Source: a virus. Taken from it: DNA of 31,781 nucleotides. Positions 1-31,781 of this stretch are shown here, one piece after another (the first letter of the stretch is position 1; every line of letters begins with the position of its first letter). A program made the translations under genes and the position numbers. Below the pieces are notes generated by a model that saw nothing but the letters and a program-made list of their open reading frames with translations, was not told the origin of the DNA and ran no database searches. The stretch lies in IMG/VR virus record IMGVR_UViG_3300009320_000078, positions 1 through 31,781 of that record; one strand, given 5' to 3'.

Positions 1-356
1 TATAAATAGTTTTCAGCATTAGTATCACTATATACTATACCTCCATTGACTTTATTAAACACCTTACCCGTAGTAACATCTACAATTTCCATACCGTTAG
101 CAGTAATTTGAATTGAGTATTTTTCTTCACTATCACCAGCAAGACCCCTATCATAAGCATAAATCCACATATTAGAGGCATAATCAATATTATCATCCAA
201 ATCCAATACGTGTGTGGGATTTCTCTTTAATAAACCATTATTAACAGTAGGGAAAGCATTAACAGAATCTTCTACTTGAGTAGGTAAGCGGTGTTCAGCC
301 GCTTGTTGGTTAACTCCACCATAAAGAGACTCTTTTGAGTTAGTTACCAAACCCAT
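1..356 (-). CDS. T7 gp12-like tail nozzle protein (tail tubular protein B), 5' part
   Basis: Only the first 118 codons are in the window; the gene runs off the left edge. The start (MGLVTNSKESLYGGVNQQAA) is followed by RLPTQVEDSVNAFPTV and GLLKRNPTH. This matches the conserved opening of T7 gp12-type nozzle proteins, where a G(V/I)xQQ motif is followed by RxxxQ(V/C)EE, N and a (K/R)RPPT-like stretch. In that family six copies form the tip of the short tail and close the DNA channel. The ATG overlaps the TAA stop of the upstream gp11-like gene (TTATAATG-type overlap at 354-358), so the two are translationally coupled. The T7 order capsid-gp11-gp12 is preserved. Identification is from motif and synteny; the rest of the gene (normally about 700-800 residues) cannot be seen. 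Confidence 0.85.
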   Translation of the reverse strand, partial: MGLVTNSKESLYGGVNQQAAEHRLPTQVEDSVNAFPTVNNGLLKRNPTHVLDLDDNIDYASNMWIYAYDRGLAGDSEEKYSIQITANGMEIVDVTTGKVFNKVNGGIVYSDTNAENYL

Positions 357-949
357 TATAAACCACCACTTTGATTGTATTTTTGACCATAACCTGAATC
401 ATATATATTATTCTTTTTAGCTCTATCGTTACTTTTCCGTGCAATCATACGGGCTTTAGTTTCATCTTCTTTTGTAAAAGCATAGCTATCAGTATCACCA
501 ACTTGACGAGCTTGAAATCTTCTAGCCGCTGAAACAGTGATATAATGTCTTAATGGATGAGTTAAATCATTGAATGGTATATTCCAAATAATCTCAACTG
601 TTTGAGATTCATCAAAGATAAATGACTGTTCAGACTTAGAGTATAATTTCCAGTTCCTCACAATAAGGTCACTATCAGCAGAAGACAAGTCAAGGATGTT
701 AAAAGGGATAGATATGATACCCTCAGTATCAGGACTTAGAACATAATCAGCATCTCTATTAAAGTGCCAATTTTCACCTAATATTTCTTCTTTAGTCTCT
801 TTGATTACATCAAATGCAATCTGAGCTTCAAGTACATTATCAGTGTCCTCTTCATTTTCTAAAGGGGGTTCGTTGATTACTTGTAAAAGTACATTAACAG
901 CGTGTAGTAAATATTTTTGAGAATCGATTTCAAATTCTTGGAAAGCCAT
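356..949 (-). CDS. T7 gp11-like tail adaptor (tail tubular protein A)
   Basis: 197 residues, the usual length for gp11-type adaptors, which form the dodecameric ring between portal and nozzle. The N-terminal helical stretch (LLHAVNVLLQVINEPPL), the central EEILGENWHFNRDADYVLSPD block and the later LRHYITVSAARRFQARQVGD segment are the recognisable family pattern. It lies between major capsid and the gp12-like gene as in T7. The start has a good ribosome site (AAGGAG) placed after a perfect hairpin at 965-984. The C-terminus is polar and probably disordered (KKNNIYDSGYGQKYNQSGG). Function is inferred from pattern and gene order. Confidence 0.88.
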   Translation of the reverse strand: MAFQEFEIDSQKYLLHAVNVLLQVINEPPLENEEDTDNVLEAQIAFDVIKETKEEILGENWHFNRDADYVLSPDTEGIISIPFNILDLSSADSDLIVRNWKLYSKSEQSFIFDESQTVEIIWNIPFNDLTHPLRHYITVSAARRFQARQVGDTDSYAFTKEDETKARMIARKSNDRAKKNNIYDSGYGQKYNQSGGL

Positions 950-964
950 AAGAACTCCTTATTG

Positions 965-984
965 ATACCCTCCTAAGAGGGTAT
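965..984 (-). terminator. Hairpin between capsid and tail adaptor genes (position of T7 T-phi)
   Basis: ATACCCTC (965-972) and GAGGGTAT (977-984) form a perfect 8-bp stem with a 4-nt loop, 15 bp past the capsid stop codon. In T7 a partial terminator sits at the same place and lowers expression of tail genes relative to capsid. There is no T-run after the stem (CAATAAGGAG follows, containing the next ribosome site), so it may be a weak terminator or an RNA-processing/stability stem. Confidence 0.5.
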
Positions 985-999
985 TGTAAAGAGCGTGGG

Positions 1000-1926
1000 T
1001 TACACGTTCTTAATTGAGGTCGCACATTGTGGACGAAGAGCTGCAACACCGTTAGAGAAGTATGCGTTGATAAGTTTAGCGTTAAGGAAGTCAGGTTGAG
1101 GATTAATATCAACTTTCACATCCCATAGCTTAACCATACCAGCTGCTTCTGTTGTAAAGACAAGACCAACTAGACCAGCTGTAGCTGGAAGGTTGTTAGT
1201 TTTGAATACAGTCACACCACCTACCATCTTAACATCACCAATATCAAGACCACCATTGTTACTCGTGTAATCGCTAGAAACGATTGTGAGAGATTGAGGT
1301 AGGTATTGGAAGTCAAGAGGGTCAAGAGCACAAAACTTTTGGTCAAGAACATCATTCACTTCCATAGCAGCTGAAGCCGCATAGATAGATTCAATCAGTT
1401 CTTGTCCTCTGTCAGCAGCGACACCAGTATCAGCAACACCACCGTTAAGAGCTGTGTTCACGATAACAGTACCATCACCGTTACCAACAAGACCAGTTGC
1501 AAGAGATGACGCTTCAATAGCCGCAGAACATTTACGGTCAATAGCGTTAGCTAATTTAGCTCCGAGTTGTCTTACGTTCATACCTTGAACATCATATCTT
1601 GCGATAGCCTCATCCCATTGGTCAATTCTTCTTGATTCGTATTGAGGACGGTCAAGAGCGATGATAATTTCATCTTGCGTACCATTTCCAACTTGTACTT
1701 GCGTACCAGCAACATAAGCCGCGATTCCAGTATCAGCAGTATCTTCTTTACCTTCAATGATAAATGAACCAGCAGCAGAACCCGTACCAAGATTATCAAT
1801 TCTGATAAGGTCAGCAAATCTAGTCATTCTATAGAATGCTTGAAGAACATCAAGTGTTATGTCTCTTGTAAGGTCAGCAGCGGAGTCTGTACCCGTATTT
1901 GGAGTATTTGCACCAGTATAAGCCAT
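1000..1926 (-). CDS. Major capsid protein
   Basis: 308 residues, of HK97-fold podovirus size. It is rich in G/A and short hydrophobic segments, as capsid proteins are. Recognisable stretches are TLDVLQAFYRMTRFADLIRIDNLGTG near the N-terminus, a central DRKCSAAIEASSLATG helix and the C-terminal LINAYFSNGVAALRPQ. It follows the scaffold gene and precedes the gp11-like gene, as in T7-like phages. The ATG at 1926 has an AAAGGAT ribosome site. It has its own upstream promoter (2060-2089), fitting the high copy number of a capsid protein. No frameshift-extended minor form can be seen: the reading frame ends at TAA and a hairpin follows. Confidence 0.92.
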   Translation of the reverse strand: MAYTGANTPNTGTDSAADLTRDITLDVLQAFYRMTRFADLIRIDNLGTGSAAGSFIIEGKEDTADTGIAAYVAGTQVQVGNGTQDEIIIALDRPQYESRRIDQWDEAIARYDVQGMNVRQLGAKLANAIDRKCSAAIEASSLATGLVGNGDGTVIVNTALNGGVADTGVAADRGQELIESIYAASAAMEVNDVLDQKFCALDPLDFQYLPQSLTIVSSDYTSNNGGLDIGDVKMVGGVTVFKTNNLPATAGLVGLVFTTEAAGMVKLWDVKVDINPQPDFLNAKLINAYFSNGVAALRPQCATSIKNV

Positions 1927-2052
1927 AATTTATCCTTTCGTTTGTTTGTATTTATTTAGTTGTAGTTTTGCCAAATAAACACCGTTGAAAGAATAATCTG
2001 AAAAGAATTACTCGATAGATGTTATTAGTCAGGCTTTATCCTAACCAACTAT

Positions 2053-2089
2053 GACTACCATTATAACTCAGATTATCCTTAAATGTCAA
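2053..2089 (-). promoter_or_regulatory. Sigma70-type promoter for the major capsid gene
   Basis: On the minus strand TTGACA (2089-2084) and TATAAT (2065-2060) are both perfect consensus boxes separated by 18 bp. The expected transcription start is near 2053, giving a leader of about 127 nt before the capsid ATG. The -35 context CCTTGACATTTAAG is shared exactly with the promoter at 6903-6931, marking both as one late-promoter class. It lies in the only sizeable gap inside the virion operon. Confidence 0.8.
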
Positions 2090-2092
2090 GGA

Positions 2093-2113
2093 TACTGATA
2101 TTTATTATCAGTA
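2093..2113. repeat. 8-bp inverted repeat just upstream of the capsid promoter
   Basis: TACTGATA (2093-2100) and TATCAGTA (2106-2113) are perfect inverted arms around TTTAT, starting 3 bp upstream of the -35 box. It also overlaps the scaffold stop codon. It could be an operator or activator site at the promoter, or a hairpin ending the upstream transcript; there is no T-run. Sequence observation only. Confidence 0.5.
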
Positions 2114-2983
2114 CCCTCTCCATAATCTTTCATCAGTCAGCTTCAATCTAGCATTATACTTAGCTCTAGCCGCTGTATCATTTTTACCAGCTTGAGAATC
2201 TAAGTACTGCTTATCTTTAAAGATTTCAGCTTGGCTCTCATAACCTTTAAGACCAACATTACCTGAAGCACTGCCATTGATTCTAGTAGGATTAGTCACA
2301 TCACCAGCGGCTTTTACTGCTTCATACTCCGAGTAAAGCCCTTTAATAGTAAAACGTGAGTTAGAACCCGTAATATCAGCATCAAAAGCTTGTTTTTCTG
2401 CATCACTTAAGGTTTCAGAAGCCCAACCTAACATGGCTTCATAATTTTCTTTACCACCAACTTCAGCATGAGCGACATTGATTTTATCTCTAAGCTCAAT
2501 AGCACCTAACTTAATGTCTCTAATGTCAAGACCTTTTTCCGTAAGAACAGTTTCTATCTCAGGTGTGAGCTCCATACCATTGTTCATAAACTCAGGAATA
2601 ACAGCCTTAATAGCTTCTTGCTTTTCAAGTTGAATAACATCAGCTTCAACACCGTTTGTCATATTCTTCTCACGAGTTTTAACATCTTCAACATACTGAG
2701 CATGTTTGTCTTGTAAGTTTTTATGAGCTTCAGCGAACTGCTCCAAATTCTCATACTTACCTAAAAGCTTTCCATCAGCTGTTACAAACTTCTCTTTGAT
2801 TTCATCTGTAATCTCAAAATTAAGAGATACTCCCGCACCGCCATCAGAAGGAAGACCAGTAAGGTCTCCAGCTGGAGCTGGGTTTGGGTCATTACCCGCT
2901 GGATTACCAGCTGGGTCATTTGGATTAGGGTTTGGGTCATTACCCGCTGGGTTACCAGCTGGGTCATTTGGGTCTTGTGACAT
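2108..2983 (-). CDS. Scaffold / capsid assembly protein
   Basis: 291 residues, acidic and mostly helical, directly before the capsid gene where T7-like phages carry the gp9 scaffold. Residues 1-40 are a low-complexity Asp/Pro/Asn/Gly/Ala tail built from a 16-residue repeat. After it come a FVTADGKLLGKYENLEQFAEAHK block and long charged helices, ending in a short basic tail (KYNARLKLTDERLWRGY). A basic C-terminal helix that contacts the capsid is typical for scaffolds, and the KYENLEQFAEAHKNLQ block recurs in phage scaffold proteins. Ribosome site AAGGGG before the ATG. Context plus composition make this call strong; no enzymatic motif is present. Confidence 0.85.
   Translation of the reverse strand: MSQDPNDPAGNPAGNDPNPNPNDPAGNPAGNDPNPAPAGDLTGLPSDGGAGVSLNFEITDEIKEKFVTADGKLLGKYENLEQFAEAHKNLQDKHAQYVEDVKTREKNMTNGVEADVIQLEKQEAIKAVIPEFMNNGMELTPEIETVLTEKGLDIRDIKLGAIELRDKINVAHAEVGGKENYEAMLGWASETLSDAEKQAFDADITGSNSRFTIKGLYSEYEAVKAAGDVTNPTRINGSASGNVGLKGYESQAEIFKDKQYLDSQAGKNDTAARAKYNARLKLTDERLWRGY
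2880..2974. repeat. Near-perfect 48-bp tandem repeat in the scaffold N-terminus
   Basis: The sequence beginning GGGTTTGGGTCATTACCCGC at 2880 recurs at 2928, with almost two copies of a 48-bp (16-codon) unit differing at very few positions. It encodes the repeated NDPAGNPAGNDPNP motif. The near-identity at DNA level points to recent duplication rather than old protein repeats. Confidence 0.85.
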
Positions 2984-2986
2984 GAC

Positions 2987-3493
2987 TTACCCCTTCTCAA
3001 TGAAGTCTTGCTCAAAGCTAAATTTAAGAGGTCTGTCTCTTAGCTCGGCTTTCGATAACGTCCATACAAGCTGTTTGAAATCTTCTTGATTAATACCGTG
3101 TTTACGCATAATCATACTAGGCTTCCAACCTGAGTTAATTAGAGCTCTTAACTCTTCAATAGTACATTTAGTTTTCTTACCCTTTTCACGACCAAAATGC
3201 CTACCATTAGCTTCAGAATACTCACCATACTCACCAGCTGTCATAACAGTGATATTAGCTCTGTCCGTTACACCTTCACCAGCATAAGTCTTTGCAAACG
3301 CACTTGCGGGTTTCTCTGCTGTCTCATCTACATCAGTTGTAACTGTTACCTCTTTAGCTTTCTTCAGAATACCTTTGAGTTTACCTACTGTGATTCCTAA
3401 TTCCTCTGATGCCGCTACTTGTGTCATACCGCTGTTCAACAGTTCTTCAATCTGTTCAGCAGTTACTTCTACATTATTTTCTGTGTTATCCAT
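2987..3493 (-). CDS. Hypothetical protein with N-terminal HTH-like segment, upstream of scaffold
   Basis: 168 residues. Residues 10-45 (TAEQIEELLNSGMTQVAASEELGITVGKLKGIL) look like a helix-turn-helix of the kind that reads sequence-repetitive DNA, and a second similar helical unit (TIEELRALINSGWKPSMIMRKHGINQEDFKQLV) occurs near 112-145, so the protein may hold two related HTH modules joined by a disordered linker. Its ORF ends 3 bp before the scaffold start, so it is co-transcribed with virion genes. Good ribosome site (GAAAGGA). Possible roles are packaging or late regulation. I do not recognise the family, and function is not assignable. Confidence 0.75.
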   Translation of the reverse strand: MDNTENNVEVTAEQIEELLNSGMTQVAASEELGITVGKLKGILKKAKEVTVTTDVDETAEKPASAFAKTYAGEGVTDRANITVMTAGEYGEYSEANGRHFGREKGKKTKCTIEELRALINSGWKPSMIMRKHGINQEDFKQLVWTLSKAELRDRPLKFSFEQDFIEKG

Positions 3494-3505
3494 AATGCTT
3501 TCCTT

Positions 3506-3567
3506 TCTATTGTTTTAATGTTAGAGCCATAAGCTCAATAAGACTCTCCAAAGAGAGCCCTATGAGA
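3506..3567 (-). other. Two small hairpins in the intergenic gap, possible terminator or processing site
   Basis: On the minus strand CTCTC/GAGAG around TTTG (3544-3557) is followed by TTATT, and GAGC/GCTC around TTATG follows nearer the next gene. They lie between the 38-aa gene and the 168-aa gene. The stems are short; a weak terminator or RNA-processing site is possible. Confidence 0.3.
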
Positions 3568-3684
3568 TTACTTCTCGTCAGTTTCTTTTTTAACTTTTGC
3601 TCTACGAGCTTTTTCTTTTTTATTCTTTGGTAAGTCAATCGCTGAGATTACCTTACTTTCTTTAACAACTTCTTTATTAGCCAT
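3568..3684 (-). CDS. Small basic protein (38 aa)
   Basis: ATG at 3684 has an excellent ribosome site (AAAGGAGGA, 9 bp upstream). The product is MANKEVVKESKVISAIDLPK followed by NKKEKARRAKVKKETDEK, strongly lysine-rich. The spacing from the portal stop (3708) is 23 bp and the strand is the same, so it belongs to the late operon. The basic composition suggests nucleic-acid or capsid-interior contact, but no family is recognised. Confidence rests on ribosome site and position. Confidence 0.65.
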   Translation of the reverse strand: MANKEVVKESKVISAIDLPKNKKEKARRAKVKKETDEK

Positions 3685-3707
3685 AATAAGTCCTCCTTTC
3701 GTAAGAT

Positions 3708-5219
3708 TTATTGACCAGTAGCGGCATTCTTCACAATGTCACCAGTTGCTCCAGCTACAGACTCATCCATAGCGGCTTTAGCTTGAGCCTCTTGACGACC
3801 CTTTCTAATCTCATCAACCTCTTTCTTTTTACGAACTAAGTTTTCAGTATTAATACCATCATACGAAGCATATCTCTGAGCCAATTCTTCTTCAATAAGA
3901 TAGTCAGTAAGCCCAAGTTGTGTCATTCTTGTCACATACCCATCTAATTTCTGAGCCTCTTGTGACCTACCAAGAGCATCGAGACCAGTAAGAATCTCAG
4001 GTTCAATATTTTCAAACTTGATGCCCTTTTCCTCCATGATTTGATGAACCAACCACTTAGAAAAATGAAGAGCCATAGAGGAATAAATACCACCCAATGT
4101 AGACTCTTCTAACTCTCTTGCCATTATCTGAACCTCATACGCTGTAACACGTTCAGCGTTACGAGTAGTCGATTCAGTAGATAAGAACATTTTAGCAAGT
4201 TCTCTTTTAAGACTGGCTTCCCGTTCAGCTGGAGCTTGAAAGTCATAATTCTTATTAGCTTGAACTACTGTCACATCATCAGCTTTACCATAACGATATG
4301 CTCCAGTAGGTGCATTAGCCACATCATCTTTATCAGTTCTACCTATAGACTCATCTACTAAGAATAGAACTTTAGCCGCTGCAAGTGAGCCACGAGTTAA
4401 GAGTTCAGCTAATTTGTTAAGCTGCTCCATATCATCAAAGTAATCTTCCACATAAGGTCTGTGGTATTTATCACCACTCACCCATTTCCAACCTAAGTAT
4501 CTGAACGGACAACTGATATAATCAGCATAAGTAGCTTCCTCACCTACAAGTTCTCCTTCAAGCTCTTGTATACGTTCCCATTTACCTTCTTCATTTACAT
4601 GAACCAAAGTATATAGTTTAAACTCTTTTTGCTTCTCATCTCTAGGCTCGACACCTTCAGGTAAATCTTCTTTATACAAGTCCTCAACCACACAGATACC
4701 CAATGGATTACCATTACGGTCAAGCTTAACAGCAAAAGATTTAAGAGTATGGAGTAATAAACCTTCTTCTTCCACCTTCTCAGCTACAACAGAGCCTACT
4801 ACAAGGAGTTGGTCAATAATTTGAAAGAGTGATGGACGTACTTGCTGTACTTCTATCTCACTATTAATGTCTTCAGTATTAGCTGATAACGCCGAATACA
4901 TATTTTCAAGACCTTCTTTATCGATACTCTCACCTTCACCAAAAGTATCTTTAAGACCTTGAGGGTCAGGTCTAAATCTGAATGATGAGGTAGATGGAGG
5001 TAATAGGGCTAGACCCATTTTAGATTTAAGGTTATTGACCAGCCCACCACAGAAAGATTGAGCTCTTTTAAAAACTACACTATCACCACTACCAGCTCCG
5101 TCTTTCCTCATCAGATAAGGTATGGTCATCTCTGCATGGTTCTCAGCTCTTGTCTCAAACTCTTTACGGTCTTTGGAGTATTCTTCATAGAACTCACTAG
5201 GTTTAATATCTAAAGGCAT
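3708..5219 (-). CDS. Portal protein (head-tail connector, T7 gp8-like)
   Basis: 503 residues, close to the 510-540 of T7-like connectors. Family features are the N-terminal ETRAENHAEMTIPYLMRKDG segment, then NLKSKMGLALLPPSTSSFRFRPD, the central ISCPFRYLGWKWVSGDKYHRPYVEDYFDDMEQLNKLAE, and MFLSTESTTRNAERVTAYEVQIMARELEESTLGGIYSSMA. These are characteristic of Podoviridae head-tail connectors (PF12236 type). Twelve copies form the DNA entry channel and bind terminase during packaging. The ATG overlaps the stop of the preceding 59-aa gene (TAATG), with GGGAGG as ribosome site inside that gene. The C-terminus ends in Ala/Gly/Thr-rich sequence. Confidence 0.95.
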   Translation of the reverse strand: MPLDIKPSEFYEEYSKDRKEFETRAENHAEMTIPYLMRKDGAGSGDSVVFKRAQSFCGGLVNNLKSKMGLALLPPSTSSFRFRPDPQGLKDTFGEGESIDKEGLENMYSALSANTEDINSEIEVQQVRPSLFQIIDQLLVVGSVVAEKVEEEGLLLHTLKSFAVKLDRNGNPLGICVVEDLYKEDLPEGVEPRDEKQKEFKLYTLVHVNEEGKWERIQELEGELVGEEATYADYISCPFRYLGWKWVSGDKYHRPYVEDYFDDMEQLNKLAELLTRGSLAAAKVLFLVDESIGRTDKDDVANAPTGAYRYGKADDVTVVQANKNYDFQAPAEREASLKRELAKMFLSTESTTRNAERVTAYEVQIMARELEESTLGGIYSSMALHFSKWLVHQIMEEKGIKFENIEPEILTGLDALGRSQEAQKLDGYVTRMTQLGLTDYLIEEELAQRYASYDGINTENLVRKKKEVDEIRKGRQEAQAKAAMDESVAGATGDIVKNAATGQ

Positions 5220-5398
5220 TATTTCCTCCCAGTCATAACTTGGATTTCACGAATAAGTTTTAACTTAGCCACGTACTCAACTTTATCTTTATCCGTCTTC
5301 AACTCATCTATACGAAGAGCATCATTTGGATAACGATTATCAAGTTCAGTTAACATTTCATCAAAATTGAGCACAGATGTTTTTTTATCCATACTCAT
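5219..5398 (-). CDS. Small protein upstream of portal (59 aa)
   Basis: The frame starts ATGAGTATGGAT at 5398, overlapping the TGA of the 103-aa gene by 4 bp (ATGA), and ends TAATG on the portal start. The product has an acidic, helical sequence (FDEMLTELDNRYPNDALRID, later DKDKVEYVAKLKLIREIQVMT). This tight overlap on both sides is typical of a real coupled gene. No Shine-Dalgarno motif is clear, so translation may depend on coupling; the ATG at 5392 is an alternative start. Family not recognised; many T7-like phages carry short unknown genes just before the portal. Confidence 0.7.
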   Translation of the reverse strand: MSMDKKTSVLNFDEMLTELDNRYPNDALRIDELKTDKDKVEYVAKLKLIREIQVMTGRK

Positions 5399-5706
5399 AC
5401 TGAAAACCCTAACCCTGAACCTGATGTTCCTCCAAAGGTACTGCCAGTTTTAGTTACAAGAAAGTCAGATGTAGAGCCCATAGCTAAGGTATTAGTATCT
5501 TTAGCTCCAAACGATATGGAACTAAGCTCCTCACCTTCAGGACGAGTCTCCCTAGCAATACGTTCAGCCTCAGCTCTACGCTCCTCTTCTTCACGCTCAA
5601 GCCTTTTACGCTCTTTATTAGCTATATCCTCTTGCTTCTCAGCCGCATAAATACTTGCACCCGCTCCAATAACTGCTGCTGCGATAATTGCTGTAGCTAA
5701 AGCCAT
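5395..5706 (-). CDS. Small virion-associated protein with hydrophobic N-terminus (103 aa)
   Basis: Residues 3-21 (LATAIIAAAVIGAGASIYA) are a hydrophobic small-residue segment. They are followed by a highly charged helix (residues 24-55, Glu/Arg-rich) and a Gly/Ser/Thr-rich tail ending GTSGSGLGFSV. Short proteins with this alanine/glycine start plus coiled coil are common among podovirus virion or internal proteins, for example those near T7 gp14. The gene lies in the late operon between the gp13-like gene and the portal block. Role is inferred only from composition and place. Confidence 0.7.
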   Translation of the reverse strand: MALATAIIAAAVIGAGASIYAAEKQEDIANKERKRLEREEEERRAEAERIARETRPEGEELSSISFGAKDTNTLAMGSTSDFLVTKTGSTFGGTSGSGLGFSV

Positions 5707-5716
5707 CTTAAACCCC

Positions 5717-6085
5717 CTAATTAAATTGAAGAATTGTTATATCATCGTTACGTTGTATGATTTTGGGCTCATACTTAAGTAACATTGGTACGATTAAGTC
5801 ACTATTACCGTTAACTACAGTATAGGTTTTCTCACCCTGCTTAATAAACTTAATGAACTTCTTTAACATCCACATATCAGCCTTCTCTTTAGCTCCGCCC
5901 ATTAACATAAAGGCTTGTAACTCATCAGACCATATAGGACAGAAGAAGGAGTTACCCTTTACTTCTACATCATTATCAAGCAGCTCCTGATACACCGACT
6001 CAAAAGACTGACCCCGCATATCAAAGTTGTCAAAATAATACCGCACTATTTCTTTAAGCTTATTTTCCATACGGTATAATAACAT
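5717..6085 (-). CDS. Late-operon first gene, possibly T7 gp13-like (GNAT-derived) protein
   Basis: 122 residues from the first ATG (117 from the ATG at 6070, MENKLKEIV). Neither start has a Shine-Dalgarno motif. The sequence goes through FFCPIWSDELQAFMLMGG, then a helix, then TYTVVNGNSDLIVPMLLKYE and finally ITILQF. The order strand - GG - helix - 'V.NGNS..I..ML...' - strand resembles T7 gp13 (LAIGG ... WVGNTSHIRFLKTIGA ... FQLFTI), a small protein of acetyltransferase-like fold needed for virion assembly. I call this similarity by eye, so it is tentative. It begins the leftward virion cluster and is divergent from the 191-aa gene, with a 32-bp gap. Confidence 0.6.
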   Translation of the reverse strand: MLLYRMENKLKEIVRYYFDNFDMRGQSFESVYQELLDNDVEVKGNSFFCPIWSDELQAFMLMGGAKEKADMWMLKKFIKFIKQGEKTYTVVNGNSDLIVPMLLKYEPKIIQRNDDITILQFN

Positions 6086-6117
6086 AATTTATACTTAAAT
6101 CAAATAAAGGTTTCTAA

Positions 6118-6693
6118 ATGGATAAAAACGAAATCCAATCCATCGAACATTTCGCGTACCCCACCCCTTTTAACTTAGAGCTTAAAGAATTAGGACTCAT
6201 CCCATATCGCACCAACTCGCGGTTGGAAGAAAAAATTAGATGGCTCTTCTCTCACCCACACTACATCCATAGAGATATTTTCATAGACGTTGCGTCTGAT
6301 GGCTCTAAAGGATTGGTCAAGGACATGGCTATTAAGGCTGTAGGTATTATGCGACATTTCTTAGAAAACCCGCAACAGTACGGGCATAGTGCCGACAATA
6401 TCCATATGCAGATTCTTGTTCGTATGTGGAGACAAGTGTATCGCCACAAGAAGTTCCAACGTAAGAACGTTACGCAATATATCGCTGCAAAGATGCGACT
6501 ATTGAGCATAGAGAACGGACTGATAGAAGAATTAATACGCACTTGCACGGATAAAGACTATGTGCAACACGGTGATGATATGATTAAGAAGCGTGAAGGT
6601 GTGGGTCTTCGTGAAAAACGTAAACCTAAAAAGAAGCGTAGGAAAAGCACGGGTAAAAACTATATGGATTATTTATGTAGTTTGGATGAATAG
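6118..6693 (+). CDS. Hypothetical protein with basic C-terminus (191 aa)
   Basis: Starts with AAAGG 7 bp before the ATG, and a TATAAT at 6075-6080 may be its -10 box, though the -35 is poor. The protein is helical, with IRWLFSHPHYIHRDIFID and LVRMWRQVYRHKKFQRKNVTQYIAAKMRLLSIENGLIEELIR, then a strongly basic stretch at 157-183 (KKREGVGLREKRKPKKKRRKS) and an acidic end. The basic region suggests RNA or DNA binding. It is the only plus-strand gene left of the control region and is antisense to any transcript from the 6926 promoter; its last codons form one arm of a 25-bp inverted repeat. G+C by eye is near 42%, higher than the early genes. Family not recognised. Confidence 0.8.
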   Translation: MDKNEIQSIEHFAYPTPFNLELKELGLIPYRTNSRLEEKIRWLFSHPHYIHRDIFIDVASDGSKGLVKDMAIKAVGIMRHFLENPQQYGHSADNIHMQILVRMWRQVYRHKKFQRKNVTQYIAAKMRLLSIENGLIEELIRTCTDKDYVQHGDDMIKKREGVGLREKRKPKKKRRKSTGKNYMDYLCSLDE

Positions 6694-6896
6694 GCTTACA
6701 CCCTTAACTACATAAATAATCCATATAGTTAAGGATGTAAAAAAGAGACACGAGAAATATACCTAACAGTTACCACGCTATTAGGTATGCGTTAAACTAT
6801 GCAGAGAACAGCGCCAAGAAAACTCTAACATATACAAGTACAAGGAATTAACATTTTTGTCTATTTAGGAATAAAGTCATAAAATCCTAAATAGAC
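6654..6896 (-). ncRNA. Candidate ~240-nt leftward RNA (small RNA or attenuated late leader)
   Basis: A consensus promoter (6903-6931) would start RNA near 6896. The first 38 nt make a perfect 12-bp hairpin (arms 6885-6896 and 6859-6870, 14-nt loop). A second stem follows: ATACCTAA (6759-6766) with TTAGGTAT (6781-6788). The RNA would end in a perfect 25-bp stem (6706-6730 with 6658-6682, 23-nt loop) followed by five Ts (6659-6655), a terminator-like layout. No minus-strand ORF with a start signal is visible inside. The 3' part is antisense to the end of the 191-aa gene. If the stem is read through, the same RNA would be the leader of the late operon at 6085. Confidence 0.5.
6658..6730 (-). terminator. 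Perfect 25-bp inverted repeat with T-tract on the minus strand
   Basis: Arms 6658-6682 and 6706-6730 are perfect reverse complements, with a 23-nt loop. The left arm encodes the C-terminal YMDYLCS of the 191-aa gene and the right arm lies beyond its stop. On the minus strand five Ts follow the stem; on the plus strand A-rich sequence follows. It therefore suits termination of leftward RNA better than of the rightward gene. It is exceptionally long for a simple terminator. Confidence 0.6.
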
Positions 6897-6944
6897 TCCA
6901 CCATTATAAAGCGAGTTAACTTAAATGTCAAGGGCTGTTCTCTG
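6802..6944. repeat. 11-bp inverted repeat flanking the leftward promoter (candidate protein sites)
   Basis: CAGAGAACAGC at 6802-6812 and its exact complement GCTGTTCTCTG at 6934-6944. On the minus strand the upstream copy reads CAGAGAACAGC-CC-TTGACA, placing it directly against the -35 box; the other copy lies about 90 nt into the transcript. This spacing suits a regulator that activates or loops at the promoter. Both arms are perfect. Confidence 0.6.
6897..6931 (-). promoter_or_regulatory. Strong leftward sigma70-type promoter
   Basis: On the minus strand TTGACA (6931-6926), 17-bp spacer and TATAAT (6908-6903) all match the ideal consensus. The CCTTGACATTTAAG context is shared with the capsid promoter at 2084. 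It would start RNA near 6896, at the base of a 12-bp hairpin. It is the most consensus-like leftward promoter seen and faces the virion operon across the 191-aa gene. Confidence 0.8.
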
Positions 6945-7003
6945 ACATACTGTAATGTTTAAGCTTGTTTAAGCGTTTCTGTTTTCACTCAGGATATTTG
7001 AAG

Positions 7004-7041
7004 TGGGGGATAGAGCCCTCAGCGAATTACCATTTCCCCCA
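7004..7041. other. GC-rich hairpin in the control region
   Basis: TGGGGGA (7004-7010) and TCCCCCA (7035-7041) are perfect arms around 24 nt. A CTTTT run follows on the plus strand. It lies in the 250-bp part of the control region between the leftward promoter and the repeat array, where I see no gene. Terminator or structural element; direction unclear. Confidence 0.4.
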
Positions 7042-7182
7042 TAGCCTTTTCTCATCATCGCCTCACAAGCTACAATACGCAAAAGCTAGACGGCTATCAA
7101 CTTAACACTCTACTAGGGTTATTAAATGCATCACGTTACCACGCTTTAAAGCTATGAAGTAGGCACTTATCATGCAGTAATG

Positions 7183-7324
7183 TTCAAATGTTCAAATGTT
7201 CAAATGTTCAAATGCTACACATCACTCAAATGTTCAAATGTTCAAATGTTCAAATGTTCAAATGTTCAAATGCTACACATCACCCAAATGTTCAAATGCT
7301 ACACATCACCCAAATGTTCAAATG
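7183..7324. repeat. Array of 8-bp TTCAAATG repeats in higher-order blocks
   Basis: CAAATG occurs 14 times: four tandem TTCAAATG units from 7183, five full units from 7233 (after a partial one at 7227), then two short blocks at 7285 and 7311. Blocks are separated by three copies of CTACACATCAC(T/C)C. The 8-bp period does not match the DNA helix, so successive units turn around it. No coding signal: the open frames across it are just the repeat read as MFKCSNVQ. It sits between divergent promoters. Candidate iteron cluster, packaging/terminal element, or variable tandem repeat. Confidence 0.85.
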
Positions 7325-7349
7325 TTCACCACGCGTCACACACGCACAC

Positions 7350-7485
7350 GATAATATCTTCATAACCTTAATAATGATTATCATAACCCAAACCATAACC
7401 CAAATGATAATAACTATCAATACTGTTACCTCGTCATGTTGTAAAATTACATCATGTAAATAAATAACAAGCGATAATGACTATC
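7350..7485. promoter_or_regulatory. GATA-n-TATC palindromes and other operator-like repeats
   Basis: GATA/TATC half-sites face each other at 7350-7358 (GATAATATC), 7406-7418 (GATAATAACTATC) and 7473-7485 (GATAATGACTATC); ATGATTATCAT near 7374-7384 is a related palindrome. There is also a TTACATCATGTAA palindrome (7447-7459) and a doubled ATAACCCAAA (7383 and 7395). Placed between the CAAATG array and the early promoters, these look like binding sites for a dimeric regulator or an origin protein. Observation from sequence only. Confidence 0.5.
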
Positions 7486-7546
7486 AAAATAAATATAAAA
7501 TAAAAATATCTAGGCAATGCCAAAAAATGTTTCAAAATGCCATATT

Positions 7547-7639
7547 TTTACAAATAAGACAAAAAAGTCTTACAATTTGTCATATTTTTACATTTTGCCT
7601 AAAAAACCATTGACAAATAGGACAAAAAAGTCTTATAAT
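7547..7639 (+). promoter_or_regulatory. Two tandem early promoters with a palindrome inside each spacer
   Basis: Promoter 1: TTTACA (7547-7552), 18 bp, TACAAT (7571-7576). Promoter 2: TTGACA (7610-7615), 18 bp, TATAAT (7634-7639), both perfect consensus. The two are exactly 63 bp apart. The spacers are nearly identical and each contains GACAAAAAAGTC, an inverted repeat that would place a repressor between -35 and -10. CATATTTTTACA is also repeated at 7541 and 7581. They drive the rightward early genes starting at 7705. The second has two ideal boxes and is likely strong. Confidence 0.8.
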
Positions 7640-7704
7640 ACACTCAGTTAAACAGCACCGCCCAAAAGGGTCAAAAGAAATTAAACCATGCAAAAGGAAA
7701 TATT

Positions 7705-8232
7705 ATGACACAACTTATCAACAAAAATGAGACACTTAACAAAATTGGAGCGGTACTTGTAAAAGCTAAAGATGACAGGGCAACTATTATTAATGAAGTT
7801 ATAGACGTTATTATCGCTGAAGCTAAAAACCATACGGAACATTTTACTACTAAACGTAAAGCACAAAAATTTGTAATCGAGTATATGCTTGAAGGTATGA
7901 ACAGAGATGATGTGAACACGTACACCAAACGTGCACTATATGTTGCTAAGGCAATTTTAGTGGATGGTTACACCATTAAAAAGGAGTCTTTGACACTTGC
8001 ACAAGCAGAAAACGCGGTCAAATGTGAAAAGTCAAAAGTTAATAAAGCTATGAAAACAACTGATGAAGATGATTATATCGCGACTATAAAAGCACTTATC
8101 AAATTGCGTGAGATAGATAGTGCAATGAAGACTATAGCGACTTTAGGCGGTACTGATATGCTAGATGCGATTAAATCAACTTTTGGAGATGATGCTAAGA
8201 AACTTGTGAACGCGATGCAAAAAGTCCTTTAA
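7705..8232 (+). CDS. First early protein, function unknown (175 aa)
   Basis: First gene after the tandem early promoters, with AAGGAAA before the ATG. Acidic/basic mixed helical protein: TEHFTTKRKAQKFVIEYMLEGMNRDDVNTYTKRALYVAKAIL in the middle, and a C-terminal helix ending in VNAMQKVL. No transmembrane segment or catalytic motif is visible. Being expressed first from a strong promoter, a host-takeover or regulatory role is plausible, but this is inference from position. The family is not recognised. No terminator follows; a small hairpin (GGTATTAGTATACC, around 8253-8266) lies before the next gene. Confidence 0.8.
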   Translation: MTQLINKNETLNKIGAVLVKAKDDRATIINEVIDVIIAEAKNHTEHFTTKRKAQKFVIEYMLEGMNRDDVNTYTKRALYVAKAILVDGYTIKKESLTLAQAENAVKCEKSKVNKAMKTTDEDDYIATIKALIKLREIDSAMKTIATLGGTDMLDAIKSTFGDDAKKLVNAMQKVL

Positions 8233-8297
8233 GGGCTTAAACAACATTAGGAGGGTATTAGTATACCTGAACCAACAAAAGCAATTAAGGGGCTAAC

Positions 8298-8660
8298 ATG
8301 AGTAACGAACAAACAACACAAGATAGATTAAGAAACCAAGTACTACACATAGTAAACACTATTGAAAATGGTATTGAAGTAACTGAAAACAACAAAGATG
8401 AATACTATGATTTAGAAGTAGGTGATTATATAAGCGGATTTGATTACTTGCAGGACGTACTAGGCATTACCTATACGGTATCAAGTGACAAAGAGTATTT
8501 AGGTGCTAATCTATTAGTTGCTTTTGGTGGACCAAACATAACCATAGACACTAGAAATAGAACTGTAAACGGTTATTGGTGGGGTGACAATGTATCTATC
8601 TCATACAATGAAGACAACATAGGCTTAGATGATGCACTAGAAGAGTTATATAATAGTTAA
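8298..8660 (+). CDS. Conserved-type phage protein with GGPNI...GYWWGD motif (120 aa)
   Basis: AAGGGG ribosome site 8 bp before the ATG. The N-terminal half is acidic and helical; the C-terminal half has YLGANLLVAFGGPNITIDTR, then GYWWGDNVSISY and DDALEELYN. From memory this run (VAFGGPN ... WIDT ... GYWWGD ... LDDALEELY) belongs to a family found in many phages and plasmids, with no known function that I can name; treat that recall as unverified. Position as second early gene points to a role in early takeover. It contains neither enzyme motif nor membrane segment. Confidence 0.8.
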   Translation: MSNEQTTQDRLRNQVLHIVNTIENGIEVTENNKDEYYDLEVGDYISGFDYLQDVLGITYTVSSDKEYLGANLLVAFGGPNITIDTRNRTVNGYWWGDNVSISYNEDNIGLDDALEELYNS

Positions 8661-8730
8661 TAGTTTATAGGGTACTCAATAGAGTATCTTATTAAGCTAT
8701 TAAGGGCTTGTAGCGTCACTTTAATACTAA

Positions 8731-8832
8731 TTAAGGGTTTATATCTATAGTGATAGATTTTGAACCCTTAACGGTCTTAAAAACAGCGGTATAAACAAAT
8801 CGATGTTATTTTTATGCGGTCATAGTGATGAC
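8731..8832. other. Hairpins with AGTG loops in the 8661-9133 gap
   Basis: TTAAGGGTT (8731-8739) and AACCCTTAA (8763-8771) enclose an inner stem ATCTAT-AGTG-ATAGAT (8743-8758), one long compound hairpin shortly after the 120-aa gene. A second, GTCAT-AGTG-ATGAC, follows at 8819-8832 with the same AGTG loop. The first may be a terminator without a T-run. The stretch to 9011 shows no credible gene; a GTGAC(AC)GCG motif occurs twice (8866 and 8886 areas). Confidence 0.45.
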
Positions 8833-9011
8833 TTAAAAAAGTAAAAAATAATATCCATGCAAGGCGGGTGACACGCGGGAACACATATCCCAAAAGTGAC
8901 GCGATATTTAATTTATTATTGTTATGTTCATAGTATGATTCGTGCCTCCGATGGTATAAAGAAGACAAGATACAAGTCCACGAGAGTATTTAAAAAGCAA
9001 TTAATTAACAT

Positions 9012-9114
9012 CTAAATGTGTAGCGAACATTTAGGGCTAAATGCTATGAAGCGTGATTAACCACGCGTTAAGGATTCGTCCTTTTCATTGAGGAGTATTA
9101 AAACTAAACTCCTC
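9012..9114 (+). promoter_or_regulatory. Structured leader of the MoxR cassette (candidate regulatory RNA)
   Basis: Four successive hairpins in about 100 nt: CTAAATGT (9012-9019) with ACATTTAG (9027-9034); GCGTG/CACGC around 9051-9066; AAGGA-TTCG-TCCTT (9070-9083, a TTCG tetraloop); and GAGGAGT (9090-9096) with ACTCCTC (9108-9114). The middle arm ACATTTAG can instead pair with CTAAATG (9037-9043), so alternative folds are possible. It ends 20 nt before the 44-aa gene at 9134. Regulatory RNA is inferred, not shown. Confidence 0.45.
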
Positions 9115-9133
9115 ATAAAAAGGATATTATCAC

Positions 9134-9268
9134 ATGAGTAAATCACAACTAGACTACTTCATAGCTTTAGGGCTAAAGACGTCAAGAGAGGTATCGGAAT
9201 TTAGAGCTTTAAGAGCATTGTATTCTGAAGATGAAACAATAAAAATAATAACTATGCAAAGGGGTTAA
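9134..9268 (+). CDS. Small protein opening the MoxR cassette (44 aa)
   Basis: ATG at 9134 has AAAGGA 8 bp upstream; the frame ends TAA two bases before the MoxR-like ATG. The product starts MSKSQLDYFIALGLKTSREV and then EFRALRALYSEDETIKIITM. The SREVSEFRALRALY portion is helical and charged. No family recognised. Its immediate 2-bp spacing to the ATPase gene argues for cotranscription and a shared job. A TTTAGGGCTAAA motif in its coding sequence (9166-9177) matches one in the leader (9030-9041). Confidence 0.7.
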   Translation: MSKSQLDYFIALGLKTSREVSEFRALRALYSEDETIKIITMQRG

Positions 9269-9270
9269 TT

Positions 9271-10344
9271 ATGAGTGATTTAGGAAAGGCATTAGAGCCA
9301 TTTATTAAAACTGTAGTGGCTGAACACGTAGACGGAATGAACATTGAAGAGCAGATTAAAAGTCAAATAGAGGACGTATCCTCATCTATTACAAAGGTCT
9401 TAGAGATTAGATTAGAGGGTGCTGAAGAGGGTGAAATAATCCCACTTACACATATGCAGTTTGAAACACTTTTGAGAGTTATGGCTATTCAAGGTAAAAA
9501 TACACTCTTAACGGGCGGTGCTGGGCTGAGTAAGTCAACAGCAGTTATACAAGGTGCTAAGGCGTTAAGGCTTGGATTCCAACAGATTTCATTTAGTAAT
9601 CAGACCACTAAAACGGATTTAATCGGATTCGTTGATGCACACGGTAAATATCAAATGAGTGGGTTTATTGATGCCTTTATGCACGGTAAAGTGTTTCTAG
9701 CTGATGAAATGGATGCGTGTTCAAGTAACGTATTAGTGCTTTTAAACAGTGCGATATCAAATGGTATTATCCAACTCCCTAACAGCGATATAGTGGAAGT
9801 ACATGACAACTTTAGATTTGTAGGAACAGCAAACACTAACTTAAGAGGGTCTAAAGATGGATTTACAGCACGTAACAAATTGGATGCGGCGACCATTGAT
9901 AGATTTGTAGTAATTGAATGGTTACTTGATGAAAATCTTGAAGAGAAACTTACTAACAACGATTCATGGCTTAAAATTGTTCGTAAATGTAGAGCAACAG
10001 CTGAAAGAATGCTTGACGGTGTAAGTATCACACCACGTTCAAGTTATGACGGTGCAGATTTACTTAAAGCTGGATTCACAGCAGATGAAGTAATCGAAAT
10101 GACTGTTATTAAAGCTATGGGTACAGATGAAAGAAATACCCTATTAGATGGTATTACTGAGCGTATGAAAAAGAACGCGGAGAAGGATGCTAAAACACCC
10201 TCAAATGATAAAGAATCTGAAGAGACGGCTGAGGAAGTGGCTGAAGATGAGATTGAAGAGACGGCTGAGGTTCTTGACTCTAATGAGATAACTGATGAAA
10301 ATGTTGAGGATGCTATGAGCGTAAAACCTGAATATGAGTGGTAA
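9271..10344 (+). CDS. MoxR-like AAA+ ATPase
   Basis: 357 residues. Walker A is GGAGLSKST (residues 82-90), Walker B VFLADEMDA (141-149), sensor 1 VGTANTN (184-190), arginine-finger region DRF (210-212), and TPRSS near 255 as a sensor-2-like site. This set is the MoxR/AAA_5 pattern of ATPases that remodel complexes, usually acting with a VWA-domain partner; the next gene supplies a candidate. Residues 1-60 are a helical N-terminal region, and 300-357 is an acidic Glu/Asp-rich tail (EETAEEVAEDEIEET), probably disordered and partner-binding. Ribosome site AAGGGG. MoxR ATPases are uncommon in T7-like phages. Substrate unknown. Confidence 0.9.
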   Translation: MSDLGKALEPFIKTVVAEHVDGMNIEEQIKSQIEDVSSSITKVLEIRLEGAEEGEIIPLTHMQFETLLRVMAIQGKNTLLTGGAGLSKSTAVIQGAKALRLGFQQISFSNQTTKTDLIGFVDAHGKYQMSGFIDAFMHGKVFLADEMDACSSNVLVLLNSAISNGIIQLPNSDIVEVHDNFRFVGTANTNLRGSKDGFTARNKLDAATIDRFVVIEWLLDENLEEKLTNNDSWLKIVRKCRATAERMLDGVSITPRSSYDGADLLKAGFTADEVIEMTVIKAMGTDERNTLLDGITERMKKNAEKDAKTPSNDKESEETAEEVAEDEIEETAEVLDSNEITDENVEDAMSVKPEYEW

Positions 10345-10368
10345 CATAAAAAATAAAAAGGATTAACT

Positions 10369-11295
10369 ATGGAGGATATTAAGTTTATAAAAGATAGTGA
10401 CGAGTTCACTAACAAGTATTTTAAAACAGTTCAAAAAGCTCCTTTTTGGCTTGAAAGTTCTTATGATGAGCTTATCAAAAAGAACAAAGGTAAAGAACAG
10501 CCTATTAGGTATATTCATATACCTAGTCTAGTAAACTTTAAAGAGTTTATGAAAGAGTCCTCAAATGACCCACGCTGGTTAGGTGCTCAAAATAAAAGCT
10601 CTATTAACCTTTCAAGTAATGGTTGGGCTGGTTCAACTAACTGGGATGAGTATATGCTTTTATTAGAAAACGGTGATGACAGAGTTATAGAACAGATTAA
10701 AAGTGATACAGCGACAGCGGTTACTGAGCTTGAACATAAATATGAGCAAGTATTATCACACTATAAGTTTGATGTTGTGGGTGAGTTCTTTGATATTGGA
10801 CTTGTGTTAAGTGGTGTTCCTGAAACTTGGTTAGACCCTCAGTTTGACGAAGAGCAAGGTGAAAAACCTCAAATAGCTTTGAGAATTGATGCTGATTTTA
10901 CTGGTGGTGTTAATAGTGCGACTGTAATTAAAAACAGTGGACGTATTATAGCTATGGGCAAAATTCTTGAAAGAATGGGTTGTGAAGTGTCTATCGATTT
11001 ATATAATATTTGTAATAGATGGACTACATGGGGTGAACCTGAAATATTGATTCAAGAATTTACAGTTAAGAGATTTGATGAGAGTATAAATTATAAAAAA
11101 CTTAGCAGTCTATTAACTACTGGTTACGTCAGACGAGCTCAATTTAGAATCATGGAAGTGCTCAGACCTAAAGATGTCAGTCATGGTTATGGTGGTTCAA
11201 TACACTTGGACGGATTCGTAAGAATAGACAGCAGTGCTCAGATAGATGGGCTGGAAGAAAATTTGTTTAAAGGATTTACAGATGGAAACGATTAA
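10369..11295 (+). CDS. VWA-like partner of the MoxR ATPase (DUF7192-like)
   Basis: 308 residues, 24 bp after the ATPase gene, good ribosome site (AAAGGA). The centre reads PQIALRIDADFTGG, then IKNSGRIIAMGKILERMGCEVSIDLYN: a strand with an Asp-containing loop, a helix and a second strand, which is the start of a Rossmann-like VWA fold. The usual MIDAS DxSxS is absent (DADFTG instead), so metal binding may be lost or altered. The N-terminus carries NDPRWLGAQNKSSINLSSNGW. I recall a phage family called DUF7192 beside MoxR genes with this look; unverified. Likely co-acts with the ATPase. The last 14 bp overlap the next gene. Confidence 0.65.
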   Translation: MEDIKFIKDSDEFTNKYFKTVQKAPFWLESSYDELIKKNKGKEQPIRYIHIPSLVNFKEFMKESSNDPRWLGAQNKSSINLSSNGWAGSTNWDEYMLLLENGDDRVIEQIKSDTATAVTELEHKYEQVLSHYKFDVVGEFFDIGLVLSGVPETWLDPQFDEEQGEKPQIALRIDADFTGGVNSATVIKNSGRIIAMGKILERMGCEVSIDLYNICNRWTTWGEPEILIQEFTVKRFDESINYKKLSSLLTTGYVRRAQFRIMEVLRPKDVSHGYGGSIHLDGFVRIDSSAQIDGLEENLFKGFTDGND

Positions 11296-11611
11296 AAAGT
11301 TTAAAAAAGGTAACGTTTATATTGGAAGATTTAAAGGGTTTGGAGCATGGTATGTAATTCATCAAGAGGGTCAACGTACATGGACAGCAACTAACTTTAC
11401 TCATATTAATATTGAGACGGAAGGCGATGATGTTATTAGAAATAACTCAACTATGGCTGAGAGTTTTGAAAAAATACAGAGCTTTGACAAAACGAATGTA
11501 GAAGATAGAAAAAATATGAGAGAAGTCATGTTTAAGATTCTTAAATGGGGAGACCCTGAAGCGGATAATGAATCTGAAAATGATGAAGAGTATAATGTTC
11601 ATTGGGGCTGA
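11282..11611 (+). CDS. Small protein with AWYV module, acidic tail (109 aa); possibly fused to next gene
   Basis: Start METIKKFKKGNVY at 11282 is preferred over the upstream in-frame ATG at 11246 because AAAGGA lies 8 bp before it. The first half is basic, with YIGRFKGFGAWYVIHQEGQRTWTATNF; the end turns acidic (DPEADNESENDEEYN) and then stops at HWG. The next frame continues with the same acidic character (AEDDEPSSSPNNDEWEEAEEE). One base less in the GGGG run at 11605-11608 would join both into a single protein of about 215 residues with two AWYV modules. No function recognised. Confidence 0.65.
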   Translation: METIKKFKKGNVYIGRFKGFGAWYVIHQEGQRTWTATNFTHINIETEGDDVIRNNSTMAESFEKIQSFDKTNVEDRKNMREVMFKILKWGDPEADNESENDEEYNVHWG

Positions 11612-11930
11612 AGATGATGAACCGTCCTCATCACCCAATAATGATGAGTGGGAGGAAGCAGAGGAAGAGGTGGATGGAGGAACAAATACGGAGGATGAAG
11701 ATGAAGGAGGAGTTCAACAGACAATATCTACTAATGAATTAATATCTGAAGTATATAAGAGGTATGATTTTATGTTAAATAATGCTGGTAATGCTTGGTA
11801 TGTTATGAATAAAGAAACCGGTGAGTCCTTGTTACCTGACGGTAGAGAAGTGCCAAACTATAGAAGATTTGGTGAAGATAAAAATAAAGCTTACAAGCTT
11901 ATAATCAAAAAATTAAAAGAGGAAAAATAA
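11568..11930 (+). CDS. Acidic protein with AWYV module (120 aa as opened; start uncertain)
   Basis: The first 14 codons (MNLKMMKSIMFIGA) overlap the previous gene and look like its acidic codons read out of frame, so they are probably not real. From about residue 15 the protein is acidic and low-complexity, then folds into YKRYDFMLNNAGNAWYVMNKETGESLLPDGREVPNYRRFG and a lysine-rich helix. The NAWYVMNKETG stretch mirrors GAWYVIHQEG in the preceding gene. Either there is a separate start further in, or it is the second half of one frame-shifted gene. TAA ends one base before the next ATG. Confidence 0.55.
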   Translation: MNLKMMKSIMFIGAEDDEPSSSPNNDEWEEAEEEVDGGTNTEDEDEGGVQQTISTNELISEVYKRYDFMLNNAGNAWYVMNKETGESLLPDGREVPNYRRFGEDKNKAYKLIIKKLKEEK

Positions 11931-11931
11931 A

Positions 11932-12339
11932 ATGAAAAAGATAACAGAAATTGAAATAGATACGAACACGAGCATTATCCATAATATATTTGGATATAAA
12001 ACTGAAGAAGAATTTCTTGAAGTGTTAGTTGGTGATGGAGATAAATCTAAGAAAACTAAACATCTCACATGGTTGTTCATGGAGCTCATTAAAGACAATA
12101 TTGGACAGATGTATATGGGTTATCTCATGGGTAAAATACTAAGCATTGTAACTGGATTGGAGGTAGATAATCCAGCTAAAATTATTGATTATATCAATAA
12201 ATGTATGACAGATGAAGAGCTTGAAAGATTATTTATAGATGGGATGACAGTGTCGATGCAAATCTTTGGTGAGGATGGGAAACCTAAAGGTATGGATGAA
12301 ATTGTAAAAGGTATTATGAATGGCAAAGAAGGTAAGTGA
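11932..12339 (+). CDS. Hypothetical protein (135 aa)
   Basis: GAGGAAAAATAAA precedes the ATG. The protein is helical and acidic: EEEFLEVLVGDGDKSKKTKHLTWLFMELIKDNIGQMYMGYLMGKILSIVTGLEV, then PAKIIDYINKCMTDEELERLFIDGMTV and a short Gly-rich end. No catalytic or membrane signature; the hydrophobic LMGKILSIVTGL is too short and amphipathic for a clear TM. It follows the MoxR cassette and overlaps the CI-like HTH gene by 20 bp. Family not recognised. Confidence 0.75.
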   Translation: MKKITEIEIDTNTSIIHNIFGYKTEEEFLEVLVGDGDKSKKTKHLTWLFMELIKDNIGQMYMGYLMGKILSIVTGLEVDNPAKIIDYINKCMTDEELERLFIDGMTVSMQIFGEDGKPKGMDEIVKGIMNGKEGK

Positions 12340-12532
12340 TTTCAAAGATGTTAGAGACCGTATGAAGAATCATAGCGGTCAAGGTTTACAACAAATGTTA
12401 ACTGATATGGGTATTTCTCGAAGACATTATAATAGATGTTTAGGGAAGAATCAAATACCCTATAAAGGTTTAGTTGATTGGTGTATGAAAAATGATGCTA
12501 AATTAGATGAAATATTATTAGAGGAGAAATAA
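12320..12532 (+). CDS. CI-like helix-turn-helix DNA-binding protein (70 aa)
   Basis: Residues 20-67 (GQGLQQMLTDMGISRRHYNRCLGKNQIPYKGLVDWCMKNDAKLDEILLEE) match the layout of the phage CI-repressor HTH: a helix, 'G(I/V)SR...' turn, recognition helix, then 'IP...LV.W....A.LD.IL' at the end of the domain. No cleavage or dimerisation domain follows, so it is a stand-alone small regulator. Start ATG at 12320 lies within the end of the previous gene, with AAAGG upstream. A regulator inside the early operon could act on the palindromes at 7350-7485 or on the early promoters; untested. Confidence 0.6.
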   Translation: MAKKVSDFKDVRDRMKNHSGQGLQQMLTDMGISRRHYNRCLGKNQIPYKGLVDWCMKNDAKLDEILLEEK

Positions 12533-12534
12533 AA

Positions 12535-13062
12535 ATGGGATTATATATAGAACCTGAGATTAACAAATTGATGTGGTGTGAAAGACATGGGATACGTTTA
12601 ACTAATGTAGATAAAGAGTTTTACAACAATACTCCTGAAGGTTATATACTGGTATGTCTTGTAGACAATGGAGCTTTTCATGCTGGGCTTGTAGCGTTTA
12701 ATAGGCAAGAGTTTAACTATGTTTTAGATAATCCTGATAACAGACCTAAAACATGGTATCTTATTCAAAAGAGAGATGTTAAAAGTGTCTCACCTCGATG
12801 GGATGATTTTATGGGTGCTCAAAAGGCTTGGTATAAACGTATAAGTTTTAGCTGGAAAGGTTTAGGTGTTGAGTTGATTAAAATGGCGTTGATTATAGCC
12901 ATCCTACTGAATGTAATAGTTTTAAGTGTTATGTTTGAGTGGGTGTTCCCTATAATAGGTTTAATGGTTATAGGTATTTATGAAATATTGGTAGAGTTCT
13001 CACCTACTTTCAAACAGTACGCTGGTAATACGGTATTTAAAATAAAGGATGAACAATGTTAA
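12535..13062 (+). CDS. Predicted two-TM membrane protein (175 aa)
   Basis: GAGGAG before the ATG. Residues 1-105 are soluble, with PEGYILVCLVDNGAFHAGLVAFNRQEFNYVLD and a basic KRDVKSVSPRWDDF stretch. Two hydrophobic helices follow: about 113-132 (ELIKMALIIAILLNVIVLSV) and 134-153 (FEWVFPIIGLMVIGIYEILV). The short tail FKQYAGNTVFKIKDEQC is probably on the same side as the N-terminus. Early membrane proteins of phages often modify the host envelope or block superinfection; nothing here distinguishes these. Its end overlaps the next gene by 7 bp. Confidence 0.75.
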   Translation: MGLYIEPEINKLMWCERHGIRLTNVDKEFYNNTPEGYILVCLVDNGAFHAGLVAFNRQEFNYVLDNPDNRPKTWYLIQKRDVKSVSPRWDDFMGAQKAWYKRISFSWKGLGVELIKMALIIAILLNVIVLSVMFEWVFPIIGLMVIGIYEILVEFSPTFKQYAGNTVFKIKDEQC

Positions 13063-13379
13063 GTTACATAGGAAATGATAAGTATATGTTCTATACTTCA
13101 AGCGGTAAAGAGATTGAGATGACAAAAGATGAGATTGGAGAGCTTGTGGTAGTTAGCACTACTCAAGAAATCTTTTGTCCGAGCAATATTTGTGATGACT
13201 ATTTCACAAATGAAAAATTGTTAGAGGAGCTTGGAGAGTATGCTAGTAGTGCAGACAGTGATGCCAATACTATCGACAATTTTGACAAGTCATGTTGTGA
13301 TGAAAGAGAGGGTGAGACGTTGAGAAACGTGTTTAACTATCTTGATAAACTACTTAAAAAGTATAGACAACTCGAGTAG
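13056..13379 (+). CDS. Acidic hypothetical protein (107 aa)
   Basis: AAAGGATG before the ATG, overlapping the membrane-protein stop. Opening LSYIGNDKYMFYTSSGKEIEMTKDEIGELVVVSTTQEIFC is strand-rich; later EYASSADSDANTIDNFDKSCCDEREGETLRNVFNYLDKLLKKYRQLE is helical, with two adjacent cysteines. Family not recognised. It is the last gene of the early block, and the candidate origin follows directly after its stop codon. Confidence 0.75.
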   Translation: MLSYIGNDKYMFYTSSGKEIEMTKDEIGELVVVSTTQEIFCPSNICDDYFTNEKLLEELGEYASSADSDANTIDNFDKSCCDEREGETLRNVFNYLDKLLKKYRQLE

Positions 13380-13419
13380 TAAGCCTTTTAAACACTTACT
13401 ACTTTTCAACTACTTTTCT

Positions 13420-13653
13420 TACTACCCCGCAAGACCCCTATATATCGTACTTTTATGTATGTTTATATATAAGGTAGTAAGGTAGTAAAGAATATAGGTT
13501 ATATAGAATAGAATTATTTTATATAAAATAAAAAATAATAAAATAAAAATAATATATTATATAAGAGTGAATCCTACTACCCCTACTACCATATCTAAAA
13601 TCCGTGCAACTTCCCAGTGAGACGGGCTTTGCGTGGTAGTATGGGTGGTAGTA
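13420..13653. other. Candidate replication origin: GGTAGTA heptamers around an AT-rich core
   Basis: Seven copies of one heptamer: TACTACC at 13420, 13575 and 13584; GGTAGTA at 13473, 13481, 13635 and 13647. Two head-on pairs flank a core of about 80 bp (13488-13570) that is almost pure A/T. Tandem copies are offset by 8 to 12 bp. The region has no credible gene and lies just upstream of the primase-helicase, the usual home of phage origins. Together these match an iteron plus unwinding-element layout. Function is inferred. Confidence 0.55.
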
Positions 13654-13670
13654 GCACCGTAATCAAACAT

Positions 13671-13705
13671 TAAGCGTATTACTACTATAATAAACATTAC
13701 GCTTA
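13671..13705 (+). promoter_or_regulatory. 8-bp inverted repeat around a -10 box ahead of the primase gene
   Basis: TAAGCGTA (13671-13678) and TACGCTTA (13698-13705) are perfect arms; TATAAT sits between them at 13686-13691. The right arm ends just before the AAAGGAG ribosome site. The -35 region is poor (TCAAAC). It could be an operator or an RNA stem that controls translation of the primase. Confidence 0.45.
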
Positions 13706-13717
13706 GAAAGGAGAAAC

Positions 13718-16117
13718 ATGAACCAAGAAAAACTCGAAGACTCATACGAACAATATCGAGAAGTAGGATTTATTTTACAAAAATCTGCCAAGTTTAAAAA
13801 ACACGCTTTCCGCGAGGGAGCATATATTGACAGAGAGAATGAAGCCTATGAACCAAAAGCAACTGGTTATGTCGGTATTATACCGCCTAACATTATTGTT
13901 GTTGATAACGATAAGTATGAAGATAAGGGTAAAAGTTTTAAGAAATTGCTCAAAGATTTAAACATAACTGATGAGTTGATACCTTTTGCATTTACCCCAA
14001 GCGGAGGTGAGCATTACGCTTTTTATAACCCTGACCCTGATTTAGTTGTAGGGAACTTAGGTAAGAAATACCCAGCCTTAGATATTTACGCTGGTTATCA
14101 GTCTGTACTACCTATTGTTGGAACAACTGTTTACAACAAAGAAGGTAATTTGGCAAGTTATGAGTGGGGGGATGATATTACAGAATCATTTATTATAAAC
14201 CCTACACCTGACAATATCCAAGAAGTGTTAAGTATGCGTAAACGTATAGATGCCTCATCTATTCAACATGACGAGGAGGACGCTGAAATATTTGAAGCCT
14301 TTAACTCTGTTGAAATATCAGATGATGAAATTGATGAGATATTAGCTAAGTTACCATCGGATTTACATTATGATGATTGGTTAGCTGTTGCTATGTCTCT
14401 TTACGATAGATATGGTGGTATGGATGCAGGTCTTAAAAAGTTACAAGAGTTTGGTGAGCGTTCACCTGAGAAAAACGACCCACAATGGACGGAAAGTAAA
14501 TGGAGGAATGGTCACTTTAAACCAACTCAGACAACTTACAAACGTCTTTACTCCATATCTAATGAGGTTGATATAGATAACTTCAAACTAGAGATAGAAG
14601 AAGCTAGTCCTAAAGACTTAGACAAACTTGCAAAGAAGGTTAGTGAAATACCTAGTCTAAATACTCGTACCAAAAAGGACGATGTCAATAGATTAGAATT
14701 AGCTGAGGCTATTAACCTGAGACAGAAGACCCTTAAAAAGGAGGGTAAGATAAGTTCTGTTACTCAAGCTAGAACAATCGTCAAAACTCTACAACATGAG
14801 AAAACAATGGATGATATTATCAAAGAGGGTAAAGACAGTAATGTTGAAGTCTTCCTAACTGGTAATTCTTACAATGTTCGTATCGGTGATATGTTGATTG
14901 AAGAGATAAGTGAGAGTTCAGTTAAAAAACATTTATCTGCGTACAGTATAACAAAAGAGGTGGCTGAAGTTTATATACGTGAAGCTAAAATGATAAGCGA
15001 AATAGTCAAGACTACTGATTATATGTTGGAAAAACCTATTAGTTATATAATCGAAGATTCTCAAGCGATTGAGAGACTGCCTTTATTAGCTGTAGTTAAA
15101 GACCCATTCCACAACATTACAGATTATATCAATGATGAGGAAATTATCAATGACTTCTTTAATAATATTTGGAATGGTAAAGCTAAAGACATACTTGAAT
15201 TGATAGCTCTTACTGTTAAGTTTAAAGAGTGGAAGCTCAATAGACTTATGATAGTCGCACCATCTGACACGGGTAAGACGACTTTGACTGAACATTTAGG
15301 TTTTCAAAAGATACACATGAAGAGACTTTTAGCATCTATGAGAGGTGATAAAGGTATCGGTGGTAATGTTATCAACGGATTAAAAAACAGCGGTTTACTT
15401 CTTATAGATGAAGCGAACAACGTATTAGAACAAGATATTAAAGATATGGATAGAGAAATCTATCTTGATGAGTTTGGAGCTAAAGGGGGTACTCAGAGAA
15501 TCAGATTACACTTTACAGCTCTTACATCAACGCACAAAACAGCAACAAGAAATAGCTCAGACGAATTGTATAACCGTTTCTTACAAGTAGAACTTACTTC
15601 TGAGGAGATGGAATATCCAATTACTAAGAGTGAGGTGTATCGTAGAGATACTGACAGATATAGTGAAGTGGTGCAAAGCTACTCACAATATCATTTTAAA
15701 GAATGTTTGAAAAATCCCGAATACGATAAAGATTACCTACACGCGTTACAAGAGAAATATAGATTACCTATTAACGCTGACTTGGATGAGTTCTTATATA
15801 CCCTTTCTGATGAGGTGATAGACCATATTAGAACAAGCTCAACTCCAACTGGTGATATTATCGAGAGGGATGGAACACATTATATCAAGCGTAAGACTGA
15901 CTTACTCCACTTGATTGAAGACCTTATAGGAGAGTTGCCGAATATCGATGCTGGTAAATATGCTGATAAGATGATAAACCATTTTATTCAAGCTAAGTCC
16001 AAGAGTATTAAAATCGATGGAAAGCCAACCAAATATTATCCAATAACTCTGAGAAGCTTTGTGTTAAACGAAGACGATAGAATTATAGATATGTTTGAAA
16101 ACTTAGATGAACAATAA
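13718..16117 (+). CDS. PrimPol-SF3 primase/helicase
   Basis: 799 residues. The N-terminal domain has IIVVDNDKYEDKG (Asp63, Asp65) and SGGEHYAF (95-102), the D-x-D and sGGxH signatures of archaeo-eukaryotic primases (PrimPol). Residues about 205-275 (DDWLAVAMSLYDRYGGMDAG...SPEKNDPQWTESKW) are a PriCT-like linker. The C-terminal SF3 helicase has Walker A APSDTGKTT near 513-521, Walker B LLLIDEAN near 559-566, then DEFGAKGG and ALTSTHKTATRN. It would make primers and unwind the fork for the family B polymerase encoded downstream. T7 itself uses an unrelated TOPRIM primase, so this is a different replisome type. AAAGGAG before the ATG. Confidence 0.9.
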   Translation: MNQEKLEDSYEQYREVGFILQKSAKFKKHAFREGAYIDRENEAYEPKATGYVGIIPPNIIVVDNDKYEDKGKSFKKLLKDLNITDELIPFAFTPSGGEHYAFYNPDPDLVVGNLGKKYPALDIYAGYQSVLPIVGTTVYNKEGNLASYEWGDDITESFIINPTPDNIQEVLSMRKRIDASSIQHDEEDAEIFEAFNSVEISDDEIDEILAKLPSDLHYDDWLAVAMSLYDRYGGMDAGLKKLQEFGERSPEKNDPQWTESKWRNGHFKPTQTTYKRLYSISNEVDIDNFKLEIEEASPKDLDKLAKKVSEIPSLNTRTKKDDVNRLELAEAINLRQKTLKKEGKISSVTQARTIVKTLQHEKTMDDIIKEGKDSNVEVFLTGNSYNVRIGDMLIEEISESSVKKHLSAYSITKEVAEVYIREAKMISEIVKTTDYMLEKPISYIIEDSQAIERLPLLAVVKDPFHNITDYINDEEIINDFFNNIWNGKAKDILELIALTVKFKEWKLNRLMIVAPSDTGKTTLTEHLGFQKIHMKRLLASMRGDKGIGGNVINGLKNSGLLLIDEANNVLEQDIKDMDREIYLDEFGAKGGTQRIRLHFTALTSTHKTATRNSSDELYNRFLQVELTSEEMEYPITKSEVYRRDTDRYSEVVQSYSQYHFKECLKNPEYDKDYLHALQEKYRLPINADLDEFLYTLSDEVIDHIRTSSTPTGDIIERDGTHYIKRKTDLLHLIEDLIGELPNIDAGKYADKMINHFIQAKSKSIKIDGKPTKYYPITLRSFVLNEDDRIIDMFENLDEQ

Positions 16118-16128
16118 AAGGAACAAAA

Positions 16129-16527
16129 ATGAAAATCGCAATTACAATAGACACTAACAGTAGAGAAGATATAATCGAGGCGGTAGAGTTATTAAGTGGT
16201 ATGTTATATGCTCACGATGAGGTTATACCGACTAAACCGACTAAACCGACTAAACCGACTAAACCGACTAAACCGACTAAACCAGCTAAACCTGAAGTAA
16301 ATGAAGTAAATGAAGTAGTTAAACCTGAAGTAGCTGATGAGGAAACTGAACCTGAAGAAACCTCTGTATCTCTTACTGAATTAAAGAGAGCCGCTAAACA
16401 AGCTTCTGATAGAAGTGACCGTGAGACGGTACTTAAAACTATCAAGAGATACGGTGCTAAGTTAGCTGATGTTACAGAAAATAACTATCAAGCTCTATTC
16501 AATGAACTTGAAAAAGTAGGAGCTTAA
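16129..16527 (+). CDS. Phage protein with TKP-repeat linker (132 aa)
   Basis: Three parts: residues 1-33 (MKIAITIDTNSREDIIEAVELLSGML), a proline/lysine linker of six TKP units plus AKP, then a helical domain (SLTELKRAAKQASDRSDRETVLKTIKRYGAKLADVTENNYQALFNELEKV). The C-terminal domain, of the type 'L.D.R.A......R..V..L...G..KLADV....Y..L...L', recurs in phage single-domain proteins near recombination genes; the role is unknown to me. AAAAGGAA before the ATG. It sits between primase and nuclease genes in the replication operon. Confidence 0.7.
   Translation: MKIAITIDTNSREDIIEAVELLSGMLYAHDEVIPTKPTKPTKPTKPTKPTKPAKPEVNEVNEVVKPEVADEETEPEETSVSLTELKRAAKQASDRSDRETVLKTIKRYGAKLADVTENNYQALFNELEKVGA
16231..16284 (+). 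repeat. Six 9-bp ACTAAACCG units (TKP linker)
   Basis: Five exact ACTAAACCG copies and one ACTAAACCA in frame, encoding Thr-Lys-Pro. The identity of synonymous positions indicates recent slippage expansion. Length is likely to differ between relatives. Confidence 0.9.
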
Positions 16528-16528
16528 G

Positions 16529-16690
16529 ATGTTAGATGTGAATGAAAAAATGATTCGTGATGAGGTTGACAAGGCTTCCGATGCAAGAAATGATGGTGGT
16601 AAGTTTAATGGTATGTCTTATGAGGACGGTGTTATAGCCGCTCTTGAATGGGTGTTAGGGGAAGCTAATGAAACCCCTATGGAGGATTAG
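16529..16690 (+). CDS. Small acidic protein (53 aa)
   Basis: ATG at 16529 with AGGAG 7 bp upstream, 1 bp after the previous stop; TAG 2 bp before the DUF2800 start. The sequence opens MLDVNEKMIRDEVDKASDAR and continues GGKFNGMSYEDGVIAALEWVLGE. The YEDGVIAALEWVLGE segment looks like a short helix-forming partner module that recurs in phage small genes. No family named. Supported by ribosome site and tight packing. Confidence 0.7.
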   Translation: MLDVNEKMIRDEVDKASDARNDGGKFNGMSYEDGVIAALEWVLGEANETPMED

Positions 16691-16692
16691 AT

Positions 16693-17811
16693 ATGGTACA
16701 CGCTAAATTAAGCCCATCGAGTTCCCATCGGTGGCTAAGTTGTACCGCATCTGTGGAGGCTTGTAATCCTTATGAAAATACAAGTAATCCCGCGAGTAGA
16801 TGGGGTACAGCTTGTCATGCTATAGGTGAATGTTACTTACGTGAAACTGCTATTCCTAATGTGGGTGATACCATTGAGGGTGAAGAAGTGACTAAAGAGA
16901 TGTTGGAAGTTGCTGAGAGTTATTACTATTATGTGTTAGGTTTGGTCGAAGAAGGTGGAATACTTCTACCTGAAGAGACTTTTAGTATGGAGCATTTAGC
17001 TCCTGATATGTTCGGCACTTCTGATGCAACTGTTCTGAACGATACACATCTGCACGTAATTGACTTGAAGACTGGACACAACATCGTCCATGCTAAAGAC
17101 AATACTCAAATGATGATGTACGGGTTAGGTGCGTTAGAGTACTTCAAAGATGAGTGGATTGAAACAATAACCATGCACATTCATCAAGAGAGAGCTGGTC
17201 ACATTGATACGTTCACTATAGATGTTGAAGAGTTAGAAGCGTTTGGTAAATTTGTAGCGACTCAAGCTAAAGCTATTCAAACGAATGATACAACATTCAG
17301 TCCATCTGAAAAAGCGTGTCATTGGTGTCAACACAAAGCCAACTGCAAAGCCTTAGCTGATTACACTATGGATATAGTAACTGGTGGGTTTGAAGACTTA
17401 GATGATATAGACGGTAATGCTGATGATGCTACAGCCGACCATGTGACTAAGATACTTGAGAATGAGAAGTTAATCATCTCTTTTATTGGTGCTATCAAAG
17501 ACCGAGCCCTTGAAGAAGCTAAGGCTGGTAAATCTGTAAAAGGGTATAAGCTTGTACTTACAACTAAGCATAAAAAATGGATTAATCCTGAAGATGCTGA
17601 GAAGTATTTGTTGCGTAAGCTTAAAAAGGCTGGAACGTTCAAGCAAACTATCATTACACCTACTCAAGCCATTAAAGCCATTGGTAAAGATAACGCTCAT
17701 CATTTAGAGAAGTTGTACGAAGTGCCTGAAGGTGAGATAGTTTTAGTACCTGAGACAGATAGACGGCAAGAGGTTCAAAATGTTGCAGAACAGTTTGACG
17801 ATTTAGATTAA
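16693..17811 (+). CDS. DUF2800-type Cas4/AddB-like nuclease
   Basis: 372 residues. The start AKLSPSSSHRWLSCTASVEA...GTACHAIGE is the DUF2800 signature. GTSDATV and then HLHVIDLKTGHN (about 110-135) hold the PD-(D/E)xK active site (Asp...Asp-x-Lys). CHWCQHKANCKA (about 215) supplies the closely spaced cysteines of an iron-sulfur cluster, with the early SCTASV cysteine as partner. In phages this protein pairs with a DUF2815 ssDNA-binding protein and a polymerase; recombination or end-processing is inferred. The gene is adjacent to a 53-aa gene and a 127-aa gene and ends before the DUF2815 gene. Confidence 0.9.
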   Translation: MVHAKLSPSSSHRWLSCTASVEACNPYENTSNPASRWGTACHAIGECYLRETAIPNVGDTIEGEEVTKEMLEVAESYYYYVLGLVEEGGILLPEETFSMEHLAPDMFGTSDATVLNDTHLHVIDLKTGHNIVHAKDNTQMMMYGLGALEYFKDEWIETITMHIHQERAGHIDTFTIDVEELEAFGKFVATQAKAIQTNDTTFSPSEKACHWCQHKANCKALADYTMDIVTGGFEDLDDIDGNADDATADHVTKILENEKLIISFIGAIKDRALEEAKAGKSVKGYKLVLTTKHKKWINPEDAEKYLLRKLKKAGTFKQTIITPTQAIKAIGKDNAHHLEKLYEVPEGEIVLVPETDRRQEVQNVAEQFDDLD

Positions 17812-17821
17812 AGGAGATTAC

Positions 17822-18205
17822 ATGGAAACGGACTTATTAGAAAGGTTAAATGGAAGTAATAGTTATGAGAAAGAGTTAGGATATGGTTATCAGCAGTTTA
17901 TGACTGTTGTGTTTAATCATAATGAAGACTTAGGTAGTAAAACTGGATGTACTATTATTTATGGTACACATGTTAAACAAATTCCAAATGGTGATAAAGC
18001 CTCATTCCATAATCTTAATAAATACAATACTTCGGTCAGACGGTACTCAGTATTAACATATATTAGAGGGGAGTGCCCTAATGAAGATGATTCATATAAT
18101 TATTATAAGGTGTCGATTAATCAACATAAAGGTAGTGAATCAATCATAGTTAAAAAGGTTAAAGCTGATGAAATATTAGCTTTTATGGAAGTTCTTAAAG
18201 ATTAG
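17822..18205 (+). CDS. Hypothetical protein (127 aa)
   Basis: AAAGGAG 5 bp before the ATG, 10 bp after the DUF2800 stop. Strand-rich, with YGYQQFMTVVFNHNEDLGS, GCTIIYGTHVKQIPNG and VRRYSVLTYIRGECPNEDDS, and a C-terminal KGSESIIVKKVKADEILAFMEVL. No catalytic motif seen. Located between nuclease and ssDNA-binding genes in the replication operon. Family not recognised. Confidence 0.75.
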   Translation: METDLLERLNGSNSYEKELGYGYQQFMTVVFNHNEDLGSKTGCTIIYGTHVKQIPNGDKASFHNLNKYNTSVRRYSVLTYIRGECPNEDDSYNYYKVSINQHKGSESIIVKKVKADEILAFMEVLKD

Positions 18206-18228
18206 CTTAAGAAAGTTTAAGCTATAAT
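18203..18228 (+). promoter_or_regulatory. 8-bp inverted repeat merging into a -10 box
   Basis: TAGCTTAA (18203-18210) and TTAAGCTA (18217-18224) form a perfect stem with a 6-nt loop, overlapping the stop codon of the 127-aa gene. TATAAT (18223-18228) overlaps the right arm. It may be a weak terminator or an operator for a promoter of the ssDNA-binding gene; no good -35 box is present. Confidence 0.35.
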
Positions 18229-18269
18229 AAATTTATACGGTTGAAACACCTGAAGACGACACGCTCTAT

Positions 18270-18317
18270 AAAACGATAAAAAGCTAAAACGATAAAAAGC
18301 TAAAACGATAAAATGCT
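18270..18317 (+). repeat. Three tandem 16-bp AAAACGATAAAAAGCT units
   Basis: Copies at 18270, 18286 and 18302; the third has one T substitution (AAAATGCT). A fourth partial unit (AAAAGGATATAAA) supplies the ribosome site of the DUF2815 gene. The arrangement suggests the leader grew by duplication of a ribosome-site-like segment, or that it binds a regulator. Confidence 0.85.
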
Positions 18318-18330
18318 AAAAGGATATAAA

Positions 18331-18858
18331 ATGGCAAACATTATAATTAAAAACGCGAGATTGAGTTACCCTACTATTTTCAAAAAAGGTACATACGAAG
18401 GTAAAGAGTCTGACAAATACGAAGCAACACTCCTCTTCCCAAAATCAGATAAGAAAACTTATGAGGCTGTTAAAGCGGCTATTCAAGAAATTATGACAGC
18501 GAACAAAGCTAAAGTTCCAGCGTCTAAGTGGTGTCTTAAAGATGGTGATGAAATCGCTGATGAGAAAGACTACGAAGAGTACCGTGATATGTGGGTTATC
18601 AAAGCTGGTAACACTAAAAGACCTACAGTTATTGACAGAGACAGAACTCCGCTTGTTGAAGATGATGAGGTAGTTTATGCTGGTTGTTACGTGAACGGTA
18701 TGATTAGCCTTTGGTTTCAAAACAACACATACGGTAAGAGAGTCAATGCTAACTTACTTGGTATCCAATTTGTTAAAGACGGTGAGCGATTTGGTGATGG
18801 TGCTAAGGTCGCTAGTGCTGATGACTTTGAAGAGCTTGATGAAAGTGATGAGTTTTAA
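18331..18858 (+). CDS. DUF2815 single-stranded DNA-binding protein
   Basis: 175 residues from MANIIIKNARLSYPTIF, chosen over the earlier ATG at 18313 because the family begins exactly so and AAAAGGAT lies 7 bp upstream. The pattern 'NARLSYP.LF', 'KYEATLLFPKSDKKTYE', 'DRTPL.EDDEVVYAGCYVNGMISLWFQNNTYGKRVNANLLGIQFVKDG' is that of DUF2815, an OB-fold ssDNA-binding family. The acidic tail (DDFEELDESDEF) is the typical partner-binding end. It works with the DUF2800 nuclease and the polymerase. Confidence 0.92.
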   Translation: MANIIIKNARLSYPTIFKKGTYEGKESDKYEATLLFPKSDKKTYEAVKAAIQEIMTANKAKVPASKWCLKDGDEIADEKDYEEYRDMWVIKAGNTKRPTVIDRDRTPLVEDDEVVYAGCYVNGMISLWFQNNTYGKRVNANLLGIQFVKDGERFGDGAKVASADDFEELDESDEF

Positions 18859-18860
18859 TC

Positions 18861-19319
18861 ATGGGAGCTTTACAAGAAATCATGAAATTCCAGTCCGATA
18901 GAGGGCTGGATAAAAAGGTCTATAGTGCACCTAACGAACACGCTAATATTGTTGAGGAGCTTTTTGAATCTATGGGGTTTGATGTTCCAAAAGAAAACAG
19001 AAGTGTTTTTAAAGATGCCTTTACACAATTTTGTGTTGATATGGTTAATGGGGAGGTTGCTGTAGGCAGTATAGGTGGTGAACCTTCTGAAAGAGTTATA
19101 GAAAAAGACAATGTTGTTGACGCGTACAGTGATGTTATCGTCTTTGCTGTAGGTGCTCTAATGAAGCTAGGTTATGACCCTGAAAAAGCGTTGCTGGAAA
19201 CAGCTAAAGAAATCAATTCAAGAGTAGGTGAGATGGTTGATGGTAAGTTTGAAAAAGACTTATCCCCTGAAGCTAAAACCAACTGGTATAAAGCTGACTA
19301 CTCAAAAGCATCCCTCTAA
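18861..19319 (+). CDS. MazG-like nucleotide pyrophosphohydrolase
   Basis: 152 residues, 2 bp after the ssDNA-binding gene. NEHANIVEELFESMG supplies the first helix with the EE metal ligands; VDAYSDVIVFAVGALMKLGYDPEKALLETAKEINSR supplies the second, with the conserved D..D and KLGYDPEKAL...EI..R. This is the all-alpha NTP pyrophosphatase (MazG/phage MazG-like) pattern. Hydrolysis of dNTPs or alarmones to monophosphate is known of the family; which substrate applies here is unknown. The end FEKDLSPEAKTNWYKADY recurs in phage members. The stop overlaps a small CCCTCTAAGGGG hairpin. Confidence 0.85.
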   Translation: MGALQEIMKFQSDRGLDKKVYSAPNEHANIVEELFESMGFDVPKENRSVFKDAFTQFCVDMVNGEVAVGSIGGEPSERVIEKDNVVDAYSDVIVFAVGALMKLGYDPEKALLETAKEINSRVGEMVDGKFEKDLSPEAKTNWYKADYSKASL

Positions 19320-19322
19320 GGG

Positions 19323-19408
19323 GTGCTCAGAAAGAGCCACACTTATAGATAATATCCTTCCCCTTTTGCATGGTTTAATTTGTCTTAAGTGTGGTTCTTT
19401 GTGAGCAC
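19323..19408 (+). promoter_or_regulatory. 23-bp imperfect hairpin in the polymerase leader
   Basis: Left arm 19323-19345 and right arm 19386-19408 match over 23 positions except one G-G mismatch and one G-T wobble, with a 40-nt loop. AGAGCCACA (19334 area) is repeated directly after the right arm (19411 area), so the right arm can also pair with this copy; AGTGT-AATC-ACACT at about 19424-19437 adds another stem. The following ribosome site is that of the 73-aa gene at 19451. A switch or attenuator is plausible, but neither ligand nor mechanism is shown. Confidence 0.5.
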
Positions 19409-19450
19409 AGAGCCACAAAATAAAGTGTAATCACACTAAAAAGGATTGAC

Positions 19451-19672
19451 ATGATAGATATAAGCAAGAACTACAAAACACGAAGCGGATTCCCCGTTAA
19501 AATCATAAAGACAAATAAACAACACGTTGAAGGATTTTGTGAAATCCCTAATTACGGATGGTGTGAAGCTAAATGGTATATAGACGGTGACTTTCTTCCT
19601 GACTTTGAAGAAAGTTCTCTTGACCTCATAGAAGTAAAGGGGGTTGAAGATGAAAAAACTCGTATCGGTTGA
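19451..19672 (+). CDS. Small protein before DNA polymerase (73 aa)
   Basis: AAAGGA 5 bp before the ATG, after the leader hairpin. Sequence is strand-rich: KNYKTRSGFPVKIIKTNK, then GFCEIPNYGWCEAKWYIDGDFLPDFEESSLDLIEV. It resembles small phage beta-barrel proteins, but I do not recognise the family. Its end overlaps the polymerase start by 23 bp, so the two are coupled. Confidence 0.75.
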   Translation: MIDISKNYKTRSGFPVKIIKTNKQHVEGFCEIPNYGWCEAKWYIDGDFLPDFEESSLDLIEVKGVEDEKTRIG

Positions 19673-21467
19673 TATAGAAGTTCTACCCAATTACTTCTTA
19701 GTATCATTTAAAAAACGTGAAGGTGGTGAGCCTTTAGAAATTGAGATGCACGGAACTTTGAGTAAGCTTCAATCACTCCAAAAATCAAAGATGAACAGTA
19801 CTATGAAAAAGTACACTACCTTTGGATTCAACTCTAAGAATTTTGACCTACCTTTAATCAATGCAGCGTTAGACGGTGCTAACTGTAAAGCTTTACATAA
19901 GATGGCTGGTACAATGATTAAGAATCGTATGCCTGATTGGTTAGTTTACAGAGATTTTGAAATTACCAAAAGAAACTACGACCATATAGATGTGAGTGAA
20001 CCAGCTCCAGCTGTATTGATTTCACTTAAAAATTACGGTACACGTATAGGCTCTAAAAGGTTGCAAGAGTTTTACCTTGACCCTAACCTACCTATTGAAT
20101 CGAAGGAGATACCAGCTTTTAGAAGCTACTGTATCAACGATTTAGACACAACCATTGACCTCTATAACGCTATAGAAGATAGAATCAAACTGAGAATATC
20201 TATGAGTGATGAATATGGATTAGACCTAAGAAGTAAATCCGATGCTCAGATAGCTGAGGCAGTTATATGTTCAGAGCTTGAGAAGGTTGGTGTAACTCCA
20301 GTTAAACCTAACTTCTCAAGAACATATAAACCTACATATAAAGCTCCTAATTATATTCAATTTGAATCACCTGAACTACAAGAGTTGGTGCATGAAATTG
20401 AAAGTATTGAATTTGACTTGGCTGACAATGGTGCTGTTAAACTTCCTAAAAATCTATCTAATCGTAAAATCGTGATTGGAGATACGAAATATAAGATGGG
20501 TATTGGAGGGCTTCACAGTCAAGAAAAATCTCTAAGTGTTGTGAGTAATGAGACACACGTTATGAGAAACGCTGACTTTAGCTCATATTACCCCTTTATA
20601 ATCATTTTATTAGGTTTAGCACCCAAACACTTAGGGAAGAAGTTTCTAACGATTTATGAGCGTATTGTGAGGCGTAGATTGAAGGCTAAGGCTGAAGGCG
20701 ATAAGTTGGTAGCTGATTCTTTGAAGATTACCATTAACGGTAGCTTTGGAAAATTCGGTTCTAAGTACTCTAAACTGTATTCACCTGACCTATTATTAGC
20801 CACTACTATTACTGGTCAACTGACTTTACTCATGTTGATTGAACAGTTGGAGTTTAATGGTATTCCAGTTGTATCTGCTAACACAGATGGGCTTGAGTAT
20901 TTTTGTCCTCGTGACAAAGTAGAATTAGCTGAGACTATTATATTTGACTTAGAGTTGGTGACTGGGTATGAGATGGATAGTGGTGAGTATAAAGCTTTAC
21001 ACGCTGCTAACGTGAACAATTATGTGGCTGTATATGATAACGAGGTGAAAGCGAAAGGTATCTATGCAAAAACTACACTTAGTAAAGGTCGTTCAACTCC
21101 GATAGTCTTCACGGCTATTAGAGAGTATCTTGGTAAGGGTATCAAATTGCATGATACGATAAATAGGTGTAAAGATGTTAATGAGTTTATAGCGGCTCGT
21201 ACTGTTAAAGGCGGTGCGGTTTGGAAAGACGAGTACTTAGGTAAGATGGTGAGATGGTATTACTCTAAAGATGGTACATCAATACACTATAAGAGTAATG
21301 GCAACTTAGTACCTAAGACTGGAGAAGGAAATGGTGTTAAACCTATGATGGATTTAACTGAAGATATACCGAAAGATTTAGACATTAATTGGTATGTCGA
21401 TGAAGCGATTAAAAAGTTAAAAGACTTGGGAGTAGATTATGAGAAAGATACCGATACGACCCGATGA
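19650..21467 (+). CDS. Family B DNA polymerase
   Basis: 605 residues from MKKLVSVDIEV, chosen because AAAGGGGG lies 8 bp upstream (a TTG at 19644 is the alternative). Exonuclease: SVDIEVLPN (Asp8-Ile-Glu10), GFNSKNFDLPL, and YCINDLDTT near 158-166, which are ExoI-III of the 3'-5' exonuclease. Polymerase: motif A NADFSSYYP near 307, motif B KITINGSFGKFGS near 359, motif C SANTDGLEYF near 409. This is family B, not the family A of T7. The C-terminal part after 420 is compact (KAKGIYAKTT..., GGAVWKDEYLG). Protein-primed or DNA-primed use is not certain; the PrimPol gene argues for primase-made primers. Confidence 0.92.
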   Translation: MKKLVSVDIEVLPNYFLVSFKKREGGEPLEIEMHGTLSKLQSLQKSKMNSTMKKYTTFGFNSKNFDLPLINAALDGANCKALHKMAGTMIKNRMPDWLVYRDFEITKRNYDHIDVSEPAPAVLISLKNYGTRIGSKRLQEFYLDPNLPIESKEIPAFRSYCINDLDTTIDLYNAIEDRIKLRISMSDEYGLDLRSKSDAQIAEAVICSELEKVGVTPVKPNFSRTYKPTYKAPNYIQFESPELQELVHEIESIEFDLADNGAVKLPKNLSNRKIVIGDTKYKMGIGGLHSQEKSLSVVSNETHVMRNADFSSYYPFIIILLGLAPKHLGKKFLTIYERIVRRRLKAKAEGDKLVADSLKITINGSFGKFGSKYSKLYSPDLLLATTITGQLTLLMLIEQLEFNGIPVVSANTDGLEYFCPRDKVELAETIIFDLELVTGYEMDSGEYKALHAANVNNYVAVYDNEVKAKGIYAKTTLSKGRSTPIVFTAIREYLGKGIKLHDTINRCKDVNEFIAARTVKGGAVWKDEYLGKMVRWYYSKDGTSIHYKSNGNLVPKTGEGNGVKPMMDLTEDIPKDLDINWYVDEAIKKLKDLGVDYEKDTDTTR

Positions 21468-21516
21468 CAAGGTGTGGATAGATAAAGAGGGTAAGCAACA
21501 TGAGGGGTTAGTATGA
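21439..21516 (+). CDS. Mini-protein overlapping polymerase end (25 aa)
   Basis: ATG at 21439 inside the polymerase C-terminus (GAGTAGATTATG), overlapping it by 29 bp. Product MRKIPIRPDDKVWIDKEGKQ then HEGLV; the TGA overlaps the next ATG (ATGA). The VWIDKEGKQHEG run has the look of real phage mini-genes, but no strong ribosome site is present (GGGAG at distance). Low certainty. Confidence 0.4.
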   Translation: MRKIPIRPDDKVWIDKEGKQHEGLV

Positions 21517-21689
21517 GATATTTAATTCCAATGATAATAGGATGGATAGCTTTAGTGGTCATATTTATACAAGCTATTGACGCTCCTGACTCAACAGCTG
21601 AGGGGATATTTATAATAGCTTTAACGGTTGTATTTGGATTACTGTTAATAGTTGATGTAAGTCTTGATTTATATGAAAAAAAAGGATGA
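21513..21689 (+). CDS. Small two-TM membrane protein (58 aa)
   Basis: Good ribosome site (GAGGGG, 6 bp before ATG). TM1 is about residues 3-20 (IPMIIGWIALVVIFIQA), then a short polar loop DAPDSTAEG, TM2 about 30-49 (IFIIALTVVFGLLLIVDVS), and a charged tail. The start overlaps the upstream mini-gene stop by 4 bp. Size and topology fit a small holin or superinfection/inner-membrane protein, but the lysis block lies elsewhere, so I leave the role open. Confidence 0.65.
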   Translation: MRYLIPMIIGWIALVVIFIQAIDAPDSTAEGIFIIALTVVFGLLLIVDVSLDLYEKKG

Positions 21690-21735
21690 GAAATGAAAAC
21701 ATTTTACCATTACACAATAAGTGGGAGGAAGTACC

Positions 21736-22062
21736 ATGTCTGATGAAGAATTAGTAGAAACGAATGTTTACAGAGTGTTGAAGCCTTGTAGTAATTGTCC
21801 TTTTACGGATAACGGTGAGGCTATGCACCTGAGAGATGGTCGAGTAGATGAGATTAAAGCCATGCTCTTAGAAGATAAGGGTAACAGTTTTAACTGTCAT
21901 AAGACAGTTTATAACCTTGAAAAAGATATGAGTCCTTATGACGGTGGTAAGCACCCGCTCAAGATGTGTGCGGGTGCTTACAACTTTTTAAAGAAAGAGG
22001 ATAAGCCAAATGATATAATGCAGATTGCAGAAAGGTTAGGTATTGAAGATGGAGAAAAGTGA
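21736..22062 (+). CDS. Cysteine-rich protein, DUF6283-like (108 aa)
   Basis: Start is ATG at 21736 (MSDEELVETN), preceded by GGGAGGAAG; the GTG at 21721 is inside that ribosome site. LKPCSNCPFTDNG (CxxCPF), SFNCHKTVY and KMCAGAYNF form a conserved cysteine/histidine layout likely to bind a metal; it matches what I recall of DUF6283, a common phage family without a known job. The end overlaps the helicase gene by 14 bp. A 16-codon frame (21692-21742) upstream is probably not a gene. Confidence 0.7.
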   Translation: MSDEELVETNVYRVLKPCSNCPFTDNGEAMHLRDGRVDEIKAMLLEDKGNSFNCHKTVYNLEKDMSPYDGGKHPLKMCAGAYNFLKKEDKPNDIMQIAERLGIEDGEK

Positions 22063-23392
22063 CCTATACAAATATCAAGAGAGGGCGGTACAGCATATAC
22101 TTGATATTCCTTACTCTGCTCTATGGCTTGATATGGGTCTAGGTAAAACTATATCAACATTGACAGCCATAGAGGAGTTGATGTTTGAGAGCTTTGAGGT
22201 AAAAAAGGTTTTACTCATAGCTCCTTTACGTGTATGTAACACGGTTTGGAAACAAGAGGCTGAGGGTTGGGAGCATACAAGCTTCCTAAAATTTTCTAAT
22301 TTAGCTGGTGGTAAACGTAACATGGAGAAAGGGTTACAGCGTAATGCTGATATATACCTAATCAACAGAGAGAATGTTACAGCACTTGTTAAACATTTGG
22401 GTCGTAAGTGGATATTCGATATGGTTGTGATTGATGAAAGTTCGTCTTTCAAGTCACATAAGAGTCAAAGGTTCAGAGCCCTTAAACACGTTAGACCTAA
22501 GATTAAAAGGATGGTACAGCTTACAGGTACTCCATCACCTAACGGTTATATGGATTTATGGTCTCAATTTTATCTTCTTGATATGGGTGCACGGCTTGGT
22601 AAAACTATCAGTAACTATCGGAGTAGGTTCTTTGAATCCGACTTTATGGGTTACAATTATAATTTGGTCGAAGGTTCTGATGCAAAGATTAAATCTCTCA
22701 TAACTGACGTGGTATTATCTATGAAGAGTGAGGATTATCTTGAGTTACCTGAAGTTATTAGTTTGGTGCTTGAGAATAATCTTGAAGGTAAATTACTTAA
22801 GCAGTATAAAGCTTTTGAAAAAGATATGTTGCTTCAGATTGATGGGGATGAAAAAATCCTAGCTATGACAGCAGCGACTCTAAGTAATAAATTACTGCAA
22901 TTCTCATCAGGTAATGTGTATAGTGGTGATGAAGATAATCGTGTTGTGAATCACTTCCATAAATTGAAGTTAGAGACACTTAACGAGATTGTCGAAGATA
23001 GTCCTAACGAAAATTTATTAGTGGCTTATAATTATAAACATGAGTTAGAAGCTCTAACTGAAGCTTTCCCCGATGCAGTGGTCTTAGATAAAAAGGGTGA
23101 ATGTATTAAAGACTGGAACGATGGTAAGATTAAGATGTTGTTAGCTCATCCAGCTTCGGCTGGTCACGGTCTTAATTTACAATACGGTGGTAGTACTCTT
23201 GTATGGTATGGGTTTAATTGGAGTTTGGAACTCTACCAGCAGTTCAACAAACGACTGCACCGTAACGGTCAACAGAACATTGTAAGAATTTTACATATAG
23301 CTGTAGGTGAGATTGAAACTCGATTGATGAAATCTCTTAGTAAAAAAGATGCGACTCAGAGCGATTTGTTGCACAGTTTAAAAGGGGAGTAA
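22049..23392 (+). CDS. SNF2-like / SF2 helicase
   Basis: 447 residues from MEKSDLYKYQERAVQHIL (a TTG two codons upstream is less likely). Q-motif-like YKYQERAV, Walker A DMGLGKT near 28-34, DEAH-equivalent VVIDESSSFK near 126, motif III LTGTP, and motif VI QQFNKRLHRNGQ near 398. LLAHPASAGHGLNLQYGGSTLVWYG is the C-terminal helicase signature. This is the compact phage SNF2 type that accompanies DUF2800/DUF2815 replication modules. It may remodel protein-DNA complexes; strand-separation activity cannot be read from sequence. Confidence 0.92.
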   Translation: MEKSDLYKYQERAVQHILDIPYSALWLDMGLGKTISTLTAIEELMFESFEVKKVLLIAPLRVCNTVWKQEAEGWEHTSFLKFSNLAGGKRNMEKGLQRNADIYLINRENVTALVKHLGRKWIFDMVVIDESSSFKSHKSQRFRALKHVRPKIKRMVQLTGTPSPNGYMDLWSQFYLLDMGARLGKTISNYRSRFFESDFMGYNYNLVEGSDAKIKSLITDVVLSMKSEDYLELPEVISLVLENNLEGKLLKQYKAFEKDMLLQIDGDEKILAMTAATLSNKLLQFSSGNVYSGDEDNRVVNHFHKLKLETLNEIVEDSPNENLLVAYNYKHELEALTEAFPDAVVLDKKGECIKDWNDGKIKMLLAHPASAGHGLNLQYGGSTLVWYGFNWSLELYQQFNKRLHRNGQQNIVRILHIAVGEIETRLMKSLSKKDATQSDLLHSLKGE

Positions 23393-23433
23393 GATGAAAA
23401 TTGGTGTCATTATAATAATAGAGGTTAAATAAG

Positions 23434-23733
23434 ATGGTTAAAGGTTATAGATTAAAGAATTTATTTCTTAAGATGAGTTATGATGAGTTGGAAAAAGAGT
23501 GTAAACGTGAGGGGTGGATAATCCCTCTAACTACAGAACTCCAAGATTATGAGATTAAGCATGATGGTATATGGACGGCTAGTGTTGTTTTAGATACACA
23601 GTATAAGCTTACTGAGGATGATATTAAATATGGTGTTAAACTTGGTGTAGTCTATTCTCATAAAGAAAATAAAGAGTATGTTACCAATAGGAATTTTAAA
23701 ATGAATTGTGCGGTACTTGTAAAGGTTGAATAA
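23434..23733 (+). CDS. Hypothetical protein (99 aa)
   Basis: Start is at 23434 (MVKGYRLKNLFLKMSYDELEKEC), with AGAGG 9 bp upstream; MSYDELEKEC at residue 14 is an alternative. A helical start precedes IKHDGIWTASVVLDTQYKLTEDDIKYGVKLGVVYS and a strand-rich end. No motif recognised. It is after the helicase gene and its stop overlaps the next ATG (TAATG). Confidence 0.65.
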   Translation: MVKGYRLKNLFLKMSYDELEKECKREGWIIPLTTELQDYEIKHDGIWTASVVLDTQYKLTEDDIKYGVKLGVVYSHKENKEYVTNRNFKMNCAVLVKVE

Positions 23734-23903
23734 TGGGTAATGGTAAAGAGCTTATACAAAAGGCTAAAGATGAGGCTTTGAAGATTGAAGCTAGAGTTGA
23801 GATGTCTATCGAGATACTTGAAAAGATGGTGTTCAAACGTGTTCCATCTAAAGAGGATATAGAGAGGGTTAAAAAAGTAATTAAGGTATTAAAAGGAGGG
23901 TGA
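23733..23903 (+). CDS. Small coiled-coil protein (56 aa)
   Basis: ATG at 23733 overlaps the TAA of the previous gene. Product is a charged helix, KELIQKAKDEALKIEARVEMSIEILEKMVF, then KEDIERVKKVIKVLKGG. Coiled-coil propensity is evident from the heptad-like hydrophobics. It ends 3 bp before the convergent hairpin. Last gene of the rightward replication operon; role unknown. No clear ribosome site besides AAAGG 7 bp upstream. Confidence 0.65.
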   Translation: MGNGKELIQKAKDEALKIEARVEMSIEILEKMVFKRVPSKEDIERVKKVIKVLKGG

Positions 23904-23905
23904 AC

Positions 23906-23930
23906 TTCTCTAAGCTTAAAGCTTAGAGAA
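23906..23930. terminator. 11-bp hairpin between convergent operons
   Basis: TTCTCTAAGCT (23906-23916) and AGCTTAGAGAA (23920-23930) form a perfect stem with a 3-nt loop, containing the amidase stop codon. It separates the rightward replication operon from the leftward lysis operon. No T-run follows on either strand, so it may be a bidirectional but weak terminator. Confidence 0.6.
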
Positions 23931-24455
23931 AAACTCTTTATAGGAAGCTACAAGAGGTTGATACATTTCACCGCCCTCTATAAATCTTTCTTGGTTTGAT
24001 GCAAAGAAAGGTTCAACAATTAGAGATGTGTAATTACCGCGTTTAAGGAAGCCGTAACCGTTCCCTTTATCTCGCTTAATTATATTTCTGTCATTGTTAT
24101 GAAGATGTTTATCATAACATTCATCAAGCTTTTCAGCTAAGACCTTGCCCGATTTACTTAGGTAAAGAATCTCATGCCCGTTGATATCAGGGTCACTCGC
24201 ACCATTAAAATGAAACTCGATAGCTATATCGCAATCACCCCACTTAGATATTTGCTTGTGCATATCATTTTGTTCTCTAGTATATGAGCCTAAGTTTTTT
24301 CTCTCAAATATTTTGTAATCGTGATTTGGAGGTAGGTAAGGTAAAAGTTCTGCGAGAAAATTCTTATTGTATTCATACTCACTTAAACCAAGAGAACCGT
24401 AAGCTCCCCTTTTTACTGGATTATGACCTATACATAAAGCTATTTTCTTAGACAT
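23916..24455 (-). CDS. N-acetylmuramoyl-L-alanine amidase (endolysin)
   Basis: 179 residues. CIGHN (His11), SEYEYN (Glu26), EFHFNGA (His82) and SLIVEPFF (Glu148) give the zinc ligands and catalytic glutamate of the Amidase_3 type, which cuts the bond between muramic acid and L-alanine in peptidoglycan. No signal peptide is seen, so release depends on a holin; a holin-like gene lies two genes upstream on the same strand. T7 lysozyme is an unrelated Amidase_2-type enzyme. The start MSKKIALCIGHNP is supported by AAAGGATTAAAT upstream. No cell-wall-binding domain. Confidence 0.88.
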   Translation of the reverse strand: MSKKIALCIGHNPVKRGAYGSLGLSEYEYNKNFLAELLPYLPPNHDYKIFERKNLGSYTREQNDMHKQISKWGDCDIAIEFHFNGASDPDINGHEILYLSKSGKVLAEKLDECYDKHLHNNDRNIIKRDKGNGYGFLKRGNYTSLIVEPFFASNQERFIEGGEMYQPLVASYKEFFSKL

Positions 24456-24457
24456 AT

Positions 24458-24640
24458 TTAATCCTTTTTAACTTGAATTTGTTTATACCCAGCTCTTTCA
24501 GCTACCATCTTTTCAATGTGGTATGTTTCACCCTCATACTCTACTGAACTTTCATCTGTCTTAAACGCATATATAATTTCGTTCCTAAGCTTATTACTCG
24601 TAAGCTCTTTACCATCTTTATAAATAATACTATAAAGCAT
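24458..24640 (-). CDS. Small hypothetical protein in the lysis block (60 aa)
   Basis: MLYSIIYKDGKELTSNKLRN, then EIIYAFKTDESSVEYEGETYHIEKMVAERAGYKQIQVKKD. Short, strand-rich and partly basic, without a membrane segment; it occupies the space between holin-like and endolysin genes, with AAAGGAG 6 bp before its ATG. Its TAA lies 2 bp before the endolysin ATG. Not recognised. Confidence 0.65.
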   Translation of the reverse strand: MLYSIIYKDGKELTSNKLRNEIIYAFKTDESSVEYEGETYHIEKMVAERAGYKQIQVKKD

Positions 24641-24641
24641 A

Positions 24642-25001
24642 TCACGCTCCTTTGTAACTATTTATACCGTTAACACCAAACGATGCACCGACAATCGCTC
24701 CCCACGCACTTGTTATAGGGATGAAAAGTTCGGTCATTTGGGATGATGCGGTTTTAGCACCCTCCACATCACCTATTCCAAAAGCGGTCATACCTATGAA
24801 ACCTACAGTTGATATGAGATAAAAACCGTAAGCCTTAGATGTGAACTTTGATATATCCCTACGCATCTTACCATTAGGGTCTAAGGTTTTGACAAATAAA
24901 GATTTAGCCTCAGCGGTCTCTTTATCTGTCTGTATCCATTCTGTAGCTATGTTCTCTACAGATGCTATAGCCTTATCTAATCCGAAATCTAATCCAAACA
25001 T
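24642..25001 (-). CDS. Holin-like membrane protein (119 aa)
   Basis: Start MFGLDFGLDKAIASVENIATEW, then KLFVKTL-type charged region and two hydrophobic helices: about 57-75 (KAYGFYLISTVGFIGMTAFG) and 92-111 (LFIPITSAWGAIVGASFGVNG). This two- to three-TM pattern with a short loop and a C-terminal short tail resembles 3TM-type phage holins. It would make membrane holes for the endolysin. Ribosome site AAAGGAAT. Call by topology plus neighbour (amidase). Confidence 0.7.
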   Translation of the reverse strand: MFGLDFGLDKAIASVENIATEWIQTDKETAEAKSLFVKTLDPNGKMRRDISKFTSKAYGFYLISTVGFIGMTAFGIGDVEGAKTASSQMTELFIPITSAWGAIVGASFGVNGINSYKGA

Positions 25002-25003
25002 AA

Positions 25004-25324
25004 TTATTCCTTTCTACTTATTTTTTCTATAAACGATAAAATCTTTCCCTGACCAGTCTCCAGTCCATCAAACCTCTTATCCATGTGTTTCTCAAACTGT
25101 CTGAAGTATTCTTTAGAAACATACTTATCGTCAACATCTTTTGCTGTGACTGAAAGCTCTGACCTAGTATTTAATCTAACAAGGTCATCACCGTGTTTAT
25201 CAAGCCTACCAAATAGAGTCTCGATATGCTTTTTAGATTCAGCTGTTTGGTATCTATTAACAAACCCAGCCCCAACTACAGCGACCACCATTCCAACTAA
25301 CGTTATCACCCAACTTTCAATCAT
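25004..25324 (-). CDS. TM-anchored coiled-coil protein (possible spanin or holin partner)
   Basis: 106 residues. One N-terminal transmembrane helix (ITLVGMVVAVVGAGFVNRY, 6-24), then charged helices with LDKHGDDLVRLNTRSELSVTAK and YFRQFEKHMDKRFDGLETGQGKILSFIEKI. Short TM-plus-coiled-coil proteins at this place in lysis clusters are inner-membrane spanin-like or XhlA-like proteins. No lipobox gene is seen nearby, so a two-component spanin is not proven. Lies just before the holin-like gene; the gap to the divergent VRR-NUC gene carries operators. Confidence 0.6.
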   Translation of the reverse strand: MIESWVITLVGMVVAVVGAGFVNRYQTAESKKHIETLFGRLDKHGDDLVRLNTRSELSVTAKDVDDKYVSKEYFRQFEKHMDKRFDGLETGQGKILSFIEKISRKE

Positions 25325-25340
25325 TTTTCTACCTTTTAAA

Positions 25341-25415
25341 TTAAGTTAAGTTATATTATAACTTAAATCTTTTCGTTTTTAATTTAAGTTTAAGTTAGTT
25401 TGAATATACTTAAAC
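25341..25415. promoter_or_regulatory. Divergent control region with TTAAGTT repeats
   Basis: The 21-bp palindrome TTAAGTTATA-T-TATAACTTAA (25346-25366) and further copies of TTAAGTT/TTTAAG at 25341, 25383 and 25389. It lies between the leftward lysis genes and the rightward VRR-NUC gene. TATACT (25405-25410) is a -10 candidate for the VRR-NUC gene, with ATG 6 bp downstream. Operator of a divergent regulator is inferred. Confidence 0.5.
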
Positions 25416-25688
25416 ATGGCAGAAAGTAAAGTACAGAAAAAAATAATTGATTACTTGAAAAAACGAGGTTATTATACTATCAAAACTGTCCGTTCCAATA
25501 TGGTCGGAGTTCCTGATATTATAGTTTGTGACAACTTTGGATGCTTCTACGCGATAGAGGTTAAAGATGTCGGTAAAAAGAATACAGTCACTAAACTGCA
25601 ACAACACCATATTGATACTATTAACGTTTGTGGTGGCGTTGCATTTGTGGCTGATTCTGTGCAAGATGTTATAGATAAAGGATTATAA
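25416..25688 (+). CDS. VRR-NUC domain endonuclease (90 aa)
   Basis: 90 residues, the full size of the stand-alone phage VRR-NUC family. The start AESKVQKKIIDYLKKRGYYTIKTVR is the family's opening helix; GVPDIIVC and YAIEVKDVGKK supply the catalytic Asp and Glu-x-Lys, and TKLQQHHIDTINVCGGVAFVAD closes the fold. These are PD-(D/E)xK nucleases that cut DNA junctions. No Shine-Dalgarno motif is seen; ATG is 6 nt after a TATACT box, so the mRNA may be leaderless. The role in replication or recombination is inferred from family. Confidence 0.88.
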   Translation: MAESKVQKKIIDYLKKRGYYTIKTVRSNMVGVPDIIVCDNFGCFYAIEVKDVGKKNTVTKLQQHHIDTINVCGGVAFVADSVQDVIDKGL

Positions 25689-25859
25689 TTGGCTAAGAAA
25701 AAAGACTATGTGAAACGGCAAGAACATATAACAGTAGTTCCCTCTGTGTTTAAGAAGTTTCTTAAAATATGTGACCACCACAAGAGAACGCAGAGAGGTC
25801 AAGTCACTAAGTGGATTGAGGATGAGTATAAAAAGATATTTGGAAAGGATATAAAATGA
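25689..25859 (+). CDS. Small basic RHH-like DNA-binding protein (56 aa)
   Basis: TTG start at 25689, with AAAGGA 6 bp upstream, directly after the VRR-NUC stop. Product LAKKKDYVKRQEHITVVPSV (initiated with Met) then FKKFLKICDHHKRTQRGQVTKWIEDEYKKIFGKDIK. The strand HITVV followed by PSVFKKFLKICDHH and QVTKWIEDEYKKIF resembles a ribbon-helix-helix domain. Overlaps the next gene by 4 bp (ATGA). It could regulate the TTAAGTT repeats next door; that is only inference. Confidence 0.55.
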   Translation: MAKKKDYVKRQEHITVVPSVFKKFLKICDHHKRTQRGQVTKWIEDEYKKIFGKDIK

Positions 25860-26368
25860 GTGATGGTGGAAAAACAGACTTTTATGATTTAAAAGGGTGT
25901 AAGGACGTTGATGACCTTGCAGAGATGTTAGACCTTAGAGGGGATGAGTTTAACTGTTTGAAGGCTATTTTCGGCATAGCAATAGCTCGTAAGACTGGAA
26001 ACAGTAGACATGATGGAACATCTATACAGAGAGATGCTAATAAATTAGCTCATTATAGTGTTAGAATCCAAGAGCGAACTCATAAGCCTGAGTCTGAATT
26101 AAAAGGCTTAAGACCCTCTATAATCATTACTGATGACCTATCAGATGAAGAGTCAACATCTGAATTAACCGTAGGGGTTGGTTCAAGTGAGCACTATCAC
26201 CTTATAATCGAGAAGTTATATGAGGGCGGGGTAGTTAAAACTCCATACGGTAGAGATTATGATAAGTTCTTACAAGATTTTATAAATTACATACATGAGG
26301 CTCATCATAAAGAAATAACAATCAACCCCCTTCAGTTTGGTGACCTAGCTGTGATAGAGTTGGTGTAA
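25856..26368 (+). CDS. DUF3310-like protein (170 aa)
   Basis: TDFYDLKGCKDVDDLAEMLDLRGDEFNCLKAIFGIAIAR, then SRHDGTSIQRDANKLAHYSVRI resemble the DUF3310 layout 'FYDL...DV.E.L.....F..GNA.KYI.RAG.K..RD..KA..YL'. The second part (SEHYHLIIEKLYEGGVVKTPYGRDYDKFLQDFINYIHE) is not part of that family as I know it, so the protein may be a fused or extended version. AAAGGATATAAA before the ATG. Function of the family is not known to me. Call is tentative. Confidence 0.55.
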   Translation: MSDGGKTDFYDLKGCKDVDDLAEMLDLRGDEFNCLKAIFGIAIARKTGNSRHDGTSIQRDANKLAHYSVRIQERTHKPESELKGLRPSIIITDDLSDEESTSELTVGVGSSEHYHLIIEKLYEGGVVKTPYGRDYDKFLQDFINYIHEAHHKEITINPLQFGDLAVIELV

Positions 26369-26369
26369 T

Positions 26370-26612
26370 ATGGAGATAAGTGAAGAAGAATACAAGAGTT
26401 TACACAAAAGGGTTAGGGAAGCTGAAGGACGATATAAACGATTAACTGATGAGATTAATATATTCTTCAGAGACTCTTATGTTAGGATAACACGAGAGCC
26501 GCCACATTTCCATAAAGAAATAATTTATGTTAAATTAGAGGCTGATAAATTAGATGGTAAGCTCAAGGGATTCCTTGAGCACCGAGTTAGAACACAAGGT
26601 TATCCTCTCTAA
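26370..26612 (+). CDS. Small coiled protein convergent with terminase (80 aa)
   Basis: MEISEEEYKSLHKRVREAEG then RYKRLTDEINIFFRDSYVR; a helical start followed by strand-like HFHKEIIYVKLEADKLDGKLKGFLEHRVRTQGYPL. Starts one base after the previous TAA, so translation is coupled. Ends inside the 3' end of the terminase gene (26-bp antisense overlap), with a GCTCAAGG hairpin in its coding region. No family recognised. Confidence 0.6.
   Translation: MEISEEEYKSLHKRVREAEGRYKRLTDEINIFFRDSYVRITREPPHFHKEIIYVKLEADKLDGKLKGFLEHRVRTQGYPL
26561..26580 (-). terminator. 8-bp hairpin just past the terminase stop codon
   Basis: GCTCAAGG (26561-26568) and CCTTGAGC (26573-26580) are perfect arms around GATT, 6 nt beyond the terminase stop on the minus strand. 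It is inside the 80-aa gene. No strong T-run follows (TTACC). It may end or stabilise the late transcript. Confidence 0.45.
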
Positions 26613-28323
26613 CCTGACCATAAAAAGGACGGAATACTTCTAAAGTTTTCTTTAAATTTTCTTGTCCTATCTCACGCTCCAATCTCTTAAATCCGAACTC
26701 CTCATTATTAGATAAATTATCAAGAGCATAAATCACAGCTGAAGCAACCGCATCAAGTCTATCATCATGCGGTAGACAATCTCTTTCACTTGTAAGATGG
26801 GTTAACTGATATGTGAATGAATGTTTAATAGGACTATTATGGTCTTTTTCCAACGTGTCTTTATCCATAATAATTCTATGCTGGTTCATTAGAGGCTCTA
26901 ACACATTTATAATACGCAGCTCTTTTTGACCAGTAACCCTCATTTCATCCAATCTAGTTTCAGGAGAAAGGGCTCTTAGATGTGGTTGGAGAGTCTTAAG
27001 TAACGCTCCGTCACCATAGTTACTTTCAATTACAGCGGTCTTAACTCCATGTAATCTACATAACTCAGCTATCTCAATCATAGCATCATCATCATAACCA
27101 CCCTTTACACTTGTAACCTTTTTAAGATACATACGTGTATTCAAGGTATATAAAATAGCTATACCCGTCTCATCTTTACCTCTACCTGACGGGTCAATAA
27201 ACATAATCTTTTGCTCAAATCTAGCTCTCTCATTAGACTTATATAGAGGTATATAAAGCTTATCAGCTTTAAATCCATAATGTTTAACTCCAAATAACAT
27301 ATTATCGGGCATTGATGAATAACCCACTTTAAGAGGTGCATCGTCATCACTAATAGAATCAATTATTAGGTCGGATAGTTTAAGAGGGTGTTTAAGGTCA
27401 TCAGCCTCACTTACATCACACATATATTGGAGTTTGAATTTAGACTTACCAATACGCAGTTCTTTAGACTTTAGGAACTCTTCATCTAAACGTTCATCAA
27501 TAGCCTTACCAGCAAGAGATGGGTTAGCTTTTAATCTTTCGCTCACAAATGGAGCTAGGAAGCCCATATAGATACTCTCATCTTTAGGGTAACGTGCTGG
27601 ACAGATGAAGGCGTGAGTTCCATTCTCAAGCCAACTAAGGTACATTGAGTTTTGTGAGTGAGGTGTAGCTAGAGTGATTGACTCATCTTTACCTGACATC
27701 AATAAGTTATGTGCCTCATCTACACCATGTTCAGTTCGTATTACCAGTGCAAGGGATTGAACTGTTAAATGGGTTTCAACATCATCGATAATAAGCATTG
27801 AAGCTCTCATACCCGTGATAGAGTTACCTACACCTGAAGCATAAATAGAGGGGGAATCTGACGGAGTAGCACCAACAACATCAAAGCTTTCACTTGAGGT
27901 TCTTTCAATATTATTACGTGGGGTCATCAATTTAGTGAATGGTAAGAGGTTTATAAGTTTCTTAACAAATTGAGTATATGATTTAGCACGATTTGAGGAC
28001 TGGGATAGAACTAGAATATGTTCATCGGGGTCATTAGCCAATCTCCATACAACATATATTTGTGATGTCATAGATTTTGATATACCACGCGGAGACCATA
28101 CAAGTCTGTGAGGGTGATTTTTATTAGAGACGTATTGAGCTATTTCAAGCTGCATACGTGTGGGAGCTGGTAATCCTAACCATGCAAAGGTGTAAACATA
28201 GAATACTAGAAAGTTATCTAATAAAAGGTCATCATCCCAATATTTATCATCCTCAAATACTTCACCCCACTTATCACCGTCAGTACGTTTAGCAAAATAT
28301 TCTAAATCATATTTAGAACTCAT
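26587..28323 (-). CDS. terL: Terminase large subunit (T7 gp19-like)
   Basis: 578 residues from MSSKYDLEYF, preferred because AGAGG is spaced about 6 bp upstream; two further in-frame ATGs lie at 28326 and 28329. ATPase: Walker A SPRGISKS near 77-84, Walker B MLIIDD (176-181). Nuclease: MFIDPSGRGKDETG near 371, AVIESNYGDGALL, and DRLDAVASAVIYALD near 535-549, giving the acidic triad. This is the podovirus gp19-type packaging motor and genome-cutting enzyme. Follows the small terminase with a short overlap, as in T7. The stop lies 26 bp inside the convergent 80-aa gene. Confidence 0.94.
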   Translation of the reverse strand: MSSKYDLEYFAKRTDGDKWGEVFEDDKYWDDDLLLDNFLVFYVYTFAWLGLPAPTRMQLEIAQYVSNKNHPHRLVWSPRGISKSMTSQIYVVWRLANDPDEHILVLSQSSNRAKSYTQFVKKLINLLPFTKLMTPRNNIERTSSESFDVVGATPSDSPSIYASGVGNSITGMRASMLIIDDVETHLTVQSLALVIRTEHGVDEAHNLLMSGKDESITLATPHSQNSMYLSWLENGTHAFICPARYPKDESIYMGFLAPFVSERLKANPSLAGKAIDERLDEEFLKSKELRIGKSKFKLQYMCDVSEADDLKHPLKLSDLIIDSISDDDAPLKVGYSSMPDNMLFGVKHYGFKADKLYIPLYKSNERARFEQKIMFIDPSGRGKDETGIAILYTLNTRMYLKKVTSVKGGYDDDAMIEIAELCRLHGVKTAVIESNYGDGALLKTLQPHLRALSPETRLDEMRVTGQKELRIINVLEPLMNQHRIIMDKDTLEKDHNSPIKHSFTYQLTHLTSERDCLPHDDRLDAVASAVIYALDNLSNNEEFGFKRLEREIGQENLKKTLEVFRPFYGQVREDNLVF

Positions 28324-28573
28324 CATCATCCTCTAATTCTCTTTCTTCTCTACGCTTCTCAGCATCTTCTTTACGCTTTCTAATATCATCTTCAACTGTA
28401 GATTTTTTCTTCTCAGCTACTTTATTATTCTTAGCAAGATAGTTAGATACAGTAGCAAGGTCAGAAAGAGCTCCATAAGCTTCGGGGTCTCTCTTTCCTT
28501 TCTTCATAATATCTGTCATAGCGTCAATTAACATTGTGTCTAAGTTGTCTAATTTATCATCCTTAGTTCCCAT
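28313..28573 (-). CDS. Terminase small subunit (T7 gp18-like)
   Basis: 86 residues, the size of T7 gp18. Mostly helical, with DDKLDNLDTMLIDAMTDIMKKG and AYGALSDLATVSNYLAKN, then a lysine/glutamate coil VAEKKKSTVEDDIRKRKEDAEKRREEREL and an acidic end (DDDEF). Members of this family recognise concatemeric phage DNA for packaging. It lies immediately before the large subunit and after the internal virion gene, overlapping both. Start MGTKDDKLD shares 11 bp with the end of the preceding gene. Confidence 0.85.
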   Translation of the reverse strand: MGTKDDKLDNLDTMLIDAMTDIMKKGKRDPEAYGALSDLATVSNYLAKNNKVAEKKKSTVEDDIRKRKEDAEKRREERELEDDDEF

Positions 28574-31500
28574 AATCTGTCGCTCCTATAATATTCATCG
28601 GTACTTTACCTAACTCTGTAATTGTATCAAAAACAACTGGTGAAGCTCCCCCTTGTATTAATGCTGCTGGTGTCATAACTGGTGTGTTCATTAGGCTGTA
28701 AGCTATAATATCTTGCTCATCAACCTCTTTACCCTGAAATGCGTATCTAGCATGAAGCCCTATATAACTTCCCATAAATCCAGCCATTAATTGCATACTT
28801 GCAGTACGGTCTAAATTACGCACTCCCTCCACAGTATGTGTATTAAACTGACCAAGACTATAGCCCAAAAGAGTACCCATAATTCTACCCGCAGAGTCCG
28901 TTTTTGTGAATAGAGGTGTTTCACCGATTGTATTAGTGATAGTAGTGTGTTGCTCCATTTCAAAAAGTATGTTCCCAAGAGCATCACGTTTCTTTTGACT
29001 CCATTTACTAATATCAAAATCCTTGAGTTTACCTTGTGCATTAAACTCGAAAGTGTTTCCAAACATTTCTCTAATTTCTTCATTAACATTTACTGTACTC
29101 CATCTTCTATTTTTTACTTCTTGACCATTTATAACTTTAGCGAAATCTTCTAAATCTAAAGCTGAGTTGATTCTTTGAATCATATCGGTCATAGCTCCTA
29201 AAGGTAATAATACCATATTTCTCATTTTCATTGTACCATTACGAATAGCATTTCTAACGCCACCATCTTCTAACGCAAGTAAATCATCTGTGATACCGAA
29301 GAATGTAATATCAGTTCTACGAACTTGTGTACCTACTCCGTAAACGTCTGTAAGTTGTCTCATCATAAATGAGTCTTTACCGAAGCTGGTGGTCATATAT
29401 TCAACAAATTTCTTAAGCGACTTACCAATACCATGATTACCTATAAGGTTTCCAATCTCTTGGGTAGTCGAGAATGCTGAGAAGGGTAACTTAGTCATAA
29501 GTGTAATGTCTTTAGCTACTAATGAGAACTCTTTAATCAAAGCGTTCTCATTATCGTTAGGGATTCCTAGAATCAATTTTTTAATATCATCCATATCTTT
29601 CATTAATTGAGGGTCTGTAACTTCACGACCCGCGAGTTCGATAGAACGCTCTAACTGTTTAACACTTTTGAATCCTTCACTACTTAGAGCACCTGAAGTG
29701 TATAGGTTATGAGAAGTCTTATCGAAAATACTTCTAATGTTTCTATCAACGAAGTCTGACTTCTTCAGAGTCTTTTCAACACCATCAACATTAACTTTAA
29801 TCTTAGCAAGTTCATTATCGAACACGTCCATATCCATATTAATTCTATGTTTAGCACGAGCTGACTTGTCTTTACTTACGTTCAACGCATCAAGATATTC
29901 ATCGAACTCAACATCATCTTTTAGCAAGTGGCTGATAGTTTCAAACATAGAACCTTTAGCATCTTCGGTTGTATTTCCCATACGTCTTCCGAAGTACCAT
30001 CTTTCAGCGAATTTCTCAGCTGTCTTCTGAGCACCTTTTAGAGCCGCTTCACTTTGATTAGGAAGTCTAGCTTTAATAGCAAGATAGAGGGCATTAGTGA
30101 CCTTAGCTCTGTCTTCTTCACCAAGTCTTTTAAACCAACTGTGCGTATCATCTCTCCATAATCTAGGAAGCATGTCAGACTTATACTCGATAGCTTTAGA
30201 CATAGTTCCGTCAGCCTTTTTATAAGGTACAAATCCGAACGTTTTCATATCAACGTTATACTTATACATCTCTTCCATCTCTTTACGGACAGTCTCAGCA
30301 AATTCTTTAACACTTCTAGGATAATCACCATCAATCTTCACACCCTCAATATAATCAGCTACTAAGTGTCTAAAGTTAGTCTCATGGTTTAAGTCAGAAT
30401 AGATATTAGGGGTTATACCAGCACCACTCTCTTTCTTGAACGCTTTTATATAATATTTCTCAGATTGCAAGTAACGACCTAAAGCGGCTTCAATTCTTCT
30501 ACGCTTAGTAATCTCTGCTCCTGAGCCACTTTTTGCTGAAAAGAGAAGTTTTTGAACTACATCATTAATCTTACCACCAGCTCTTTCAAATGGTGCAACA
30601 GTTGACGTTAAACGGGTCTTAATAGAATCAGCTATATCATCTCTACGTCTTCTAAGGTTTTCACCATCAGGGCTATTATTGTAATCAGCTTTAGCCATCC
30701 AACGCTTAGTTTTGTTGTACGTGTTCGAGAGGGCTTCTTTAGTTGTTGGATTCTTAATAATATCTACAGCTCTACTTCCGAATAGAACTGTGGCAAGTAC
30801 GCTTAATCCTACAGCTACCATCATACCACCGTAACCGTCATCCTCACCAGCTTGAGCTCCAGTTGTTCCAAGAATTACAGCCGCAACAGCCGCTTTCTGT
30901 TTCTTGTTGAGCTTCATATTACCAATCTTCAACTCTTTCTTAACGAAGTCTTCAGCGTTCCCTAGCTTACTTCTCATAAGATTTCTAAGGTCAGTCATTT
31001 CATCAGGGTAACGTGTAGCAAGTTCTTCAACCACATCTTGATTTCTTTTCATCCACTCAAGATTATTATTTTTAATTTGCTCCTCTATACCATCAAACGT
31101 TAGTTTCATATCTAACATTAATTCATCTACCATGTTATTGAATCTAACTTGCTCAGGAGTCTTACCATTGATAGTACCGAATTTAAAGTCATCTAACTCT
31201 TGTTTAGTTGTAGCTAACTCACCACGAAGTTTATCAATTCTATTCTGACGAATCTTTTTCTTTCTATCTGTATCAGCGGCTTCAAGAGCTTTACGCTCCT
31301 TAGCTATCTGAGCTTCAATAGTTTTAATTTTCTCTTGATGCAAACGTTCTCTTGATGGAGGTTTTGTGGCAGCTTCCTCTACAACCTCTTTTTGACGACC
31401 AAAGAACGCATCACGGTTAGCTTTTACACGCGTGTATTTTTCATGAGCATATTCTGATTGTATTTTACCATCTAAATCATATCTATATCGAGAGGGAGCT

Positions 31501-31781
31501 ATCATCGCATCTTGACCAGTTTCTTTAAACTTAACCTCATTCCTCTCAAAGAAGGCTTTTCTAACATTATACAATTCTTCTTGAGCATTGTAATCAGGTC
31601 TAGGAGTATGAAATTCAGTTTCCACATTTTTAGATGAGCCGTTAACTGAGTCTAACTTACCGCCAACAGCATCTCTATCATAAGGGTCAATGTTACCGTT
31701 TTTAGAACCTCTTCTAAACCACGTGGTAGCACCAGCCGCGATAGATGTTCCAATCGTAGCATCAATAATTCCGTCTTCAAT
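28563..31781 (-). CDS. Large internal virion / DNA-ejection protein (T7 gp16-type), 5' end missing
   Basis: 1072 residues are visible and the frame is still open at the right edge; the GTG at 31625 is not a true start, because 52 sense codons continue upstream (through ATTWFRRGSKNGNIDPYDRDA). The visible part has coiled charged sequence (residues about 130-200 of the visible part), hydrophobic runs KAAVAAVILGTTGAQA and MMVAVGLSVLATVLFG, and long helical stretches such as TKLPFSAFSTTQEIGNLIGN and GRIMGTLLGYSLGQFN near the C-terminus. Great length, late position and being followed by terminases match the T7 gp16-class internal protein that crosses the membrane and pulls DNA in. No transglycosylase motif is seen; it may lie in the missing part. 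Confidence 0.8.
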   Translation of the reverse strand: MEDGIIDATIGTSIAAGATTWFRRGSKNGNIDPYDRDAVGGKLDSVNGSSKNVETEFHTPRPDYNAQEELYNVRKAFFERNEVKFKETGQDAMIAPSRYRYDLDGKIQSEYAHEKYTRVKANRDAFFGRQKEVVEEAATKPPSRERLHQEKIKTIEAQIAKERKALEAADTDRKKKIRQNRIDKLRGELATTKQELDDFKFGTINGKTPEQVRFNNMVDELMLDMKLTFDGIEEQIKNNNLEWMKRNQDVVEELATRYPDEMTDLRNLMRSKLGNAEDFVKKELKIGNMKLNKKQKAAVAAVILGTTGAQAGEDDGYGGMMVAVGLSVLATVLFGSRAVDIIKNPTTKEALSNTYNKTKRWMAKADYNNSPDGENLRRRRDDIADSIKTRLTSTVAPFERAGGKINDVVQKLLFSAKSGSGAEITKRRRIEAALGRYLQSEKYYIKAFKKESGAGITPNIYSDLNHETNFRHLVADYIEGVKIDGDYPRSVKEFAETVRKEMEEMYKYNVDMKTFGFVPYKKADGTMSKAIEYKSDMLPRLWRDDTHSWFKRLGEEDRAKVTNALYLAIKARLPNQSEAALKGAQKTAEKFAERWYFGRRMGNTTEDAKGSMFETISHLLKDDVEFDEYLDALNVSKDKSARAKHRINMDMDVFDNELAKIKVNVDGVEKTLKKSDFVDRNIRSIFDKTSHNLYTSGALSSEGFKSVKQLERSIELAGREVTDPQLMKDMDDIKKLILGIPNDNENALIKEFSLVAKDITLMTKLPFSAFSTTQEIGNLIGNHGIGKSLKKFVEYMTTSFGKDSFMMRQLTDVYGVGTQVRRTDITFFGITDDLLALEDGGVRNAIRNGTMKMRNMVLLPLGAMTDMIQRINSALDLEDFAKVINGQEVKNRRWSTVNVNEEIREMFGNTFEFNAQGKLKDFDISKWSQKKRDALGNILFEMEQHTTITNTIGETPLFTKTDSAGRIMGTLLGYSLGQFNTHTVEGVRNLDRTASMQLMAGFMGSYIGLHARYAFQGKEVDEQDIIAYSLMNTPVMTPAALIQGGASPVVFDTITELGKVPMNIIGATDYGN

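Follow-up and report, generated by a model that had tools for sequence, protein, structure and literature searches.

A MoxR-type ATPase and a probable MIDAS-less VWA-like partner of the DUF7192 family form a conserved gene pair in phages

Genomic setting of the gene pair

The window, by which we mean the whole stretch of DNA analysed (an IMG/VR virus record of 31.8 kb), carries its virion and lysis genes on the minus strand and a long early block on the plus strand, from 6118 to about 26600. Its capsid, tail-tube, head-tail connector and terminase proteins fall in T7-type or general families, whereas its replication set, consisting of a PriCT-2 primase, a DUF2800/PD-(D/E)XK nuclease, an Enc34-type ssDNA-binding protein (SSB), a phrog_1252 DNA polymerase and an SNF2-type helicase, is drawn from non-T7 families; the term T7-like, used in the initial annotation, therefore suits the particle and its genes and not the replication machinery. 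Following the first early genes and preceding the primase, nuclease, SSB and polymerase, far from the late genes, lie an ATPase gene and a DUF7192 gene. All the open reading frames initially described across 9134–13379 are present. An Rfam search gave no match, and a promoter scan gave a signal no better than that of shuffled sequence. The features on which the analysis turns are as follows.

7705–8232, plus strand: early protein of 175 aa, upstream, kept with the pair in this phage lineage and absent where the pair is absent (comparison of lineage loci)
9271–10344, plus strand: MoxR/CobS-type AAA+ ATPase of 357 aa (AAA_5; phrog_249, 'porphyrin biosynthesis'; CobS/NorQ/CbbQ by profile; NorQ by Foldseek)
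9514–9540, plus strand: Walker A, GGAGLSKST (alignment of 67 ATPases)
9691–9708, plus strand: Walker B, VFLADE (sequence and alignment)
10171–10341, plus strand: acidic C-terminal tail ending in -EYEW (composition, model and lineage comparison)
10369–11295, plus strand: DUF7192 partner of 308 aa, with a probable VWA-like Rossmannoid fold lacking a canonical MIDAS (PF23822, model and fold comparison)
10888–10902, plus strand: DADFT at the place of the MIDAS DxSxS (alignment of 69 relatives)
11282–11611, plus strand: small protein of 109 aa, directly downstream, a third module member in the lineage (comparison of lineage loci)

A MoxR-type ATPase with an acidic tail

The proposal that 9271–10344 encodes a MoxR-like ATPase is borne out at the level of family, fold and motif. 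The protein matches AAA_5 (5.2e-14) and phrog_249 (1.5e-43); in profile searches the small proteins of solved structure that match it best are CobS (1.1e-21), CbbQ and NorQ, with the giant midasin also matched; and the folds nearest to its single-chain model (pLDDT 84) are those of NorQ (Foldseek 1.3e-14) and CbbQ. It carries the helix-2 hairpin, Walker A and B motifs, sensor-1 (TANT), arginine finger and sensor-2 arginine typical of MoxR proteins, a signature set by which it is a helix-2-insert MoxR/CobS-type AAA+ ATPase, predicted to form a hexamer and to hydrolyse ATP. Its Walker A deviates from GxxGxGK[ST] in having serine for the glycine before the lysine, and its closest relatives in the alignment likewise lack this glycine, showing SK or AK; reduced ATP turnover could conceivably follow from the variant.

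The long acidic tail remarked on at the outset is also real: the last 57 residues hold 22 D/E against 5 K/R, and the model is disordered here, with residues 325–357 below pLDDT 50. Six ATPases of the lineage share an acidic tail with a terminal tryptophan (EYEW, EFEW, DFSW, VLPW, GFNW and AFKW). Two others of the lineage carry instead a tail with what appears, as judged by eye, to be a topoisomerase-type C4 zinc ribbon.

A VWA-like partner that has lost its MIDAS

The two window proteins are members of phrog_249 and of DUF7192 (PF23822, phrog_1909), the partner matching PF23822 at 5.5e-17 and 62.5 bits, above the curated cut-off of 27. An AlphaFold2 single-chain model, built from an alignment with 57 relatives, reaches pLDDT 87.6, and its top PDB matches are the VWA domains of NorD solved with NorQ (E 9.9e-4, probability 1.00, TM-score only 0.23–0.27). 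Against a viral structure library the model finds other DUF7192 proteins first and then phage CobT/VWFA proteins. At the sequence level, VWA and CobT Pfam models match none of 57 DUF7192 members, hhalign finds no match between DUF7192 and cyanophage VWA proteins, and a PDB sequence search returns nothing relevant; the VWA assignment thus rests on structure. Fold comparison in this way supports the initial suggestion of a VWA-like partner, and we conclude that DUF7192 probably has a VWA-like fold nearest that of the NorD VWA domain, at low TM-scores and with no profile-profile link. Those same low scores, and the lack of any sequence or profile tie to VWA families, would suit a fold unrelated to VWA in a protein that is a mere neighbour of the ATPase. 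We consider this improbable, since the best structural matches, at probability 1.00, are specifically to NorD VWA domains bound to NorQ, itself a structural relative of the ATPase, and phage CobT/VWFA proteins rank next.

The partner had been noted to lack a normal MIDAS, having DADFT in place of DxSxS, and the lack extends well beyond this phage: none of 69 aligned relatives has DxSxS, which makes the loss a family-wide trait, and the residue commonest at the MIDAS position is asparagine (32 members), followed by aspartate (10). MIDAS mutants of NorD keep binding NorQ and lose function on the client (PMC9976466). Loss of the MIDAS is therefore compatible with ring binding, and in DUF7192 it predicts changed client recognition, not lost ring binding.

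The pair commonly bears a 'porphyrin biosynthesis' or vitamin B12 label, which we regard as misleading. The label implies that the two proteins are a viral cobaltochelatase CobST capturing host CobN and thereby boosting cobalamin, a role put forward earlier for cobST pairs of viruses (PMC8651126); the ATPase's profile match to CobS agrees with it. However, an NCBIfam scan of the ATPase yields no match to a CobS model, its nearest folds are those of NorQ and CbbQ, the partner has neither a MIDAS nor, across 57 relatives, a CobT or VWA Pfam match, and the scanned proteins of the window include none resembling CobN. That the pair is a cobalt chelatase is unlikely, and the capture of host CobN very much so; cobalamin synthesis as the main role was rejected for want of CobS and CobT features.

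The two genes travel together

Searches of viral contigs with the single proteins recovered both genes on just one contig, of 15.9 kb, with identical proteins. The DUF7192 alignment was too diverged to seed a wider scan, and the ATPase alignment was usable: it returned 461 relatives from IMG/VR, 80 of which were fetched. A DUF7192 profile, applied without regard to position, found a same-strand match beside the ATPase in nearly all fetched loci, and in two loci that at first seemed unpaired the sequence stops at or shortly past the ATPase gene. Combining the IMG/VR loci with phage records and bacterial-genome loci gave 85 non-redundant loci, in 84 of which ATPase and DUF7192 are co-directional, with a median gap of 28 nt and a separation of at most 120 nt in 64. 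The lone unpaired locus is that of cyanophage syn9, which encodes a partner of about 700 aa, of CobT type and bearing a MIDAS, upstream of the ATPase. A plasmid search gave no match.

Hundreds of sequenced phages, among them Staphylococcus Kayvirus and Listeria P100-type phages, bear the pair, and in the phage collection the counts are equal: the ATPase occurs in 236 Staphylococcus and 70 Listeria records, as does DUF7192. Pairwise distances within the two families correlate at r=0.67, against a maximum of 0.24 in a shuffle null, shared phylogeny contributing to the correlation. Beyond the partner, no neighbour family recurs in more than 10 of the 85 loci; among 150 immediate neighbours at most 5 share one PHROG, and most have no known function. 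The coupling of ATPase and DUF7192 is far beyond chance, as a dedicated MoxR-partner pair would have it and as a random distribution of neighbours, which the initial annotation had set against that idea, would not.

A lineage-limited neighbourhood

That annotation had further proposed a larger set, in which small acidic proteins, a CI-like regulator and a two-TM protein accompany the pair. One of these fared well: a homologue of 11282–11611 recurs downstream of the pair in loci of this phage's lineage. A homologue of 7705–8232, which lies upstream and outside the range first singled out, recurs on the other side; both associations are limited to this lineage. The other small acidic, CI-like and TM genes do not follow. 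Homologues of 11568–12532 and 13056–13379 are absent from the fetched loci beyond the phage's own near-identical contig. The CI-like label of 12320–12532 is unsupported, with no significant match in Pfam, PHROGs or NCBIfam. The product of 12535–13062 does have the hydropathy of a two-TM protein, with a homologue in one fetched locus (L133) and a weak one in another (L017). The multi-gene module as proposed was accordingly rejected, with 11282–11611 and 7705–8232 alone tracking the pair.

One syntenic relative, the 22.9-kb fragment L135, has homologues of the virion genes, of 6118–6693 and of the primase, and between the last two it contains no ATPase, no DUF7192 and neither small protein. Three longer relative records (41–45 kb) retain the pair. 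Its two genes are thus lost or gained jointly, and one relative or more can seemingly do without them, unless the unsequenced part of L135 contains them; lineage members with and without the module offer a natural comparison.

Gene position and dispensability bear on whether the pair might be a virion-assembly chaperone. MoxR-VWA pairs mature large complexes, and viral precedents exist in p618/p892 of Acidianus two-tailed virus (ATV) and in jumbo-phage MoxR-vWA proteins (PMC7824862). Here, however, the pair sits among early and replication genes on the strand opposite the virion genes, and it is opposite the terminase in most loci that have one nearby. It is missing from a collinear relative with homologous virion genes, and its carriers have very dissimilar virions (Herelleviridae, mycobacteriophages and podoviruses). 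We therefore regard a role in virion assembly as unlikely.

A proposed remodelling machine

The reading we favour, at a probability of roughly 0.68, is that the two genes encode a phage-owned, ATP-driven remodelling machine, consisting of an ATPase ring and a DUF7192 adaptor, that acts early in infection. In the NorQ-NorD system the VWA domain sits in the concave face of the hexamer with a finger inserted into the pore, and successive ATP-binding steps rotate it so that the client is twisted (PMC13036017). By analogy, we infer that the phage pair works by the same scheme. The ATPase would assemble a MoxR-type hexameric ring; DUF7192, as an obligate adaptor, would be seated in it and plug the pore as the NorD VWA does in NorQ; and ATP-driven movements of the ring would pass through DUF7192 to twist or pull a client. 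Because the MIDAS has been lost, client contact would be made through a surface other than that used by NorD, CbbO or CobT. The pair would be made with the early genes, and its target would be a phage or host complex of the non-structural phase of infection. The Kayvirus transcriptome papers searched make no mention of the ATPase. A probable MIDAS-less VWA adaptor would give a large unexplained family a testable mechanism, and raises the question of how, with no MIDAS, a machine of the MoxR-VWA type recognises its client.

Relation to known systems

NorQ-NorD, which serves iron insertion into nitric-oxide reductase (NOR), resembles the phage pair in ATPase fold, helix-2 insert and gene adjacency, and the NorD VWA domain is the nearest to the partner's predicted fold. 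NorD differs in having a MIDAS, a long N-terminal domain and a linker, whereas the phage partner is about 280–310 aa long, MIDAS-less and without a NOR client. In the cobST pairs that cyanophages and haloarchaeal tailed viruses encode (PMC8651126), a CobS-like ATPase with the same annotation is likewise combined with a VWA-type partner; the cyanophage partner, of about 700 aa and encoded upstream, has a DWSGS MIDAS and a 'peptidase' annotation, whereas DUF7192 is short, MIDAS-less and mostly encoded downstream. The jumbo-phage MoxR-vWA-metallopeptidase systems and the ATV pair share the logic of a virus-encoded MoxR-VWA chaperone, with other partner architectures and a proposed virion role that does not match where the genes lie in this phage. 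MoxR-vWA ternary conflict systems (PMC7159879) also combine MoxR and VWA, include some VWAs without MIDAS aspartates and carry effector fusions; the phage pair differs in having no third component, and an effector (DarT) occurs only in rare cellular relatives.

Bacillus phage 0305phi8-36 is another described carrier of a MoxR or cobST pair (PMC2147016). Tailed-phage pairs of the MoxR-VWA or 'CobST' kind are already published, and to have called the present one an undescribed system was too strong. The MIDAS-less DUF7192 branch is absent from the papers searched, a set with most subscription papers outside its coverage, and the family entry carries no functional description.

Candidate clients and links to conflict systems

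DNA-metabolism complexes are our leading guess for the client, from the position of the pair ahead of the primase, nuclease, SSB and polymerase genes, from the primase directly downstream of the pair in Alteromonas phage PT11-V19, from the sliding clamp among the neighbours of cyanophage ATPase loci, and from the resemblance of the acidic tails to those of SSBs. Operon position, the tryptophan-ended tails and rare cellular fusions of DUF7192 to DarT are weak hints in the same direction. We suggest, tentatively and as a speculative extension, that the AAA+/DUF7192 pair is a separate phage machine that remodels DNA-replication or ssDNA complexes and docks through its SSB-like, aromatic-ended acidic tail, with an adaptor that has been fused at least twice in cells to a DarT-like DNA ADP-ribosyltransferase, once with a NADAR antitoxin as a conflict system.

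The fusions suggest a tie to conflict systems, and the pair might itself be a counter-defence or host-takeover device that takes apart or inactivates a protein complex of the host. Its early position, its dispensability in one relative, its broad yet patchy distribution, the two cellular fusions and the cellular MoxR-vWA conflict systems would all fit. However, a PADLOC-DB search gave no match, defence and anti-defence genes do not recur among the neighbours in the loci surveyed, and the sampled Staphylococcus and Listeria phages retain the pair as a unit, resembling a core function over an accessory one; we think such a device unlikely, though it deserves some weight.

DUF7192 is otherwise rare in sampled bacteria, occurring in 4 of 296 species in one sample, 1 of 295 species in another and 0 of 14 control genomes, and extending the search for DarT fusions added nothing to the two bacterial loci L103 and L104. 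Both have DUF7192 fused to a DarT-like domain with the ATPase adjacent. L104 is chromosomal, as its place beside rpoC and metabolic genes indicates, and its next gene encodes a DarT1-associated NADAR antitoxin (1.6e-65).

DUF7192 fusions and module variants

At two bacterial loci, L103 and L104, DUF7192 is joined to a DarT-like ADP-ribosyltransferase domain in a single fused protein that adjoins a MoxR-type ATPase:

L103:1105-3036, DUF7192-DarT-like fusion
L104:8723-10690, DUF7192-DarT-like fusion

The next gene at L104 is a NADAR-DarT1 antitoxin (10632-11357), and the two loci have the appearance of a DarT toxin-antitoxin system coupled to MoxR/VWA in bacterial chromosomes.

DUF7192 also varies in copy number and architecture. 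One ATPase gene is followed at locus L082 by two DUF7192 genes in succession (7072-7887 and 7817-8848), and a Mycobacterium DUF7192 query matched 99 records at 174 places overall, some records having several. On two Planctomycetota contigs the protein (L105:1693-3189 and L106:8372-10054) bears a long N-terminal extension and includes a CxxC..CxxC region, although its upstream part may reflect an open frame that runs too far. By eye, the C-terminal tails of the ATPases at L012:5980-7104 and L013:2781-3905 show a cysteine pattern like that of a topoisomerase-type zinc ribbon.

The 5.9-kb contig L094, binned as Candidatus Sabulitectum, carries the module of the window phage's lineage (ATPase 65% identical) and is probably a phage contig inside a MAG bin. 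In L128, two ORFs ~600 nt apart together make up a DNA polymerase homologue (12619-15151), split possibly by an intron or insertion.

Repeats and an ORF-poor stretch in the window

One early-region intergenic stretch is repetitive, with a higher-order unit of 58 nt:

7179-7328, tandem array of the 8-nt unit AATGTTCA, ~18 copies

Ahead of the module, ~475 nt (8660-9134) lack a long plus-strand ORF and gave no Rfam match. Further downstream, the product of 16129-16527 contains a (KPT)n run, which is encoded by a nine-nt repeat (16227-16292).
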